Assembly: GCA_017543285.1 (NCBI GenBank)
Contig: JAFYGK010000028.1
Location: forward strand, 1 to 64,000
Reading direction: 5' to 3'
Length of the DNA stretch: 64,000 nt
Source: Clostridia bacterium
GTDB lineage: Bacteria; Bacillota; Clostridia; Oscillospirales; Acutalibacteraceae
Shown here: one piece after another, positions 1 through 64,000 of the stretch
How positions within the stretch are numbered: the first letter of the stretch is position 1
Layout: every line of letters starts with the position of its first letter
Translations under genes and position numbers: made by a program
Notes under the pieces: generated by a model
What the model saw: only the letters and a program-made list of their open reading frames with translations
The model's database searches: none
What the model was told of the DNA's origin: nothing

Positions 1-2
1 AG

Positions 3-31
3 AAGCACAGAAGCAATAAACTTCTGTGCTT
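3..31. terminator. Perfect 11-bp inverted repeat
   Basis: Arms AAGCACAGAAG and CTTCTGTGCTT flank a 7-base loop. It lies downstream of the minus-strand tRNA-Ala gene, so it could terminate that transcript, but any T-run would fall outside the window. The terminator role is inferred; only the hairpin is seen. Confidence 0.4.
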
Positions 32-128
32 AATGTTGTCATCTAAAAAAATCAAGACGACACATCAGGACAAAACCGTCAACAGTCAAGTAAATGAAAG
101 CATCTGTGTTCGCCTGACTCCCCTGAAG

Positions 129-201
<73 letters not shown>

Positions 202-275
202 AAGACAACGGTGTTATTATATCATAATGATTTGGATAATTCAAGTGAAATTTTTTCATCATGCTTGTATTCTGT

Positions 276-305
276 GATTATTCCATGTTTGTTTTTTGCA
301 TAATC
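276..305 (+). promoter_or_regulatory. Possible forespore-type (sigma-G/F-like) promoter for spoVAD
   Basis: GATTA at 276-280 and CATAATC at 299-305 are separated by 18 bases. This loosely resembles the sigma-G pattern (GHATR, about 18 bases, CATAMTA) with one mismatch in each element. It fits the known forespore expression of spoVA genes, but the match is weak and the call is mostly inference. Confidence 0.25.
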
Positions 306-349
306 GGGAAATAATAATCACAATAATTCAAACAGAGGAAGAATCGATC

Positions 350-1360
350 ATGGCAAGAAAAACAGGAACCTCAACATATATTATGGAAAACAAGCCGTGC
401 GTGCTGGGATTTGCAAGTATTGTCGGCAAAAAGGAAGGAGAAGGCAATCTTGCAAAATATTTCGACAAAATATACAACGATACGACCCTCGGACAGAAAA
501 CATGGGAAAAGGCAGAAAGCCGTCTTGTTGCAGAAGCCGTATCAGTTGCGCTTAAAAAGGCAGATCTGAATTATCCGGATATTGATATTATCTTTTCCGG
601 AGATCTTCTCAATCAATGCATAAGCTCCACATACGGCATAAGAGAGACCGGAATACCCTTTCTCGGATTGTTCGGGGCTTGCTCCACAATAGCTGAAAGC
701 ATTTGCGCCGCCTCGCTGCTGATTGACTCCGGTACGGTTCAAAACTGCGTATGCGCAACTTCTTCTCATTTCTGTTCGGCCGAAAGACAGTTCAGATACC
801 CCCTTGAATACGGAGGACAGCGGCCTCAGTCAAGTCAATGGACGGTTACCGGCTCGGGCGGCCTTGTTCTCGGAACGGAAGAACATGGCATTTGCATTGA
901 TAAGGCGTGTATAGGAAGAATAGTCGATAACGGGACTACCGACGCAAATAACATGGGAGCCGCTATGGCATCGGCGGCGGCCGACACGCTCCTGAGATTT
1001 TTCTCCGACACGGGCGATCCCCCGGAAATGTATGATCTTATAGCAACGGGAGACTTAGGCTTTGTAGGTTCTCAAATCCTGAAGGAGCTGCTGGCGCGGG
1101 AGGGACTCGTTCTGGGCGACAGATATACGGATTGCGGCCTTCTTATATTCGACAGAGACAGGCAGGATGTTCACTCCGGCGGCTCCGGATGCGGATGCTG
1201 CGCAAGCGTCTTGTGCTCTTATATACTGAATTCGATGAGCGAAGGCAAAATGAGCAACGTGCTTGTCTGCGCGACCGGCGCGCTTATGTCTCCGACGTCG
1301 GTGCAGCAGGGCGAAAGCATTCCGGGCATAGCTCACGCCGTACATTTATCTAAAAAATGA
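350..1360 (+). CDS. spoVAD: Stage V sporulation protein AD (dipicolinate-binding SpoVAD)
   Basis: The 336-residue product has the thiolase/ketosynthase-like fold of SpoVAD, with family stretches such as FLGLFGACST (near residue 105) and the glycine-rich GSGCGCCASVL near the C-terminus. Its length matches the usual ~338. SpoVAD binds dipicolinic acid at the spore inner membrane and works with the SpoVAC/SpoVAE channel during Ca-DPA uptake. The ATG at 350 was chosen because GAGGAAG precedes it; a longer reading from 296 lacks a ribosome site. It is unusual that neither spoVAC nor spoVAE is adjacent: upstream is a divergent tRNA and downstream an FNT-type transporter. Assignment is confident; the isolation may mean the other spoVA genes are elsewhere. 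Confidence 0.93.
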   Translation: MARKTGTSTYIMENKPCVLGFASIVGKKEGEGNLAKYFDKIYNDTTLGQKTWEKAESRLVAEAVSVALKKADLNYPDIDIIFSGDLLNQCISSTYGIRETGIPFLGLFGACSTIAESICAASLLIDSGTVQNCVCATSSHFCSAERQFRYPLEYGGQRPQSSQWTVTGSGGLVLGTEEHGICIDKACIGRIVDNGTTDANNMGAAMASAAADTLLRFFSDTGDPPEMYDLIATGDLGFVGSQILKELLAREGLVLGDRYTDCGLLIFDRDRQDVHSGGSGCGCCASVLCSYILNSMSEGKMSNVLVCATGALMSPTSVQQGESIPGIAHAVHLSKK

Positions 1361-1600
1361 TATATTGCAGGACAGGATGGAGAACTTTAAAGTCATTTGA
1401 GCCATCCTGTTTTTTTGAGGCTGAAAATGACAGCATGGATTTTTTATTCTGACCACGGTAAGGAGTTTCCGGCGCATCGCATATATTTACACACTACACA
1501 GTCCGTTTCGCCTGCAGACAGCCTGCGCCGAATTTATCGTAATATTGACATAAACCCTGAAATGATTTATTATTTAAAAAACAGGACAGGGGAGACTTTC

Positions 1601-2206
1601 GTGGAATCGCTAAAAAAATCTGTTGCGGCCGGACTTATGATAGGAATAGGCTGCATTGTTTATCTTTCGCTGGAGAGTAAAATAGCCGGCGCGTTGCTTT
1701 TTTCCGTGGGATTATTTCTTATTTGCTCCTTCGGGATGTTTTTATTCACCGGGAAGATAGGCTACATAATCAAAACCGGAAATAAGCCCAACTGTGCTGT
1801 GATATGGTTGGGAAACCTTTTCGGCAGTATAGCGGTGTCTGTTATTGCCCGCATTGCGAAGCCATCTCTGCATGAAACAGCGGCTGCGATGGTGGAGAAT
1901 AAACTGAATCAGAATTATTTAGCTATAGTGATTCTTTCGTTTTTGTGCGGAATTCTCATGTACAGCGCGGTGGAAAACTTCCGGAAAAATCCAAACAGCG
2001 TAAGCGGGATAGTCGGCATAGTGCTTTGCGTTTCCGTTTTCATTCTCTGCGGATTTGAGCACAGTATTGCCGATATGAATTATCTCGTAATGGCCATATC
2101 TTCGGCAGATCAGGCTTTGCAGTATCTGCTGTTTATCGTTGTTGTCTCTGTATCAAACGGTCTTGGAGCGCTTGCGATAAGGTTTCTCACAAAGGAAAAA
2201 GAATAA
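1601..2206 (+). CDS. Short formate/nitrite transporter (FNT) family membrane protein
   Basis: This 201-residue, almost wholly hydrophobic protein has about six membrane segments. It carries a GFEHSIADM motif near residue 145, which matches the FNT signature around the central pore histidine, and LFTGKIG near residue 49 in the position of the omega loop. FNT proteins are pentameric channels for formate, nitrite or related small anions. It is shorter than FocA/NirC (~270-285), lacking terminal extensions. The GTG at 1601 is preferred because AGGGGAGA sits 5 bases upstream; an in-frame ATG at 1562 has no good site. It follows spoVAD by 240 bases on the same strand. The substrate cannot be told. 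Confidence 0.75.
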   Translation: MESLKKSVAAGLMIGIGCIVYLSLESKIAGALLFSVGLFLICSFGMFLFTGKIGYIIKTGNKPNCAVIWLGNLFGSIAVSVIARIAKPSLHETAAAMVENKLNQNYLAIVILSFLCGILMYSAVENFRKNPNSVSGIVGIVLCVSVFILCGFEHSIADMNYLVMAISSADQALQYLLFIVVVSVSNGLGALAIRFLTKEKE

Positions 2207-2294
2207 CATGTTCTGACGGCAGCAATCGCTGAAAGGGCTCTGCAATTATTTCCGTTAATTTTATAATTCGCAAAATCTGTAGAACTTTATAATA

Positions 2295-2888
2295 ATGATA
2301 AGCATAAGAAAAATCAATAAGCTTAAAAATCGAGAATCAAGAATAGTTTCCGATCAATGGAAGCTCGGAAGATTCATATTTGAATCAAGCCTCATCAATC
2401 AAAAATACGGATTCCCTTTCTTGAACCGCCACGATATTGAGCTTGAGCCCAGGACGGAATACAACGTCAGGATTAAATATCTCAATAGAAAATGCGAGCA
2501 GAGGATAGTTCCTATAATCTGCTCTCCGGAAGGAAAAGGCAAAATCTATCTGAATTACAGACTGATCGACCGCAAGGGCAGATTAACAGAGAATACCCCG
2601 GCAAAGCGGTTTGCTGCGGAGATCAGTTTGCAGAGAGAGGAAATAACGGTTAAATTTTGCTCATCGACCGGAATAATGTCAATTGCATACGAATGCGACA
2701 GTCAGAATGATAATGACGCTTACGACAGAATATGTTCCGATTCTTGCAACTGGAAATATGCGATGACCGCAAAACAGATAGATCCTTTTACTGTGGAATA
2801 CAGCTGTAAAAATCCCGACAGCATGGATTTCGACTGTTTTCGCTTTTCGGTCAGTTGGGAGAAAAAAGAAAACGGACCAATAAAATAA
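2295..2888 (+). CDS. Hypothetical protein
   Basis: The 197-residue product is not recognised. It is soluble-looking, with no signal peptide or membrane segment, a basic N-terminus (several K/R within the first 20 residues) and several scattered cysteines (notably in the C-terminal half: CSSTG, CDSQ, CSDSC, CKNP, CFRF). The pattern of alternating hydrophobic residues suggests a beta-rich fold. The ATG at 2295 has no clear Shine-Dalgarno sequence, so the start is uncertain. It sits between the FNT gene and the AlkD-like gene, all on the plus strand. Confidence 0.55.
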   Translation: MISIRKINKLKNRESRIVSDQWKLGRFIFESSLINQKYGFPFLNRHDIELEPRTEYNVRIKYLNRKCEQRIVPIICSPEGKGKIYLNYRLIDRKGRLTENTPAKRFAAEISLQREEITVKFCSSTGIMSIAYECDSQNDNDAYDRICSDSCNWKYAMTAKQIDPFTVEYSCKNPDSMDFDCFRFSVSWEKKENGPIK

Positions 2889-2989
2889 GAGGGCAAAAGC
2901 GGATCGGACGAAAAGCCGCCTAACAAAATAAAAGATAAGTTTTATTTAGTTGCAAATCATACGAGTTTCACAGCATGGAGGGGACCGGC

Positions 2990-3676
2990 GTGGATTCAAA
3001 GCTGCTTGCCGAAAAACTGTATTCTTTACAGGATACTAAATACAGGGATTTTCAGACCAGACTTATTCCTACGGTTTCCCCTGATTCGATCATAGGCGTA
3101 AGGACTCCCGAGCTCAGAAGGCTTGCAAGAGAGCTTTTTTCTTCGGACTTTCGAGATGAATTTCTTCGATCTCTGCCCCATGGCTTTTTTGAAGAAAATC
3201 AGCTTCACGCATTTATAATATCCCTTATTCGTGATTTCGAGCAATGCATTGCGTATCTTGACGCTTTTCTTCCCTTTGTTGATAACTGGGCGACCTGCGA
3301 TCAGATGTCGCCCAAGATTTTTAAAAAGTACAGGCAGCTTCTGATTCCTTGTGTTGATCGTTGGCTTTTCTCAAATCATATTTACACCGTACGTTTCGGA
3401 ATTGGTGTTTTGATGGAGCATTTTCTTGATGAGGATTTCAGTCCCGATTTTCCTCGGAAGGTCATAAACGCCTGCTCGGATGAGTATTATGTCAGCATGA
3501 TGGCCGCATGGTATTTTGCGACAGCTCTCGCCAAAAGATACGATGATGTTTTGCCTTATATTCAAAACAAATGTCTCGATAAGGCGACGCACAACAGGGC
3601 GATCCAGAAGGCAGTAGAAAGCTACCGCCTGTCAGACGAGCAAAAAGTTTACTTAAAAACCCTGAAAATCAAATAA
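2990..3676 (+). CDS. DNA alkylation repair protein, AlkD-like HEAT-repeat glycosylase
   Basis: The 228-residue product matches the AlkD/DUF-type alkylation repair family: an all-helical HEAT-like protein with the family stretches GVRTPELRRLAREL near residue 37, the DNWATCDQ motif near residue 98 (the aspartate and tryptophan of the AlkD active region) and SDEYYVSMMAAWYFA near residue 163. AlkD enzymes excise N3- and N7-alkylated purines. GTG at 2990 was preferred over ATG at 2975 because GGAGGGG lies 6 bases before the GTG. A terminator follows at 3701. Confidence 0.85.
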   Translation: MDSKLLAEKLYSLQDTKYRDFQTRLIPTVSPDSIIGVRTPELRRLARELFSSDFRDEFLRSLPHGFFEENQLHAFIISLIRDFEQCIAYLDAFLPFVDNWATCDQMSPKIFKKYRQLLIPCVDRWLFSNHIYTVRFGIGVLMEHFLDEDFSPDFPRKVINACSDEYYVSMMAAWYFATALAKRYDDVLPYIQNKCLDKATHNRAIQKAVESYRLSDEQKVYLKTLKIK

Positions 3677-3700
3677 CCTTTTATCGTCAAGCAATTATAA

Positions 3701-3724
3701 AGGGTCGCCGGAAACGGCGACCCT
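3701..3724. terminator. Bidirectional hairpin between alkD-like gene and oadB
   Basis: AGGGTCGCC and GGCGACCCT form a 9-bp stem with a 6-base loop between two convergent genes. T-rich tails on both sides are short (TTGATTTATTG on plus, TTTATAATTG on minus), so termination may be moderate. Confidence 0.7.
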
Positions 3725-3746
3725 TGATTTATTGTGGAGTATGTAT

Positions 3747-5114
3747 TTATCCGAGAATAGCGATGAGAACGCCTGCGGCAACGGCCGAACCGATAACACC
3801 GGCGACATTGGGGCCCATAGCGTGCATGAGAAGGAAGTTTGCGGGGTTTTCCTGCTGACCGACCTTCTGAGAGACTCGCGCCGCCATAGGAACGGCGGAA
3901 ACGCCGGCCGAGCCGATGAGCGGATTGACCTTGCCGTGCGTTAAGTGGCACATGATCTTGCCGAACAGCAGACCGCCGCATGTACCGAACATGAACGCGA
4001 TAAGACCGAGACCGACAATATAGAGGGTCTTCCATGTCAGGAAGGTCTGACCGTTTGCTGTTGCGCCGACCGTAACGCCGAGGAATATTGTGATTATGTT
4101 CATCAGCTCGTTCTGCGCGGTCTTGTTAAGACGGTCAGCGACAAGCGATTCTCTGAACAGGTTGCCAAGCATGAGCATACCGACCAGAGGAGCCGCCGAA
4201 GGCAGGATAAGAGCGACGATTATTGTAACGATGATGGGGAAGAGTATTTTCTCTGTCTTGGAAACAGGTCTGAGCTGTTCCATGACGATGGAACGCTCCT
4301 TCTTTGTGGTGAGCAGCTTCATGAACGGCGGCTGAATAATGGGTATCAGCGCCATATATGAATAGGCTGCAACGGCAATCGGGCCCAGAAGATGGGGCGC
4401 CAGTTTGGTTGTGACGTAGATGGCGGTAGGACCGTCCGCGCCGCCAATGATGCCGATGGAGCCGGCTTCCTGTCCGGTAAAGCCGAGAACCTTTGCAAGA
4501 ATGAACGCGATAAAGATACCGAGCTGAGCGGCCGCGCCCAAAAGGAAGCTCTTGGGGTTTGCTATAAGCGGACCGAAGTCGGTCATACAGCCTATGCCGA
4601 GGAAAATGAGCGGCGGATAAATTCCCAGCTTAACACCCTGATAGAGATAGTAGAAAAGACCGCCTGTCTGTACCGGCTTGTTCCAGAAGGGAGCAAGCTC
4701 CTGCCAGATGATGGGATAGCTGTGTACATCCTCGGGATGAATGGCATTGAGCATGTCGTTTATCTGCGTGGCTGACAGCGAGTTTTTTATAGCCTCAAGT
4801 ATCTGCTCGTTTGACGTCAGGTGAGCAAATTTTTCCGGGAATGCCTTGACCGCCGCGTCGACCAGCTCCTGAACGGGAACGGGTATCATTTCGTTCTTGG
4901 GCATGTCCATAAGACCGGCCAGCGGAAGATTGGCCAACAGCATGCCGAAGGAAATCGGCAAAAGCAGAAGGGGTTCGAATTTTTTGACAATGGCGAGATA
5001 CATCAGGAAGCAGGATACCGCGATCATAATGTAATTCTGCCAATATACGAGATTGAATCCCGATGTGGTAACGAGCTGGTTCAGCGCGTCAACAAAACCG
5101 TCGAATACACCCAA
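3747..5114 (-). CDS. oadB: Sodium-translocating decarboxylase, beta subunit (OadB/GcdB/MmdB family)
   Basis: The 455-residue integral membrane protein carries the hallmarks of the beta subunit of biotin-dependent Na+ pumps: GIGCMTDFGPLIANP near residue 175, GGADGPTAIYVT near 223 and GSAGVSAVPMAARV near 400, with about nine membrane segments. It couples decarboxylation of carboxybiotin to outward sodium transport. It is longer than the usual ~375-430 because of an inserted segment between the second membrane helix and the LFYYLYQG region (about residues 75-150). Only the gamma-type gene precedes it, 2 bases away; no carboxyltransferase alpha subunit or biotin carrier is in the window, so the substrate (oxaloacetate, methylmalonyl-CoA or glutaconyl-CoA) is unknown. 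Confidence 0.92.
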   Translation of the reverse strand: MGVFDGFVDALNQLVTTSGFNLVYWQNYIMIAVSCFLMYLAIVKKFEPLLLLPISFGMLLANLPLAGLMDMPKNEMIPVPVQELVDAAVKAFPEKFAHLTSNEQILEAIKNSLSATQINDMLNAIHPEDVHSYPIIWQELAPFWNKPVQTGGLFYYLYQGVKLGIYPPLIFLGIGCMTDFGPLIANPKSFLLGAAAQLGIFIAFILAKVLGFTGQEAGSIGIIGGADGPTAIYVTTKLAPHLLGPIAVAAYSYMALIPIIQPPFMKLLTTKKERSIVMEQLRPVSKTEKILFPIIVTIIVALILPSAAPLVGMLMLGNLFRESLVADRLNKTAQNELMNIITIFLGVTVGATANGQTFLTWKTLYIVGLGLIAFMFGTCGGLLFGKIMCHLTHGKVNPLIGSAGVSAVPMAARVSQKVGQQENPANFLLMHAMGPNVAGVIGSAVAAGVLIAILG

Positions 5115-5116
5115 TT

Positions 5117-5527
5117 TTACTTCCTCCCTCTTGCGTTAAAAAACGAATTGATATTTTGCGAGATACCTGCCATTGCCCATGCGGAACGTCCGGCTGCGGC
5201 AACACGTCTCACGCTCTTTACCGCGTAGGCAGTGTTGTCCTCAAGCCCGGCGTAATATACGGCGGCTGCGATAACGGCCATTATCTCGTCAACGTCATCT
5301 TCGACTGCCGCAGCTGCCTTGACGACGTTGGATATGACGGGTATAGCAGCTGCCTTCTTAGGGTTTTGGGGAGTATCTCCCTTCTTTGAGGATGATTTGC
5401 CCGTAATGCTTCTGACTATTTTGGAATAAAGCCAGATGCTGAAGGTGAGGATTATCAGTACGGAGAAAACGACAACAAGTCCGACCAATAAAACCGTGAC
5501 CATTTGAGTTACATCGCTTGGATTCAT
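5117..5527 (-). CDS. oadG: Sodium-pump decarboxylase gamma/delta subunit (OadG family)
   Basis: The 136-residue protein has one N-terminal membrane helix (about residues 10-34, VTVLLVGLVVVFSVLIILTF), then a Lys/Ser-rich linker and a small C-terminal region ending in basic residues. This is the plan of OadG/MmdD subunits, which assemble the membrane complex. It has a conserved-looking DEIMAVIAAAVYY helix, as in clostridial OadG proteins. ATG at 5527 is preferred (AAGGAG about 9 bases upstream); TTG at 5530 is possible. It is directly followed by oadB, and a consensus promoter lies at 5655-5683. Confidence 0.85.
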   Translation of the reverse strand: MNPSDVTQMVTVLLVGLVVVFSVLIILTFSIWLYSKIVRSITGKSSSKKGDTPQNPKKAAAIPVISNVVKAAAAVEDDVDEIMAVIAAAVYYAGLEDNTAYAVKSVRRVAAAGRSAWAMAGISQNINSFFNARGRK

Positions 5528-5654
5528 CAATACACTTCTCCTTGGATTATTTTGTCTTCATATTTGAGCGGCTGCGGATTTTAAGCGGTTTGGACGGAAC
5601 AACCCGCCCGAACCGGAGAAAAAACAACAAAAAGCCCAAATCCAAACATTATAT

Positions 5655-5683
5655 ATTATATCGGAATCGAAGAAATAAATCAA
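5655..5683 (-). promoter_or_regulatory. Sigma-A promoter of oadG-oadB
   Basis: On the minus strand TTGATT (5678-5683) and TATAAT (5655-5660) are separated by 17 bases. It is the only signal seen in the 360-base gap 5531-5890 apart from the groEL terminator. Confidence 0.75.
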
Positions 5684-5817
5684 CTGATTTTTAATAATTC
5701 GTTAAATAATGGCAATATTATGTCGAACACAATGGCATAACCACAAAAACTGTGAAAGTTGCAACAGAGAATCAATTAAAAAGGGATAATGGAGCCTCTG
5801 TGTTATATAGTTATATA

Positions 5818-5848
5818 AAAGAAAAAGGCGCGCTGTTTAAAGCGCGCC
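5818..5848 (-). terminator. groESL terminator
   Basis: GGCGCGC and GCGCGCC (5827-5848) form a GC-rich stem around TTTAAACA. On the minus strand it is followed by TTTTTCTTTT, a classic intrinsic terminator 40 bases past the groEL stop codon. Confidence 0.9.
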
Positions 5849-5890
5849 GTATAGGTTATCAAATGCTGTGTTGTATCAAAGCGGTTGTTA

Positions 5891-7570
<1,680 letters not shown>

Positions 7571-7626
7571 TTATTCATACCGCTTTATTGTTCTGCGTAA
7601 ATTATGCGTAATAAAAATGCGTTGGA

Positions 7627-7938
<312 letters not shown>

Positions 7939-7949
7939 TTAAATAAGAT

Positions 7950-7976
7950 TTAGCACTCTTTATATCTGAGTGCTAA
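7950..7976 (-). promoter_or_regulatory. CIRCE operator (HrcA binding site)
   Basis: TTAGCACTC, 9 bases, GAGTGCTAA is a perfect match to the CIRCE consensus. It lies just downstream of the groESL promoter, so HrcA bound here would block transcription until heat stress inactivates it. hrcA itself is not in the window. Confidence 0.98.
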
Positions 7977-7980
7977 ATAT

Positions 7981-8009
7981 ATTTTAATCACTTGCAATGG
8001 AAAAATCAA
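7981..8009 (-). promoter_or_regulatory. groESL sigma-A promoter
   Basis: On the minus strand TTGATT (8004-8009) and TAAAAT (7981-7986) are 17 bases apart, immediately upstream of CIRCE. Confidence 0.75.
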
Positions 8010-8075
8010 GTACTAATTATTCAAATATTTGTATTTAACAAAAAGTTTACAAGTAAGGCCGAAAGAAGAGAAAAA

Positions 8076-9020
8076 CTATGCCTCCCGCAAAATGGGGATG
8101 CTTTGACTGAATCCGAAGACGCAGCCTTTCGGTATTATGAAGTTTACCGCTCCGGGCAGACTTTCAAATGTCACGCTGTCGGCATATTCTACTTCGCCGT
8201 CAATGTTTATCGGGAGGATTGTATCGGCTTGTATTTTGATCTTTTTGCTTCTGAAAGAATATATGTAATCCTTGATTTCGTTATGAAGACCCTTCTTATA
8301 TTTATCTATGAGTTTCAGCGCGGCTGCATGCGACGCTTTTCTGAACAGCGTAACATCCATCAGGCCGTCGTTGGGTATGGCATAGGGCGCGCCGATATAT
8401 CCTCCGCCGTAGACCCTGCCGCAGGCGGCGAGAGAGAAAACAAATTCCTCATCATAAGCTTTGCCGCTGTCGCAGTCGGTTATTCGCAGCGGAGTCGCAA
8501 GCTTGCCGGCAAGCGCTCGCATGAGCGCGAGAAAATAAGACAGCTTACCCGTCATAAGCGGTATGCGCTTGACCGATTTTTGAAAATGGCAAACCCTGGC
8601 GTCAAATCCGATGGAGCATATATTAATGGAGTAAAAATCATTTGCCTTTATCATATCTACTGCGTGAGCCTCTCCGTCGATCTGTGCGCGGATGTCGCAA
8701 AACTGCGATGCGTTTCCGAACAGTTTGATATAGTCGTTGCCCGAGCCGCAGGGTATCATTCCAATCTGAGCATTTGAGTAACCTGCCGCGCCTGACGCGA
8801 CCTCATTCAGGGTGCCGTCTCCTCCGCAGGCGAATAACCTGACGGTATCTCCCTTGGAAGCCTCGTGACGTGAAACGGAAACCGCGTGGCCTCTATATTC
8901 GGTGACACGGAAACTGTAATCCGCGTCGGTTGACTGCATTGCTTGGGTTATCACTTTTTTTATCTTTTCCGTGCTGTCCTTTTTTCCTGCATTCGGATTG
9001 AGAATAAAAATATATCTCAT
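8076..9020 (-). CDS. Diacylglycerol kinase-family lipid kinase (DgkB/YegS-like)
   Basis: The 314-residue protein begins YIFILNPNAGKK and has the nucleotide-binding motif GGDGTLNEV near residue 65 and PCGSGNDYIK near 88, the signatures of the DAGK catalytic domain. A C-terminal beta domain follows. The family phosphorylates diacylglycerol or similar lipids at the membrane to recycle them for phospholipid synthesis. The true start is the ATG at 9020; a longer reading to 9173 runs back into the next gene. It is 43 bases from the upstream repeat protein on the same strand. Confidence 0.87.
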   Translation of the reverse strand: MRYIFILNPNAGKKDSTEKIKKVITQAMQSTDADYSFRVTEYRGHAVSVSRHEASKGDTVRLFACGGDGTLNEVASGAAGYSNAQIGMIPCGSGNDYIKLFGNASQFCDIRAQIDGEAHAVDMIKANDFYSINICSIGFDARVCHFQKSVKRIPLMTGKLSYFLALMRALAGKLATPLRITDCDSGKAYDEEFVFSLAACGRVYGGGYIGAPYAIPNDGLMDVTLFRKASHAAALKLIDKYKKGLHNEIKDYIYSFRSKKIKIQADTILPINIDGEVEYADSVTFESLPGAVNFIIPKGCVFGFSQSIPILREA

Positions 9021-9063
9021 AATCTGATTGTCCTTTATATTTCTTTTCAAATTTCGCGCCCGT

Positions 9064-9540
9064 TTACCTGCCCAAAAGTCCTCCCAAGGTGGCGATGGAA
9101 TTGGCAGTGTTTTGAAGCCTTTGCGCCGTTGACTCAAGCGCGCTGACAAGTCCGTTGAGCGATTCGATATCAAGCTCGCTCAGCTTATTGGCGGCCTCGG
9201 TAAGCGCTCTGACGGCGTCGTTTATTCCGTCGGTATCAAGTCCCGCGAGCATATTTGCAGCGTCTCTCAGAGAAGCGGCCGTCTCGTTCAGCGTTTCGAC
9301 GTCGGCTTCGGTCAGCTTGTTCGCCGCCGCGGTCAGCGCTTCGACCGCTTCATTAATCTGATCGACCTCGACGTTTCTCACGTCGGTTTCTATCAATGCG
9401 AGACTGCGGTGAACGGTGGAAAATTCAACTGCGGCGAAAACGCCTACCGCGAGAATTATCAGCAGGATACATCCGAGCAGGGCTGTCTGTATGCGCATGT
9501 GAAGCAGCTTTTCATCTCTTGCGCCTGTCTGATTATGCAT
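9064..9540 (-). CDS. Membrane-anchored protein with four 22-residue helical repeats
   Basis: The 158-residue protein has a short basic N-terminus, one membrane helix (about residues 17-38, TALLGCILLIILAVGVFAAV), then four tandem 22-residue repeats with the pattern of an acidic start, I/L-N at positions 4-5, A-x-x-L at 8-12 and A-A-N-x-L at 14-19. Each repeat should form a 22-residue amphipathic helix (two hendecads), so an extracellular coiled coil is likely. No family is recognised. GGGAG lies 7 bases before the ATG at 9540. The 3' end of the upstream rRNA methyltransferase gene is 24 bases away. Confidence 0.7.
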   Translation of the reverse strand: MHNQTGARDEKLLHMRIQTALLGCILLIILAVGVFAAVEFSTVHRSLALIETDVRNVEVDQINEAVEALTAAANKLTEADVETLNETAASLRDAANMLAGLDTDGINDAVRALTEAANKLSELDIESLNGLVSALESTAQRLQNTANSIATLGGLLGR

Positions 9541-9563
9541 TGTAAAGCTCCCTTCATTATTAA

Positions 9564-10661
9564 TTAAAAATACATATACAGCTGGCATTTTATCATGCCG
9601 TTATACAGCTTGCGGCGCTTTGACGCCTTTCTGCCGAACAGCTTCTCAAATTCTTCGTCGGGGCTGATAATGTAACAGCTTTCCTTTGAAAAATCAAATG
9701 CTTTTCCCATAATTCCGTAAATATCCCGAGCCTCTTTTATATTTAGCAGACGTTCTCCGTAAGGCGGGTTGCATAATACTATTGAGCCTTCTTCACTGAC
9801 GTGATCCTTTATATTCCTTATGCTGAAATCTATCCTCGTATCCACGCCTGCTCGCTTTGCGTTATTCTTGACGAGCGCCTCGCATCTGGGATCTATATCG
9901 TGTCCGTGTGCGATAAAATCGTTGTTCCTTACGATGCGGTCGATGGCTCTTTGCCGCTCATGCAGCCAGGTTTCTTTCGGAATATTCCATCCTTCGCTTA
10001 TAAAATTTCTGTTCATTCCCGGTGCGATTCTCATGGCATGCAGAGCCGATTCGATTAACAGGGTACCGCTGCCGCACATGGGATCGACGACAGTACTGCT
10101 GCCTCTGACATGAGCGATATACGCCATGGCGGCCGCGAGAGTTTCTCTTATGGGAGCGTCATTTGATGCCGGCCGGTAGCCTCTTTTGTGCAGACCCTCT
10201 CCGGATGTATCAATCATCAGCGCGACTTCATCCTTCATGATGGAAAACTGTATGCTGTAAAGACTGCCCGTTTCCTCGAACCATGAAATGCGGTACTTTG
10301 ATTTAAGCCGCTCGACAACCGCCTTTTTGATTATTTTCTGACAGTCGGGAATGCTGTGCAGCTTTGAATTGATCGACCAGCCCTTGACGGGAAATCTGTC
10401 TTTTCTTGTTATCCAATTTTCCCACGGAAGAGCCCTGGTCTTCTCAAAAAGCTCGTCAAACGAATAAGCTCCGAAGCGCCCGACGATTATAAGAACCCTC
10501 TCGGCAAATCGAGAGTTTATATTGGTGCGCGCCATAATGTCATAATCGCCGCTGAAATACACCTTCCCGTTATCGGCAATAACTTTCTGCGCGTCCATTT
10601 TTTTAAGTTCGTTTGCCGCAAGACCCTCCAGACCAAATAAACAAGGAGCCGCAAAATCCAT
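9564..10661 (-). CDS. THUMP-domain 23S rRNA (guanine-N2)-methyltransferase-like protein (YpsC/RlmL-N family)
   Basis: The 365-residue protein starts with a THUMP-type RNA-binding region (about residues 1-155) and continues with a class I SAM-dependent methyltransferase. The latter shows DPMCGSGTLLIESA near residue 195 and the catalytic NPPYGERL near 300, typical of N2-guanine RNA methyltransferases. It matches Bacillus YpsC-like proteins (~380 residues). GGGGAG precedes the ATG by 10 bases. The target nucleotide cannot be read from the sequence. Confidence 0.88.
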   Translation of the reverse strand: MDFAAPCLFGLEGLAANELKKMDAQKVIADNGKVYFSGDYDIMARTNINSRFAERVLIIVGRFGAYSFDELFEKTRALPWENWITRKDRFPVKGWSINSKLHSIPDCQKIIKKAVVERLKSKYRISWFEETGSLYSIQFSIMKDEVALMIDTSGEGLHKRGYRPASNDAPIRETLAAAMAYIAHVRGSSTVVDPMCGSGTLLIESALHAMRIAPGMNRNFISEGWNIPKETWLHERQRAIDRIVRNNDFIAHGHDIDPRCEALVKNNAKRAGVDTRIDFSIRNIKDHVSEEGSIVLCNPPYGERLLNIKEARDIYGIMGKAFDFSKESCYIISPDEEFEKLFGRKASKRRKLYNGMIKCQLYMYF

Positions 10662-10819
10662 AAATCAAAATCTCCCCATATAAATTGACATTGTATATAT
10701 TTAGAGTTAAAATAATTGTGAGATAAAGCGCGCTTTTTATTCTGCCTTACACAATTCTTCGGCATAGCGCGGCAATTTTTTACACATTTTCAGTTTATCA
10801 TATATTCGGAGCCATTGCA

Positions 10820-11545
10820 ATGAAATCATACAAAATTCATCTTATTCGACACGGCGAAACCGATTCAAACAAACTGGGTCAGTATATCGGGGTGACCGAT
10901 GTTGAGCTTTCGGAGCAAGGCGAAAGCAGACTGAGAGAGATGGACGGAAAGAACGGCTATCCCTTTGCTTCGGTCGTTTTTTCAAGTCCGCTCAAAAGAT
11001 GCCTGGAAACGGTGCGGATTATTTATCCCAATATCGAACCGACCGTCATTGAAGGTCTTTCCGAGTGCGACTTCGGCGACTGGGAGGGCAAAACGGTAGA
11101 CGAGCTTTCTTCCGACGAGAGCTACAGAAAATGGGTTTCCGGCTCGGGAGGGCGATTTGAGCCGCCCAACGGGGAAAGCATGGTTGATTTTCAGATCAGA
11201 GTGTGCAAAGCGTTTGAGGATATAGTTGAACGGCTTATGCGCAGCGGAACGACAGACGCAGCTGTTGTTACGCACGGTGGAACGATAATGGCTATACTTG
11301 CCTCCTTTGGTCTTCCGAGAGCCAATTTTTACGACTGGATGACAGGAAACGGCTGCGGCTACAGCGTAAGAGTCACTCCGGTGCTTTGGATGAGCGGCAG
11401 AGTCATGGAGGTTTACGCAAGACTTCCTCTCGACAGGAGGGAAGAGGACGAGGTTATTTATGCCGCGAGGCAGGCGGCTTATGAGATAATCGGAGATAAA
11501 CGGTCCGGCAAAGAGGATCCTGAGGACAAATCGTCCGATCAATAA
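10820..11545 (+). CDS. Histidine phosphatase (phosphoglycerate mutase-like) family protein
   Basis: The 241-residue protein has the catalytic LIRHGETDSN motif (R10, H11), the later VVTHGGTI histidine near residue 152 and an ECDFGDWEG stretch near 86, as in CobC/GpmB-type phosphatases. A charged C-terminal extension of about 40 residues is beyond the usual domain. Members remove phosphate from small metabolites or sugars; the substrate here is unknown. It is followed 21 bases later by leuB, so the two may be co-transcribed. Confidence 0.85.
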   Translation: MKSYKIHLIRHGETDSNKLGQYIGVTDVELSEQGESRLREMDGKNGYPFASVVFSSPLKRCLETVRIIYPNIEPTVIEGLSECDFGDWEGKTVDELSSDESYRKWVSGSGGRFEPPNGESMVDFQIRVCKAFEDIVERLMRSGTTDAAVVTHGGTIMAILASFGLPRANFYDWMTGNGCGYSVRVTPVLWMSGRVMEVYARLPLDRREEDEVIYAARQAAYEIIGDKRSGKEDPEDKSSDQ

Positions 11546-11566
11546 CGTTCGAAAGAAGGAAAACAT

Positions 11567-12640
11567 ATGTCGTATAAAATAACGCTTCTGAGAGGCGACG
11601 GAATAGGTCCGGAGATTGTCGGTCAGGCAGTCAGGGTCATGGACAAGGCGGCGGCTCTTTACGGCTTCGGCATCGAGTATGCCGACGCGCTTATCGGCGG
11701 AATAGCCGTTGATACGTTTAACGATCCTCTTCCGCGGGAAACGGTCGATATGTGCAAAAGCTCCGACGCCGTTTTGCTCGGAGCCGTCGGAGGCAGCAAA
11801 TGGGAGGGACTTCCGGCGCATCTTCTCCCCGAAACGGGTCTGCTCGGTATCCGCAAGGAGCTTGCGCTTTTTGCAAATCTCAGACCGGCGAGGATATTCG
11901 GACCGCTCAGAGAGGCCTCTCCGTTAAAAAGTCAAATAATCGGCGACGCCCTCGACATTCTCATAGTCCGCGAGCTGACCGGAGGCATTTATTTCGGAGA
12001 TCGCGGCAGATTTGACGACAACGGGTCGCCCGCTGCCTTTGATACCGAAAAATACAATGTTGACGAAATAAGACGTATACTCAAAATCGGATTTGAGTCG
12101 GCCATGGGCAGAGGCAAAAAACTCTGCTCTGTCGATAAGGCCAACGTGCTGGAAAGCTCACGTCTGTGGAGGCAGACAGCCGTTGAAATGGCCAAGGAAT
12201 ATCCCGAGGTTGAGCTGCGTCATCTTTATGTTGATAACTGCGCCATGCAGCTTGTTATCAATCCCGGGCAGTTTGATGTAATTGTGACATCCAACATGTT
12301 CGGAGATATTCTGTCGGATGAGGCGAGCGTTATCAGCGGCTCGATCGGAATGCTTGCTTCGGCGTCTTTAGGCAGCACAAAGCTCGGCCTTTATGAGCCG
12401 ATTCACGGTTCCGCGCCGGATATTGCCGGTCAGCACAAGGCAAATCCACTGGCGACCATTCTGTCATGCGCTATGCTCATGCGCTATTCTCTCGGTGAAA
12501 GCGATGCTGCCGACTCCATAGAAAAAGCCGTTGCAAAAACTCTTGACGACGGTTTCAGAACCGCTGACATCTGCAAAAAGGGCGAGAAATGCGTTACCAC
12601 CGAGCAGATGGGCGACGCCGTATGCGAAAGACTGCTTTGA
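11567..12640 (+). CDS. leuB: 3-isopropylmalate dehydrogenase
   Basis: The 357-residue protein matches LeuB: it begins with the [12 protein letters not shown] signature, has [11 protein letters not shown] near residue 134, the metal-binding [12 protein letters not shown] segment near 243 and [14 protein letters not shown] near 283. It oxidises and decarboxylates 3-isopropylmalate in leucine biosynthesis. AGAAGGAAAA precedes the ATG. The other leu genes are not adjacent, so the pathway is split in this genome. Distinguished from isocitrate dehydrogenase by length and by the leucine-type GGIYFG segment. Confidence 0.95.
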
Positions 12641-12728
12641 ACATCCGGCTTGACATTGCTTACAAAATGGTTTTATTGATGATATTGATTTAATCGCCCT
12701 ATACCGTTTGGAAAGGATGTGACATTAT

Positions 12729-14291
12729 ATGGGGATAACGCGTAAGATTATCATTTCCGTTTCTCTGATTATGTCCGTCCTTTTTCTTTCATCGTGCAGC
12801 TATGTTACTTCCATCGACAGACTCCTGTCGCCGCCGAAGCTGACCGAGCTTCAGGCCGAACTGCTTGACGCGCTGGAGCAGGGACTGCAGACCGATGTGG
12901 GCAATGTTATCCTTAAATATCCGAATTACGGAGAGGGAGACGAAATAAACCGAAAGGCGTTCATTCTTGCCGATATTGACGGAGACGGCCAGGACGAAAC
13001 GATCGTCTTTCACCAGTCGAAGGAATCTGCCGGCGCGGAAATCATTATGAATATTTTGGACAATATCGACGGCAAATGGGTATGGATGTGCGACACCGAG
13101 CAGAAGATAAACACCGAGTATTCCCGTTCCGAGATACTGAACGTCATATTCGAAGACCTGAACGGTGACGGGAAAAATGAGATAATAACCGAATGGAGCC
13201 TTTCGACCTCAACAAACCGATGTTTTATCATAATGGACTATATTGTTAATGATGACGGCGGGTCCCTGATTATATCCGATGCCGCCGAGCATTCGCGCCT
13301 TGTTGTCTGCGACCTCGATGAAGACGGCTCAAAGGAGATTTTCACAGCCGCAATAAACTTTGTTGAAAAAACCTCTTCCGCAAGACTTTATAAAATGAAT
13401 AAGAGCGGAGATATTTATGTGGCGATGGAAACGGCGATGGACGCGAGCGCAACTTCATATGCTCCTCTTATCTGCTCGAGGCTTTACGGCACCGAAAAAC
13501 CTGCCGTATACGCCGACGGATATAAATCCAACAATGAGATGATTACCGAGGTTATTTTCTGCCGCGAGCAGAACAATTCAAAGGAGCTCTTCAATCCGTT
13601 TTATATTCAGCCTGCCAGCATCCTTAACAATGAGGGCGAAGCTACCGTTTCCGGCATGGTAACTGCAACGATGAGGAACAGCGCGCTGCTGACCGAAGAT
13701 ATTAACGGCGACGGCTATCCCGATATACCGTTCTGCGAGCCGCTTCCTCCGATCTCCGCGCAAAGCGACGAAAAGACAGGAGGGCCGGCCGAATACTCTG
13801 CCGAAACCGTCTACAGAACCCTTTATGGATCATATACCGGTGATGAATTTGTGTACACTGTGGATTCAATGGGCGATTCTTATCAAAAGGATGACAAAAC
13901 CGGATGTTATAATCTGATTGAACAGAATTACTTAAATCTTAATTCCTACATTGTAATCGCGGGAGACGGATACAGGTTCAAAATCCCGCCATTATGGCGA
14001 GGAAGCTTTACCGCGAGATATAACGCGCAGGCAAGATCACTGATCATGTCGGGGTGGAATCCTTCGACGGCATCCGCTCTTAGCGATTTTGCGGAAATAA
14101 GAGCATTTTCCATTTCCGACTGGCAAAAAAATTCCGAGACTTATACAGAATCAGGTTACTATGCTTTCAATGAGAACGACGACGAGAAAAAATATATCTA
14201 CACAGTAAAAATGCTAAATGAATCCCAAAACAATTCGGTTTTTGTCACGAGAAGCATTGTAATCAATAATTTCAGCGTGATCAGCTACTGA
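12729..14291 (+). CDS. Lipoprotein with FG-GAP/VCBS-like calcium-binding repeats
   Basis: The 520-residue protein has a lipoprotein signal (LFLSSC, lipidated Cys23). Four spaced motifs, DIDGDGQDE near residue 82, DLNGDGKNE near 144, DLDEDGSKE near 196 and DINGDGYPD near 324, match the calcium-binding loops of FG-GAP/VCBS repeats, so it is probably an extracytoplasmic beta-propeller-like protein. A C-terminal region (from about 400) is not recognised. GAAAGGATGTG precedes the ATG. The two-component system follows 28 bases after the stop, suggesting it may be a sensor accessory or a target. TTGACA at 12650 may be part of its promoter. Confidence 0.75.
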   Translation: MGITRKIIISVSLIMSVLFLSSCSYVTSIDRLLSPPKLTELQAELLDALEQGLQTDVGNVILKYPNYGEGDEINRKAFILADIDGDGQDETIVFHQSKESAGAEIIMNILDNIDGKWVWMCDTEQKINTEYSRSEILNVIFEDLNGDGKNEIITEWSLSTSTNRCFIIMDYIVNDDGGSLIISDAAEHSRLVVCDLDEDGSKEIFTAAINFVEKTSSARLYKMNKSGDIYVAMETAMDASATSYAPLICSRLYGTEKPAVYADGYKSNNEMITEVIFCREQNNSKELFNPFYIQPASILNNEGEATVSGMVTATMRNSALLTEDINGDGYPDIPFCEPLPPISAQSDEKTGGPAEYSAETVYRTLYGSYTGDEFVYTVDSMGDSYQKDDKTGCYNLIEQNYLNLNSYIVIAGDGYRFKIPPLWRGSFTARYNAQARSLIMSGWNPSTASALSDFAEIRAFSISDWQKNSETYTESGYYAFNENDDEKKYIYTVKMLNESQNNSVFVTRSIVINNFSVISY

Positions 14292-14319
14292 CGGTGCCGA
14301 TACAAAGGAGAAATGCAGT

Positions 14320-15033
14320 ATGAAAAGGATTCTTTTGTGCGAAGACGAAACGTCAATAAGAGAGTTTGTCGTTATCAACCTGCAAAACGCCGGTTTCGAG
14401 GTATTTGAGGCAGACAGCGGCGAAAGAGCGCTGGAAATATATGATGAGCAAAACGGCCGATTTGATATCGCTGTTCTTGACGTTATGCTGCCCGGAATCG
14501 ATGGTTTTGAGGTTTGCAAACAGCTTCGCAAAAAGACGGACAAGCTCGGTATAATCATGCTTACAGCCAAATCGCAGGAATACGATAAAGTTAACGGACT
14601 GATACTCGGAGCCGACGATTACGTTACCAAGCCCTTCGGACCGTCGGAGTTTCTTGCCAGGGTTGAGGCTCTTTACCGCAGGGTTTCCGGAGGCTCGGAC
14701 AAAAGCGAGGCGGCCTCTCAGGAAAAAAAGAAATATGAGCTTGTTTCCGGGGGCTTTTGCCTCAATCAGCGCAACCGTTCATTAAAAAAATTTGACGTTC
14801 AGATAGAACTTACTTATGTCGAATATCTGCTTATGGAATTTTTCATGAGCAATCCGAATGTTGTTCTTGACAGAAACGAGATACTGGTTAAGGTCTGGGG
14901 AGATAATTACTTCAACGAGGAAAAGATCGTTGACGTAAATATAAGAAGACTCAGGGTAAAGATAGAGGAGGATCCTTCCTCGCCCAAGCACATAATTACA
15001 GTTTGGGGCAGAGGCTACAAATGGCAGGAATAA
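14320..15033 (+). CDS. OmpR/PhoB-family response regulator
   Basis: The 237-residue protein has a receiver domain (residues 1-120; acidic pair E8-D9, phosphoacceptor D54 in VLDVMLPG, Lys in YVTKPFG) and a C-terminal winged helix of the OmpR type (RRLRVKIEEDP and WGRGYKWQE). It is followed by its cognate sensor kinase 40 bases later and preceded by the FG-GAP lipoprotein, with which it may form one transcript. GGAG sits upstream of the ATG. Confidence 0.93.
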   Translation: MKRILLCEDETSIREFVVINLQNAGFEVFEADSGERALEIYDEQNGRFDIAVLDVMLPGIDGFEVCKQLRKKTDKLGIIMLTAKSQEYDKVNGLILGADDYVTKPFGPSEFLARVEALYRRVSGGSDKSEAASQEKKKYELVSGGFCLNQRNRSLKKFDVQIELTYVEYLLMEFFMSNPNVVLDRNEILVKVWGDNYFNEEKIVDVNIRRLRVKIEEDPSSPKHIITVWGRGYKWQE

Positions 15034-15073
15034 TCTGATGACGCAAGCAAACTTCTGAAGGCAGGTGACGGTC

Positions 15074-16501
15074 ATGGCCGGCAGTTCTCTGTTGAACAGG
15101 CTGAAAATAAAGGGACTTACAAGGCGATGGCTTCTCAATTGTTTCGGAGCCATACTTGTTATCGTTATTCTTGCCGAGGTTGCCATTTCATTTTTTATAC
15201 ATTCCTACTATTATGATATGGTCAGAAGCGAGATCGAGAGAAAGACGGAGACAACCGTTACCGGAATCAGTTCCGGCAACCCGGAGAGTTACTCGAATTT
15301 TGAAACTCTTGCGATAAAAAGCATGGAATCCTTTGACGACAGAACGCTGTTTGAGATGATGGTCATTGATGAGCAGGGAAATGTAAAATTTATGTCGAGC
15401 GGCTTTAATCCGCCGCATGAATCCATGAAGGATTACGAAAACGCCAGGCAGAGCGGAAAGCTCGAGTGCTGGGAAGGCAGGCTTTCCACCGGGGAAAAAG
15501 TTATGTCCGCCTGTCAGGTGGTTTACGGCAGAAGCTCAAATACCGATGTCGGCGCCGTTCGTTTTATTGTTTCATTGACCGAAACAGACAGACATATAAT
15601 AAAAATGATCGCCATTGTTTCCTTGATCTCGATAGTATTGCTGACTTTTGTCGTTTATACCGGTTTTTATTTTATCAACTCCATTGTTAAACCCGTGGCT
15701 CAGGTGAACGAAACCGCGAGAACGATAGCCTCCGGCAACTTTGACGCTCGTGTTTCCAAGCGTTATACCGACGAAATCGGAGAGCTGGGAGACACAATAA
15801 ACTACATGGCAGGCGAGCTTGCGGCAAACGAAAAGATGAAAAATGATTTTATTTCATCTGTTTCTCACGAGCTGAGGACGCCGCTGACCGCTATAAAAGG
15901 ATGGGGAGAAACAATAAAGGCCGTCGGGCCCAGTGACAAAGCTGTTTTCAATAAAGGTATGGGTGTAATCGTCAAGGAAGCCGAACGTCTTTCCGGCCTT
16001 GTTGATGAGCTTCTTGATTTTTCGAGGCTTGGCAGCGGAAGGCTGACTCTGCATCTGAACAAGCTTGATATTGTAGCCGAGCTCGAGGAGATAATGTTTA
16101 TCTTTATGGAGCGTTCCAACAGAGACAGAATCATTTTCAGCTATAATGTGCCGGACGAAGCGATTATAATTGTCGGGGATACCGACAGACTCAGGCAGGT
16201 GTTTACCAATCTGCTTGACAACGCATTCAAGTACTGCAATGAAAACGGACATGTCAATGCGGAAGTAAAAAGGATCGACAATGAGGTGCATATTATTATC
16301 AGCGACGACGGAGTGGGTATTTCAAAGGAGGATCTCCCCAGAGTCAGGGAAAAATTCTATAAGGCGGATCAGACGAGACGCGGCTCCGGAATCGGACTGA
16401 ATATAGCTGACGAGATAATAAAGCTGCACAACGGAAAGCTGCTGCTTGACAGCGAGCTTGGAATCGGAACAACGGCGACGGTGATCCTTCCCGTCGGATA
16501 A
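15074..16501 (+). CDS. Membrane sensor histidine kinase
   Basis: The 475-residue protein has two membrane helices (about 20-42 and 178-205) around an extracellular sensor of ~135 residues, then a HAMP domain (EIGELGDTINYM), the HisKA box SSVSHELRTPLT (phosphoaccepting His near 264) and the HATPase motifs NLLDNAFKYC, DDGVGI and GSGIGLNIADEI. No PAS domain is seen. The ATG at 15074 follows AGGTGA by 5 bases and is preferred to GTG at 15065. It pairs with the response regulator just upstream; the stimulus is unknown, probably envelope-related given the lipoprotein partner. Confidence 0.93.
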   Translation: MAGSSLLNRLKIKGLTRRWLLNCFGAILVIVILAEVAISFFIHSYYYDMVRSEIERKTETTVTGISSGNPESYSNFETLAIKSMESFDDRTLFEMMVIDEQGNVKFMSSGFNPPHESMKDYENARQSGKLECWEGRLSTGEKVMSACQVVYGRSSNTDVGAVRFIVSLTETDRHIIKMIAIVSLISIVLLTFVVYTGFYFINSIVKPVAQVNETARTIASGNFDARVSKRYTDEIGELGDTINYMAGELAANEKMKNDFISSVSHELRTPLTAIKGWGETIKAVGPSDKAVFNKGMGVIVKEAERLSGLVDELLDFSRLGSGRLTLHLNKLDIVAELEEIMFIFMERSNRDRIIFSYNVPDEAIIIVGDTDRLRQVFTNLLDNAFKYCNENGHVNAEVKRIDNEVHIIISDDGVGISKEDLPRVREKFYKADQTRRGSGIGLNIADEIIKLHNGKLLLDSELGIGTTATVILPVG

Positions 16502-16583
16502 TGAGGCTGTCATTGTTTCAAACAGGATTAATTGTTATTTTATTGTCAAAAGTTAAAAAGCTGTTAATTGTTGTGCGGCCTTG

Positions 16584-16612
16584 TGGACTTTTATAAACTG
16601 TTGTAATATAAT
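16584..16612 (+). promoter_or_regulatory. Probable sigma-A promoter upstream of yqhQ
   Basis: TGGACT (16584-16589) and TATAAT (16607-16612) are 17 bases apart, in the 221-base gap between the kinase and yqhQ-like genes. The -35 has two mismatches. Confidence 0.5.
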
Positions 16613-16722
16613 TTTAAAAAACAGGCTATATAATCGGCCGGTGATTTTGTTATTGAGCCGTTTAACCGCAACTATATATTCGCCTGCTGTTTGTGATTAT
16701 TGTTTTTTCAGGGAGATTCTTG

Positions 16723-19194
16723 ATGGCTAAAAATAAAAATAAAAGCTGCAAATATACTTCAATAGGCGGCCAGGCGCTTATTGAAGGCATTATGATGAGG
16801 GGACCGCAGAGGACGGCTATGAGCTGCCGTCTGCCGGACGGCGCTATAAGCACAGAACTTGTCGGCGTTAAGTCTCTCAGGGACAAAAGCGTATTTTTCA
16901 GAATTCCCATTATACGCGGAATAGTCGGCTTTATCGACGCTCTGCTCACCGGCTATAAAACGCTTACACTTTCCGCCGAACGCTCCGGAATGGATGTCGA
17001 TGATGAGGAGTTGTCTCCTTTCGAGCAAAAGCTGATGAATTTTTTCGGTGATAAGCTCTTTTCGATCATTATGGCGATTGCGGCAGTGCTTGGAGTTGCT
17101 CTTGCTTTCGGTCTGTTCTTTTTTGTGCCGACTTTTCTTTTCAACGGCCTGGGCGAGCTTGTAAACCTGATTGCAAACCGCATTGTCGATATAAGCATTT
17201 ACAGGGCGCTGTTTGAAGGTATTTTCAAAATCGCCATATTTGTGCTGTATATTTACCTTATCGGAAAGATCAAGGATATAAAGCGTGTGTTCAAGTATCA
17301 CGGAGCCGAGCACAAATCTATTTTCTGTTACGAGGCAAAGCTTCCGCTTACTGTTGAAAATGTGCGCCGCCAATCCCGTTTTCATCCTCGCTGCGGCACC
17401 AGCTTTATGATAGTAATGCTGCTTATCAGCATATTTATTTCCTTTATGCTTTCATATTTTACTCCGCTTGACAATAATACCTTTATATGGGTCATTATCA
17501 AGCTGCTGATGATACCGATTATTATGGGTCTCGGCTATGAATTTATAAAATATGCCGGCAAACATGACAACACCTTTACCAGAATTTGCTCGGCTCCCGG
17601 CCTCTGGATGCAGAGACTGACCACAAAGGAGCCGGACGACGAAATGATCGAAGTCGCCATATGCGCGCTTAACGCAGTTGATCCTCTCCAGGAAGACCCG
17701 TTTACAGAGTCCGATGTTATCATTACCGGCAGGCCTGTTGAAGCTGCCGGGACTGACGAAGCATATGAAGGATCATATGATACGGTGCAGGACGAAGAAG
17801 TATTTGACGAGTCGTTTGGCTACGCACATGACGCAGAATATTTGGAGGATGACACCGACGAATATGAATATGAGGAAGATACGCCGGCTGATGATTACAC
17901 GCAGCAAGAGGATCCCGCAGCGGAAGAATATATTGATGAAGAAGAGCAATATGCTTCCAGCGGCGTAACCGGAGAAGAAACCGAAAACGACGTAGAGTAT
18001 CCTGAAGCCGAAGATGAAGCGGGAGAAGCCGCTTATACAGAGAATGAAGCCGAAATCAAAGTATACGATCAGCAGGCCGTAAGCGAAGCCGAAATACCGG
18101 AAGCTGAATCGGCAGATGAAGCAGTACCGGAGGAAGACGGTCCGGAATACGGTACCGAAGAGGCTGAAAAAGCGGAAGAGGCGCAAGAGCCCGAAGCGGA
18201 CGCGCAATCGGACGCGTCGGCCTGCGAAGCTGCGGAGACCGAGGATGAAGTACTCGCTGAGCCGGAAGATCATTCGGAAGCTGAAACAACAGCGGCAGAA
18301 ATCATACCGGAAGAATCGGCTGATACGCCGGAGGGAACCGAAACAGAGGATGCGGAATCGGTCGAGGTCACAGCGGCTGAAGCTGCAGATGAAGCCGTTC
18401 AAGCAGCCGACGAGGCTGCAAAGGCCGCCGAGGCTGCCGAAGAAATGGCGGAAGAAACCGCAGAGGCAGAATTAACGGAAGAAATCTCTGAAGACGCCGC
18501 AGAGGATAATGCAGCAGAGACAGGGCAGGCCGATGCCGAAACCGTGGAAGCCGGTTCTATCCCGGAAGCAGACGAAACCGCGCAGGTCGTTGAAAATGTA
18601 TCGGCAAAAACCGCGCAAGACAAAACTGCAGGATCCGATGGTTCCGAAGCTGACGGAATCAAAAGCGCTGCAGAAACGGCTCCGGTCAAAAAGGAAAACG
18701 GCGCCAGTGAAAAATCCGGTGATCCGGAGTCAAAGCCGCAGCAGAAAAACGGCGGACAAAACCGCACAGGCGGCAATAACCCAAATAAAAATAATAACCG
18801 AAACAGAAACCGCAACCGTAACCGCAATAAAAACAGGAATAATTCCGGCAAAAACAACGGCGGCAATCAAAACAGTTTACAAAACAACGACGGCCGGAAG
18901 CCTGTTTCAGAGGTCCCCGCAAATAAGAATTCAGCATCAAAGCCCGGCAATAATTCCGACAGGAACGCAAAAAACAACGACGCCGCAAATCGTAATGCCG
19001 GCGCAAAACCAAGCGATAATAATCAAAGCAAAAACAACAACCGCGGAAAAAACGGCGGTCGTCCCAACAATTCAAAAAACAACCGCTCCAATTCCGGCAA
19101 AAACAATTCAAACAAACAAAGAAACAGCAGAAACAATTCATCTGATAAATCAGGAGCCAAAACAAGCGGCGGCAGTGAACAAAAGGAAAACTGA
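16723..19194 (+). CDS. YqhQ-like DUF1385 membrane protein with a ~520-residue low-complexity tail
   Basis: The 823-residue protein starts with a complete DUF1385/YqhQ domain (about residues 1-300; GGQALIEGIMMRGP near 14, KYHGAEHKSIFCYEA near 196 and HPRCGTSF near 225, with several membrane helices). The family function is unknown. A tail then runs from ~305 to 650, rich in Glu, Ala and Asp, followed by ~170 residues dominated by Asn, Lys, Gly and Arg (repeated NRNRN). So an acidic block is followed by a basic block. AGGGAG lies before the ATG at 16723. The stop codon overlaps the start of prmC by one base, so they are translationally coupled. YqhQ proteins usually end near residue 300-330. 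Confidence 0.85.
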   Translation: MAKNKNKSCKYTSIGGQALIEGIMMRGPQRTAMSCRLPDGAISTELVGVKSLRDKSVFFRIPIIRGIVGFIDALLTGYKTLTLSAERSGMDVDDEELSPFEQKLMNFFGDKLFSIIMAIAAVLGVALAFGLFFFVPTFLFNGLGELVNLIANRIVDISIYRALFEGIFKIAIFVLYIYLIGKIKDIKRVFKYHGAEHKSIFCYEAKLPLTVENVRRQSRFHPRCGTSFMIVMLLISIFISFMLSYFTPLDNNTFIWVIIKLLMIPIIMGLGYEFIKYAGKHDNTFTRICSAPGLWMQRLTTKEPDDEMIEVAICALNAVDPLQEDPFTESDVIITGRPVEAAGTDEAYEGSYDTVQDEEVFDESFGYAHDAEYLEDDTDEYEYEEDTPADDYTQQEDPAAEEYIDEEEQYASSGVTGEETENDVEYPEAEDEAGEAAYTENEAEIKVYDQQAVSEAEIPEAESADEAVPEEDGPEYGTEEAEKAEEAQEPEADAQSDASACEAAETEDEVLAEPEDHSEAETTAAEIIPEESADTPEGTETEDAESVEVTAAEAADEAVQAADEAAKAAEAAEEMAEETAEAELTEEISEDAAEDNAAETGQADAETVEAGSIPEADETAQVVENVSAKTAQDKTAGSDGSEADGIKSAAETAPVKKENGASEKSGDPESKPQQKNGGQNRTGGNNPNKNNNRNRNRNRNRNKNRNNSGKNNGGNQNSLQNNDGRKPVSEVPANKNSASKPGNNSDRNAKNNDAANRNAGAKPSDNNQSKNNNRGKNGGRPNNSKNNRSNSGKNNSNKQRNSRNNSSDKSGAKTSGGSEQKEN

Positions 19195-20042
19195 TGACCG
19201 TAAAAGAACTTATAGAAATTACCGAATCACAGCTTACAAAGGCAGGATGCGAAAGTCCTGCCTTTGATTCCCTATGTCTTGCCCAGAGCGTATTTGGGTA
19301 CGACAGCTCGCATATGCTGCTTCATTATTTTGACCCCGCGGAGCAGGACAAGGCGCTCATGCTGAAAAGCCTTGCTGACAGACGCAGCAAAAGGGAGCCG
19401 CTTCAATACATACTCGGTGAGTGGGAGTTTATGGGACTTCGATTTTCGGTAGGAGAGGGCGTGCTTATTCCCCGCGCGGACACCGAAACGCTTTGTGAAT
19501 TAATAATTAATCACATCGGACAAAACAATGCCCGCGTCCTCGATCTTTGTGCCGGCAGCGGCGCCATAGCCGTTTCGGTTGCGAATTTCTGCAAGAATTG
19601 CCGTGTCACCGCATTGGAAAAATATGATGAGGCACTGAAATATCTCCGCATTAACAACGAGAGGAACGGTGGAAGGATAAAAGTGATGCAGGGGGATGTC
19701 TTCGACGGACCGCCGGAGGAGCTTTCCGGTACGCTGTTTGACGTTATATCCTGCAATCCGCCATATATTACCGAAAGCCAGATGGACTTTCTGAGCGAGG
19801 AGGTAAAGCATGAACCGCATACGGCTCTTTTCGGCGGGCGGGACGGACTTAGTTTTTACAGAGCCGTTTCCTCTGTATGGAAAGAATCCCTCAATGCCGG
19901 TGGAATGATGATTTTTGAAATAGGAAAGGACCAACACGCTGCAGTTTTGGATATACTTGCCGGAAACGGCTTTGAGAGCATGTTCACCGAAAAGGATCTA
20001 AACGGCATAATCCGGGTTGTCGGCGGGTTTAAGAGCCGTTAA
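19194..20042 (+). CDS. prmC: Peptide chain release factor N5-glutamine methyltransferase
   Basis: The 282-residue protein is full-length PrmC/HemK: an N-terminal helical domain (about 1-75), then a SAM-binding domain with VLDLCAGSGAIAVSVA near residue 115 and the catalytic NPPYI near 186. It methylates the GGQ glutamine of release factors. Its start overlaps the yqhQ stop codon (ATGA). prfA, a frequent neighbour, is absent; tRNA-Leu follows. Confidence 0.95.
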   Translation: MTVKELIEITESQLTKAGCESPAFDSLCLAQSVFGYDSSHMLLHYFDPAEQDKALMLKSLADRRSKREPLQYILGEWEFMGLRFSVGEGVLIPRADTETLCELIINHIGQNNARVLDLCAGSGAIAVSVANFCKNCRVTALEKYDEALKYLRINNERNGGRIKVMQGDVFDGPPEELSGTLFDVISCNPPYITESQMDFLSEEVKHEPHTALFGGRDGLSFYRAVSSVWKESLNAGGMMIFEIGKDQHAAVLDILAGNGFESMFTEKDLNGIIRVVGGFKSR

Positions 20043-20113
20043 ACAGACATAAGACATAGGTAATCCGCTATTGACTTTTCCTGCTGTTTGGTTTAAAATA
20101 TTCGTTGTAATTT

Positions 20114-20197
20114 GCCGCTGTGGTGGAATAGGCAGACACAAGGGACTTAAAATCCCTCGGTAGCAATATCGTGCCGGTTCAAGTCCGGCCAGCGGCA
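20114..20197 (+). tRNA. tRNA-Leu (anticodon TAA)
   Basis: This 84-base class II tRNA has acceptor stem GCCGCTG/CAGCGGC, anticodon stem AGGGA/TCCCT with loop CTTAAAA (anticodon TAA), a long variable arm (CGGTAGCAATATCG) and T arm GCCGG/CCGGC. The discriminator is A and CCA is not encoded. Confidence 0.97.
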
Positions 20198-20205
20198 CTT
20201 TTTAT

Positions 20206-20260
20206 GAATCACCCTTTAAATCTGAACCAATTGCGTTCGGTTTACGGGTGATTCTTTTTA
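20206..20260 (+). terminator. Terminator of the tRNA-Leu transcript
   Basis: GAATCACCC (20206-20214) pairs with GGGTGATTC (20246-20254), with an inner GAAC/GTTC stem, followed by TTTTTA. It lies 9 bases past the tRNA. Confidence 0.8.
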
Positions 20261-20431
20261 AGCCGTTCTTTCGTTTGGATTTTCTCAGCCCGGCCATTAT
20301 TATAGTATTTTTAATCTTATTAAGCGGAATATTTTTAAAGCCGGTGTTTTTCGTAAATGAACGATAATCATACAAATTGATGCTGTAATAATACAAGAGC
20401 GTGGCAATGCCTTTTTAAGGAGAGGATCAGA

Positions 20432-20797
20432 ATGAAGCTGAAAAGATTACCTTATAATTTTACGGTATGTAAGGTTGAAGCAATTACCGATGTCAATTTT
20501 AAAGATGATTTTTATTTCATTGGAAAAACGGATGAGGAATTGTCATTGGTCTGCAAAACGGAAAATGTGCCGCAAAAAACAATCGAGCGCGACGATGGAT
20601 GGAGAGGGTTCCGTATTCAGGGAGTCCTTGATTTCTCACTCATCGGCATATTGTCAAGATTGGCTGGTATCCTCGCTGACAATAAAATCGGAATTTTTGC
20701 AGTGTCAACATACAACACGGATTATATCCTTGTGAAAGAGAAAGACTTTGAACAAGCGATGACCGTGCTGAATTCCAAAGGATACACAATAGAATAA
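20432..20797 (+). CDS. ACT domain-containing protein
   Basis: The 121-residue protein contains an ACT-type fold of the CASTOR/ACT_7 kind: the C-terminal half has VLDFSLIGILSRLAGILADNKIGIFAVSTYNTDYILVKE spread over residues 65-105, the classic ligand-binding ACT loop after a beta strand. Such small stand-alone ACT proteins are thought to bind amino acids; the ligand here is unknown. AAGGAGAGG precedes the ATG. A strong terminator follows at 20851. Confidence 0.85.
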   Translation: MKLKRLPYNFTVCKVEAITDVNFKDDFYFIGKTDEELSLVCKTENVPQKTIERDDGWRGFRIQGVLDFSLIGILSRLAGILADNKIGIFAVSTYNTDYILVKEKDFEQAMTVLNSKGYTIE

Positions 20798-20850
20798 AAA
20801 AGGTTTTGCGTAACAAGAGTATTCACAGGCTGTTTTACCGTTAATAATAT

Positions 20851-20879
20851 AAAAAAGCACGCGTAAGCGTGCTTTTTTT
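20851..20879 (+). terminator. Terminator after the ACT-domain gene
   Basis: AAGCACGC and GCGTGCTT form a stem with a GTAA tetraloop, flanked by A6 and T7, so it can work in both directions. Confidence 0.92.
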
Positions 20880-20956
20880 GCCGTGCGGATTTTTAACATA
20901 TTCACCGGCAGGCCATGAGCGGGATATTCCGTCTTTTTTACGGGAGCGGCCGGGAA

Positions 20957-20996
20957 AATAAAAAAAGCCGATGATTTCATTGAAAAAACATCGGCT
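20957..20996 (-). terminator. Second terminator downstream of small RNA copy A
   Basis: AGCCGATG and CATCGGCT (20966-20996) form a hairpin. On the minus strand it is followed by TTTTTTTATTTT. It backs up the weaker first terminator of the small RNA at 21014-21043; on the plus strand the tail is CAATTTTT. Confidence 0.8.
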
Positions 20997-21004
20997 CAAT
21001 TTTT

Positions 21005-21191
21005 GCAAAATCAAAAGCCCGGGTGGCACGATTCCCGAGCTTTGACCAAGGCAGCTCTTACTGCCTCTGTGAGAAGGAAGGTTTGTTGAAAAAAGAAGAA
21101 AACATTATATCAAATGAGAAGAAATCTGATTAAAATGAAACGAAATATTTAAAAGGAAGGAGAAGAAAGAATATTTTCTTTTCGTTTCATT
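21005..21191 (-). ncRNA. Candidate small RNA, copy A
   Basis: A minus-strand transcript of ~187 bases is predicted between the promoter at 21198-21226 and a terminator hairpin at 21014-21043. Reading 5' to 3': a 12-bp 5' hairpin (AATGAAACGAAA/TTTCGTTTCATT) with a long C/T-rich loop containing CTCCTTCC; a pyrimidine-rich unpaired stretch with ACCTTCCTTCTCACA; a small stem AGGCAG/CTGCCT; GGTC; and the terminator AAAGCTCGGG/CCCGGGCTTT with GTGCCA in the loop, then GATTTT. Copy B at 26656-26813 shares the 3' half, promoter and architecture while the small stem changes by compensating substitutions. No conserved reading frame is shared. No gene follows on the minus strand. It may match an existing Rfam family. 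Confidence 0.75.
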
Positions 21192-21197
21192 GGCTAT

Positions 21198-21226
21198 ATT
21201 ATAGCATAGGTTTTGTGCAATGTAAA
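21198..21226 (-). promoter_or_regulatory. Sigma-A promoter of small RNA copy A
   Basis: On the minus strand TTTACA (21221-21226) and TATAAT (21198-21203) are 17 bases apart. The bases around the -35 (ATCTATTTACATTGCACAAA) are identical to those of copy B, more than a promoter alone requires. Confidence 0.85.
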
Positions 21227-21432
21227 TAGATAAAACATAGATTATTTGGCTGTAATGACTATGAATTTTGTAGAAACTGTAATAATGCACAAAAAATAGG
21301 CATGAGTTTCTATCTTTGACGCGTCCGATAAGTCCATTACGATCCGTCTGGCGAATTTGTCGACCCTGTAAATGTCATAAACCGGAAGATTGTACAATAA
21401 ATATGAACAAGAGCTGTATGGAGGGATGGCCA

Positions 21433-21726
21433 ATGAACGTGAGGATTACCGATTTGTGCGAAAAACAGGTGATAAATGTTTGCGACGGCGGATGCCTCGG
21501 CTTTGTCAACGATGTTGAAGTAGATACCGTTACGGCAAAAATAATTGCCATCGTTGTTTATGGTCAGCCCAAAATAATGGGATTGCTCGGCAGACAGGAT
21601 GACACCGTCATACCGTGGTGCTGCATTAAGGTTATCGGGGACGACACAGTGCTTGTCGAAATGGACGCCAAGAGCAAGCTGGGACAAAACGGCAAAAGTT
21701 TTGTCGGAAAGCTTTTTGAAGAATAA
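21433..21726 (+). CDS. ylmC: YlmC/YmxH family sporulation protein (PRC-barrel)
   Basis: The 97-residue protein matches the YlmC/YmxH family: a single PRC-barrel-like domain with LGFVNDVEVD near residue 21, GLLGRQDDTVIPW near 56 and IKVIGDDTVLV near 70. The family is found in spore formers and linked to sporulation, but its biochemical role is unknown. GGAGGG lies 7 bases before the ATG at 21433; the open frame extends back to 21316 without a good start. It is followed 42 bases later by dacF, another sporulation-associated gene. Confidence 0.85.
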   Translation: MNVRITDLCEKQVINVCDGGCLGFVNDVEVDTVTAKIIAIVVYGQPKIMGLLGRQDDTVIPWCCIKVIGDDTVLVEMDAKSKLGQNGKSFVGKLFEE

Positions 21727-21768
21727 CTGTTTCGCAATAATTATTTTAAATATATGGGAGGATCATCA

Positions 21769-22953
21769 ATGCTGTCATTTAAAATTGCTTCAAAAAGTCT
21801 TTTATCCGCCTTACTTGCGCTGCTGTTTTTACTGTTCGGGCCTTACGTTCTGGCTCAAAACGAAAACATTCAGGAGGATTTCCCGGTAGAAATGAGCGGC
21901 GTCTCGGCAATACTTGTTGATTTCGACACCGGAAAAACATTGCTCGAATACAATGCCGATCAGCCTCACGCGCCGGCGTCAATAACAAAAATAATGACAA
22001 TGCTGCTCGTAATGGATGCGGTGGACTCGGGCAAAATCTCTTTGGATGATATTGTTACCGTCAGCGAGCACGCCAATTCCTTCGGCGGCTCAACGATTTT
22101 TCTCGAAACCGGAGAGACCATGAGCGTTCACGATTTACTCAAGGGAACCGCCGTTGCCAGCGCCAATGACGCCGCTGTGGCGCTGGCCGAATATGTCGCG
22201 GGCAGTGAAAGCGCGTTTGTGGAAATGATGAACCAAAAGGCCGCAGAGCTTGGGATGACAAATACCTCATTCAAAAATGCTCACGGACTCGATGAGGACG
22301 GTCATATCACAACGGCAAGGGATATTGCGACAATGTCGCGCGAACTGATGAGACATGAAAAAATATTTGATTTTTCAAGCATATGGATGGATTCGCTGCG
22401 GGACGGAAAAACCGAGCTTGTCAACACAAACAAGCTGATAAGATTTTATCAGTATGCGACCGGCCTGAAAACCGGCACGACCGACGACGCAGGCTCCTGC
22501 ATAAGCGCAACTGCAAAAAAAGACGGACTTCATCTGATTGCCGTTGTGCTCGGAGCGCCGAACTCAAACAAACGCAATTCCACTGCAAAGGCAATGCTTG
22601 AATACGGCTTTGCAAACTGGGCGCTGGCGCAGCCGGAAATACCTCAGGAAATATTTGAACCTGTCAGCGTAATCGGAGGGGTCGGGGATTGGGTTGACGT
22701 CACAATCCGTGAGACGCCAAAAATTCTGGTGAAAAAGGGTGAGGAAACAAAACTGCGTATTGTCCCGGAATTCAGTGAAAATGTCTCGGCTCCGGTTGAG
22801 GCCGGAGAGCAGATCGGCGTTTTACGATTTTATATGGACGATGAGCAGGTTGGCGAAGCGCCTGCAGTAACAGTTAATTCCGTCGATAAGCTGGATTTCT
22901 TTGAAGCTATCAGCAGACTGTTTGACAGGCTTGTATTCGGGCGGACTGAATAG
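21769..22953 (+). CDS. dacF: D-alanyl-D-alanine carboxypeptidase (DacF/DacA-type penicillin-binding protein)
   Basis: The 394-residue protein has a signal peptide (about 1-30), the serine DD-peptidase motifs SITK (near 65, catalytic Ser), SAN (near 124) and KTGTT (near 229), and a C-terminal beta domain ending in an amphipathic helix. It trims the terminal D-Ala of peptidoglycan stem peptides. Together with ylmC next door this suggests the sporulation paralogue DacF, which controls cortex cross-linking, but a vegetative role cannot be excluded. GGGAGG lies 7 bases before the ATG at 21769. Confidence 0.92.
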   Translation: MLSFKIASKSLLSALLALLFLLFGPYVLAQNENIQEDFPVEMSGVSAILVDFDTGKTLLEYNADQPHAPASITKIMTMLLVMDAVDSGKISLDDIVTVSEHANSFGGSTIFLETGETMSVHDLLKGTAVASANDAAVALAEYVAGSESAFVEMMNQKAAELGMTNTSFKNAHGLDEDGHITTARDIATMSRELMRHEKIFDFSSIWMDSLRDGKTELVNTNKLIRFYQYATGLKTGTTDDAGSCISATAKKDGLHLIAVVLGAPNSNKRNSTAKAMLEYGFANWALAQPEIPQEIFEPVSVIGGVGDWVDVTIRETPKILVKKGEETKLRIVPEFSENVSAPVEAGEQIGVLRFYMDDEQVGEAPAVTVNSVDKLDFFEAISRLFDRLVFGRTE

Positions 22954-23078
22954 ATGCGGCCTAATTACAGACGACGGCATTTTCAACAGCGGAGCATATT
23001 GACTTATTTTTAAGCTAAATGCAACAACGATATTTATGAATCAAATAGCAATTTTATATAAAAACTTAGCTTTTATAC

Positions 23079-23107
23079 TTGCAATTAACGTCCGGATAAG
23101 GTAAAAT
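23079..23107 (+). promoter_or_regulatory. Sigma-A promoter of pgi
   Basis: TTGCAA (23079-23084) and TAAAAT (23102-23107) are 17 bases apart, 75 bases before the pgi start. Confidence 0.65.
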
Positions 23108-23181
23108 AATCTTGAGGAAAACCGCATTGGTTTTGGTTTTCTTTTTTATAAAAAATCCATTTATACGGGAGCAGAAAAGCG

Positions 23182-24522
23182 ATGGCAGTTAAATTAGTGG
23201 ATAGGTATCTGAAAGGCTTTGTAAGCGAACATGAGCTTGCAGCTATGCAGGCGCAGGTCAAAACCGCGCACGATATGCTGCACTCCGGAACCGGCCTCGG
23301 CAACGATTTTATCGGCTGGGTCGATCTTCCCGTCAATTACGATAAAGAAGAATTTGCGCGCATTAAAGCTGCGGCCGAAAAGATCAAGTCTGACAGCGAC
23401 GTTCTTATCGTCATCGGTATCGGCGGATCTTATCTCGGCGCAAGAGCGGCCATAGAATTTATAAAGTCACCGAATTATAACCTTCTTAGCAAGAAAACTC
23501 CCGAAATATATTTCACCGGCAATAATATCAGCAGTACTGCTCTGCATGAGCTGCTGTCCATTTGTGAGGGAAAGGATATTTCGGTAAATATCATATCCAA
23601 ATCGGGCACCACCACCGAGCCTGCGATTTCCTTCAGGATATTCAAGTCGCTGCTGGAGGAAAAATACGGCAAGGAGGAAGCTGCTAGGAGGATCTACGCC
23701 ACAACCGATAAAGCAAAAGGAACCCTGAAAGAGCTGTCGGACGCCGAAGGTTATGAAACATTTGTTGTTCCCGACGACGTTGGCGGAAGATTTTCCGTTC
23801 TCACTGCTGTCGGTCTGCTTCCGATCGCAGTTGCCGGCTGCGATATAGACAGTATCATGCATGGCGCCGCGGCTGCCAGAGAAGCGTATAACAGCACCGA
23901 TCTTGATGAAAATGATTGCTATAAGTATGCTGCGCTGAGGAATATCCTTTACCGCAAAGGCAAGGCAATTGAAATGCTTGTCGGCTACGAGCCCAATCTG
24001 CTCATGATCAACGAATGGTGGAAGCAGCTTTACGGCGAGAGCGAGGGAAAGGACAATAAAGGACTCTTCCCCGCGTCGGCTAATTTTTCGACCGATCTGC
24101 ATTCTCTGGGACAGTATATCCAGGATGGCGTTAGAGAGCTCTTTGAGACTGTCCTGCTGATCAAAAAGCCGAAGTACGACGTTGTAATCAAGGAAAACGC
24201 CGACAATGCCGACGGACTCAATTTCCTCGCCGGTAAGACCATGAGCTATGTCAACGAAAAGGCTTTCCAGGGCACTCTTCTGGCGCACAGCGACGGAAAT
24301 GTTCCCAACATCGTTATCGAGATAGACGACAGCGAAGAATTCTCTTACGGCTATCTGACATATTTCTTTGAAAAGGCATGCGCAATTTCCGGTTATATGC
24401 TTGGTGTCAATCCGTTCAACCAGCCGGGCGTTGAAAGCTACAAAAAGAATATGTTCGCACTTTTGGGCAAGCCCGGATATGAAGACCGCAGGCAGGAGCT
24501 TGAGAACAGGCTCAACGGCTGA
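23182..24522 (+). CDS. pgi: Glucose-6-phosphate isomerase
   Basis: The 446-residue protein is a short Gram-positive [16 protein letters not shown] near residue 78, [11 protein letters not shown] near 139 (sugar phosphate site), the [12 protein letters not shown] segment near 299 (catalytic Glu/His region) and the C-terminal [13 protein letters not shown] near 413. It interconverts glucose-6-phosphate and fructose-6-phosphate in glycolysis. GGGAG precedes the ATG. An antisense open frame of similar length is a shadow. Confidence 0.98.
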
Positions 24523-24641
24523 TACGCCCGTGTCCGGCCGAAAAAATGAAGCGCCGGTTTTGTTCCGGCAAGATTCTGCGTCTCTGGACCGCGAGGTCCC
24601 TGACAAAAGTTATTTTTAAAAATCGATTGGAGGAGATTAAA

Positions 24642-25055
24642 ATGGTAAAGTTGATAGTCGGAAACAAAGGTTCCGGAAAAACAAAGATTCTGCTTAATAT
24701 GTGCAAGGAGGCCTGCGATACTTCAAAGGGCTATGTGGCTCTTGCGGAAAAAGGAAAGACGCTTTTTTATGATGTAGACCGCAGAGCGAGACTCATTGAT
24801 TTTGAGGATTACGGCATCAGGGGCTTCGATATGCTCTACGGATTCATCTCCGGCATTTCCGCAGGAAACTATGATTTTACCGATATATTTGTTGACTCCA
24901 CGCTTAAAATAGGCGGCCGCGATTATAACGAGCTTGCCGAATTCTTAAAGAAATTCAAAAAACTCAGTGAACTGACAAACACTAATTTCATTTTTACTAT
25001 ATCCTGCGCAAAGGAAGAACTTCCTGAAGGAATTGACGCAGAGTATGTTAATTAG
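24642..25055 (+). CDS. Small P-loop ATP-binding protein
   Basis: The 137-residue protein begins with a Walker A motif, GNKGSGKT at residues 7-14, and has a hydrophobic DIFVDSTL stretch (near 87) that fits a Walker B strand, then LTNTNFIFTISC as a later strand. Clostridial homologues are annotated only as ATP-binding proteins. TGGAGGAG precedes the ATG at 24642. It follows pgi by 119 bases and is followed by a strong terminator. Its role is unknown. Confidence 0.75.
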   Translation: MVKLIVGNKGSGKTKILLNMCKEACDTSKGYVALAEKGKTLFYDVDRRARLIDFEDYGIRGFDMLYGFISGISAGNYDFTDIFVDSTLKIGGRDYNELAEFLKKFKKLSELTNTNFIFTISCAKEELPEGIDAEYVN

Positions 25056-25072
25056 TATTTATTAAATTAATA

Positions 25073-25109
25073 ATCCGGCTACCGTGAAAATTCGGCAGCC
25101 GGATTTTTA
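25073..25109. terminator. Terminator between convergent P-loop and radical SAM genes
   Basis: ATCCGGCTACCG pairs with CGGCAGCCGGAT (one mismatch) and is followed by TTTTTAC on the plus strand; a weaker T-rich tail is on the minus strand. Confidence 0.85.
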
Positions 25110-25141
25110 CATTTATCTGATATTAAAAATAATACGGTTTT

Positions 25142-26191
25142 TTATTTATAAAAAACCTGAATAAATTTTTCCGGATACTTTGAATAAAGGCTTTCGCCCA
25201 GGCGGTCTGCAATATCGATAAGCATTCTTTCATGCTCGCAGTGAAAAGGGGAGATCCTGTCGATCTGTCCCGTTTCGATAAGATTTGTGCAGCCGCAGAA
25301 ATTAAGACATCTGTCAGACAGTGCGCAGCCCTCGCACTCCTTCGGGGATTTGTGAAGGATCAGCGATGAGACTCTGTCAGCAAAGAATCCTTTTTCGGCT
25401 GTTCCTATGATATATTCGTCGCGGTCGACAAACTGTATGCACGGATAGATGTTTCCCTCAGGATTTACCGAGCACTGTGACAGATCGGAATGGCAGCGTG
25501 TTACGTTTGAAATGCCGCCTCTGATATGGGTCAGTATTTTTGATTCAAGCTCGGGAAAACCGAATCTGACATCAGTGCCGAACCTGTCGGCATACATGGA
25601 TGATACCTTTTCATATCCGATTCTCAGACGACGGAGCTTTTCGTCGTCCCATGCCGCAAATTTACCGTAGGCGGGAGTAGTTATTACTGTTTTGAAACCT
25701 AGATCGAGCAGGTACAAAACGGAATCATAAAACAGGTCGACGTTTTCGGGTGAAATGACAGTGCGCGACGCGGCCTTGGGCTGATATTCGAGCACAAGCC
25801 TTGCTGCGTTCGAAACCGCTTCGAGACTGTCGCTGCCGTCCGGCATTTTTCTGCTTTTCTGCATAAGACCGTCAATGGAAAGGCCTATGCCTACATTATT
25901 ATCCGAGAGATATTTTACGGTCTCCTCGTTGAGCAGAAGACCGTTCGTGTTCATTTTGAAACTGAACCGATGATCAAGCGTTTTACAGTAATCTATGATC
26001 TGACGAATCAGAGAAAACTCCAGCATCGGCTCTCCGCCGTAAAAACAAAATCCGGTGCGGAGACTGTTTTTAACCGAAAGATCTATGAGGCGCTTAACCG
26101 TGTCAAGGCTCATACGGCGTCCGTTTCTCGTCTGCGTGCAGTATTCACATCTCAGGTTGCACATATCGGTAAGGTGCAGCGTAAAATTCAT
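25142..26191 (-). CDS. Radical SAM/SPASM peptide-modifying enzyme
   Basis: The 349-residue protein has the radical SAM CX3CX2C cluster motif in CNLRCEYC (C11, C15, C18), the GGEPMLE motif near residue 58 for SAM binding, and a C-terminal SPASM region: CSVNPEGNIYPC near 236 and a CX2C-rich CEGCALSDRCLNFCGC block near 279, enough for two auxiliary [4Fe-4S] clusters. SPASM enzymes of this size typically modify ribosomal peptides or activate sulfatases; sulfatase maturases share the layout but are longer, and no sulfatase is nearby. GGAGG lies 7 bases before the ATG at 26191. The adjacent repeat-bearing small gene, 19 bases upstream, is the likely substrate. Confidence 0.85.
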   Translation of the reverse strand: MNFTLHLTDMCNLRCEYCTQTRNGRRMSLDTVKRLIDLSVKNSLRTGFCFYGGEPMLEFSLIRQIIDYCKTLDHRFSFKMNTNGLLLNEETVKYLSDNNVGIGLSIDGLMQKSRKMPDGSDSLEAVSNAARLVLEYQPKAASRTVISPENVDLFYDSVLYLLDLGFKTVITTPAYGKFAAWDDEKLRRLRIGYEKVSSMYADRFGTDVRFGFPELESKILTHIRGGISNVTRCHSDLSQCSVNPEGNIYPCIQFVDRDEYIIGTAEKGFFADRVSSLILHKSPKECEGCALSDRCLNFCGCTNLIETGQIDRISPFHCEHERMLIDIADRLGESLYSKYPEKFIQVFYK

Positions 26192-26210
26192 TGAGGCGCC
26201 TCCGCGGAAA

Positions 26211-26567
26211 TCATTCGGCCGCAGGAGAACCGACTCCCGCAAAATCCGACGAAGAACCGTTTGCCTCGAAATCGCAGTCAGGCTCGGAATAGGCGGTTTC
26301 ACCCTCCAGCCGAAGGTCGTTGTCGCCGCCGTCCGGCTGAGAATAAGGCACATCGCCCATGAGTTCGACATCGCCGCCGTCCGGCTGAGAATAAGGCACT
26401 GCTCCTTCGATCACGACTTCTGATCCGGATGGATTTCGATTTAAATTGTAAATTATGTTTTTTGCAATATTGCAGCTTGTCATGCTTGCTGCGGCGACGG
26501 CAACGGCAGAGGCGACCGCAACGGGATAGGCGATTTTTTTGAGTTTTCTTACAGGTTCGATTTTCAT
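26211..26567 (-). CDS. Candidate peptide precursor with three YS[QE]PD repeats
   Basis: The 118-residue protein has a basic N-terminus (KIEPVRKLKKIAY), a hydrophobic Ala/Val segment ending in MTSC at residues 29-32 (a possible lipobox, lipidated Cys32), then three 16-residue units: 51-66 and 67-82 back to back, and 85-100. Each reads hydrophobic-x-hydrophobic-x-G-x-x-x-Y-S-[Q/E]-P-D. The third has a cysteine after PD. The acidic, Ser/Gly-rich end resembles the core of a modified peptide. It is co-directional with and 19 bases before the radical SAM/SPASM gene. GGAAG lies 7 bases before the ATG at 26567. Interpretation as a RiPP-like precursor or modified lipoprotein is inference. Confidence 0.7.
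   Translation of the reverse strand: MKIEPVRKLKKIAYPVAVASAVAVAAASMTSCNIAKNIIYNLNRNPSGSEVVIEGAVPYSQPDGGDVELMGDVPYSQPDGGDNDLRLEGETAYSEPDCDFEANGSSSDFAGVGSPAAE
26323..26399. repeat. Exact 29-bp direct repeat inside the precursor gene
   Basis: The segments 26323-26351 and 26371-26399 are identical over 29 bases, spaced 48 bases apart (16 codons), and encode the repeated PYSQPDGGD units. Exact nucleotide identity implies recent duplication or ongoing repeat-number change. Confidence 0.9.
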
Positions 26568-26626
26568 TTCGGCACTTCCTTCCGCTGATTTCATTTTACC
26601 AAGGGCTTCTTTACATATACACTTAC

Positions 26627-26655
26627 ATTATTGCATTTAGCGGATAAAATGTCAA
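26627..26655 (-). promoter_or_regulatory. Sigma-A promoter of the precursor/radical SAM pair
   Basis: On the minus strand TTGACA (26650-26655) and AATAAT (26627-26632) are 17 bases apart, starting right where small RNA copy B ends. The peptide locus therefore has its own promoter. Confidence 0.75.
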
Positions 26656-26813
26656 TAAAAAATCAAAAGCCCGGGTTGGCACTAACCCGAGCTTTGACCC
26701 TTGACAGCAATTACTGTCAATGTGAGAAGGAAGGTCTTGTAAAAGAAAAGGAGAAAACATATATTAAAGAAGTAGAATTCATTTAATCGGAAAAGAGGTT
26801 ATCTTTCTTTTCT
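26656..26813 (-). ncRNA. Candidate small RNA, copy B
   Basis: A minus-strand transcript of ~158 bases is predicted. Its order is: stem GAAAAGA/TCTTTTC; stem ATTAAA/TTTAAT; a long pyrimidine-rich unpaired stretch with TTTTCTCCTTTTC and ACCTTCCTTCTCACA; stem TTGACAG/CTGTCAA; GGGTC; and terminator AAAGCTCGGGTT/AACCCGGGCTTT (26666-26695) followed by TGATTTTTTATT. It shares the promoter, CCTTCCTTCTCACA box, terminator core and GTGCCA loop with copy A at 21005-21191. The middle stem differs in sequence but still pairs. It sits directly upstream of the precursor gene but terminates before that gene's promoter. Confidence 0.75.
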
Positions 26814-26819
26814 GTTAAA

Positions 26820-26848
26820 ATTATAACATATGCTTTGTGCAATGTAAA
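26820..26848 (-). promoter_or_regulatory. Sigma-A promoter of small RNA copy B
   Basis: On the minus strand TTTACA (26843-26848) and TATAAT (26820-26825) are 17 bases apart, with the same ATCTATTTACATTGCACAAA context as copy A. Similarity also continues patchily upstream (for example a TTTTTTRTGCA-like stretch). The rest of the gap up to metF holds nothing else recognised. Confidence 0.85.
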
Positions 26849-26947
26849 TAGATAAAACATGGATTTTTTGACGTTTTCGCTCGATTAATTTGTTTACAAT
26901 GTATATTGTGCATAAAAAATGTGCTAAAGTTTTTACAGTAAAACCCC

Positions 26948-27826
26948 TCATTCCTGCTTATTGAGACGGATGAGGCTGCCGATGCTGTTGTAGATTCTTA
27001 TTGCGACTTCCGGATTATTCATTGTGTAAAGGTGGATTCCGTCAACGCCGTGCGAAAGCAGATCGGTTATCTGATCTATTGCATAAGCTATGCCTGCTTC
27101 AAACATGGCGTCGGGATAATCGCCGTAACGCTGCATCATTTTTGTAAACTTCTGCGGCAGGCTGGCTCCGCACATCGTAACCATACGCTCGATCTGACGC
27201 CTGTTTACGACCGGCATGATGCCTGCCTGTACAGGTACGTCAATTCCTGCAATGCGCGCCTTCTCGAGAAAATCATAGAAAAATGAGTTGTCAAAAAACA
27301 ACTGAGAAATGAGATGTTCGGCTCCGCACATAACCTTTGTCCGGAGATTCTTTATATCATCAACTGTGCTTGAGGCTTCGATATGCCCCTCGGGATAGCA
27401 CGCGCCGGATATGCCGAAGTCGCCGTTTCTTTTAATAAAGCTGACCAGCTCGGATGCATAGTTAAATTCACCCAGAGGCTTTACTGTGGGAGATCTGTCG
27501 CCGCGCAGAGCGAGGATATTTTCCACATCGTTCGCCTTGAGTTCTTCCAGCATGGAAAGGATCTGTTCTTTGCTGTAACTCAGGCAGGTCAGGTGAGCGA
27601 CCGGCTCAATATTATAGTTATGCTTTATTACGGCGGCTATTTCGGCGGTATGATTTTTCTGCCCCATTCCGCCTGCTCCGTAGGTCACACTGATAAAATC
27701 AGGCTTCAGATCGGACAGCGGCTCAAGTGTCTGATAAATTGTCTCGACGGGGCTTGTTGTTTTCGGCGGAAAAACCTCAAATGAAAAAACGGTTTTGCCC
27801 TTTTTGAACATGTCCTTTATTTTCAT
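26948..27826 (-). CDS. metF: 5,10-methylenetetrahydrofolate reductase
   Basis: The 292-residue protein has the MetF TIM-barrel: FSFEVFPPKT at residue 14 with the catalytic Glu, DFISVTYGAGG near 39, LALRGDRSP near 105 (FAD contact) and GIMPVVNRRQ near 200. It reduces methylene-THF to methyl-THF for methionine synthesis or one-carbon flow. The ATG at 27826 is preceded by AAAAGGAG. A consensus promoter lies at 27860-27888. It stands as a single gene on the minus strand. Confidence 0.96.
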   Translation of the reverse strand: MKIKDMFKKGKTVFSFEVFPPKTTSPVETIYQTLEPLSDLKPDFISVTYGAGGMGQKNHTAEIAAVIKHNYNIEPVAHLTCLSYSKEQILSMLEELKANDVENILALRGDRSPTVKPLGEFNYASELVSFIKRNGDFGISGACYPEGHIEASSTVDDIKNLRTKVMCGAEHLISQLFFDNSFFYDFLEKARIAGIDVPVQAGIMPVVNRRQIERMVTMCGASLPQKFTKMMQRYGDYPDAMFEAGIAYAIDQITDLLSHGVDGIHLYTMNNPEVAIRIYNSIGSLIRLNKQE

Positions 27827-27859
27827 GAAGCATTTCTCCTTTTCTCTTTACTGGAACAG

Positions 27860-27888
27860 ATTATAATACAATTTTGATTTTTTATCAA
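27860..27888 (-). promoter_or_regulatory. Sigma-A promoter of metF
   Basis: On the minus strand TTGATA (27883-27888) and TATAAT (27860-27865) are 17 bases apart, 34 bases before the start codon. Confidence 0.8.
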
Positions 27889-27982
27889 TGGATTATATTA
27901 TTTTTTATTGCGTTAAAGGGTAAATAATGTATTTTTTTAAAATTTAACATAAACAATTAATATTTTTTTAAACAATACAGAT

Positions 27983-28011
27983 TTGTAATATTGCTATAAT
28001 TATGTTAAAAT
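27983..28011 (+). promoter_or_regulatory. Sigma-A promoter of the response regulator-kinase-htrA operon
   Basis: TTGTAA (27983-27988) and TAAAAT (28006-28011) are 17 bases apart, about 80 bases before the response regulator start. Confidence 0.65.
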
Positions 28012-28088
28012 AGTAGCAACAAAAATACGCTATCGTATAATGCGAAAAATAAGGCTGATTAAAATAAATATTCGCTGGAGGTGGCTTT

Positions 28089-28778
28089 ATGCCAATGGGA
28101 AAAATACTTGTTGCCGATGACGACAGAAACATATGCGAGCTTTTAAGATTGTATATCGAAAAGGAAGGCTTTACTGCGGTGCTTGCCGAAAACGGCGACG
28201 CGGCGCTTAAAATGTTTGAAAAGGAAAACCCCGATCTTGTTTTGCTCGACATCATGATGCCCGAACTTGACGGCTGGCAGGTTTGCAGAGAGATAAGAAA
28301 AAAATCTCAGGTGCCCATCATAATGCTGACGGCAAAGGGAGAAACCTTTGATAAGGTTCTCGGTCTTGAGCTTGGCGCTGATGATTATGTTGTAAAGCCG
28401 TTCGAAACAAAAGAGGTCATTGCAAGAATAAAGGCCGTCCTTCGCCGTTCCGGTCCTTCCAACGACGAGGATAACAAGGTCGTCAACTTTGATAAGCTCT
28501 CTATAAATATGACAAACTATGAGCTCAAGGTCGACGGTGTGCATGTTGACGCTCCTCCCAAGGAAATGGAGCTTATCTTCCATCTTGCCTCTAATCCCAA
28601 TAGGGTCTATACAAGAGATCAGCTTCTTGACGAGGTTTGGGGATTTGATTATTACGGAGATTCGAGAACGGTCGATGTGCACATCAAGCGTCTGCGCGAA
28701 AAGCTTGAGGGCGTATCGCCGCAGTGGTCGCTGAAGACCGTGTGGGGCGTCGGATATAAGTTTGAAGTCAAGGAATAG
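28089..28778 (+). CDS. OmpR-family response regulator (envelope-stress type)
   Basis: The 229-residue protein has a receiver domain (acidic pair D10-D11, phosphoacceptor Asp in VLLDIMMPE near 55, Lys in YVVKPFE) and an OmpR winged helix (VDVHIKRLREKLEG and WGVGYKFE). GGAGG precedes the ATG by 7 bases. It is followed by a sensor kinase and an HtrA protease, the same arrangement as secretion-stress systems such as CssRS-HtrA; its target is therefore probably the neighbouring protease. A stable hairpin lies between it and the kinase gene. Confidence 0.93.
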   Translation: MPMGKILVADDDRNICELLRLYIEKEGFTAVLAENGDAALKMFEKENPDLVLLDIMMPELDGWQVCREIRKKSQVPIIMLTAKGETFDKVLGLELGADDYVVKPFETKEVIARIKAVLRRSGPSNDEDNKVVNFDKLSINMTNYELKVDGVHVDAPPKEMELIFHLASNPNRVYTRDQLLDEVWGFDYYGDSRTVDVHIKRLREKLEGVSPQWSLKTVWGVGYKFEVKE

Positions 28779-28787
28779 TATTCCTCT

Positions 28788-28824
28788 GTTATACAGCTTC
28801 TGTTTTTTGCAGAGGCTGTATAAC
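28788..28824 (+). other. Intercistronic hairpin between regulator and kinase
   Basis: GTTATACAGC and GCTGTATAAC bracket an inner CTG/CAG stem with a T-rich loop. The downstream tail (TGTATTTTG) is a poor T-run, so it may lower kinase expression or stabilise the regulator message rather than end transcription. Confidence 0.6.
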
Positions 28825-28859
28825 TGTATTTTGATGATAAACGAATCGGAGCAATACGG

Positions 28860-30377
28860 ATGTTCAAGCGAATTTCAAGCAGTATATTTATCAGGTATTT
28901 TCTTTTGACGACCGCGCTTTTTCTTGTCAGCGTTATCATTCTCGGAACCATTGTCATTTCCAGCTTTTCCAGACACTGGCTCAGCGAGCGTCAGGAAATT
29001 ATTACCGAGACGGCGACCTCCATCTCAGAACTGCTGACGACAAGGGGATACATACAAAAGGCATATTCGGCCGACGGCACTATGGTCAGATACAAGCTGA
29101 CTCCTGCCGTTGGCGCTGCACTCACCATATCAAGCCAGTCTATAGGAGCCGATATATACATTACAAATCCATACGGCCAGACCGAAATATGCAGTGAAGG
29201 CGTAAACTGCCATCATATGCATAATAATATTTCCACTGAAATAATGAGCCGTGTACTTTCGCTTAAACAGGGCGAAACCCTTTACGAAATGGGAACCCTC
29301 GAAGAGTATTATCCGACGGTACACTACACGGCTGCTACGCCGATCGTGCTGGATAACAATTATTTTGCGGTTTTTGTCTCGGCGTCAGCGAAAAACTTTG
29401 AAAACAGCCGAAGGGACATCGTCAATCTTTTTATCACGGTAATGATTGCCGTTTTTATAATCGCTACCGTTATAACGTATCTTATGACATACAACCTCGT
29501 GCGTCCGCTTAGGCAGATGGCGTATGCGGCGCACAGATTCGGCGAGGGGGATTTTTCCTATCGTGTAAACGTCAGAGGACATGACGAAATGGCGTCGCTG
29601 GCGAACGCTTTTAATAAAATGGCGCTTTCCCTGTCGTCTTCCGAGTCCATGAGACGCAGTTTTGTCGCCAATGTTTCCCATGAGCTCAAAACCCCCATGA
29701 CAGTTATTGCCGGATATATTGACGGTATTCTTGACGGAACCATTCCGCCGGAAAAGCATAACTATTACCTGCAAACCGTATCTGACGAAGTAAAGCGTCT
29801 GTCAAGACTTGTCCGAACAATGCTTGATCTTTCCAAGCTGGAGGCCGGCGAAATGAAGCTGAGTCCGGCAAAATTTGATATCAATGACAGCATTTTCCGG
29901 ATTCTTATTTCTTTTGAGCAGAGGATCGAAGAAAAGAATATAAGTATACTCGGTCTGGAGGATAATGAACCGGCAAAAATCGAGGCCGATCCCGACATGC
30001 TTTATCAGGTTATTTACAATCTGATGGACAACGCAATTAAATTCGTCGATAACGGAGGATATATCGAAATTAAAGTCTGGAAGAAGGAAGGCAACGTACA
30101 CTGCTCCATCAAAAACAGCGGAATGGGTATTGCCACAAACGAGCTTCCTCATATATTCGACAGATTTTATAAGACCGATAAATCGAGAAGTCTTGATAAA
30201 AAGGGCGTTGGTCTGGGACTGTATCTTGTCAATATGTTTATTTCTCTTCATTCGGGCAAGATAAATGTCTCCAGCGTTGAGGGGGAATACACCTGCTTCG
30301 AGTTTTACATCCCCGTCAGCTTTACGGCTCCGGAAGAAATGCAGGGGATAATGCCGGACAAAAAGACAGATAAGTAA
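28860..30377 (+). CDS. Membrane sensor histidine kinase (envelope-stress type)
   Basis: The 505-residue protein has membrane helices at about 13-37 and 191-215, an extracellular sensor of ~150 residues between them, a HAMP domain (RPLRQMAYAAHRF), the HisKA box FVANVSHELKTPMT (His near 278) and HATPase motifs NLMDNAIKF, NSGMGI and GVGLGLYLVNM. It pairs with the preceding regulator. Its extracellular loop contains a CSEGVNCHHMHNN segment, rich in Cys and His, that could bind metal or form a disulfide; this is inference. htrA follows 28 bases later. Confidence 0.93.
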   Translation: MFKRISSSIFIRYFLLTTALFLVSVIILGTIVISSFSRHWLSERQEIITETATSISELLTTRGYIQKAYSADGTMVRYKLTPAVGAALTISSQSIGADIYITNPYGQTEICSEGVNCHHMHNNISTEIMSRVLSLKQGETLYEMGTLEEYYPTVHYTAATPIVLDNNYFAVFVSASAKNFENSRRDIVNLFITVMIAVFIIATVITYLMTYNLVRPLRQMAYAAHRFGEGDFSYRVNVRGHDEMASLANAFNKMALSLSSSESMRRSFVANVSHELKTPMTVIAGYIDGILDGTIPPEKHNYYLQTVSDEVKRLSRLVRTMLDLSKLEAGEMKLSPAKFDINDSIFRILISFEQRIEEKNISILGLEDNEPAKIEADPDMLYQVIYNLMDNAIKFVDNGGYIEIKVWKKEGNVHCSIKNSGMGIATNELPHIFDRFYKTDKSRSLDKKGVGLGLYLVNMFISLHSGKINVSSVEGEYTCFEFYIPVSFTAPEEMQGIMPDKKTDK

Positions 30378-30405
30378 CCAGGGAGCAATCGGGAGGATAT
30401 AAGGA

Positions 30406-32001
30406 ATGAGCCAAAAACCCAACAGTTTTTTTGACGCGGCCGCTTATCGGAATAATACTGCCGGAATAAAGAACGCTGCATCCGGAAACGGTATCGGGCG
30501 TCAAAACGCCGATCCGGTATATGCAAAGGCGATCGGACAAGCCTGTCCTGCACAGAACATCTCAAAAAATAGAATAACGGACCCTTCCGCATCCGGTACC
30601 ATGGGTATTCCGGCTTTTGTTCCTGCGGAGCCAAACGGTACATATCCGCGGTTTGACGGAGCAATGCCTTACATGACAAATTCTTCCGCCTATGATCCTT
30701 ATCTTAACCGCGCGGCTGTATATCCGAACAGTATTTCTTCGCCCGCGCCTGTCGTTATTGCCGGTTCGGTTTCCGGAACGGCGGCCGATAAAGCAATGCC
30801 GGGAAAAAAACGCGTGTGGCCCTTTGTTCTTTTAACTCTTCTCGGCATTGTGCTGATTGCCGGAAGTCTTTCCGCTGCGCTGCTTGTCGCCCGCAGCGGC
30901 GCCATGGACCTGATGAAAGAATACAATAAGACTTTTGATTACAGGGACTATGCCGACGAAGCTCCTGTAATTTACGAGGGCGCTCTCCCGCATCTTGCGG
31001 CTGTCAGTGTCGCCGAGGGTACAGATCCCATTCCTTCGAGAGAGATTTTTAAGAAGATTTATAAGGGCGTTGTTCAGATATATCAGTATAATGAAAATGC
31101 TATCGAGGAAAACGGGATAGGATACGGTTCAGGATTTATCGTCACATCAGACGGATTTATAATAACAAACGCACATGTTCTTGATAATCCGGGTTCGGTA
31201 ATAAAGGTTACTATGTACGACGGCACAGAGCATGATGCTCTGCTTGTCGCCGCCGATGAAAAGGATGATATCGGCGTTATCAAAATAGACGGAGAAGGTT
31301 TCGATTATATTGAATTGGGAGACAGCTCGATGCTCTCCGAAGGGGATCGCGTTTACACAGTCGGCAATCCCGACGGACCGGAGCTTGTAAATTCATTCTG
31401 CAACGGTATAGTTTCCGGTCTTAACAGAACGATAAACATGGGAACTGTAAACGACCTGACCTTTATCCAGACCAATGCCGAAATTAATCCCGGCAATTCC
31501 GGCGGACCGCTCATAAATGAATTCGGTCAGGCCGTCGGCATCAATTCGGGGAAAAATTACGGCGTCGGCTATGATAATATATGCTTCTCGCTGCCCATGC
31601 ACCTTGTGCTTCCTGTTATTGACCAGCTTTTCCAATACGGATATGTGCCCGGCAGGGTGACAATAGGCGCTACCGTTGTCGATTTCAATAAATTTGAAGC
31701 GCTCAAGGTGAAAAACGGCGAAGCAGGCGTAATGATTATTGCCGCAAATGAGGACAGCGACCTGGCAGATTCGGATTTTAAATCGGGAGACGTCATAACG
31801 CATATCAACGGAGTCAAGGTTGACAGTATGTATGAGCTCAACCGTCAGCTTCTCAACTATAAACCGGGCGACAGGGTCACTCTGCGCATTATCTCGATCA
31901 ACGATGACAATGAGGTAGACGACTCCGGAAGCGTTGAGATCACGCTGAAGGAATATCTTGATAAATTCCGGCTGAAGGATCTGGACAACAGTAACGTGTA
32001 A
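30406..32001 (+). CDS. htrA: HtrA/DegP-type membrane serine protease with PDZ domain
   Basis: The 531-residue protein has a ~135-residue low-complexity cytoplasmic N-terminus, one membrane helix (about 140-163), then a trypsin-like protease domain with the triad in NAHVLD (His near 249), DDIGVIKI (Asp near 286) and NPGNSGGPL (Ser near 366). A C-terminal PDZ domain runs from ~425 to 515 (SGDVITHINGVKV). HtrA degrades misfolded exported proteins. The long N-terminal tail is greater than in Bacillus HtrA. GGGAGGA precedes the ATG. It is last in the regulator-kinase-htrA operon and is followed by a terminator. Confidence 0.94.
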   Translation: MSQKPNSFFDAAAYRNNTAGIKNAASGNGIGRQNADPVYAKAIGQACPAQNISKNRITDPSASGTMGIPAFVPAEPNGTYPRFDGAMPYMTNSSAYDPYLNRAAVYPNSISSPAPVVIAGSVSGTAADKAMPGKKRVWPFVLLTLLGIVLIAGSLSAALLVARSGAMDLMKEYNKTFDYRDYADEAPVIYEGALPHLAAVSVAEGTDPIPSREIFKKIYKGVVQIYQYNENAIEENGIGYGSGFIVTSDGFIITNAHVLDNPGSVIKVTMYDGTEHDALLVAADEKDDIGVIKIDGEGFDYIELGDSSMLSEGDRVYTVGNPDGPELVNSFCNGIVSGLNRTINMGTVNDLTFIQTNAEINPGNSGGPLINEFGQAVGINSGKNYGVGYDNICFSLPMHLVLPVIDQLFQYGYVPGRVTIGATVVDFNKFEALKVKNGEAGVMIIAANEDSDLADSDFKSGDVITHINGVKVDSMYELNRQLLNYKPGDRVTLRIISINDDNEVDDSGSVEITLKEYLDKFRLKDLDNSNV

Positions 32002-32007
32002 AAAATT

Positions 32008-32046
32008 AGACCGCTATTTCCGAAAAAACGGAAACGGCGGTCTTTT
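32008..32046 (+). terminator. Terminator after htrA
   Basis: AGACCGC...TTTCCG pairs with CGGAAA...GCGGTCT around AAAAAA, followed by TTTTG. Confidence 0.88.
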
Positions 32047-32088
32047 GCTTCTGCATTATTAGTTTAAAAGAATATCGGCGCAGGCTCT

Positions 32089-32796
32089 TTATTCCTCGTC
32101 TGCTTTCTCTCTGATGAGAATAATCGGGGTTTGCTGAGAGGACTGTCCGGCGGGATTATCCTTGATGATTGCCTTGAGTGTATCGGTATCAAGAGTTATG
32201 TCGCTTGATCTGCCAAGAATTTCGACGCCGAGATCGTTTGCGTCGACTATCATACAGGTCATTCCCAATTGATCGCGTATCTCGTTACAGACCTTGTCCG
32301 GTCCAAGCGGATTAAGTATGCCCATATCGGCATAGCAGGAATAGGCCTCGCCATAAAAGCCGTCAAGACCGGCAACGTCCTGACCAACTATTATGTAAAA
32401 AACGCCTCTTTTGCCGAATATCTTGCCGATAAATCCGCATATCGCGGCGTAAATAACCTTTGGCAGGCCCACAAGATTGATAGCAACCTGCATTTTAAGA
32501 GGATTGCCGACCGAGTATCCGGCAGGAGTCTTCATAACGAACTTGGACAGGAATTTTGCCCAGAACCCGACCTTCAGATCCTTTTTGTAAATTATCCTTT
32601 TCTGGCACAGGCCAATAATCTTTTCGCTTATGGACAGCATGTCGCCGTCGGCATAAACGGGCAGAGCGTATTCCCGCATTATATCTATATAGTTTTCGCC
32701 GGGCTCAACAAAATGGGTTTTGATTGCGTGACGCAGATATGTTTTTCCATTGACGGTTATTTCAACATTCTTCTTTGGATTCGCTTTAAACTCCAT
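32089..32796 (-). CDS. CofE-like (F420-0:gamma-glutamyl ligase family) protein
   Basis: The 235-residue protein resembles the CofE/F420 ligase fold: an N-terminal HFVEPGENYIDIMREY segment, a SISEKIIGLCQ stretch near residue 55 that fits the family GDVVVVTSKIVS-type strand, then FYGEAYSCYADMG with Asp/Asn ligands and MIVDANDLGVEILG near 182. In archaea and Actinobacteria CofE adds glutamate to F420; Clostridia generally lack F420, so the function here is probably different. No other cofactor-synthesis gene is near. It is a single minus-strand gene. Confidence 0.7.
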   Translation of the reverse strand: MEFKANPKKNVEITVNGKTYLRHAIKTHFVEPGENYIDIMREYALPVYADGDMLSISEKIIGLCQKRIIYKKDLKVGFWAKFLSKFVMKTPAGYSVGNPLKMQVAINLVGLPKVIYAAICGFIGKIFGKRGVFYIIVGQDVAGLDGFYGEAYSCYADMGILNPLGPDKVCNEIRDQLGMTCMIVDANDLGVEILGRSSDITLDTDTLKAIIKDNPAGQSSQQTPIILIREKADEE

Positions 32797-32948
32797 ATCT
32801 TTTCTGATGTCCTTTCTGCCGTATGTTCTTTGCGGAGTGAATTATCCGCGTTTACGTCATGCGGCTTTTAATTGTTCATATCCTTATACCACATTTGGGC
32901 TGATATGTCAAGAATAGGGGATATATGCCGGGAGGGATTAGTTTCTGT

Positions 32949-32988
32949 AAAAATCCCGTAAGGTTTTTGCCTTACGGGATTTTTTTAT
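32949..32988 (-). terminator. Terminator of the trk operon
   Basis: ATCCCGTAAGG and CCTTACGGGAT form an 11-bp stem around TTTTTG, with T- and A-runs on both sides. It directly follows the trkH stop codon on the minus strand and is probably bidirectional. Confidence 0.93.
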
Positions 32989-34433
32989 CTTTTTGTCCAT
33001 GTCGATGGAGACACAAGGAACACTATCGGATAGATTTCCAACCGTCCGAGAAGCATTGCGACCGACAGTACAATCTTTGAAAGATCAGAATAGTTGGAAT
33101 AGCTTGACGCGGGACCGACAAAGCCGAGACCCGGACCGATATTATTGAAGCATGCTGCGGTTGCGGTGGCATTTGTTTCTATTCCGTATTTAATCGGGTC
33201 AAAGCAAAGAAAGATAAACGCAAGGGTGTATAAAGCGACATAGATGGCGAAATATGAAGTCACGCTGTTGATGGTTGATTCATCAAGTCGTTTGCCTTCA
33301 AAACGAACCGTACCGACGGACCGCGGATGGAGCATGCGGTGCAGATCCCGTTTGATGGTTTTTGCGAGGATGATTACCCTTGAAACCTTCAGTCCGCCGC
33401 CGGTAGAGCCGGCACATGCGCCGATAAACATCAGCAAGAAAAGTATTGCCTTGGAAAGCTCAGGCCATGCGTTGAAGTCGCAGGTGGAAAAACCGGTTGT
33501 GGTTATGATGGACGCAACCTGGAATGAGGAATGTCTGAGCGCCTCCGAAAAGCCGCTGTACATGGAATAGATATTTGCTGTGACTATTCCGATCGAGGTC
33601 AGAATAATGCCCAGGTAGCACCACATTTCGCCGCTTTTGAACACATTTCGAAAATGCCGGATAAGCGCAAGATAGAAGAGGTTGAAGTTTAATCCGAATA
33701 CTACCATAAATATGGTAATGACCCACTGCAGATATGGCGTGTAGCCTGCGATGGAGTTGGCCTTTATGCCGAAGCCGCCGGTTCCGGCGGTGCCGAATGT
33801 ATGAATAAGACTGTCGTAAAGCGGCATACCTCCGCACAAAAGGAAAAGTATTTCCGCAACGGTCAGCGCAATATAAATAAGGTACAGTATTTTTGCCGTC
33901 TTTTTTGCACGTGGAACGAGTTTGCCGATAATCGGTCCGGGCATTTCCGCACGAAGAATGTGTATAGAGCGGTCGGAAACCGTCGGTATTATCGCCATGA
34001 CAAATACGAGAACGCCCATGCCGCCGACCCAGTGGGTGAAGCTGCGCCAGAAAGCTATGCCGCGGCTGAGAGCCTCCACATCGTTGAGTATTGAGGCGCC
34101 GGTTGTGGTAAAGCCGCTTACGGTTTCGAAAAACGCGTCAACAAAAGAGGGTATTTCTCCGCTGATAACGAAAGGCAAGGCTCCTACGACCGACATAAGC
34201 ACCCATGACAAGGCGACGATGATAAAGCCTTCCTTGGCAAATATTATTTTATTCCACGGTTTGAAAAGCAGAGTGAACGCAAATCCGACCACAAGCGCGA
34301 TGCCTGCGCATAAAAGAAAAGTCCACAGACATTTTTCCCCGTATAAAGCGGAAACTGCGGCGGGCAGAGCAAAGAGAAGGGCTTCGATCTTTATCATCTG
34401 ACCGACCATATATATGACCATTCTACGATTCAT
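32985..34433 (-). CDS. trkH: TrkH/KtrB-family potassium transporter subunit
   Basis: The 482-residue membrane protein has the four-fold pore structure of TrkH: filter-like segments TVSGFTTTGASI (near 112), FGTAGTGGFG (near 218), ITTTGFST (near 310) and NNIGPGLGFVG (near 428), plus GSTGGGLKVSRV near 345. It conducts K+ (with Na+ or H+) into the cell and needs the TrkA regulator. It lies 72 bases downstream of trkA on the minus strand, so they form an operon. The start codon has only a weak ribosome site. Confidence 0.95.
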   Translation of the reverse strand: MNRRMVIYMVGQMIKIEALLFALPAAVSALYGEKCLWTFLLCAGIALVVGFAFTLLFKPWNKIIFAKEGFIIVALSWVLMSVVGALPFVISGEIPSFVDAFFETVSGFTTTGASILNDVEALSRGIAFWRSFTHWVGGMGVLVFVMAIIPTVSDRSIHILRAEMPGPIIGKLVPRAKKTAKILYLIYIALTVAEILFLLCGGMPLYDSLIHTFGTAGTGGFGIKANSIAGYTPYLQWVITIFMVVFGLNFNLFYLALIRHFRNVFKSGEMWCYLGIILTSIGIVTANIYSMYSGFSEALRHSSFQVASIITTTGFSTCDFNAWPELSKAILFLLMFIGACAGSTGGGLKVSRVIILAKTIKRDLHRMLHPRSVGTVRFEGKRLDESTINSVTSYFAIYVALYTLAFIFLCFDPIKYGIETNATATAACFNNIGPGLGFVGPASSYSNYSDLSKIVLSVAMLLGRLEIYPIVFLVSPSTWTKR

Positions 34434-34505
34434 GTAATATCATAACCCTTTGAAAAGATTGAAAATGCAGCAAAGCCGGCTTTTAGACGCACGGCGTGCA
34501 ACAGG

Positions 34506-35864
34506 TTATTTTATAATATCCGACAGATCCTGATAACGGGAGTCGGCCGCTATAACGATAACCTTATCTCCGGTCAGGATAACGTCATCGCCGCCGGGTA
34601 TAATAGGCCTTCTGCCTCTGATGATTCCGGCGATAAGCGTATTTGGCTTTAGCTGAAGGTTTTTGAGGGGAATATTCGTAAGCCTGAAATCATTTTTTAC
34701 GTTAAATTCAAGAGCCTCTGCGCCGCCGTCCATAAGGGTGTACAGAGTTTCGATATTGCTTCCCAGAGAATTTTGCAGAGCACGAGCGTATTGGGAAAGA
34801 ATATCTGCCGTTGCTTCCTTTGGAGACACAGTGCTCTCAAGTCCGAGTTTGACGGCCAAAGAGGCCATCTCCGGACGGTTTGCTTTTGATATGACCTTGG
34901 GAACATTCTGGGATGCGGCAAAAATCGAAACAAGCACGTTCTCCTCATCTATGCCTGTAAGGGCGACAAACGCATCCATGTTGTGAAGCCCTTCTTCGAG
35001 AAGCAGCTCCTGCTGCGCGCCGTCGCCGTTAATAATATCAACCTTGGGCAGGATTTCGGCAAGGTGTTCGCACCGTTCCCGGCTCTGCTCGATGATCTTT
35101 ACCGAACTTCCTGCCGAAACAAGCATTTTGGCCAGATAATAGGCTATTTTGCTGCCGCCCATTATCATTACGTTTTTTGCCTGCTTCTGAAGAAGATTGA
35201 GAGAACGAAGCAGCTTTTGTATTTCAAAGCGGTCGGCAGTAAGCCCGATTTTGTCTCCTTCTTTCAGCACGAAGCTTCCGTCCGGGATAAAAACATCTTC
35301 GCCGCGCTGAACAACGCATATGAGAAACTTTGCTTTGTACTTTGAACGCAGTTCGCTTAGGCTCTTCCCGCTGAGAGCAGAATCGGGCTTGAGACGAAGT
35401 TCGATCATTTCAAAATCCCTGCGGGAAAATGTCTCTATTTTAAGCGCGGAGGGCAGCTTCAAAACATCGAAAAGCTCAAGCGCCGTCAGCCTGTCAGGGT
35501 TGATGGACATGGAAAGATCAAGCTGCTGGCGCAAAAATCCGAGGCTTCTGTCATTATATTCAGGATTCCGTATTCTTGCGATGGTATGCTTAGCGCCCAT
35601 TTTTTTGGCAATAAAGCAACTAAGCATGTTGATTTCATCGGATCCGGTTACAGCGACAAAAAGCTCTGCCTTGGCTATCTCGGCCTCCTCCAGCGTTTCG
35701 CAGTCGGTGCAGCTGCCGCAGACGGCCATCACGTCATAAATATTCGTTATTTCGGATATTACAGACTGATCAGAATCAATTGCAAGCACATCGTGGCCCT
35801 CTGAAGCGAGGGTCGAAAGGACTGTTGTGCCGATTTTTCCGCAGCCCGCTATGATAATATTCAT
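34506..35864 (-). CDS. trkA: Trk system potassium uptake regulator TrkA (tandem RCK)
   Basis: The 452-residue protein has two RCK modules: each starts with an NAD-binding Rossmann domain (IIIAGCGKIGTTVL at residue 2; VMIMGGSKIAYYLA near 228) followed by a C-terminal TrkA_C ligand domain (about 140-220 and 370-450). It gates TrkH according to nucleotide. The second nucleotide motif is GGSKIA instead of GxGxxG, so that half may bind differently. The ATG at 35864 gives the usual family length. Confidence 0.94.
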   Translation of the reverse strand: MNIIIAGCGKIGTTVLSTLASEGHDVLAIDSDQSVISEITNIYDVMAVCGSCTDCETLEEAEIAKAELFVAVTGSDEINMLSCFIAKKMGAKHTIARIRNPEYNDRSLGFLRQQLDLSMSINPDRLTALELFDVLKLPSALKIETFSRRDFEMIELRLKPDSALSGKSLSELRSKYKAKFLICVVQRGEDVFIPDGSFVLKEGDKIGLTADRFEIQKLLRSLNLLQKQAKNVMIMGGSKIAYYLAKMLVSAGSSVKIIEQSRERCEHLAEILPKVDIINGDGAQQELLLEEGLHNMDAFVALTGIDEENVLVSIFAASQNVPKVISKANRPEMASLAVKLGLESTVSPKEATADILSQYARALQNSLGSNIETLYTLMDGGAEALEFNVKNDFRLTNIPLKNLQLKPNTLIAGIIRGRRPIIPGGDDVILTGDKVIVIAADSRYQDLSDIIK

Positions 35865-35960
35865 ATATTGATCTGCCCTTTTAATGGTAATAATAATTGT
35901 ATGACGACATAGTATCACAAAACGTCGCCTTTTTCAAGTGCAAAGCCCATTATAAAAAAT

Positions 35961-36057
35961 ATAACGGTCATTTGCCTGAACGCAAACATTATGAAAGGCC
36001 CGGCATTTAGCCGGATCCGGACGCACCCTTTCATATTTGCGGACGAATGACCGTTAT
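35961..36057 (-). terminator. Long branched inverted repeat after the zinc-ribbon gene
   Basis: Outer arms ATAACGGTCATT and AATGACCGTTAT, an inner CGCAAA/TTTGCG, ATGAAAGG/CCTTTCAT, and a nested CCGGC/GCCGG hairpin fold ~97 bases into one long, interrupted stem. On the minus strand it begins 9 bases after the zinc-ribbon stop codon and is followed by ATATTTTTTATA, so termination is likely, but it is much longer than a normal terminator. Confidence 0.7.
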
Positions 36058-36065
36058 TATATTAT

Positions 36066-36971
36066 TCAGTTGAACCATTTTTCTCTGAGATCTGATACCA
36101 TACGGCGGTAACGTCTGCGGCAATCCTCGTTGTCGCCTTTTTCAATATCCTCAATGCAGAGCTTCAGATATTGATCGTAGATCCTGTCATATTCATTATC
36201 ATCATCGATTCGTTTCAGTATCATGGGAGCGAAAAGATAATACTGCCCGATCTCTTTCATTCCCATCGGCTGATTTGCAAGATAGTTATCTCTGAATGAG
36301 CGCAGCGTCCGGAGCTCGTAGCAATCATCCGGCTTACCCATTCTGCCGCATACGGCCGTTGTAATATAGCAGAACTTGGAACGCGCGCTGAAGCCTGTAT
36401 TGATTTCCTCGAAGGAAGTCGGGGCTATCTTATTCTTTTTGTATTTTCCGTTCCACGTATTCACGATTGCCTCGGTCAGAATGTTTTCGCATTTGCCGGA
36501 ATGTCTTTTTAAGGCCGGAAGAATAAAAGCAACCAGATGACGGGAGCAAAGAAACTGCATTTCGATCCTGCTGCTGCCCTGCGCCTTCTTTATATTCAGC
36601 ATTACGTCTTCGGCGATGCGTTTGCCGTACTTAAAAAGGATTTCATCCTTTTTATCGTCCGGACAAAGCTCAAAGGCATTGTCGAGATGATCGAGCGGGT
36701 GTTCGAAGCATTCACAGAAGCGGTCAAACGCCTCGGGATAGGATAATTTCGTAAAAACATCATCATCGGGTTTGGGAAGGGTTATTTCGGCACAAAGAGC
36801 TTCATATGCCAGCCTCAGCTCCTCGTCAAATGTATTCCCGGGAGCGCTCGGCTCGGTTTTACTCACTCCTTCAAAGCTTTGTCCGCAGTACATGCATATG
36901 ACGGTCCCGAGATCATCCGGGATCATAAGCTCCTCACCGCAATGAGGACATTTTTTAATGATGAACGCCAT
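36066..36971 (-). CDS. Zinc-ribbon protein of unknown function
   Basis: The 301-residue protein begins with a zinc ribbon: CPHC at residues 8-11 and CMYC near 26-29. The remaining ~260 residues are helical and charged, with a conserved-looking FCYITTAVCGRMGKPDDCYELRTLRSFRDNYL split over residues 200-232, a motif seen in the short C-terminal domains of many clostridial proteins annotated CFI-box CTERM-like. No enzyme motif is evident. It lies 20 bases downstream of the Re-citrate-synthase-like gene and is probably co-transcribed with it. Confidence 0.75.
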   Translation of the reverse strand: MAFIIKKCPHCGEELMIPDDLGTVICMYCGQSFEGVSKTEPSAPGNTFDEELRLAYEALCAEITLPKPDDDVFTKLSYPEAFDRFCECFEHPLDHLDNAFELCPDDKKDEILFKYGKRIAEDVMLNIKKAQGSSRIEMQFLCSRHLVAFILPALKRHSGKCENILTEAIVNTWNGKYKKNKIAPTSFEEINTGFSARSKFCYITTAVCGRMGKPDDCYELRTLRSFRDNYLANQPMGMKEIGQYYLFAPMILKRIDDDNEYDRIYDQYLKLCIEDIEKGDNEDCRRRYRRMVSDLREKWFN

Positions 36972-36991
36972 GTTATTCCTCCGTGAGCATA

Positions 36992-38377
36992 TTATTCCGA
37001 ACGGCTCTGACGCAGAGACAGAATCTCAGGCATATGCAGATATACCTGATGCTCAAGCTCAAGGTCGCCTATGACCGTGGTTCTTCCGTTTTCGTATTCA
37101 CTGTCTATCCATTCCTTTATTCTGGCTACCCGCGGGTCTCTTTTATCCACCTTATGCGCCTCATCAAGCATATAATAGGTATTTATCCAGGCGGCTATCC
37201 CTGCAAGTCCGGAAACCTTGTCAACTATGACGATGGGCGGTCTGCCAAGAATATCGGTCGTATTGAATATATTATAAATTTCCTCGTCCTTCAATAATCC
37301 GTCTGCGTGTATTCCGGCCTTTGTAGCGTTGAAAGCGCGACCGACAAACGGGGTTCTCGGCGGTATCTGATAGTTAAGCTCATTTTCAAAATATTGCGCT
37401 ATTTCGGTAATGACATTGAGATTCAACCCGCCGGAGTTGCCCTTGAGCTGACAGTATTCGATGCACATGGCTTCAAGCGGAGTATTGCCCGTTCTTTCGC
37501 CTATTCCGAGCAAAGAGGAGTTAACGGCAGCCGCGCCGTACATCCATGCAGTGACGGCATTGGGGACTGCGTTGTAAAAATCGTTGTGTCCGTGCCACTC
37601 GAGCTGCTCGGCCGGAACATTGCTGAAATTGGTCAGGCCGTACATGATTTGCTGCACGCTTCTGGGTAAAACCACGCCGGGAATATATGAGCCGAGGCCC
37701 AGGGTGTCGCATGCGCGTATCTTTATCGGTATTCCGGATTCCTTTGAGACCTCCATGAGCTTTGCGGCGAAGGGGAGTACAAATCCAAAGAAATCGGCTC
37801 TTGTAATATCTTCAAAATGGCACCTCGGAATTATTCCTTCCTCGAGAGCAGCGTAGATGACCGACAGGTAATTATCCATTGCCTGCTGCCTTGTCCAGTG
37901 CATTTTCTTGAAAATATGATAATCCGAACATGAAACAAGAATACCTGTTTCCTTTATTTCCATATCCTTGACCAGCTGAAAATCTTTTTTATTGGCTCTG
38001 ATCCAGGAGGTAATATGCGGAAACTCGCAGTCAAGCTCACGGCATTTTTCGACGGCTTTTCTGTCAAGCGGAGAATAAAGGAAGAACTCCGACTGTCTTA
38101 TTATGCCAGCCCCATTGTCAAGTTTGCTTAGCATTTGATAGAGCTTTACTATCTGTTCAACTGTATAAGGAGAGCGGGCCTGTTGGCCGTCACGGAATGT
38201 CGTATCGGTTATATAGAGATTTTCAGGCATGTTCATCGGAACGATCCTCTGATTGAAAATAAGCCTTGGGATCTCATTATAGGGATACATACTTCTGAAA
38301 AGATTTGGTTTTTCGACGTCCATAAAACTATATCCGAACTCGAAAACACCGGAATTTTTGTTCAATACGGGCTCCAT
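36992..38377 (-). CDS. DRE-TIM acyltransferase of the isopropylmalate/homocitrate/Re-citrate synthase family
   Basis: The 461-residue protein has the DRE-TIM signature ITDTTFRDGQQAR near residue 57 and the HGHNDF metal motif near 265 (the two His ligands), with the GNTPLEAM segment near 305. Sequence features (a FRDGQQARSPYT start and ~450 residues without the LeuA regulatory domain) fit the clostridial Re-citrate synthase group best, which condenses acetyl-CoA and oxaloacetate and feeds glutamate synthesis. Some databases call these isopropylmalate synthase. AAGGAG lies 8 bases before the ATG. leuB is 24 kb away and not linked, so a leucine role is less likely. Moderate certainty on substrate. 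Confidence 0.7.
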   Translation of the reverse strand: MEPVLNKNSGVFEFGYSFMDVEKPNLFRSMYPYNEIPRLIFNQRIVPMNMPENLYITDTTFRDGQQARSPYTVEQIVKLYQMLSKLDNGAGIIRQSEFFLYSPLDRKAVEKCRELDCEFPHITSWIRANKKDFQLVKDMEIKETGILVSCSDYHIFKKMHWTRQQAMDNYLSVIYAALEEGIIPRCHFEDITRADFFGFVLPFAAKLMEVSKESGIPIKIRACDTLGLGSYIPGVVLPRSVQQIMYGLTNFSNVPAEQLEWHGHNDFYNAVPNAVTAWMYGAAAVNSSLLGIGERTGNTPLEAMCIEYCQLKGNSGGLNLNVITEIAQYFENELNYQIPPRTPFVGRAFNATKAGIHADGLLKDEEIYNIFNTTDILGRPPIVIVDKVSGLAGIAAWINTYYMLDEAHKVDKRDPRVARIKEWIDSEYENGRTTVIGDLELEHQVYLHMPEILSLRQSRSE

Positions 38378-38532
38378 TGAATCATCTCCTTTATATCGGT
38401 TTATGATCAGATAATAAATTATACGCTATATGCCATATAATAAAAACCACTATATAATAATTACGTATGACAAGTGTTAATAAAATTGAAACTGTAATTA
38501 TGTCTTCGATAAAGGCAGTTCATTTCAAAAAA

Positions 38533-38588
38533 AGCCGGAAGCATTCAAAGACGCTGCATGGCTGCATGAACCAATCCACAGACCGGCT
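38533..38588 (-). terminator. Probable terminator of the 38.6-kb hypothetical gene
   Basis: AGCCGG and CCGGCT bracket a ~44-base interior with a secondary TGCATGGCTGCA hairpin. On the minus strand it is followed by TTTTTTT. The closing stem is short. Confidence 0.5.
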
Positions 38589-38595
38589 CATGCCT

Positions 38596-39027
38596 TTAGG
38601 CCAGAAGATGTCCGGGGCTGATCATTTTTTTGAAGCATATGAGAAACAAACCTACAAATGGACTTGTCGGAGGAAACAGATAACACACAGGATCGTAGCA
38701 GTCCATGATCAGTCCGCGTTTTACAAGAGCCTTATTAATTTCGTTGAACAAAAATCCTTTTTTGCCTGTCAAGTGATGTTTGTCGAAGCCGTTTGCTCCT
38801 ATCTCCTCAATGAGTCCGGCGGGATAAACATTATCCGACCATTTGTAAAAAGGAAACCAGATGTAATTGTCGTTTAACTGTACGTTTTCTCCGAGCAGCC
38901 GCTGCACGAGATGACCGAGGGTTTTCAGCATCAGATCTATCTGCTTTTCATCCATGCTCCTGAGGCCGCTTCTGCATTCTCCGATGAAAACCATGCCGAC
39001 CGCCGCTTTTTTCCCCAAACCATTCAT
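38596..39027 (-). CDS. Hypothetical protein
   Basis: The 143-residue product is not recognised. It is a soluble-looking protein with a hydrophobic N-terminal AAVGMVFIGEC stretch, a central aromatic block (YIWFPFYKW near residue 60) and a hydrophobic C-terminus (FVGLFLICF). AGGAGG lies 7 bases before the ATG at 39027, so it is a genuine translation unit. It is a single minus-strand gene with its own likely terminator. The overlapping plus-strand open frame has no ribosome site. Confidence 0.65.
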   Translation of the reverse strand: MNGLGKKAAVGMVFIGECRSGLRSMDEKQIDLMLKTLGHLVQRLLGENVQLNDNYIWFPFYKWSDNVYPAGLIEEIGANGFDKHHLTGKKGFLFNEINKALVKRGLIMDCYDPVCYLFPPTSPFVGLFLICFKKMISPGHLLA

Positions 39028-39267
39028 ACTTTTACCTCCTGTCTCATATTTTCCCCGGCCGGCTTTCAGATAAAGGATTAAGAAAGAAGGGGCAGACGGT
39101 GATTATCCGAAAAGCCGGCAATGCCGTACGCCGATTTTTTGCGCTTTCATAGGATAAAAAGCATAAACCGGAAGACGTTTTTTAAATATTGTATTTTACA
39201 GCGGCATGACTAACGGCCTACCCAAAATAATCATCTGAATCAAATCTTATAAAAATTTCATTCCGTA

Positions 39268-39296
39268 TGGACAAATGAAAAAATATATTGTATAAT
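39268..39296 (+). promoter_or_regulatory. Sigma-A promoter of the PrsA-like lipoprotein gene
   Basis: TGGACA (39268-39273) and TATAAT (39291-39296) are 17 bases apart. Nothing else is recognised in the 347-base gap 39028-39374. Confidence 0.75.
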
Positions 39297-39374
39297 TAAG
39301 CATGTTATTTCAAAAAATGATTATAAACACCGCGTTTTACCGTGGCGTTTGATTCAAGGAGGAAACAATCTAAA

Positions 39375-40427
39375 ATGAAAGTTTTAAAAAAGGCGTTGTC
39401 AATTCTGCTCGTTCTTGCAATGACCGTGGCTGTTGCGGCCTGCGGCGACACATCGTGGGTTTATAAGTATAATGATTATACCGTTACCTCGGGTGTTTAT
39501 CTTGCTTTCCTTATAAATACATATAACGAAGTCGTGTCAAACGATCAGGATTACGATACCTCAAAGAACATATTCAGTCAGACCCTTTCCGACGGCTCGG
39601 ATCCCGCGGTCAAGATGACCGAAAATGCTGAAAATTACATCAAGCAGTCACTTTATGCGAAGGATGCGCTTGAAAAACTCGGAGTGGAATTAAACGATGC
39701 GTTTTATATGACTCCCGATATTCAGACCAATTACTACTGGCAGATGATGCAAAAAAACTACTCCGATAACGGCGTCGGCCAGAACAGCTATAAAGAGTAT
39801 AATCGTCTTGCCTCTCATGTTCAGTCCTACTTTGAAAAGCTTTATGGTGAGGGCGGCGAAAAGGAAGTTCCAGTCAGTGATCTTCTTGATTTCTATAAGG
39901 AAAACTATTATGCCTTTAAGCTGATTTCCGCTCAGTTTGCCGACGAGAACGGCGATCTCGATTACAATATGATCGACGCGCTTAATTCCACCATCCAGGA
40001 TCGTTATAACAGCTACGCCGACGATATTAACAGCGGCACCGATTTTGATTCCATCCTGGCTCAGGAAAATGAGCTTAAGGGCAACACTTCCGAAAACAGC
40101 ACAAATTCACAGGAACCGACAATAATATCCAAATATGACATCGCGACAAATTACTCTGAAGATTTTGCCATCGCCGTTGATGAGCTTCAGCCGGGCAAGG
40201 CTACCGCTTTAGCTGTTAACAACAGCTATGTGCTTGTACAGAGAGTTGAGCTTGATGCAACCGAAGGAGCCGACGGATTCAGCAAGAATAAGGTTGGGGT
40301 TTTGGGATACCTCAAGGGCGAAGAGTATATGACATGGCTTGAAGAGCAGGCCAAGTCGATCGAGCTTAAGGTAAACGAAGGCGCGGTTAAATTCTACTCT
40401 CCCAAAAACATAAAGTTAAGCAAATAG
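39375..40427 (+). CDS. PrsA/SurA-like foldase lipoprotein
   Basis: The 350-residue protein has a lipoprotein signal (VAVAAC, lipidated Cys23) and an all-helical body with a YKYNDYTVTSGVYLAFL start that resembles the N-terminal chaperone domain of SurA/PrsA proteins. It is unclear whether a parvulin domain follows: the C-terminal third (FAIAVDELQPGKATALAVNNSYVLVQRVE, residues ~265-300) has the parvulin-end pattern of FS.AV..LK.G..S..V, but a full catalytic domain is not obvious. It probably folds exported proteins. CAAGGAGG precedes the ATG at 39375. Confidence 0.7.
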   Translation: MKVLKKALSILLVLAMTVAVAACGDTSWVYKYNDYTVTSGVYLAFLINTYNEVVSNDQDYDTSKNIFSQTLSDGSDPAVKMTENAENYIKQSLYAKDALEKLGVELNDAFYMTPDIQTNYYWQMMQKNYSDNGVGQNSYKEYNRLASHVQSYFEKLYGEGGEKEVPVSDLLDFYKENYYAFKLISAQFADENGDLDYNMIDALNSTIQDRYNSYADDINSGTDFDSILAQENELKGNTSENSTNSQEPTIISKYDIATNYSEDFAIAVDELQPGKATALAVNNSYVLVQRVELDATEGADGFSKNKVGVLGYLKGEEYMTWLEEQAKSIELKVNEGAVKFYSPKNIKLSK

Positions 40428-40449
40428 GTTACTGAAACAGATTTAAAAT

Positions 40450-40478
40450 AAAAACGGAGGGCAAGCCCTCCGTTTTTG
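40450..40478. terminator. Terminator between the lipoprotein and asparaginase genes
   Basis: AAAAACGGAGGGC and GCCCTCCGTTTTT form a perfect stem with a short loop between convergent genes; it can act in both directions. Confidence 0.93.
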
Positions 40479-41423
40479 CTATATCTGCATGATTTCGGTT
40501 ATTTCTTCGCAGTTTTCAAAATTTCCGCAGCACAGCATAAGTCTCATGAGCGCTTGTTCGACGGTGATATTCCGCAGGGGATAAACGCCGTCTGCGTTAT
40601 AAACAAATTCGCTTTCGTATATTCCCGAACGGCTGTCCAGCGACGCCACAAAAACCGGGATACCTCTTTTTGCACACTCAGCGGCAAGAATCGCAAATCC
40701 TTCGCCAACGGTAGAGGAATGATATGTTTCGTGCAGAACCGCCTTTACGCCGTCGAGCGATTTTATGTAAACGCCGTAGTCGATCCCTGCAAAGGGAACT
40801 ATCCGTAAAATATCGGCGCAGAATATCGGTTTGAATTTCGCGCCTTCTTTCGGACGCCGTCGGTCAAACTGTTTTATTGCGCCGTCCTGATACCTCGCTT
40901 TGACGCCGAAAGCGCAGTCGAAACGGTTGCCGAAAACACGCGACTGCATTATATCGCAGCCGTAATAAATATCACAGGCTGCTCTGTCGTTGCTCCACGA
41001 TACAAAAACACCGCCAGACTCTCTTTCGGCACAGTCTGCTATGAAGCTGACCGCCGTATCGAAGTTGATCTTCGCGTTGCTCAGCGGGTGCGCGGCCGGA
41101 CGGTCCGCCGCGACAAGCACGACCGGGATTTCTTCGTCCCAAAGCAGTTCATGCATAGCAGCCGCAGTGTAACAAAGAGTATCTGAGCCGTGCGTGATGA
41201 TTATGCCATTGTATTTGCCTTTACGCTCTCTGACGACGGCGTATATATCCTGCCAAATGACGGGAGTAATATTTTCGCTCAGTATGCTGCACATATTCAG
41301 TGTATCAAAATGCGCTTTGCCGCCGATAAGCGCCTTTGCGCCGTTATCAACGGGCGATATTACTCCGCCTGATTCAGCGGAGCCTATTGTTCCGCCGGTG
41401 AATATTACAAGTATGTCAGTCAT
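40479..41423 (-). CDS. ansA: L-asparaginase (type I family)
   Basis: The 314-residue protein has the asparaginase catalytic motifs: VIFTGGTIGS at the N-terminus (first catalytic Thr) and IITHGSDTLCYTAAAM near residue 75 (second Thr-Asp pair). It hydrolyses asparagine to aspartate and ammonia. No signal peptide is seen, so it is cytoplasmic. GGAGG lies 5 bases before the ATG at 41423. It starts 12 bases past the end of the small Smr gene, so both are probably one transcript. Confidence 0.92.
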   Translation of the reverse strand: MTDILVIFTGGTIGSAESGGVISPVDNGAKALIGGKAHFDTLNMCSILSENITPVIWQDIYAVVRERKGKYNGIIITHGSDTLCYTAAAMHELLWDEEIPVVLVAADRPAAHPLSNAKINFDTAVSFIADCAERESGGVFVSWSNDRAACDIYYGCDIMQSRVFGNRFDCAFGVKARYQDGAIKQFDRRRPKEGAKFKPIFCADILRIVPFAGIDYGVYIKSLDGVKAVLHETYHSSTVGEGFAILAAECAKRGIPVFVASLDSRSGIYESEFVYNADGVYPLRNITVEQALMRLMLCCGNFENCEEITEIMQI

Positions 41424-41434
41424 AGCCGCCTCCA

Positions 41435-41677
41435 TCAGATCAGCTCAAGAACCGTTTCGCCGTAATTGTCGGTAAAGCTGATTTTGTATATACGGGGGTG
41501 ACGGAATTCGTTACGGACAAAATTCATCAGCGCGTTTCCGCGGTTGAAGCCGTGAACGACCACGACCTGCTCGATATCGTCCGGAAGCAGCGATATACGT
41601 TTTGTAAGCTCGACCTCAGCCTGCCGCACGGTCATGCCGTGTATATCAATCGTCGCGCGTTTTTTGAAGCTGAACAT
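41435..41677 (-). CDS. Small stand-alone Smr-domain protein
   Basis: The 80-residue protein consists only of an Smr domain: DIHGMTVRQAEVEL at residue 11 and VVVVHGFNRGNAL near 38, which corresponds to the usual HGKGxG loop with a variant FNR. Smr domains nick or bind branched DNA or RNA, often at the C-terminus of MutS2; here it stands alone. It is upstream of and close to the asparaginase gene on the minus strand. Confidence 0.8.
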   Translation of the reverse strand: MFSFKKRATIDIHGMTVRQAEVELTKRISLLPDDIEQVVVVHGFNRGNALMNFVRNEFRHPRIYKISFTDNYGETVLELI

Positions 41678-41768
41678 TGAAAAATCTCCTTTAGATTCAT
41701 GCTTTTATTATAGCAAAAATATGCGCGGCATACAACGGTATATTTATTCAAAAAAATTCCGAATACTG

Positions 41769-41797
41769 TTGAAACATGGAAAACGGCGTGATAAAAT
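41769..41797 (+). promoter_or_regulatory. Sigma-A promoter of the first dockerin gene
   Basis: TTGAAA (41769-41774) and TAAAAT (41792-41797) are 17 bases apart, 43 bases before the start codon. Confidence 0.65.
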
Positions 41798-41839
41798 TAA
41801 AGTGTAATCTTTGTGAAATAAATTATAGGAGGGTTGATA

Positions 41840-43966
41840 ATGAAAAACATGAAGAAAAAATGCTTATCAATGCTTCTGACCCTTGCGCTGATGCTGAGCC
41901 TCGTTACGGCGGCGGGCCTGACAGCGCAGGCGGCAGCAGGGAACAACTGGTCGGGAACGGTTAACGTGAGCGCAGACGAGACGGTCAGCGGAGACGTTAC
42001 GGCGGCGGACGGCACTATACTCAACATAGGTTCCGGAGTCACCCTGACCGTCAACGGTACGCTTACCGTGGGCGGCGGAAGCGGTACGCTTACAGTTAAC
42101 GGCTCCGGCAAGCTGGTGATCAACGGTTCCAGTGGTCGCGATGGCGTAAGCGTTTACGATGGTAAAAACGGAGAAAACGGATCCGTAGCCGTCAAAGGAA
42201 GCCTTAATTTGAACGGCTGCACCGCCGAGATCACCGGCGGCAGCGGCGGAGGTGCCTTTCTTTCCGACGGCGTTGGTGGAAACGGCGCTGTTGCTGTTGA
42301 CGGCAGTCTTATCGTCAACAACGGAAAGGCTGTCATAACCGGCGGCAGCGGCGGCGCAGGCAATGCTTTCGGACGGGCCGGCAGCGGTGCGGCTGCAATC
42401 ACCGGCAGTCTTTTCACAAACAGCAGCGACGTCACGGTCACCGGCGGAAACGGCGGCAATAAAGGCGGCTTTGGCGTATCAAGTGCTACAGGAGGCGGCG
42501 GCGGCGCCGGCGTCATCAAAGACGTCGAGGTCGTAGGCGGAAAAATCACGGTCACCGGCGGAAACGGCGGCAACAGCAGAACTATCGGCTTTGCCGGCGC
42601 AGGCGGATCCGCTGTAGAAGGCGCTTTGACCATGCAGGGCTGCGACGTAACGGTCACCGGCGGAAACGGCGGCTCTCATTTTGTCAATGAAGCCTATGCA
42701 AAGGGCGGAGTCGGCGGTCACGGCGTTGTCGGAGCGGTCACCTTTGGCAGCGGCAGCCTTACCGCCACGGGAGGCGCCGGAGGCAAAGCCGATTATTATA
42801 ATACATACAGCAGCAGCGGTCTGCCTTTTGCCTCCACGCTGACCAACAATTCAGGAGCTTACATTATTGCAGTTGACGGCACCGGAGCGGAAAAATACAG
42901 GTTTACCGAAAAAATCCTGAACGGAGCCGACGTCGGCAATCAGGTCAACGGTCTGACGCTTCGTCTTATTCCTATTTCCTATGTGGACGCTTCCGGCGCT
43001 CAGCAGCCGCCCTTGAGTGACTACACACCCGTCAAAGAGGACACCGTGACATGGAGCGACAGCTGGTATGCCGTAATTAGTGATGTATCCTTCAGCAGCC
43101 GTATAACAGTCTCCGGAAAAGTAAACCTCATCCTCTGCGACGGCGTGACGCTGACAGCTTCGCAGGGCATTACGGTCCAGGGAGATGATTCTCTCACAAT
43201 CTGGGCGCAGTCAGGAGGAACCGGAACGCTGAATGCCACATGCAGCGACTCCTACCGGTCGGGCATCGGCGGACTTGCAAACAGTTCAGCCGGAACCATA
43301 GTCATAAACGGAGGCAATATCACAGCCACCGCCGGAAAACAGGGCGCGGGCATAGGCGGCGGCAGCGCGAGCAACTTTAACAATATCGGCGGCTCGGGCG
43401 GCGTGGTTACGATAAACGGCGGCACAGTCACCGCTTCCTCTCACTTTGGCGCTGGCATCGGCGGAGGCTCGGCCTCTTCTGTCAAAACCAACGGCGGCTC
43501 GGGCGGCGTGGTTACGATAAACGGCGGCACTGTTACTGCTTCAAGCGGCCGCGGCGAAGCAATCGGACGCGGCTACGATGACGATAAAGACGCGGGTTCG
43601 GGTGAACTCTACATCAAAAAAGGCATGAAGGTAACTGACCCGGCTAATACTTACGCGGAGGGCAGAACAGCCGCCTGCCGCGGCAGCAACGTCACAATTA
43701 CTGAGTGCGACAGGCATTTGATCAATGAATCTCACGTCTGCAATTTATGCGGTCTCTTTATTATATATGGCGACCTTTCCGGCGACAAAAAAGTATCTAC
43801 CGATGATGCGCTAATGTGTCTCAAGGCCGCTGTCGGCATAATCAAGCTTAACGCAGACCAGACCAAGGCCGCCGACGTAAACGGCGATAAAAAAATATCC
43901 ACCGAGGACGCCTTGCTGATACTCAGACATGCCGTCGGAATCATTAAGAAATTCCCCGTGGAATAA
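41840..43966 (+). CDS. Secreted Gly-rich beta-helix-like protein with C-terminal dockerin
   Basis: The 708-residue protein has a signal peptide (about 1-33, ending AQAAA), then a body of repeated parallel-beta-helix-type strands: ITVTGGNGG, VTVTGGNGG and ITGGSGG units recur about every 30 residues up to residue 320, and VVTINGGTVTASS recurs near residues 530 and 565. The last ~65 residues form a type I dockerin with two calcium loops, DLSGDKKVSTDD and DVNGDKKISTED. No catalytic domain is seen. RBS AGGAGG precedes the ATG at 41840. Cohesins are not in the window, so a cellulosome link is only possible. A structural or adhesive surface role is inference. Confidence 0.85.
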   Translation: MKNMKKKCLSMLLTLALMLSLVTAAGLTAQAAAGNNWSGTVNVSADETVSGDVTAADGTILNIGSGVTLTVNGTLTVGGGSGTLTVNGSGKLVINGSSGRDGVSVYDGKNGENGSVAVKGSLNLNGCTAEITGGSGGGAFLSDGVGGNGAVAVDGSLIVNNGKAVITGGSGGAGNAFGRAGSGAAAITGSLFTNSSDVTVTGGNGGNKGGFGVSSATGGGGGAGVIKDVEVVGGKITVTGGNGGNSRTIGFAGAGGSAVEGALTMQGCDVTVTGGNGGSHFVNEAYAKGGVGGHGVVGAVTFGSGSLTATGGAGGKADYYNTYSSSGLPFASTLTNNSGAYIIAVDGTGAEKYRFTEKILNGADVGNQVNGLTLRLIPISYVDASGAQQPPLSDYTPVKEDTVTWSDSWYAVISDVSFSSRITVSGKVNLILCDGVTLTASQGITVQGDDSLTIWAQSGGTGTLNATCSDSYRSGIGGLANSSAGTIVINGGNITATAGKQGAGIGGGSASNFNNIGGSGGVVTINGGTVTASSHFGAGIGGGSASSVKTNGGSGGVVTINGGTVTASSGRGEAIGRGYDDDKDAGSGELYIKKGMKVTDPANTYAEGRTAACRGSNVTITECDRHLINESHVCNLCGLFIIYGDLSGDKKVSTDDALMCLKAAVGIIKLNADQTKAADVNGDKKISTEDALLILRHAVGIIKKFPVE

Positions 43967-44173
43967 ATTCTTTTAGCTCTAACGAATATTTTTCGCAGAC
44001 CACTTTACGTTTTCTCCTTTGGGCTGATAAGATTACTATAACGCAAATGGGGCGTGGAAACAACGATCGCTTTGAAAAGTTGACGCACCGATTGTAATCA
44101 TGATTTTGCTATGATATTATAATGTTGTAGGTTTATATGTCATAAAGATTTGTGAGGATTAAGGAGGTTTACC

Positions 44174-45175
44174 ATGAAAAGCAGAAGATTATTGTGTGCG
44201 CTGCTGGCGGTCGTTCTCCTGCTCGGCGTGCTGCCGCTGACTGCAAACGCAGGACCGGTCACAGTTACCCGTATCGATGAATTTCGCTTTGCGGGAGATT
44301 ATGAAGCGATAGCGTTGAGATCAAACAAAACGATAGGAGCATGGATGAGCAACCTCAAAGCAAAGGGCGGCGTTAAAGCGGCTGCCGACGCCGAGGGCTG
44401 GAAGGTGGTCGAGCTGGTCGGCGTTTACGACTGGCAGGCTTCACGATACCTCAAAGATAACGAGTATCCCAATTTGTATCACAGCAACTATCTGAGAATC
44501 AGGGTCGCCCTTTTGAGCGACGATTACATCTTTCAGCCAAAGGGCTCGTCCTATCCGACCTATTACAACGGCAGACAAGTATCTTCTGATGTTCTGAACG
44601 TCTATTACGAGATCGATCTTTATTTATCGAACGTAGCGTGGTTTGAATCGGTGTCCGTTACTGTTCCGAAACCGGTCGCAGGAGGAAAGCCCTCAAGCTA
44701 TGTGCCCAAGGTGAGTACTCCTCATGTTAAGATAGACAGTTACGAGTGGCTATATACCGGCCCAAACAACGACAGCCCCGGCAATTCCTTCTCCACCTTC
44801 CAAAACGGCGGATATTACCGTCTTATGATTTATCTCGTTGAGGACGACGGATACGTTATAGCAAACAATAATGACCTATGCAAAATGACGGTCAACGGAA
44901 GCAGGGAGAGCTATTACCAGTCGGGTAAATTTACCATAGTGACCCCGACATTTTATATAGGTTCGGCTGTAATCTACGGCGATCTCGATTCCGACAAAAA
45001 GGTTACGACATCGGACGCGCTCATTTGCCTCAAGGCTGCCGTCGGCATAACAACACTTAATTCCACGCTGAAAAAGGCCGCCAACGTCAACGGCGACAGC
45101 AAGGTGTCGACTGCGGACGCGCTGCTTATCCTCAAGCGGGCCGTTGGAATCATTAAGAAATTCCCCGTGGAATAA
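44174..45175 (+). CDS. Secreted dockerin-bearing protein of unknown function
   Basis: The 333-residue protein has a signal peptide (about 1-26, ending TANAG), a ~240-residue module with no recognised fold and many aromatic residues (YDWQASRYL, YPTYYNG, YEWLYTG), then a C-terminal dockerin with loops DLDSDKKVTTSD and NVNGDSKVSTAD. Its last residues, AVGIIKKFPVE, match those of the previous gene exactly, so the dockerins are close paralogues. AAGGAGG lies before the ATG. It is 207 bases downstream of the first dockerin gene and likely forms a pair with it. Confidence 0.8.
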   Translation: MKSRRLLCALLAVVLLLGVLPLTANAGPVTVTRIDEFRFAGDYEAIALRSNKTIGAWMSNLKAKGGVKAAADAEGWKVVELVGVYDWQASRYLKDNEYPNLYHSNYLRIRVALLSDDYIFQPKGSSYPTYYNGRQVSSDVLNVYYEIDLYLSNVAWFESVSVTVPKPVAGGKPSSYVPKVSTPHVKIDSYEWLYTGPNNDSPGNSFSTFQNGGYYRLMIYLVEDDGYVIANNNDLCKMTVNGSRESYYQSGKFTIVTPTFYIGSAVIYGDLDSDKKVTTSDALICLKAAVGITTLNSTLKKAANVNGDSKVSTADALLILKRAVGIIKKFPVE

Positions 45176-45211
45176 ACCTTTTCGTAAACTAAAAATTTTT
45201 CCGGATACCAC

Positions 45212-45240
45212 TTGACATATTCCTGACAAGAGGTTATAAT
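45212..45240 (+). promoter_or_regulatory. Sigma-A promoter of the T-box operon
   Basis: TTGACA (45212-45217) and TATAAT (45235-45240) are 17 bases apart: a consensus promoter. Confidence 0.9.
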
Positions 45241-45246
45241 AGCTTC

Positions 45247-45506
45247 ACAGCAATGACGGAGACAGGAGCGGTGAATACGTTTCAGAGAGTCGGCGGCCGG
45301 TGCAAGCCGATACGGATAACCGTAAACCCATCACTCCCGAGCATCGACCCGAAAGGCTTTGCCCAGTAGACGTCGGCGCGTGACTGCGTTATCGGTCGGG
45401 GGCTTTATCTGAGCCTTATGAGAGGATATGCTTTGCATATCAATATGGGTGGTACCGCGGGTATTGATTTTTCAGCTCGTCCCATTAATTTGGGACGAGC
45501 TTTTTG
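45247..45506 (+). promoter_or_regulatory. T-box riboswitch leader
   Basis: A ~260-base leader follows the promoter. Stem I carries the AGAGAG and GGTGCAAGCC elements typical of its AG bulge and apical region. TGGGTGGTACCGCGGG at 45446-45461 is the conserved T-box sequence, followed by terminator AGCTCGTCCCA/TGGGACGAGCT and T5 (45474-45506). Uncharged tRNA would bind the specifier loop and the T-box, forming the antiterminator. The putative specifier, read from the GGAG/CTCC-flanked loop, is ATC (isoleucine), but this assignment is tentative. It controls the XRE-cupin and acyl-CoA synthetase genes. Confidence 0.93.
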
Positions 45507-45607
45507 TTTTTCTCTGTTTTAGATAAACTCAGAGAGAGCGTTCCGAAACACTTTGTCCCGTTCTTCGGTACGGACACAAAAATCTTTGACAGCAAAGGAG
45601 ATTGATT

Positions 45608-46177
45608 ATGGAAACCAAGATTAACGAGATCGCGGAGCGAATTCGCGGCATACGCGATATGTGTGATTTTTCCGTTAAGGAAATGGCTGAATGCGCAGGC
45701 ATCACCGAAGAGGAATATATTGCGTACGAAGAAGGAAAAAAAGATTTTTCCGTCACCTTCCTCTCCAACTGCGCCAAAAAGTTCGGTATAGATCTCATTG
45801 AGCTTATGACAGGAGAAAAACCCAGACTTTCTGTTTATACTGTTGTTCGCAAGGGACACGGGCTTGCGTCTGTCAGACGTGAGAGCTTTAAATATGAGCA
45901 TCTCGCCTTTAACTTCAAAAACAAGATCTCCGAGCCGTTTTTAGTTGAAGCGCCTTATAATGAGGCCGAACAGACGGCGCCGATCCATCTTTCCTCGCAC
46001 GAAGGCCAGGAGTTTGACTATGTCTTCAGCGGCAGCCTCAAGGTATCCGTTGCAGGACACGTCGAGATACTGAATGCCGGCGATTCCATCTATTACGATT
46101 CCTCTCAGCCGCACGGAATGATAGCTATTAACGGTGAAAAGTGCGTATTTTTGGCGGTCGTAATGCCGAAAGAATAA
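45608..46177 (+). CDS. XRE-family transcriptional regulator with cupin domain
   Basis: The 189-residue protein has an N-terminal Cro/CI-type helix-turn-helix (about 1-65, with the MAECAGITEEEYIAYEEG recognition region) and a C-terminal cupin barrel (about 85-185) with the metal-ligand-like HEGQEFDYVFSG and QPHGMIA segments. Such proteins sense a small ligand with the cupin and bind DNA. It is the first gene after the T-box and precedes an acyl-CoA synthetase, a pair seen in Clostridia near amino-acid-derived acid metabolism. GGAG lies 7 bases before the ATG at 45608. Confidence 0.88.
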   Translation: METKINEIAERIRGIRDMCDFSVKEMAECAGITEEEYIAYEEGKKDFSVTFLSNCAKKFGIDLIELMTGEKPRLSVYTVVRKGHGLASVRRESFKYEHLAFNFKNKISEPFLVEAPYNEAEQTAPIHLSSHEGQEFDYVFSGSLKVSVAGHVEILNAGDSIYYDSSQPHGMIAINGEKCVFLAVVMPKE

Positions 46178-46203
46178 ATTATAACGGGAGAGTAGACAAA
46201 AGC

Positions 46204-47850
46204 ATGCTTAATATAAACGAGAGATTTGTCAAAGAGGAATACGATGAAAAGGGTATCCTCAAAAAATTCAGAATCGTCGCTCCGGAAAACGCCAACTTCG
46301 GATACGACTGCATCGACGCAATAGCCGCGGAGGAGCCCGACCGCAGAGCAATGGTCTGGTGCAACAGCCACGGTGAGGAGCATATTTTTACATTCGGTGA
46401 TATAAGCCGCTATTCCAACAAAACCGCCAACGCGTTAATGAATGCAGGAATAAGAAAGGGCGACAGGGTTCTTGTCGTTCTCAAAAGGCACTATCAGTTC
46501 TGGTTTACTATAATCGCGCTGCATAAAATAGGCGCGGTCATCATTCCGGCAACGCATCTTTTGAAGAAAAAGGATTATGTTTACAGATTCAATAACGCCC
46601 ACTGCAAAGGAATTGTCTGCACCTATGAGGACGGCGTTGCCGACAACGCTCAGCAGGCGATAAACGAATGTCCGTTTGTGACCGTTAAAATGGTCACCCA
46701 CGGCCATAAGGACGGCTGGCTCAATTTTGATGAGGAGGTTGAAAAGGCCGACGAGCATCTTGACAGGATGCCGACTCTTGCAAAAGAGCCGATCATAGCT
46801 TATTTTTCAAGCGGTACGACAGGTTATCCCAAGCTCGTTACCCATAATCATCTCTACGGTTTTGCTCACATTCTCACCGCAAAGCATTGGCAGAACGTCA
46901 AACCGGACGGTCTTCATCTTACGCTCGCCGATACCGGATGGGGCAAGGCGGTCTGGGGCAAGCTGTATGGCCAGTGGTTTATGGAGGCAGGCATCTTTGT
47001 CTGTGATTTTGACAAGTTCGTTCCTGCCGAGCTGCTTCCGCTCTTCGCAAAATACAACATAACAACGTTCTGCGCACCGCCGACAATGTTCCGCTTCTTC
47101 ATCAAAGAGGATCTCTCCAAATTCGACCTGTCTTCGCTGACTTATGCTACAATCGCCGGAGAAGCGCTCAATCCCGAGGTGTTCAAGCAGTTCTATGAAG
47201 CTACCGGTATAAAGCTGATGGAGGGTTTCGGCCAGACCGAGACAACCCTGACCGTTGTCAATGTGGTTGGTATGGAACCCAAGCCCGGTTCTATGGGCAA
47301 GCCGTCGCCCCAGTATGATGTTGATATTGTTGATGAAAACGGCAATTCGGTCGATACCGGCGCTATTGGCGAGGTAGTGGTCCGCGCAGAGCGTGACAAT
47401 CCCCCTGCCGGACTTTTCATGTCCTACAATGAAGATGAGGAAATGACAAACGCTGCATGGCATGACGGCCTTTATCATACCGGCGACACGGCATGGCGCG
47501 ATGAGGACGGTTATTTCTGGTATGTCGGACGCACCGACGATATTATCAAATCCTCCGGCTACAGGATCGGACCGTTTGAGATCGAGAGCGTTCTGATGGA
47601 ACATCCCGCCGTGCTTGAATGCGCCATAACCGGCGTGCCGCATCCTATCCGCGGCCAGGTGGTCAAAGCCAGCATCGTCCTTGCCAAGGGATATGTACCG
47701 AGCGAGGAATTGAAGGTCGAGCTGCAAAATCATGTAAAGCGTCTGACCGCTCCCTACAAATATCCGCGCGTCATTGAGTTCATGGACGAGCTGCCCAAGA
47801 CCATCAGCGGCAAGATCAGACGAGTCGATCTCAGAAAAGAAGACAAATAA
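46204..47850 (+). CDS. AMP-forming acyl-CoA synthetase (ANL superfamily)
   Basis: The 548-residue protein has the AMP-binding signature YFSSGTTGYPK near residue 200, GFGQTETT near 341, YHTGDTAWRDEDGYFWYVGR near 427 and the C-terminal lysine motif PKTISGKIRR near 530. It resembles medium-chain acyl- and acetyl-CoA synthetases. It activates a carboxylic acid with ATP and CoA; with an isoleucine-type T-box leader, a branched-chain acid such as 2-methylbutyrate is a reasonable guess. It follows the XRE-cupin gene by 26 bases and is followed by a terminator. Confidence 0.88.
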   Translation: MLNINERFVKEEYDEKGILKKFRIVAPENANFGYDCIDAIAAEEPDRRAMVWCNSHGEEHIFTFGDISRYSNKTANALMNAGIRKGDRVLVVLKRHYQFWFTIIALHKIGAVIIPATHLLKKKDYVYRFNNAHCKGIVCTYEDGVADNAQQAINECPFVTVKMVTHGHKDGWLNFDEEVEKADEHLDRMPTLAKEPIIAYFSSGTTGYPKLVTHNHLYGFAHILTAKHWQNVKPDGLHLTLADTGWGKAVWGKLYGQWFMEAGIFVCDFDKFVPAELLPLFAKYNITTFCAPPTMFRFFIKEDLSKFDLSSLTYATIAGEALNPEVFKQFYEATGIKLMEGFGQTETTLTVVNVVGMEPKPGSMGKPSPQYDVDIVDENGNSVDTGAIGEVVVRAERDNPPAGLFMSYNEDEEMTNAAWHDGLYHTGDTAWRDEDGYFWYVGRTDDIIKSSGYRIGPFEIESVLMEHPAVLECAITGVPHPIRGQVVKASIVLAKGYVPSEELKVELQNHVKRLTAPYKYPRVIEFMDELPKTISGKIRRVDLRKEDK

Positions 47851-47867
47851 ACCTCATAAATTGCAAA

Positions 47868-47900
47868 AACGAGGCTGCTTTTTTCCGGCAGTCTCGTTTT
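47868..47900. terminator. Terminator after the acyl-CoA synthetase gene
   Basis: AACGAGGCTGC pairs with GCAGTCTCGTT (one mismatch), followed by TTTATG. It lies between convergent genes. Confidence 0.8.
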
Positions 47901-47947
47901 ATGTTGCTTATTTTGCCCCGATATGTTAAAATTTAAACAGTAACCGC

Positions 47948-48886
47948 TTATGCCTGACTGCCGTCAAACCGGCTTTCTATCAGCCTGACGCTGCCTTCCG
48001 GCGAAAAGCGCCAATAGCTTATGTGACCGTCATCTATAAAATACTTCATAGCCGAGGGAGGCTGTTCGGTTTCACAGGAGTCTATTATGATGAGCTTTAT
48101 CTTCATGCGCTCCGGGATTATTGTTTTTATAAATACGCTGACCGTCTGACCTGCGCTTATTCCTTCTTTCAGCTCCGCGAGCCCTGCCAGATTTGGCGCA
48201 AGCTCAACAAAGATGCCGTAGCTCTCCACCGAACGCACTATGCCGGAAACTGTTTCACCTGCCGAGAATCTTCCGGCGTTCTGCTCCCATGTGCCCAACA
48301 GCTCCTTGTGAGAAAGAGAAACGCGTCCGTTTTCATCCACCTGTCTGACCACTGCTTTTATATATGATCCGACCGTGAATCTGTCCTTTGGATGGGATAT
48401 GCGCGACACGGAAATCAGATCAATGGGTATGAGTGAAGCGATTCCGCATCCGATATCGACAAACGCGCCGAAGCTCTCCAAATGGCTTACTCTTGCAGGG
48501 ATAATGTCGCCCGGACAAAGGCGTCTGATGTAGTTTTTCATACAGTCAAGCTGCACGTCCTTTCGAGACAGCTCGACAATTCTTTCGCCGTCTTCTGCAG
48601 AAACGATTTTTCCGACGGTGAAGCAAACCGGCTTGTTTACCCTTGTTATCAGAGCAATGTCCCGTGTTGAGCCGTCTTCAATGCCGCAGGCGCCGTCAAT
48701 ACGCCTGATAACGCCTTTTATGAAACCGAAATCTATCCATAAGTCGTGGTTTGCGTCGCACATTACCACTATGTTTTCCAGTATCTTACCTTTTTCTCGG
48801 GCAAGCATAAGCATTTCTTCGCTTCTTTGATAGCGTTTGTTTTCGTAGCTGTCGAGAAGCATACCCTCAGGGAAATACCTCATCAT
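47948..48886 (-). CDS. S1 RNA-binding domain protein
   Basis: The 312-residue protein has two clear S1 motifs, about residues 138-210 (GDIIPARVSHLESFGAFVDIG) and 220-285 (GETVSGIVRSVESYGIFVEL), after a region of ~135 residues that looks like a degenerate S1-type domain. Stand-alone S1 proteins of this kind act in translation or RNA handling, as RpsA-like factors. GGGGG lies 7 bases before the ATG at 48886; a longer reading to 48991 abuts the divergent gene and lacks a good site. It is divergent from the TIGR03960 gene. Confidence 0.82.
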   Translation of the reverse strand: MMRYFPEGMLLDSYENKRYQRSEEMLMLAREKGKILENIVVMCDANHDLWIDFGFIKGVIRRIDGACGIEDGSTRDIALITRVNKPVCFTVGKIVSAEDGERIVELSRKDVQLDCMKNYIRRLCPGDIIPARVSHLESFGAFVDIGCGIASLIPIDLISVSRISHPKDRFTVGSYIKAVVRQVDENGRVSLSHKELLGTWEQNAGRFSAGETVSGIVRSVESYGIFVELAPNLAGLAELKEGISAGQTVSVFIKTIIPERMKIKLIIIDSCETEQPPSAMKYFIDDGHISYWRFSPEGSVRLIESRFDGSQA

Positions 48887-48991
48887 TTTCAGACCCCCAG
48901 TTTTCGCATCATAAACTGTTTTATCTATATGCCGCATATCGGCGCAAAATAACCGCGCCGATATGATACCGCGGCGAAGGCGGAGAAACAC

Positions 48992-50857
48992 ATGACTGAT
49001 TTAAAAGAAAAAATTGAAAGGCTTCTGCCGCATGTTCAAAAGCCGGGCAGATATTCGGGCGGAGAGCTGAACAGCGTCGTCAAGGATCCTGATAAGGTTA
49101 ACGTCCGTTTCGCGTTCTGTTTTCCCGACGTCTATGAAATAGGCATGTCCCACCTCGGCATGAAGATTCTGTATTCGCTTGAAAACGCCGTCGAGGACGT
49201 CTGGTGCGAGCGAGTTTTTGCGCCGTGGCCGGATATGGAAAAGCAGATGAGAGACAACGGCATACCGCTTTTCGGACTTGAGAGCCGTCAGCCTATAACC
49301 GATTTTGATTTTATCGGCTTTACGCTGCAATACGAACTGAGCTTTACAAACATACTCAACATGCTTGATCTGGCAGGCATTCCTATACATTCGTGCGAGA
49401 GACGCGAGTTAAAGCAGATGGTTGTAATGGGCGGCCCGTGCGCCTGCAATCCCGAGCCGCTGGCCGATTTTGCCGATATTTTTATTCTTGGCGAAGGCGA
49501 AGAAGTTAATTTAGAGCTTATCGAGCTATACAAAAAGCATAAATCTGCCGGCTCGGCAAAAGAGGATTTTTTGAAAGAAGCCGCGCGGATAAAGGGAATT
49601 TATGTTCCTGCGTTTTACGAACCTTCCTATAACGACGACGGCACAATAAATAACGTGACCGTCAAATGCGGAGCGCCGGAAAAAATAACGAAACGGATAA
49701 TCGCCGACATGGATAAGGCTTACTATCCTGAAAAATTTGTCGTGCCGTTTATTGATATTGTTCACGACAGGGCAATGGAGGAGATCTTCCGCGGCTGTAT
49801 CAGAGGCTGTCGATTTTGTCAGGCGGGATTTATCTACCGTCCCGTGCGTGAAAAGAGCAGCGACACCATTCTTAAGCAAAGTAAATCCCTGTGTAAGACA
49901 ACCGGCTACGATGAAGTATCATTAACGTCGCTGTCAACCAGCGACTATACAAAGCTTACCGAGCTGCTGCCGGAGCTTCTGACTTGGTCTGAACAGAATA
50001 CGATAAGCGTCGCCCTGCCGTCGCTCAGAATCGACAACTTTTCTGACGAGCTTCTTGAGCAGATGAAGCTGGTGAGAAAATCCGGACTTACCTTCGCGCC
50101 GGAAGCCGGAACGCAGAGACTGCGAGATGTTATAAATAAAAACCTCAACGAGGAAGAGATACTTTCCACCTGCATGACTGCCTTCAGGGGCGGCTACACC
50201 AACGTGAAGTTATATTTTATGATGGGCCTGCCGACCGAAACCGACGAGGATATTCTTGGTATAGCTCAGCTTGGCCAAAAGATAGTTAACCTGTTTTACT
50301 CAAATCCCGACAAACCGAAGGGCAAGGGCGTAACCGTCACCTGCTCGGTCGCCATGTTCGTGCCGAAGCCCTTTACTCCGTTTCAGTGGGAGCCGCAGGA
50401 TACAATAGAAAATATCCGCCGTAAGCAGAAACTGCTTGTCGATTCGGTCACGACCAGAAAGATTACCGTCAACTGGCACGACTCATATACGGGGTTTTTG
50501 GAGGGTGTTCTGGCGCGCGGAGACAGGCGGCTGTGCGCGGTAGTTGAGCGCGCTTGGAAGTGCGGCTGTATTTTCGACAGCTGGGACGATTATTTTGATT
50601 TTGACAAGTGGATGGACTGCTTTAAGCAGTTAAACATAGATCCGTGCTTTTATGTTTCACGAAAGCGCGGCTTTGATGAAATTTTGCCGTGGGATCATCT
50701 TGATTACGGCATATCAAAAAAATTTTTGCAGAAGGAGTGCGAAAAGGCGTACAACGCCGAAACGACACCTCATTGCCGCATAAAATGCAGTGGATGCGGA
50801 GCAAACAAACTGGAAGGAGGATCGGGGGATGGCTTTTCCTGTTCGACTGTGGTTTAA
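48992..50857 (+). CDS. TIGR03960-family B12-binding/radical SAM protein
   Basis: The 621-residue protein has an N-terminal B12-binding-like region (about 40-190; EIGMSHLGMKILY) and a radical SAM domain with CIRGCRFCQ (CX3CX2C) near residue 269. A C-terminal Cys-rich tail (CRIKCSGCGANKL) ends the protein. This family is always paired with TIGR03936, fused or adjacent; the tRNA or rRNA modification it performs is not established. The next gene overlaps it by 29 bases, which supports coupling. AGGCGGAG precedes the ATG. Confidence 0.9.
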   Translation: MTDLKEKIERLLPHVQKPGRYSGGELNSVVKDPDKVNVRFAFCFPDVYEIGMSHLGMKILYSLENAVEDVWCERVFAPWPDMEKQMRDNGIPLFGLESRQPITDFDFIGFTLQYELSFTNILNMLDLAGIPIHSCERRELKQMVVMGGPCACNPEPLADFADIFILGEGEEVNLELIELYKKHKSAGSAKEDFLKEAARIKGIYVPAFYEPSYNDDGTINNVTVKCGAPEKITKRIIADMDKAYYPEKFVVPFIDIVHDRAMEEIFRGCIRGCRFCQAGFIYRPVREKSSDTILKQSKSLCKTTGYDEVSLTSLSTSDYTKLTELLPELLTWSEQNTISVALPSLRIDNFSDELLEQMKLVRKSGLTFAPEAGTQRLRDVINKNLNEEEILSTCMTAFRGGYTNVKLYFMMGLPTETDEDILGIAQLGQKIVNLFYSNPDKPKGKGVTVTCSVAMFVPKPFTPFQWEPQDTIENIRRKQKLLVDSVTTRKITVNWHDSYTGFLEGVLARGDRRLCAVVERAWKCGCIFDSWDDYFDFDKWMDCFKQLNIDPCFYVSRKRGFDEILPWDHLDYGISKKFLQKECEKAYNAETTPHCRIKCSGCGANKLEGGSGDGFSCSTVV

Positions 50858-51491
50858 AAAGTACGGCGCGGCCAGATTTATTTCTCACCTCGATCTCAAC
50901 CGTACCATGCTCAGAGCCATTCGCCGCGCCGATATTCCCGTATGGTACACCGAGGGCTTTAATAAACACCCGTATATAGCTTTTCCCTGTCCGCTTTCAA
51001 TTTTTTATTGCGGCGAAAATGAGATAATGGATTTCAAGCTGGAAACCGGCGTGCCTTTTGCCGAGCTTGTCAGCCGTTTCAACGAACAGATGCCCGAGGG
51101 GATCGAAGTGCTCCGCATAGCCGTCCCCAAAGCCAAGCCTACGTCGATAAAATACGCCGATTATACCGTGCGGTTGGAGCTGATCGGTAAAACCGGCGAA
51201 CAGGCGGCGGCGCTTTTTAAAGAAGCGCGGAAAAAGGATGAGATTTTCGCCGTTAAAAAAACAAAAAAGGGCGAAAAAAAGATTGAGGTTATGCAGTATT
51301 TCAGAAATGCCGGAATAGAGTCTTCTGATAACTGCGCCGTAATAAAGATGGTTTTGCCCTGCGGTACGTCGGAAAATCTCAACCCTTCGCTGATAATCGA
51401 CGCCATTGTCGCAGACTTGGGCGAAACGGAAAGCTTTTCGCTTTATACACGGCACAACTGTTATCTGGAGGATATGACCGTATTCATGTGA
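50829..51491 (+). CDS. TIGR03936-family radical-SAM-associated protein (DUF2344)
   Basis: The 220-residue protein has the family start RLWFKKYGAARFISHLDLNR and the WYTEGFNKHPYI segment near residue 38. It has no iron-sulfur cluster motif of its own and works with the TIGR03960 partner encoded just upstream. AGGAGG lies 8 bases before the ATG at 50829, inside the end of the preceding gene. A terminator hairpin follows. In many Clostridia rng and rplU follow; here they do not. Confidence 0.9.
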   Translation: MAFPVRLWFKKYGAARFISHLDLNRTMLRAIRRADIPVWYTEGFNKHPYIAFPCPLSIFYCGENEIMDFKLETGVPFAELVSRFNEQMPEGIEVLRIAVPKAKPTSIKYADYTVRLELIGKTGEQAAALFKEARKKDEIFAVKKTKKGEKKIEVMQYFRNAGIESSDNCAVIKMVLPCGTSENLNPSLIIDAIVADLGETESFSLYTRHNCYLEDMTVFM

Positions 51492-51506
51492 CTGATTATA
51501 ATAATA

Positions 51507-51541
51507 TGCGGCGTGATGAGAAAAGCACGTCGCATTATTCA
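51507..51541 (+). terminator. Terminator after the TIGR03936 gene
   Basis: TGCGGCGTG pairs with CACGTCGCA (one G-T pair) around ATGAGAAAAG, followed by TTATTCATTTTT. Confidence 0.75.
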
Positions 51542-51605
51542 TTTTTGAGCCTGAAAAATGACGGCTGAAATACTGGAAAAAAATACTGAAAATAAATGAT
51601 AATCA

Positions 51606-51634
51606 TTGACAATAATCACCGAAAGGGCTACAAT
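51606..51634 (+). promoter_or_regulatory. Sigma-A promoter of the yicC-gmk-rpoZ operon
   Basis: TTGACA (51606-51611) and TACAAT (51629-51634) are 17 bases apart, about 100 bases before yicC. Confidence 0.85.
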
Positions 51635-51731
51635 ATATTTTGGATTCAAATGATAATGGATAAGGTATGCAGTCGCGCCGGGGGATTTCCTTCACGGTGC
51701 CGGCTGAAAATAATTTAATGAGGTCGCAGGC

Positions 51732-52607
51732 ATGATAAAAAGCATGACAGGTTACGGCAGATGCGAGCAGATAATTGAGTCTATGAACATCTGCGCTGAA
51801 ATAAAATCGGTAAATCACAGATTTTTTGAATTTTCACTCAGGATTCCGAGAAGCTACAGCTTTTTGGAGGAAAAGATTAAAAAACTGATCCAGTCCCGTG
51901 TTTCCCGCGGCAAGATCGACTGCTTTGTTTCCATTGAGGTTCTCGAAAGCGAGCAGTGCGACGTTTCAATAAACGAGCCGCTTGCCGAGGGATATATCCG
52001 TGCAATCTCCGAAATCGCGCAAAAATATTCCCTTCCAAACGATCTGACCGCTTTTGACGTTGCGAGATATCCCGATGTTATATCCATCAGGCGTCCGACA
52101 CTTGATGAGGAAAAGACTTTTGACGCCGTAAAACCGGTTATAGAGGGCGCGCTGGATAAATATATAGAAATGAAGGCGGTCGAAGGCAAACGCCTCAGCG
52201 CCGACTGCGTTTCCAGGATAGAAACCATAGAGCAGAAATTAGCGCAGATAGAGGAATATTATCCGCAGACCATCACCGATTATGAAGAGCGGCTGCGTCA
52301 TAAGATAGAGGAGCTTTTGGAAACCAAGCCGGACGAGCAGCGCCTTTTGACCGAGGTTGCCATATTTGCCGACAGGGTTGCTATAGACGAGGAAACGGTG
52401 CGTCTGAGCAGCCATTTAAAGCAGATGAAGGCAATGCTCCTTCAAGATGAAGCTGTCGGACGTAAGCTGGATTTTCTCATGCAGGAAATAAACCGTGAGA
52501 CCAACACTATAGGCTCCAAGTGCCAGAATCTTGATATTTCGCGCACTGTAGTCGATATCAAAGCCGAAGCGGAGAAAATAAGAGAACAGATACAGAATAT
52601 CGAGTAG
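51732..52607 (+). CDS. yicC: YicC/YloC-family endoribonuclease
   Basis: The 291-residue protein has the family start [10 protein letters not shown], the [13 protein letters not shown] motif near residue 26 and the C-terminal [17 protein letters not shown] near 248, a metal/catalytic region. E. coli YicC is an endoribonuclease that targets structured RNA. It heads the conserved yicC-remA-gmk-rpoZ gene run and has its own consensus promoter. GAGG upstream of the ATG acts as ribosome site. Confidence 0.95.
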
Positions 52608-52657
52608 AACATATTCGCGCATGCCGCGACAGTATAAAAACGAATTGTGGAGGCCTT

Positions 52658-52927
52658 ATGAAGCTAATCAATATCGGCTTTGGAAATATGGTTTCCGCCT
52701 CACGCGTCATTGCCGTTGTCAGTCCCGAATCGGCGCCGATCAAACGTATGATAACAGACGCGCGTTCGGGCGGCAATCTTATTGACGCGTCCTGCGGAAG
52801 AAAGACGAGAGCGGTTATTATCACCGACAGCGACCATATTATATTATCAGCCATTTTGCCTGAAACGGTCGCTGCGCGTCTTGACAGCAAATATGAATCC
52901 GCCGAGGAAGAAGAGTATGAGGAATAA
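52658..52927 (+). CDS. remA: RemA-like extracellular matrix regulator (DUF370)
   Basis: The 89-residue protein matches RemA/Ylz[20 protein letters not shown] at the N-terminus, then [32 protein letters not shown] in the middle. In Bacillus RemA is a DNA-binding activator of matrix genes. The acidic C-terminal extension (SAEEEEYEE) overlaps the gmk start. TGGAGG precedes the ATG. Confidence 0.93.
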
Positions 52928-53501
52928 GGGAGTTTTATTTGTTATATCCGGTCCGTCAGGAGTCGGAAAGGGAACCATAGTCAAGGAACTCTTAAAGCGG
53001 GATGAATCTATCGTTGTTTCGATTTCCGCCACGACCAGACAGCCGCGCGAAACTGACGTTGACGGTAAGGATTATTTTTTCATCACTGATGAAAAATTTA
53101 AAAGCATGATAGAAAACGGCGAGTTTCTGGAATATGCCGAGTATGTCAGCAGCAGCTACGGAACGCCAAAGGCAACCGTACTCAGCTGGCTCTACGAAGG
53201 AAAGACGGTCATTCTTGAGATAGAGACTGTCGGCGCTTTCCAGATCAGGGAAAAAATGCCTGAAGCAAAGCTGCTTTTTATTATGCCGCCATCCATTGAG
53301 GTTCTCGTAAAGCGTCTGACTCATGCCGACACCGGCACGAGAGACAACATAGACGACAGGATCCAAAAGGCTCTCGATGAAATCAAAAAAGCTCCGTCTT
53401 ATGATTATATAGTTGTCAACGACGACCTTGAGAGAGCGGTGGAGGAGACCTATAAAATCATTGAGTCGGTCAGAAAAGATTACGGTTCGGATGATAATTG
53501 A
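52917..53501 (+). CDS. gmk: Guanylate kinase
   Basis: The 194-residue protein has the P-loop [10 protein letters not shown] at residue 10, the GMP-binding [19 protein letters not shown] near 37 and the lid region near 135. It phosphorylates GMP to GDP. It starts within the end of remA (11-base overlap; GAGGAAGAAGAG is the ribosome site), and is followed by rpoZ, a conserved order. Confidence 0.97.
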
Positions 53502-53531
53502 GTTTACATACAGAACAGGAGCGATTTTTTT

Positions 53532-53849
53532 ATGAATATGCTTAGACCCGCTACAAGCGACCTTTTGGGTCCGGATTCAAACAGATACTCTTTGGTGATC
53601 GCCACGGCGAAAATAGCCAGACAGATTTCCGAAGAGGCACAGGAAAAAAAGATTCCGCTTGAGGACAAACCGGTTTCTTTAGCCGTTGAGCTTCTTTCCA
53701 AACATAAATACACTTTTTATCCTCCCCGGGAGGACCATCAGACCGAAGCGGTTGCTTTGTCAGACGAAAAGAAGGCCGAAGCGCCTGCTGAATTGCTTTC
53801 GGGGGATGATATTTCCGCAGATCAGCAGGAAATGCAGACAGAAGAATGA
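53532..53849 (+). CDS. rpoZ: RNA polymerase omega subunit
   Basis: The 105-residue protein matches omega in its first ~70 residues: NRYSLVIATAKIARQI near residue 17 and KPVSLAVELL near 46. Omega helps assemble beta' and binds ppGpp-related ligands. The last ~35 residues are acidic and variable, as is common. It follows gmk by 30 bases and precedes a terminator-like hairpin before priA. Confidence 0.93.
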   Translation: MNMLRPATSDLLGPDSNRYSLVIATAKIARQISEEAQEKKIPLEDKPVSLAVELLSKHKYTFYPPREDHQTEAVALSDEKKAEAPAELLSGDDISADQQEMQTEE

Positions 53850-53857
53850 TAAATCAT

Positions 53858-53888
53858 ATGCGGCTGTTTTTAGCGCAGCCGCATTTTG
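53858..53888 (+). terminator. Hairpin between rpoZ and priA
   Basis: ATGCGGCTG pairs with CAGCCGCAT, followed by TTTTGCGC. It is probably a partial terminator or processing site, since the gene run continues. Confidence 0.65.
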
Positions 53889-53936
53889 CGCTGTTTTGCC
53901 TTTTAAACTTTCTTCGTCCCAAAAAGGGAGGCTGCC

Positions 53937-56393
53937 ATGCCCTTTTTAAATATTGCAAGGATAGCTGTTGAAAATACTTCTTTCAGCTTCGACAAATTGT
54001 TCGATTATGTCGTTCCGGATAAGCTGGTTCAGAAGGCCAGACCGGGATGCCGCGTCATAGTTCCGTTTGGCAGGGGCAACAGAAAACGTACCGGGATCAT
54101 AATGGAACTATCAAGATCCGACGATCTCGACTATATAAAGCCTGTTGAGTCGCTGCTTGATGAAGAGCCTTTGCTGAGCGATGAAATGCTCAGGCTTGCC
54201 GTATGGATGAAGGAAAAGTATTTCTGCCCCCTTTTCGACGCCGCAAAGCCAATGCTGCCGGCGGGACTGAATATAAAGATAGTTACCGCATATAAAGCGG
54301 CTTTAAACGCAGAGGAGCTTTTGAAAAGAGAAAGCCTCGACATGACGCAAATTCAGATAGCGAGATATCTGATAGACAGCGGCGGCGAGGTAAAGCGCGA
54401 CAGACTGCTGGAAATAATGGGCCTCAGCGATGATTACAAGGGCATCGATGCTCTTGTTTCGCTTGATATAATCGAACAAAGGGACATTTCAGTGCGCCGC
54501 GTCGGCGACGCCGTTGTCAGGATGGTGCGCCTTTGCAATACCGGCGATAACGAGGAGGAGCGTAAGCTGACCGAAAAGCAGCGCAAGGTAGTTGATTTTC
54601 TGCTTGAAGCAGGAACAGCCTCTGCAAAGGAGCTTTCCTATTTCACAGGAGTTTCGCAGGCTATTATAACCAACCTGCAAAAAAAGGGCGTTGTTGAGTT
54701 TTATACAAGCGAGGTTTTTCGCACTCCTCAATACGATCCGTCCCAGCATGCCGGCAACGAAATCATTCTGACCGACGAGCAGAACAAAGCCTTTGACGGC
54801 ATGTACAGCCAATACCTTAAACACGGCGGATCGGTTTCGCTGCTTTACGGAGTGACCGGAAGCGGAAAAACGCAGGTATTCATGAAGCTGTGCAAGGAGG
54901 TTGCCGACGAAGGCAGACAGGTCATCGTGATGGTGCCGGAAATTGCCCTGACTCCGCAGACGATGTCTCATTTTCTATCCCGTTTCGGCGACAATGTTGC
55001 CATACTTCACAGCGGATTATCGCTGGCTGAAAGGCTGGATGAGTGGAAACGCATCAAAACGGGAAGAGCAAAAATAATTGTCGGCACACGTTCTGCTGTT
55101 TTTGCTCCGTGCAGCAGTTTGGGGCTCATCATTATGGATGAGGAGCAGGAGCATACATATAAATCGGAGGGCTCTCCGCGATACAGCGCAAGGGATATTG
55201 CGCGTTTTCGCGCGGCATATCATAAAGGTCTGCTCGTTTTGGCTTCGGCAACCCCTTCAATAGAGAGCTACTATCAAGCGAAAACAGGCAAATACGCCCT
55301 TAATACTTTAACAGAACGGTTCGGTAACGCCGTTCTGCCTGAAACGCAGATAGTAGATCTGCGTCAGGAGAACATGGGCGACGGCATAATAAGCGGTACG
55401 CTTGGGCGTGAAATAGATGAGAGCCTTAACGATAAAAAGCAAATAATACTGCTGCACAACAGACGAGGGCATAATACTTTTGTATCCTGCCGAAGCTGCG
55501 GACATGTTTTCACCTGCCCCAATTGCAGCATATCAATGACTTATCATTCGGCAAACGGTATGCTCATGTGCCACTATTGCGGCTATTCCCGTGAATTTGC
55601 GCGCGAGTGCCCCGTATGCGGCAAAAACTCAGTGCGATATTCCGGCTTTGGCACGCAGAGGATAGAACAGGAACTGAGCGATTGTTATCCTGACGCGCGG
55701 ATTCTTCGGCTGGACGCCGATTCTATAATGTCCCGCCATGCCTTTGAAACAAAACTGAATGAATTTGACAAGGGCTATTATGATATAATGGTCGGCACTC
55801 AGATGGTGGCGAAGGGTCTTGATTTCCCCAATGTGACTCTTGTCGGTGTTTTATTGGCCGATCAGATAATGTACGGCAATGATTTTCGTGCGTTTGAGCG
55901 CGCTTTCTCCATGCTGACGCAGGTTGTCGGAAGAAGCGGCCGCGGACAATACAAAGGCAAGGCGCTTATACAGACCTATACTCCGGAAAATCCGCTGATA
56001 GAGCTTGCCGCCAAGCAGGACTATGATGAATTTTACAACGGCGAAATTGATTCCCGCAGGATAATGCTTTATCCGCCGTTTTGCGATATCTGCATGATAG
56101 GATTCACCGGACGGGACAGACAGCAAACGGAAAGGGCGGCATTTGATTTTTTCAACATGCTTCGCTCAACGGCACAGACCGATTACAGCGATCTGCCCAT
56201 GCGCGTGCTCGGCCCATCGGTCGCCGGTATACCCAAGATAAGCGGCAGCTACCGGTACAGGATAATAATAAAATGCCGCGATACGTCACGATTCCGCGAA
56301 ATGACCGCTTCGCTGCTGCGCGATTGCGGCAAAAAGAAGTGCTTTGACAAGATAACTGTGTTTGCGGATATGAATCCGCTTAACATACTGTAA
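53937..56393 (+). CDS. priA: Primosomal protein N' (replication restart helicase PriA)
   Basis: The 818-residue protein is full-length PriA: N-terminal 3'-DNA-binding domain (about 1-105), Walker A GVTGSGKTQ near residue 303, DEEQEH box near 400, and the zinc-binding cysteine array CRSCGHVFTCPNCS and CHYCGYSREFARECPVCG between 519 and 562. It reloads the replisome at stalled forks. AGGGAGG precedes the ATG. coaBC, common between rpoZ and priA in other Firmicutes, is absent. Confidence 0.97.
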   Translation: MPFLNIARIAVENTSFSFDKLFDYVVPDKLVQKARPGCRVIVPFGRGNRKRTGIIMELSRSDDLDYIKPVESLLDEEPLLSDEMLRLAVWMKEKYFCPLFDAAKPMLPAGLNIKIVTAYKAALNAEELLKRESLDMTQIQIARYLIDSGGEVKRDRLLEIMGLSDDYKGIDALVSLDIIEQRDISVRRVGDAVVRMVRLCNTGDNEEERKLTEKQRKVVDFLLEAGTASAKELSYFTGVSQAIITNLQKKGVVEFYTSEVFRTPQYDPSQHAGNEIILTDEQNKAFDGMYSQYLKHGGSVSLLYGVTGSGKTQVFMKLCKEVADEGRQVIVMVPEIALTPQTMSHFLSRFGDNVAILHSGLSLAERLDEWKRIKTGRAKIIVGTRSAVFAPCSSLGLIIMDEEQEHTYKSEGSPRYSARDIARFRAAYHKGLLVLASATPSIESYYQAKTGKYALNTLTERFGNAVLPETQIVDLRQENMGDGIISGTLGREIDESLNDKKQIILLHNRRGHNTFVSCRSCGHVFTCPNCSISMTYHSANGMLMCHYCGYSREFARECPVCGKNSVRYSGFGTQRIEQELSDCYPDARILRLDADSIMSRHAFETKLNEFDKGYYDIMVGTQMVAKGLDFPNVTLVGVLLADQIMYGNDFRAFERAFSMLTQVVGRSGRGQYKGKALIQTYTPENPLIELAAKQDYDEFYNGEIDSRRIMLYPPFCDICMIGFTGRDRQQTERAAFDFFNMLRSTAQTDYSDLPMRVLGPSVAGIPKISGSYRYRIIIKCRDTSRFREMTASLLRDCGKKKCFDKITVFADMNPLNIL

Positions 56394-56545
56394 AGTTGCG
56401 GCGCAGTCGCCAATATAATCTTCCGTCACGGTTTCATCGATCTATTCGGCAAGGCTGCGGGGTTTCTCCGCAAGGGTTATTTTGTGAAACATACCGACTG
56501 GATTTTTTAAAATCAGTTTACAATAAACTCAAATGAGGTGCACAT

Positions 56546-57055
56546 ATGGCGATCAGAAAAATACGTACCGACGGCGACCCGATCCTCAGAAAGGTTTCCC
56601 GTCGTGTCGATGTTTTTGACTGGAGGCTTTGGCAGCTTCTGGATGACATGAAAGAAACAATGCAAAAGGAAAACGGTGTGGGACTTGCTGCAGTGCAGGT
56701 TGGCGTGCTGCGCAGGATAGTTGTCGTCGATACTGGCGAAAAGATCCTTGAGCTGATGAACCCTGAAATAGTCGAGCAGAGCGGCAGTTACTGCGATATA
56801 GAGGGCTGCCTGTCCTTCCCCGGTGTTTACGGCATGGTTGAGCGACCGACTAAGGTAACGGTCAGGGCGCAGGACAGAAACGGCGAATTCTTTGAATTTA
56901 CCGGAGAAGGCGTCATTGCCAAGGCCTTCTGCCACGAGACCGAGCATCTCGACGGCAAGCTGTTTGTTGACCGCGTGGATCACATAATGAGCCAGCAGGA
57001 GATAAATGATTATCTTGACAAAAAGCCGCAGGATAAAAGCAGCGCGCAGGAATGA
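56546..57055 (+). CDS. def: Peptide deformylase
   Basis: The 169-residue protein has all three deformylase motifs: GVGLAAVQVG near 46, EGCLSFPG near 91 and HETEHLDG near 131 (zinc/iron ligands and catalytic Glu). It removes the N-formyl group from nascent proteins. AATGAGGTG precedes the ATG. fmt follows 25 bases later, the usual functional pair. Confidence 0.97.
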   Translation: MAIRKIRTDGDPILRKVSRRVDVFDWRLWQLLDDMKETMQKENGVGLAAVQVGVLRRIVVVDTGEKILELMNPEIVEQSGSYCDIEGCLSFPGVYGMVERPTKVTVRAQDRNGEFFEFTGEGVIAKAFCHETEHLDGKLFVDRVDHIMSQQEINDYLDKKPQDKSSAQE

Positions 57056-57080
57056 CTTCCGGAGCGATTGGAGAAATAAT

Positions 57081-58010
57081 ATGCGTGTAGTATTTATGGG
57101 CACTCCTGAATTTGCTGTGCCCTGTCTGCAAAGACTGATAGATGACGGTTATAATGTCGTCGGCGTTTTTACTCAGCCGGACAAACCAAAGGGAAGAGGA
57201 TACCAGCTTGCACCGCCGCCTGTCAAGTTGCTGGCGCAAAAATATGAAATACCGGTCTTCCAGCCGGCAAAAATGCGCGACGGCAAAGCGCTTGGTATTC
57301 TTGATGATCTTAAGCCGGAGCTTATTGTCGTAACGGCTTACGGCAAAATTCTCCCAAAAGAAATACTCGACTTCCCGAAATTCGGCTGCGTCAATGTACA
57401 TGCATCGCTGCTGCCCAAGTATAGAGGAGCCGCGCCCATACAGTGGTCGGTGATCAACGGCGAAAGCAAAACCGGCGTAACGCTTATGCAGATGGACGTC
57501 GGACTGGACACCGGCGATATGCTTTATAAAAAGGAAACCGAAATTCGCGAAAACGAAACTGCCGGCGAGCTGCACGACAGGCTGATGTTTTTGGGTGCGG
57601 AAACAATGTCTGAAGGTTTAAGGCTGCTGTTTGAAGGTAAAATAACGCCGGAAAAGCAAAACGATGAGGATTCCTGCTACGCGCCAATGCTGGATAAATC
57701 TTTGTGCGCTCTGGATTTTTCGCTCGAAGCAAAGCGGCTGCACGATAAGGTACGCGGTCTCTGTCCATGGCCGGTTGCGACCGGTAAAATCCACGGAAAA
57801 ACTGTCAGGATTTTTAAAACCGTCTTTTCTGTGACCGATTCTGACGCCGATTGCGGTACTGTAATCGGCGCAGACAGGTGCATAACGATAAAGTGCGGCG
57901 GAGATACGGCTCTGACCATTACCGAGCTTCAGCCCGAGGGAAAACGCAGAATGGCTGCCGGGCAGTATCTGGCCGGACATCCGCTCAATGTCGGTGACAA
58001 AATAGGATGA
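57081..58010 (+). CDS. fmt: Methionyl-tRNA formyltransferase
   Basis: The 309-residue protein begins VVFMGTPEFAVP and has the formyl-transfer motif NVHASLLPKYRGAAPIQW near residue 107. It formylates initiator Met-tRNA. The ATG at 57081 follows TTGGAG. It forms a pair with def, and its 3' end contains a consensus promoter for the following genes. Confidence 0.96.
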   Translation: MRVVFMGTPEFAVPCLQRLIDDGYNVVGVFTQPDKPKGRGYQLAPPPVKLLAQKYEIPVFQPAKMRDGKALGILDDLKPELIVVTAYGKILPKEILDFPKFGCVNVHASLLPKYRGAAPIQWSVINGESKTGVTLMQMDVGLDTGDMLYKKETEIRENETAGELHDRLMFLGAETMSEGLRLLFEGKITPEKQNDEDSCYAPMLDKSLCALDFSLEAKRLHDKVRGLCPWPVATGKIHGKTVRIFKTVFSVTDSDADCGTVIGADRCITIKCGGDTALTITELQPEGKRRMAAGQYLAGHPLNVGDKIG

Positions 58011-58022
58011 ATCGTGTATAAT
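57994..58022 (+). promoter_or_regulatory. Internal promoter for yugP-rsmB-rlmN
   Basis: GTGACA (57994-57999) and TATAAT (58017-58022) are 17 bases apart, overlapping the fmt stop codon. Confidence 0.6.
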
Positions 58023-58074
58023 GTTTAAATCGACTTTCGGATAAACTCTACTGAAAAAACAAGGAGGTAATCAT

Positions 58075-58782
58075 ATGCCGTATTTTGGTTATCTGGGCGG
58101 ACTTGATCTTATCGGAATAGCGATAATGCTTATCTCGCTGATCATTACGACCGCTGCACAGTTAAAGGTAAAAAGCGCCTTTTCAAAATACAGCCAGATA
58201 CGCTCGCAAAGAGGAATGACCGCGCGCGATGCAGTTTATTATATCCTCAGATATAACGGCTGCAGCGATGTCCGCGTTGAGCATATCTCCGGCAGTCTGA
58301 CCGACCATTATGACCCTAAGGCACAGGTCATCAGGCTTTCGGACGCCACGGATAATTCGATGTCCATCGCGGCTATCGGAGTTGCCGCGCACGAAGCCGG
58401 ACACGCGGCGCAATATCATGAGGATTATTTTCCGATGAAGGTAAGGGCTTTGATTATTCCGATAAGCAATATAGGAAGCTCGCTTTCTTGGCTTGTACTG
58501 ATAATCGGTCTTGCGTTCAGTTTTCCGACCCTTTGCTATATCGGCGTAGGCCTTTTCTTCTTTGCGGTTTTGTTTCAGCTTCTTACGCTTCCCGTCGAGC
58601 TTAACGCGAGCCGCAGAGCCCTCAATACTCTGTCTTCAACGAACATTCTGACCGAAGAAGAAATCAAGGGAGCGCGCAAGGTTCTGACGGCAGCCGCCAT
58701 GACCTATGTTGCGGCTCTTGCCACCTCTATCCTGCAGCTTCTCAGGATGCTGCTTATTGCAAACAGGAGCAGAAGAAGATAA
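58075..58782 (+). CDS. yugP: YugP-family zinc membrane peptidase
   Basis: The 235-residue protein has an N-terminal membrane helix, the zinc metallopeptidase motif HEAGHA near residue 104 and two further membrane helices (about 125-170). A second conserved Glu/His is expected after the LNASRRAL segment. Its natural substrate is unknown. ACAAGGAGG precedes the ATG. It overlaps rsmB by one base. Confidence 0.9.
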   Translation: MPYFGYLGGLDLIGIAIMLISLIITTAAQLKVKSAFSKYSQIRSQRGMTARDAVYYILRYNGCSDVRVEHISGSLTDHYDPKAQVIRLSDATDNSMSIAAIGVAAHEAGHAAQYHEDYFPMKVRALIIPISNIGSSLSWLVLIIGLAFSFPTLCYIGVGLFFFAVLFQLLTLPVELNASRRALNTLSSTNILTEEEIKGARKVLTAAAMTYVAALATSILQLLRMLLIANRSRRR

Positions 58783-60215
58783 TGGCCGACCTCATAAGAC
58801 TTGCTCATTACGCAATGTCGAGAATATACAATACCGGCAGTTATTCCAACCTGATCCTTAATTCCCTGATAAGGGATAATGACCTTAATCAAAAGGAAAG
58901 CGCCTTCTTGTCGCGTATTGTCTACGGCACACTGGAAAAAGGAGTGACCCTCGACTACATCATTTCGCAAAACTCCAATATGCCGCTCGATAAACTGTCG
59001 CCCGACGTTCGCATAATATTGCAGTTGGGTCTATATCAGATTTATTTTATGGATTCGGTGACCGATAACGTCGCCGTCAACGGCAGTGTTGAGCTTACCA
59101 AAAAGGTTTGCGGTCTGCGCGTTTCGGGATTTGTCAACGCAGTTCTTCGTTCTGCGATACGGCACGGCGAGATTCCCATGCCGCCGCGTGATAAGGACAT
59201 CAGAGCTTATCTGTCGGTTAAGTATTCCTGCCCCGAATGGCTTGTTTCCAAATGGATAAAGACCTACGGCAGAGAGAATATCGTTCCCATGCTGGATCAT
59301 TTCAGCCGCGAGGGAAATAATTACATAAGAGTAAACTCCATCAAAACCACCGAGGATGAACTCATCGGCATATTGGCGCAGGAAGGCATTACTGCTTCCA
59401 AAACGCGATTAAAAAACTGCCTTCAGGTCAACAATATCGGCAGACTTTCAAAGCTCAGGGCCTTTGCGGACGGTTTGTTCCATATACAGGACATATCGTC
59501 TCAGCTTTGCGTTAGCGCGATGGATCCGCGCGAAAACATGACGGTTGTTGACGTTTGCGCCGCGCCCGGCGGAAAAACGCTTACCGCCGCGCAGTACATG
59601 AACAATACAGGCAGGCTTTACTGCTTTGATCTGTATGAGCAGCGCGTTTCCCTTATCAAGGACGGTGCTCAAAGACTGGGCATTACCAATATTGAACCGG
59701 GTGTACGCGACGCGGCGAAAGGTTCCGCGGATATTCAGGCCGACTGTGTACTTTGCGACGTCCCGTGCTCCGGATTGGGAGTTATCCGCAAAAAGCCGGA
59801 GATAAAATATAAAAACCCCGATGAATTCAAGGAGCTATCGGCCGTTCAATATTCCATACTTGAAAACTCTTCGAAAATGGTGAAGTCCGGCGGCAGACTT
59901 GTATATTCCACCTGTACTCTCAGCAGAGCGGAAAACGAAAAGATAGTCGAGCAGTTTTTGAAGTCGCATAAAGACTTTAAGCTTGTCGAACCGATTAAAA
60001 ACGAAGACATCCTTGATTTATGCGGCTACAGCCAGAAATCAATCGGCGTCACCTTTCTTCCGCATTTTCTTTGCAGCGACGGTTTTTATATAGCCGCAAT
60101 GGAAAGAAAGCTTCCGTCAGATTCCGCCAATATGAATAATATATACAACGCCATCATTAAGGCCGCAAAAGAGGTGAGTACAAATAGTCATCAGTCGGAT
60201 CGGCGCAAAACTTGA
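58782..60215 (+). CDS. rsmB: 16S rRNA (cytosine-967-C5)-methyltransferase
   Basis: The 477-residue protein has an N-terminal NusB-like domain (about 1-140), then the SAM-binding VCAAPGGKT motif near residue 264, the catalytic CDVPCSGLG near 325 and the STCTLSRAENE motif near 379. It adds a 5-methyl group to a 16S rRNA cytosine. The ATG follows GAAGAAGA and overlaps the yugP stop. It is followed by rlmN, with an overlap or near overlap depending on the rlmN start. Confidence 0.95.
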   Translation: MADLIRLAHYAMSRIYNTGSYSNLILNSLIRDNDLNQKESAFLSRIVYGTLEKGVTLDYIISQNSNMPLDKLSPDVRIILQLGLYQIYFMDSVTDNVAVNGSVELTKKVCGLRVSGFVNAVLRSAIRHGEIPMPPRDKDIRAYLSVKYSCPEWLVSKWIKTYGRENIVPMLDHFSREGNNYIRVNSIKTTEDELIGILAQEGITASKTRLKNCLQVNNIGRLSKLRAFADGLFHIQDISSQLCVSAMDPRENMTVVDVCAAPGGKTLTAAQYMNNTGRLYCFDLYEQRVSLIKDGAQRLGITNIEPGVRDAAKGSADIQADCVLCDVPCSGLGVIRKKPEIKYKNPDEFKELSAVQYSILENSSKMVKSGGRLVYSTCTLSRAENEKIVEQFLKSHKDFKLVEPIKNEDILDLCGYSQKSIGVTFLPHFLCSDGFYIAAMERKLPSDSANMNNIYNAIIKAAKEVSTNSHQSDRRKT

Positions 60216-60225
60216 TATAAAGTCC

Positions 60226-61239
60226 ATGACCCTCGAAGAAATCACCGAGCAGACCGACTTGCTCCGTCTGCCTAAATATCGCGCAAAACAGATTTATACG
60301 TGGCTTTCGCGCGGAGCGGAGGATTTTTCCGAGATGACCGACCTTCCGGAGGGTCTGAGATGTCAATTAAATGAAATTTTCTTCATAAATAGCGCAAAAA
60401 TCAAAAAAAGGCTTGCGTCGCGTATAGATGATACGGTAAAATATTTATATGTGTTTTATGATGGGTCGCTTATCGAATCCGTACTTATGAAATATCATCA
60501 TGGCTACAGTATCTGTGTTTCGACTCAGGTCGGATGCAGAATGGGCTGCGATTTCTGCGCGACCGGCAAAGGCGGATTCATAAGAAATCTTACTCCCGGA
60601 GAAATTCTGTCGCAGATACAGACGGCGCAAAAGGATAACGGCATCAGGATATCCAATGTCGTCCTTATGGGCATGGGCGAGCCTCTTGACAATTTTGACA
60701 ATGTAATTCGCTTTTTACAGCTCGTTACCGATGAAAAAGGAATGAATCTCGGCATGAGACACATTACGCTCTCGACCTGCGGGCTTGTCGATAGAATATA
60801 TGAACTTCAAAGGTATGATTTTCCTCTTACCCTGTCAATTTCGCTCCATGCACCAAACGATGAAATACGTTCAAGAACAATGCCCGTAAACCGAAAATGG
60901 AATGTCGACGCTTTGCTGAACGCGTGCAGGGAATATGCGGCGTCAACATCACGGCGCGTAACCTTTGAATACGCCATGATCAACGGCGTTAACGACAGCG
61001 CGCGCTGCGCAGGAGAGCTTGCAAAAAAGCTGAAGGGCATGCTTTGCCACGTAAACCTTATTCCCGTCAACAGCATCGAGGAGACCGATTTTAACGCTAG
61101 CTCCGAAAGGAAAATAGCTGAGTTCAAAAAAATCCTCGAGGCCAGCGGCATAGCCGTAACAAGAAGGCGTACCCTGGGACCGGATATTTCCGCTTCTTGC
61201 GGACAGCTCAGAGGAAAATACGCCGACCGCGGAGTGTAG
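60226..61239 (+). CDS. rlmN: 23S rRNA/tRNA (adenine-C2)-methyltransferase RlmN
   Basis: The 337-residue (from ATG 60226) protein has the radical SAM CX3CX2C motif in CRMGCDFCATG near residue 103, the LSTCGLVDRI and LSISLHAPND stretches near 181 and 204, and the C-terminal catalytic Cys in SASCGQLRG near 325. It methylates A2503 of 23S rRNA and A37 of tRNAs. Relatives begin before the conserved DIKSMTLEE segment, which is encoded in frame just upstream of 60226. The only well-placed ribosome site (GAGGTGAG at 60171-60178) lies 5 bases before an ATA codon at 60184, so the true start may be non-canonical. Confidence 0.93.
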   Translation: MTLEEITEQTDLLRLPKYRAKQIYTWLSRGAEDFSEMTDLPEGLRCQLNEIFFINSAKIKKRLASRIDDTVKYLYVFYDGSLIESVLMKYHHGYSICVSTQVGCRMGCDFCATGKGGFIRNLTPGEILSQIQTAQKDNGIRISNVVLMGMGEPLDNFDNVIRFLQLVTDEKGMNLGMRHITLSTCGLVDRIYELQRYDFPLTLSISLHAPNDEIRSRTMPVNRKWNVDALLNACREYAASTSRRVTFEYAMINGVNDSARCAGELAKKLKGMLCHVNLIPVNSIEETDFNASSERKIAEFKKILEASGIAVTRRRTLGPDISASCGQLRGKYADRGV

Positions 61240-61298
61240 AGAGTCTGCGGATTCAATAAATGGTTTATCAAATTTCACGGAAACGGAGGAGTGCCGGT

Positions 61299-62042
61299 TT
61301 GAAGCTATACGGAAGATCCGATATCGGTAAAAAGCGCAGCAAAAACGAGGACTGCTTCGTGACCGGAGAGCTGCTCAACGAAGTCTTCTACACGGTAGTC
61401 TGCGACGGAATGGGCGGAGCCGCAGCGGGAGATAAAGCGAGTTTCTTTGCCTGCGAGATGGTAAAGACATTGCTTGAAAAAATGTACAGAACCGGCCTGA
61501 ACGACAGTTCTCTTAAAAATATGCTCGTTTCCATCGTTCTTGCGGTTAACGCAAAGGTTTTTGAAAAGTCCGAGAGCGACCCTTCTCTTGCCGGCATGGG
61601 AACGACCCTTGTGCTGGTGCTTGTAAGGAAGGATTCAGCTCATATAATTCATGTCGGAGACAGCAGGGCATATCTGATAAGAGAAGGCGAGATAAACAAG
61701 CTGACCAAGGATCATTCCGTGGTTCAGAGTATGATAGATTCCGGAGAGCTGACCGATGCTCAGGCGCATCGTCATCCTCAGAGAAATTACATCACAAGAG
61801 CAATCGGTATTGACCGAAACCTTAAGGTAGACTATAATAATATAGTTTTACATCGCGAAGACAAGATCCTTGTTTGCACGGATGGCTTTACGGAGTATTT
61901 TGATGACAAGGATATTTATTCTCTTGTGCAAAACGAGGATCGTGATATAGTTAAAACAGTTGACAGAATAATCGATAAAACCATCGAGGCAGGCGGGGCG
62001 GACAATATAACGGCAGTTCTTATGGAATATGACGGAGAGTAA
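61299..62042 (+). CDS. stp: PP2C-type Ser/Thr phosphatase (Stp/PrpC)
   Basis: The 247-residue protein has the PP2C metal motifs: KRSKNEDCF near residue 10, VCDGMGGAAAGD near 34, GDSRAYLI near 120, CTDGFTEYF near 194 and GGADNITAVL near 231. It dephosphorylates proteins phosphorylated by PrkC. GGAGG lies 9 bases before the TTG at 61299, giving the usual ~245-residue length. It is followed 119 bases later by prkC, as in most Firmicutes. Confidence 0.95.
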   Translation: MKLYGRSDIGKKRSKNEDCFVTGELLNEVFYTVVCDGMGGAAAGDKASFFACEMVKTLLEKMYRTGLNDSSLKNMLVSIVLAVNAKVFEKSESDPSLAGMGTTLVLVLVRKDSAHIIHVGDSRAYLIREGEINKLTKDHSVVQSMIDSGELTDAQAHRHPQRNYITRAIGIDRNLKVDYNNIVLHREDKILVCTDGFTEYFDDKDIYSLVQNEDRDIVKTVDRIIDKTIEAGGADNITAVLMEYDGE

Positions 62043-62161
62043 ATACCGTTTTCTTACTGCAAAAGCATGAAAGTATAATATACAGCAGAGAACCCTGCGC
62101 CGTTTGTTCCGGCATAAACGGCAGGACTGGTTTAATCAACGGCCGGAGAATGGAGTACAGT

Positions 62162-64000
62162 ATGGATAGATATGTCGGAAAAAGACTTGACGGCAGATAT
62201 GAGATAATGAGCGTTATCGGCGTCGGCGGAATGGCTGTCGTCTATAAGGCGCGCGATATAGTTGACGATCGCGTTGTCGCCGTCAAAATCCTCAAGGACG
62301 AATACCACAACAACGAGGAATTCCGCACACGTTTCAGAACAGAGTGCAAGGCCATTGCCGTTTTATCTCACCCGAATATCGTCAAGATTTATGACGTCAG
62401 CTTCGGCGACAGGCTGGAGTATATCGTTATGGAGTATGTCGACGGCATAACCCTGAAGGAATACGTTCAGCAGCAGGGAAGAGTACGCTGGAGCGAGGTT
62501 GTGCATTTTACGCTGCAAATCCTTAAGGCGCTGCAGCATGCTCACGACAAAGGCATTATCCACAGAGACATAAAGTCGCAGAACATAATGCTCATGCGCA
62601 ACGGCACGATAAAGGTCATGGATTTCGGCATCGCCAGGTTCAATAATCTTGAACCCAACGGCCGCGCAGGCGAAGCAATCGGTTCCGTGCATTATATCAG
62701 CCCGGAGCAGGCGAGAGGCGAAATGGTCGACGAGCGTTCGGATATCTATTCTGTAGGTATCATTATGTATGAAATGCTGTCCGGCAGACTTCCCTTTGAC
62801 GGCGACAATACCGTGGCCATTGCCATAAAACAGATGGAATCACAGCCTGCTTCCATAAGGGAGCAGAATCCCACCGTTCCGGAAGGTCTCGAAGAGATCA
62901 CCATGAAAGCGATCGCAAAGGACAAGAATTCCCGTTATCAGTCCGCCGCAACGATGATCGCTGATATAGAAAAATTCAAAAGCAATCCGAATATAAGGTT
63001 TAATTATAAATATTTCGTTGATGAAACGCCGACAAGATTTGTCAGCGCGGCTGCAGCGGCTTCTGCTGAAAAGCAGGCGGAAAAGCCCAAAATGCAGAAC
63101 CAGCCGACAAGACCGGCTCCCGTCAATCAGAGCAAGTCGGCAGACGGCAGAACCGTTCAGAGAACGGCGCAGCCTGTCCGTCAGCCGGCACGACAGCCAG
63201 TCCGTCAGCCGGCAAAGCAACCGGTGAAAGCTCCTGCAAGACAGCCGGTCAAGCAGCAGCCTTCCCGCCAGCCTCAGGCGGGCCGTCCGGCCGGTAAAAG
63301 CGACACCAAAGGCAAAAAAAGATACGTATACTATGACGATGATGAATACGACAGGCCCAAACGCCGCTCGATCCTTCCGCTTCTGGCGGCAGTATTGGCT
63401 TGCTTTATTCTGTTCGGAACCGTCTGCGTCGTCTATATTGATGAGCTGACAGGAATATTCACGCAGGATCAGAAAACGGTTGAGGTTCCCAAGCTGGTTG
63501 GAATGCTTCTGCGCGACGCTAATGAAAAATATTCCGATTCGCTGATTATTTCGGTAATGAATGAGCAGTTCAGCGCCGATTATCCAGAAGGTACTATTTT
63601 GCAGCAGTCCCGAACAGAGGGCCAGAAGGTTGCCAAGCTCACTACAATTCAGGTTGTCGTCAGCAAGGGCACAAAAGGCGAAAAGGTTCCCGACGTTTAC
63701 GGTCAGACAGAGAACGATGCAAGAACTGCCGTTTCAGAAGCCGGATTTGTCGTTCAGCTCGTAGGAATGGGCAGCAATGATGTTGCTGAAGGCTGCGTAA
63801 TCAAGACCGAACCGGAGAGAAACACATCGTTTGCCGAAGGACAGACGGTCATTGTCTTCATCAGCACCGGCCCCATAAAGAATCCCATGAGGGTTCCCAA
63901 TGTCATAGGACTCAAGGAGAATGACGCAAAGGCGCTCATCGAGGAATCCGGACTCAAATATTCCAAGTCGATCCAGAAGGACAGCGACAAGCCTCAGGGC
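62162..64000 (+). CDS. prkC: PASTA-domain Ser/Thr protein kinase PrkC (3' end beyond window)
   Basis: At least 613 codons are present. The kinase domain covers about residues 1-270: GVGGMAVVYKA, catalytic Lys in VAVKIL (K42), HRDIKSQN near 136 and DFGIARF near 155. A Pro/Gln/Arg-rich linker (about 310-385) with repeated RQPV-type units follows, then a membrane helix near 402-424 (ILPLLAAVLACFILFGTVCV), and at least three PASTA domains (from ~440; the third is cut by the window end). PrkC senses muropeptides through PASTA domains and controls growth and spore germination. GGAGAATGGAG precedes the ATG. It continues beyond position 64000. Confidence 0.96.
   Translation, partial: MDRYVGKRLDGRYEIMSVIGVGGMAVVYKARDIVDDRVVAVKILKDEYHNNEEFRTRFRTECKAIAVLSHPNIVKIYDVSFGDRLEYIVMEYVDGITLKEYVQQQGRVRWSEVVHFTLQILKALQHAHDKGIIHRDIKSQNIMLMRNGTIKVMDFGIARFNNLEPNGRAGEAIGSVHYISPEQARGEMVDERSDIYSVGIIMYEMLSGRLPFDGDNTVAIAIKQMESQPASIREQNPTVPEGLEEITMKAIAKDKNSRYQSAATMIADIEKFKSNPNIRFNYKYFVDETPTRFVSAAAAASAEKQAEKPKMQNQPTRPAPVNQSKSADGRTVQRTAQPVRQPARQPVRQPAKQPVKAPARQPVKQQPSRQPQAGRPAGKSDTKGKKRYVYYDDDEYDRPKRRSILPLLAAVLACFILFGTVCVVYIDELTGIFTQDQKTVEVPKLVGMLLRDANEKYSDSLIISVMNEQFSADYPEGTILQQSRTEGQKVAKLTTIQVVVSKGTKGEKVPDVYGQTENDARTAVSEAGFVVQLVGMGSNDVAEGCVIKTEPERNTSFAEGQTVIVFISTGPIKNPMRVPNVIGLKENDAKALIEESGLKYSKSIQKDSDKPQG

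Follow-up and report, generated by a model that had tools for sequence, protein, structure and literature searches.

Copies A and B of a small RNA were located in the window, the whole 64,000-nucleotide stretch of DNA that was analysed. A third copy (C) was found elsewhere in the same genome and a fourth (D) in a second species of the genus. A–D are best read as a family of small RNAs in which a stem covaries and C/U-rich boxes are left unpaired, and this family is previously undescribed. A second RNA, complementary to the boxes, is predicted beside C and D. At the level of sequence, the copies, their structure and covariation, and the complementarity and linkage of the two RNAs are established. 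The preferred interpretation, with a probability of roughly 0.55, is that of a multicopy C/U-rich sRNA that would mask Shine-Dalgarno regions and be restrained by a linked anti-sRNA, or sponge; the expression, targets and direction of control that it assumes are inferred. The preliminary description of this DNA had recognised an sRNA family with a covarying stem, which stands, and had overlooked both copy C and the partner RNA complementary to the boxes.

Copies A and B in the window

Copy A had been described as a minus-strand promoter followed by a stretch of ~187 bases ending in a hairpin, with a second copy in the same promoter context. Both promoters were found as described, with TTTACA and TATAAT separated by 17 nt and 11 of 12 positions matching the consensus, and the terminator hairpin is present at the end of a predicted sRNA of about 190 nt in copy A (Table 1). 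The elements said to be kept between the two copies, the CCTTCCTTCTCACA box, the terminator core GGTCAAAGCTCGGG...CCCGGGCTTTTGATTTT and the GTGCCA loop, were all verified, as was the change in the middle stem from AGGCAG/CTGCCT in A to TTGACAG/CTGTCAA in B. A and B have the promoter, the sequence upstream of it, the box and the terminator core in common, while their 5' domains have diverged, both in sequence and in length.

The promoter identity continues past the -35 box into TTTTATCTATTTACATTGCACAAA upstream, and when the 23-mer TTTATCTATTTACATTGCACAAA was searched with up to 3 mismatches the genome matches were A, B and C only, with 0 control matches. The conservation well upstream of -35 (ATGTTTTATCTATTTACATTGCACAAA) covers positions 21212-21240 and 26834-26860 of the minus strand, and suggests a shared transcription-factor site or an UP element. 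Directly after copy B (25142-26594, minus strand) the window encodes a short, repeat-containing (VPYSQPDGGD) lipoprotein-like peptide and then a radical SAM/SPASM protein, which is nearest to PapB-type ranthipeptide maturases at a score below the curated cut-off; the two are possibly an unrecognised radical-SAM peptide system. A T-box leader (RF00230, 115 bits) was found at 45244-45487 on the plus strand.

Table 1. Positions of the sRNA copies, their parts and the partner RNAs; positions without a prefix are those of the window.
Feature	Position	Strand	Basis or remark
Copy A promoter: -35 TTTACA, 17-nt spacer, -10 TATAAT; conserved extension upstream to about 21240	21198-21226	-	motif and four-copy alignment
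Copy A predicted sRNA, about 190 nt	21007-21197	-	5' end inferred from -10 box
Copy A 5' domain: C/U tracts TTCTTTCTTCTCCTTCCTTTT, TTTCTTCTC, TTTTCTTCTTTTTTC and 5' hairpin	21082-21171	-	tract statistics, fold
Copy A box 1 CCTTCCTTCTCACA, unpaired in predicted fold	21068-21081	-	invariant in 4/4 copies
Copy A middle stem-loop AGGCAG-TAAGAG-CTGCCT	21049-21066	-	pairing conserved, sequence variable
Copy A box 2 (GGTCAAAGC) and terminator hairpin, GTGCCA loop at 21029-21024	21009-21047	-	
Copy B promoter TTTACA-17-TATAAT	26820-26848	-	
Copy B predicted sRNA, about 164 nt	26655-26819	-	start assumed just after -10 box
Copy B box 1 CCTTCCTTCTCACA	26721-26734	-	
Copy B middle stem-loop TTGACAG-TAATTG-CTGTCAA	26701-26720	-	
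Copy B box 2 and terminator, GTGCCA loop at 26682-26677	26661-26699	-	
Copy C	G000:C35:12791-12897	+	14-base box search and DNA search, whole genome; own promoter
Copy D	G001:C38:2568-2637	-	contig CALWVB010000038.1
C partner	L013 4300-4267	-	15-pair terminator
D partner	L014 2222-2247	+	11-pair terminator

Structure and distribution of the family

The family had been taken to have two members, which is refuted by copies C and D. The genome, that of a gut-type Clostridia, therefore carries at least three copies of the sRNA (A, B and C), and copy D belongs to an uncultured Clostridia MAG representing the second species of the genus. The structure-aware search of related genomes that had been proposed was run, and A–D were the only credible members. 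A covariance model built from A–D gave nothing credible outside the genus among 300 family genomes, and a three-part pattern search of 398 family genomes returned A–D only. A scan of a collection of 84,980 species, which may lack the genome that the window comes from, returned D and three apparent chance matches, and a scan of a viral collection returned one apparent chance match. The best covariance match outside the genus (G005, E 3.6e-6) was rejected, as it falls within a permease-like coding gene and does not contain the box; the remaining matches outside the genus were mostly generic terminators. As far as can be seen from two genomes of the genus, the family is restricted to it. For the sRNA copies, an Rfam search gave only chance-level matches at gathering and E-value thresholds.

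The covarying stem holds on the four copies, although with n = 4 this is supportive and not overwhelming. Over A–D, 98.6% of the cells in the two helices are paired, and sliding the structure by one column of the alignment reduces pairing to 61% or less. Two-sided changes were seen in 6 of the 18 pairs, compared to a mean of 1.7 in shuffled alignments (reached by 1/500 shuffles), and the covariation score was 0.389 compared to 0.209, with none of the 500 shuffles reaching the observed value. In addition to the stems of A and B given above, the middle stem reads GGCAG/CTGCC in C and ACAGTA/TACTGT in D, and the terminator stem CGGG/CCCG becomes CAGG/CCTG in copy C. Box 1 and the GTGCC loop of the terminator are invariant in all four copies; the promoter, boxes and terminator are conserved throughout and the 5' domains have drifted.

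In the predicted folds box 1 is wholly unpaired in A and C, and its first bases are partly engaged in B and D. The C/U-tract content of A, B, C and D was reached by 0, 12, 0 and 32 of 1000 shuffles, respectively, and that of copy A was matched by one of 6390 window segments. By fold and tract statistics the copies thus have the accessible C/U-rich boxes of a C/U-rich Gram-positive sRNA, and they are non-coding with a promoter and terminator of their own, as such an sRNA would be. The terminators of A and D were seen in the sequence and fold, and are absent from the output of the terminator scan, which has a loop limit of 8.

The module could also attenuate transcription of the genes downstream or serve as their leader, in which case the partner or some other factor would be the antiterminator. 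Copies B and C precede genes in the same direction, and box 2 is part of the 5' arm of the terminator, so that pairing could open it. However, the gene after A and the one after D run towards the copy, which argues that the element is not an mRNA leader, and the module's own promoter is kept in 4/4 copies, making this explanation quite improbable.

When Shine-Dalgarno targets of box 1 were sought, no outlier was found among 55 start regions of the window (best -14.9 kcal/mol), and genome matches to box 1 outside the sRNAs were about as frequent as control matches. The best candidate genome-wide, with -14.6 kcal/mol against box 1, was the leader of an FGGY-type sugar kinase (G000:C23:19371), in which the ribosome-binding region (L007, about 1480-1520) pairs with 12 of the 14 box 1 bases. 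Its site, TTTGAGAAAGAAGG, overlaps the ribosome site; the candidate is a weak one and was set aside, being not statistically special and having no ortholog in the second genome.

A predicted complementary RNA beside copies C and D

Exact matches to the box CCTTCTCACA number six in the genome and three in G001. In each of the two genomes, one match outside the sRNAs is found on the strand of the C or D box, at a distance of 500–650 nt from it. Because this box shares a strand with the sRNA box, an RNA transcribed from the opposite strand would be complementary to the sRNA. A second predicted terminator-ended RNA does adjoin C and D, 340–430 nt upstream on the opposite strand and divergent, and both partner terminators are strong and point away from the sRNA. 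The presumed start of the partner is marked by a -10-like sequence, GTATTATAAT, conserved in both species; no -35 box passed the scan at C or D, and the promoter is weak by consensus. In the partner, UGUGAGAAGG follows the complement of GGUCAA(AGC), so that the sequence just before the terminator is GGCUUUGGCC-GU-UGUGAGAAGG in the C partner and UUGACCA-UUU-UGUGAGAAGG in the D partner. The partner boxes are therefore the complement of box 2 and box 1 in antisense order with the middle stem removed. A possible third match, noted by eye, pairs the GUGCC(A) loop of the sRNA terminator with GGCAC (D partner) or UGGCA (C partner). No partner was found beside A or B.

The joined-box complementarity was -35.0 kcal/mol for the C partner, compared to a mean of -12.4 (sd 2.6) for window segments, and -28.5 kcal/mol for the D partner, compared to -11.7 (sd 2.4). 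Cofolding of C with its partner gave a gain of -19.3 against -5.1 (sd 2.8) for shuffled partners (0/60), while D with its partner gave -17.4 against -8.2 (sd 3.3; 1/60); when A and B were cofolded with the C partner the gain was reached by 0/60 shuffles each. In both species the joint structure is predicted to form through boxes 1 and 2, with the middle stem looped out. The plain duplex energy of full-length D and its partner was not unusual (130/300 shuffles). The partner is complementary to the functional boxes of the sRNA beyond chance, as is expected of a RosA-like sponge, and the odds of such a match, 16 bases in two parts, arising by chance within 700 nt of the sRNA were estimated by arithmetic at a few in a million per genome.

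The arrangement of sRNA and partner is kept even though the neighbouring protein genes differ and the spacer has drifted. Copy C neighbours Nif3-like and HAD-hydrolase genes, and copy D has TrkA-type/lipoprotein genes on one side and miaB/mutS on the other, the names being read from the proteins and not from a family search. Between C and D the identity is 53% in the spacer and 43% in the 5' part of the partner, and 76% in the partner boxes, 84% in the partner -10 and 80% in the 3' module of the sRNA; over the functional parts of the two RNAs it is 74–84%, compared to 53% for the spacer, in a comparison of two loci only that have common ancestry. At the DNA level the boxes beside C and D form direct repeats with the same-strand boxes of the sRNA, and could be what is left of a decayed partial duplicate of the sRNA with no transcript of its own. 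This is unlikely, since in both species the boxes stand immediately before a good terminator pointing the opposite way and have a conserved -10, and they have been preserved while the surroundings drifted to about 50%, which is unexpected of a decaying duplicate.

Two facing RNAs that pair through common direct repeats also follow the logic of par (PMC4147584), raising the case of a par/Fst-like type I toxin-antitoxin locus whose complementarity would come from opposite transcription of the repeats. However, no conserved reading frame that might encode a toxin peptide was found in the six RNAs (A–D and the two partners), where the longest frames are of about 12–21 codons and differ, and the sRNA and partner genes are divergent and do not overlap at their 3' ends. 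The par/Fst reading is largely refuted, and its probability is very small.

With the sRNA family taken as real, the partner itself may be the main regulator or a target, acting on the sRNAs and on mRNAs with CUUCUCACA boxes. A lipoprotein leader (G000:C2:24842; L004 1500-1610) is the example, containing CTTTCTCACA twice and CCTTCTCACA once, plus CAACGCCAAAGC, and its energy with the box region of the C partner, -35.6 kcal/mol, beats all 1824 window segments (best -31.3). However, this leader is of low complexity and C/U-rich, which raises the number of chance matches; the D partner box reaches just -18.3 kcal/mol with it, and the box-bearing leader was found in one genome only. Such a role for the partner has a low probability.

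Proposed mechanism and comparison with known systems

Under the preferred interpretation of a Shine-Dalgarno-masking sRNA and its sponge, A, B and C would be three copies of a stand-alone trans-acting sRNA of about 150–190 nt, and D the copy of the second species. The predicted sRNA consists of a C/U-rich 5' half and a 3' module containing box 1 (CCUUCCUUCUCACA), the covarying stem-loop, box 2 (GGUCAA) and the GUGCC-loop terminator. The C/U boxes would most likely mask the Shine-Dalgarno regions of mRNAs. The partner beside C and D looks like a built-in off-switch, which would pair with the two boxes at once, leaving the middle stem looped out as a three-way junction. Looping out of the stem would explain why its pairing is kept without its sequence, and since boxes 1 and 2 are common to A, B and C, the three copies could be titrated by the single partner beside C. 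It is tentatively proposed that a compact sRNA/anti-sRNA unit arose from opposite transcription of repeated boxes, was kept through the change of neighbourhood, acts via a stem-looping three-way junction and also controls the unlinked copies A and B. If this is true, such a linked pair, with its further unlinked sRNA copies, would offer a simple system in which to study the origin of sponges and the control of several sRNAs by one sponge. The family points to post-transcriptional control in uncultured Clostridia, for which little of this kind has, to our knowledge, been described.

Low-GC Gram-positive sRNAs with C-rich single-stranded boxes, such as RoxS, RsaE, FsrA and LhrC, commonly block Shine-Dalgarno regions (PMC8216469, PMC4132741), and by analogy A–D most likely belong with them, with the partner as their anti-sRNA. 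Gram-positive bacteria have few known sRNA sponges. RosA from Bacillus subtilis, presented in 2021 as the first confirmed, and RsaI from Staphylococcus are stand-alone sponges that pair with the C-rich boxes of several sRNAs (PMC8216469). The A–D family and its putative sponge resemble RoxS/RsaE and FsrA with RosA/RsaI in the C-rich single-stranded boxes of an sRNA in a low-GC Gram-positive and in a stand-alone sponge RNA, here a putative one, for several sRNAs (PMC8216469). Unlike RoxS/RsaE, A–D do not match an Rfam covariance model at the gathering score. Unlike RosA/RsaI, the partner is divergent beside one sRNA copy and is predicted to pair via boxes that flank a looped-out stem, and it has UGUGAGAAGG where RosA and RsaI have G-rich regions.

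Another comparable system is LhrC from Listeria, which is also a multicopy sRNA with several redundant C/U-rich sites, located in a loop, a single-stranded stretch and the terminator (PMC4132741). LhrC has five copies and UCCC/CUCCC motifs, while the genome studied here has three copies with the invariant box CCUUCCUUCUCACA, a terminator loop that is GUGCC and not UCCC, and a complementary partner, so that C/U-rich sites are not found in both loops and the single strand as they are in LhrC. With par (Fst) of pAD1 the system has in common two RNAs that pair through direct repeats (PMC4147584), but it encodes no peptide, its genes are divergent with separate terminators, and one of its RNAs has extra unlinked copies.
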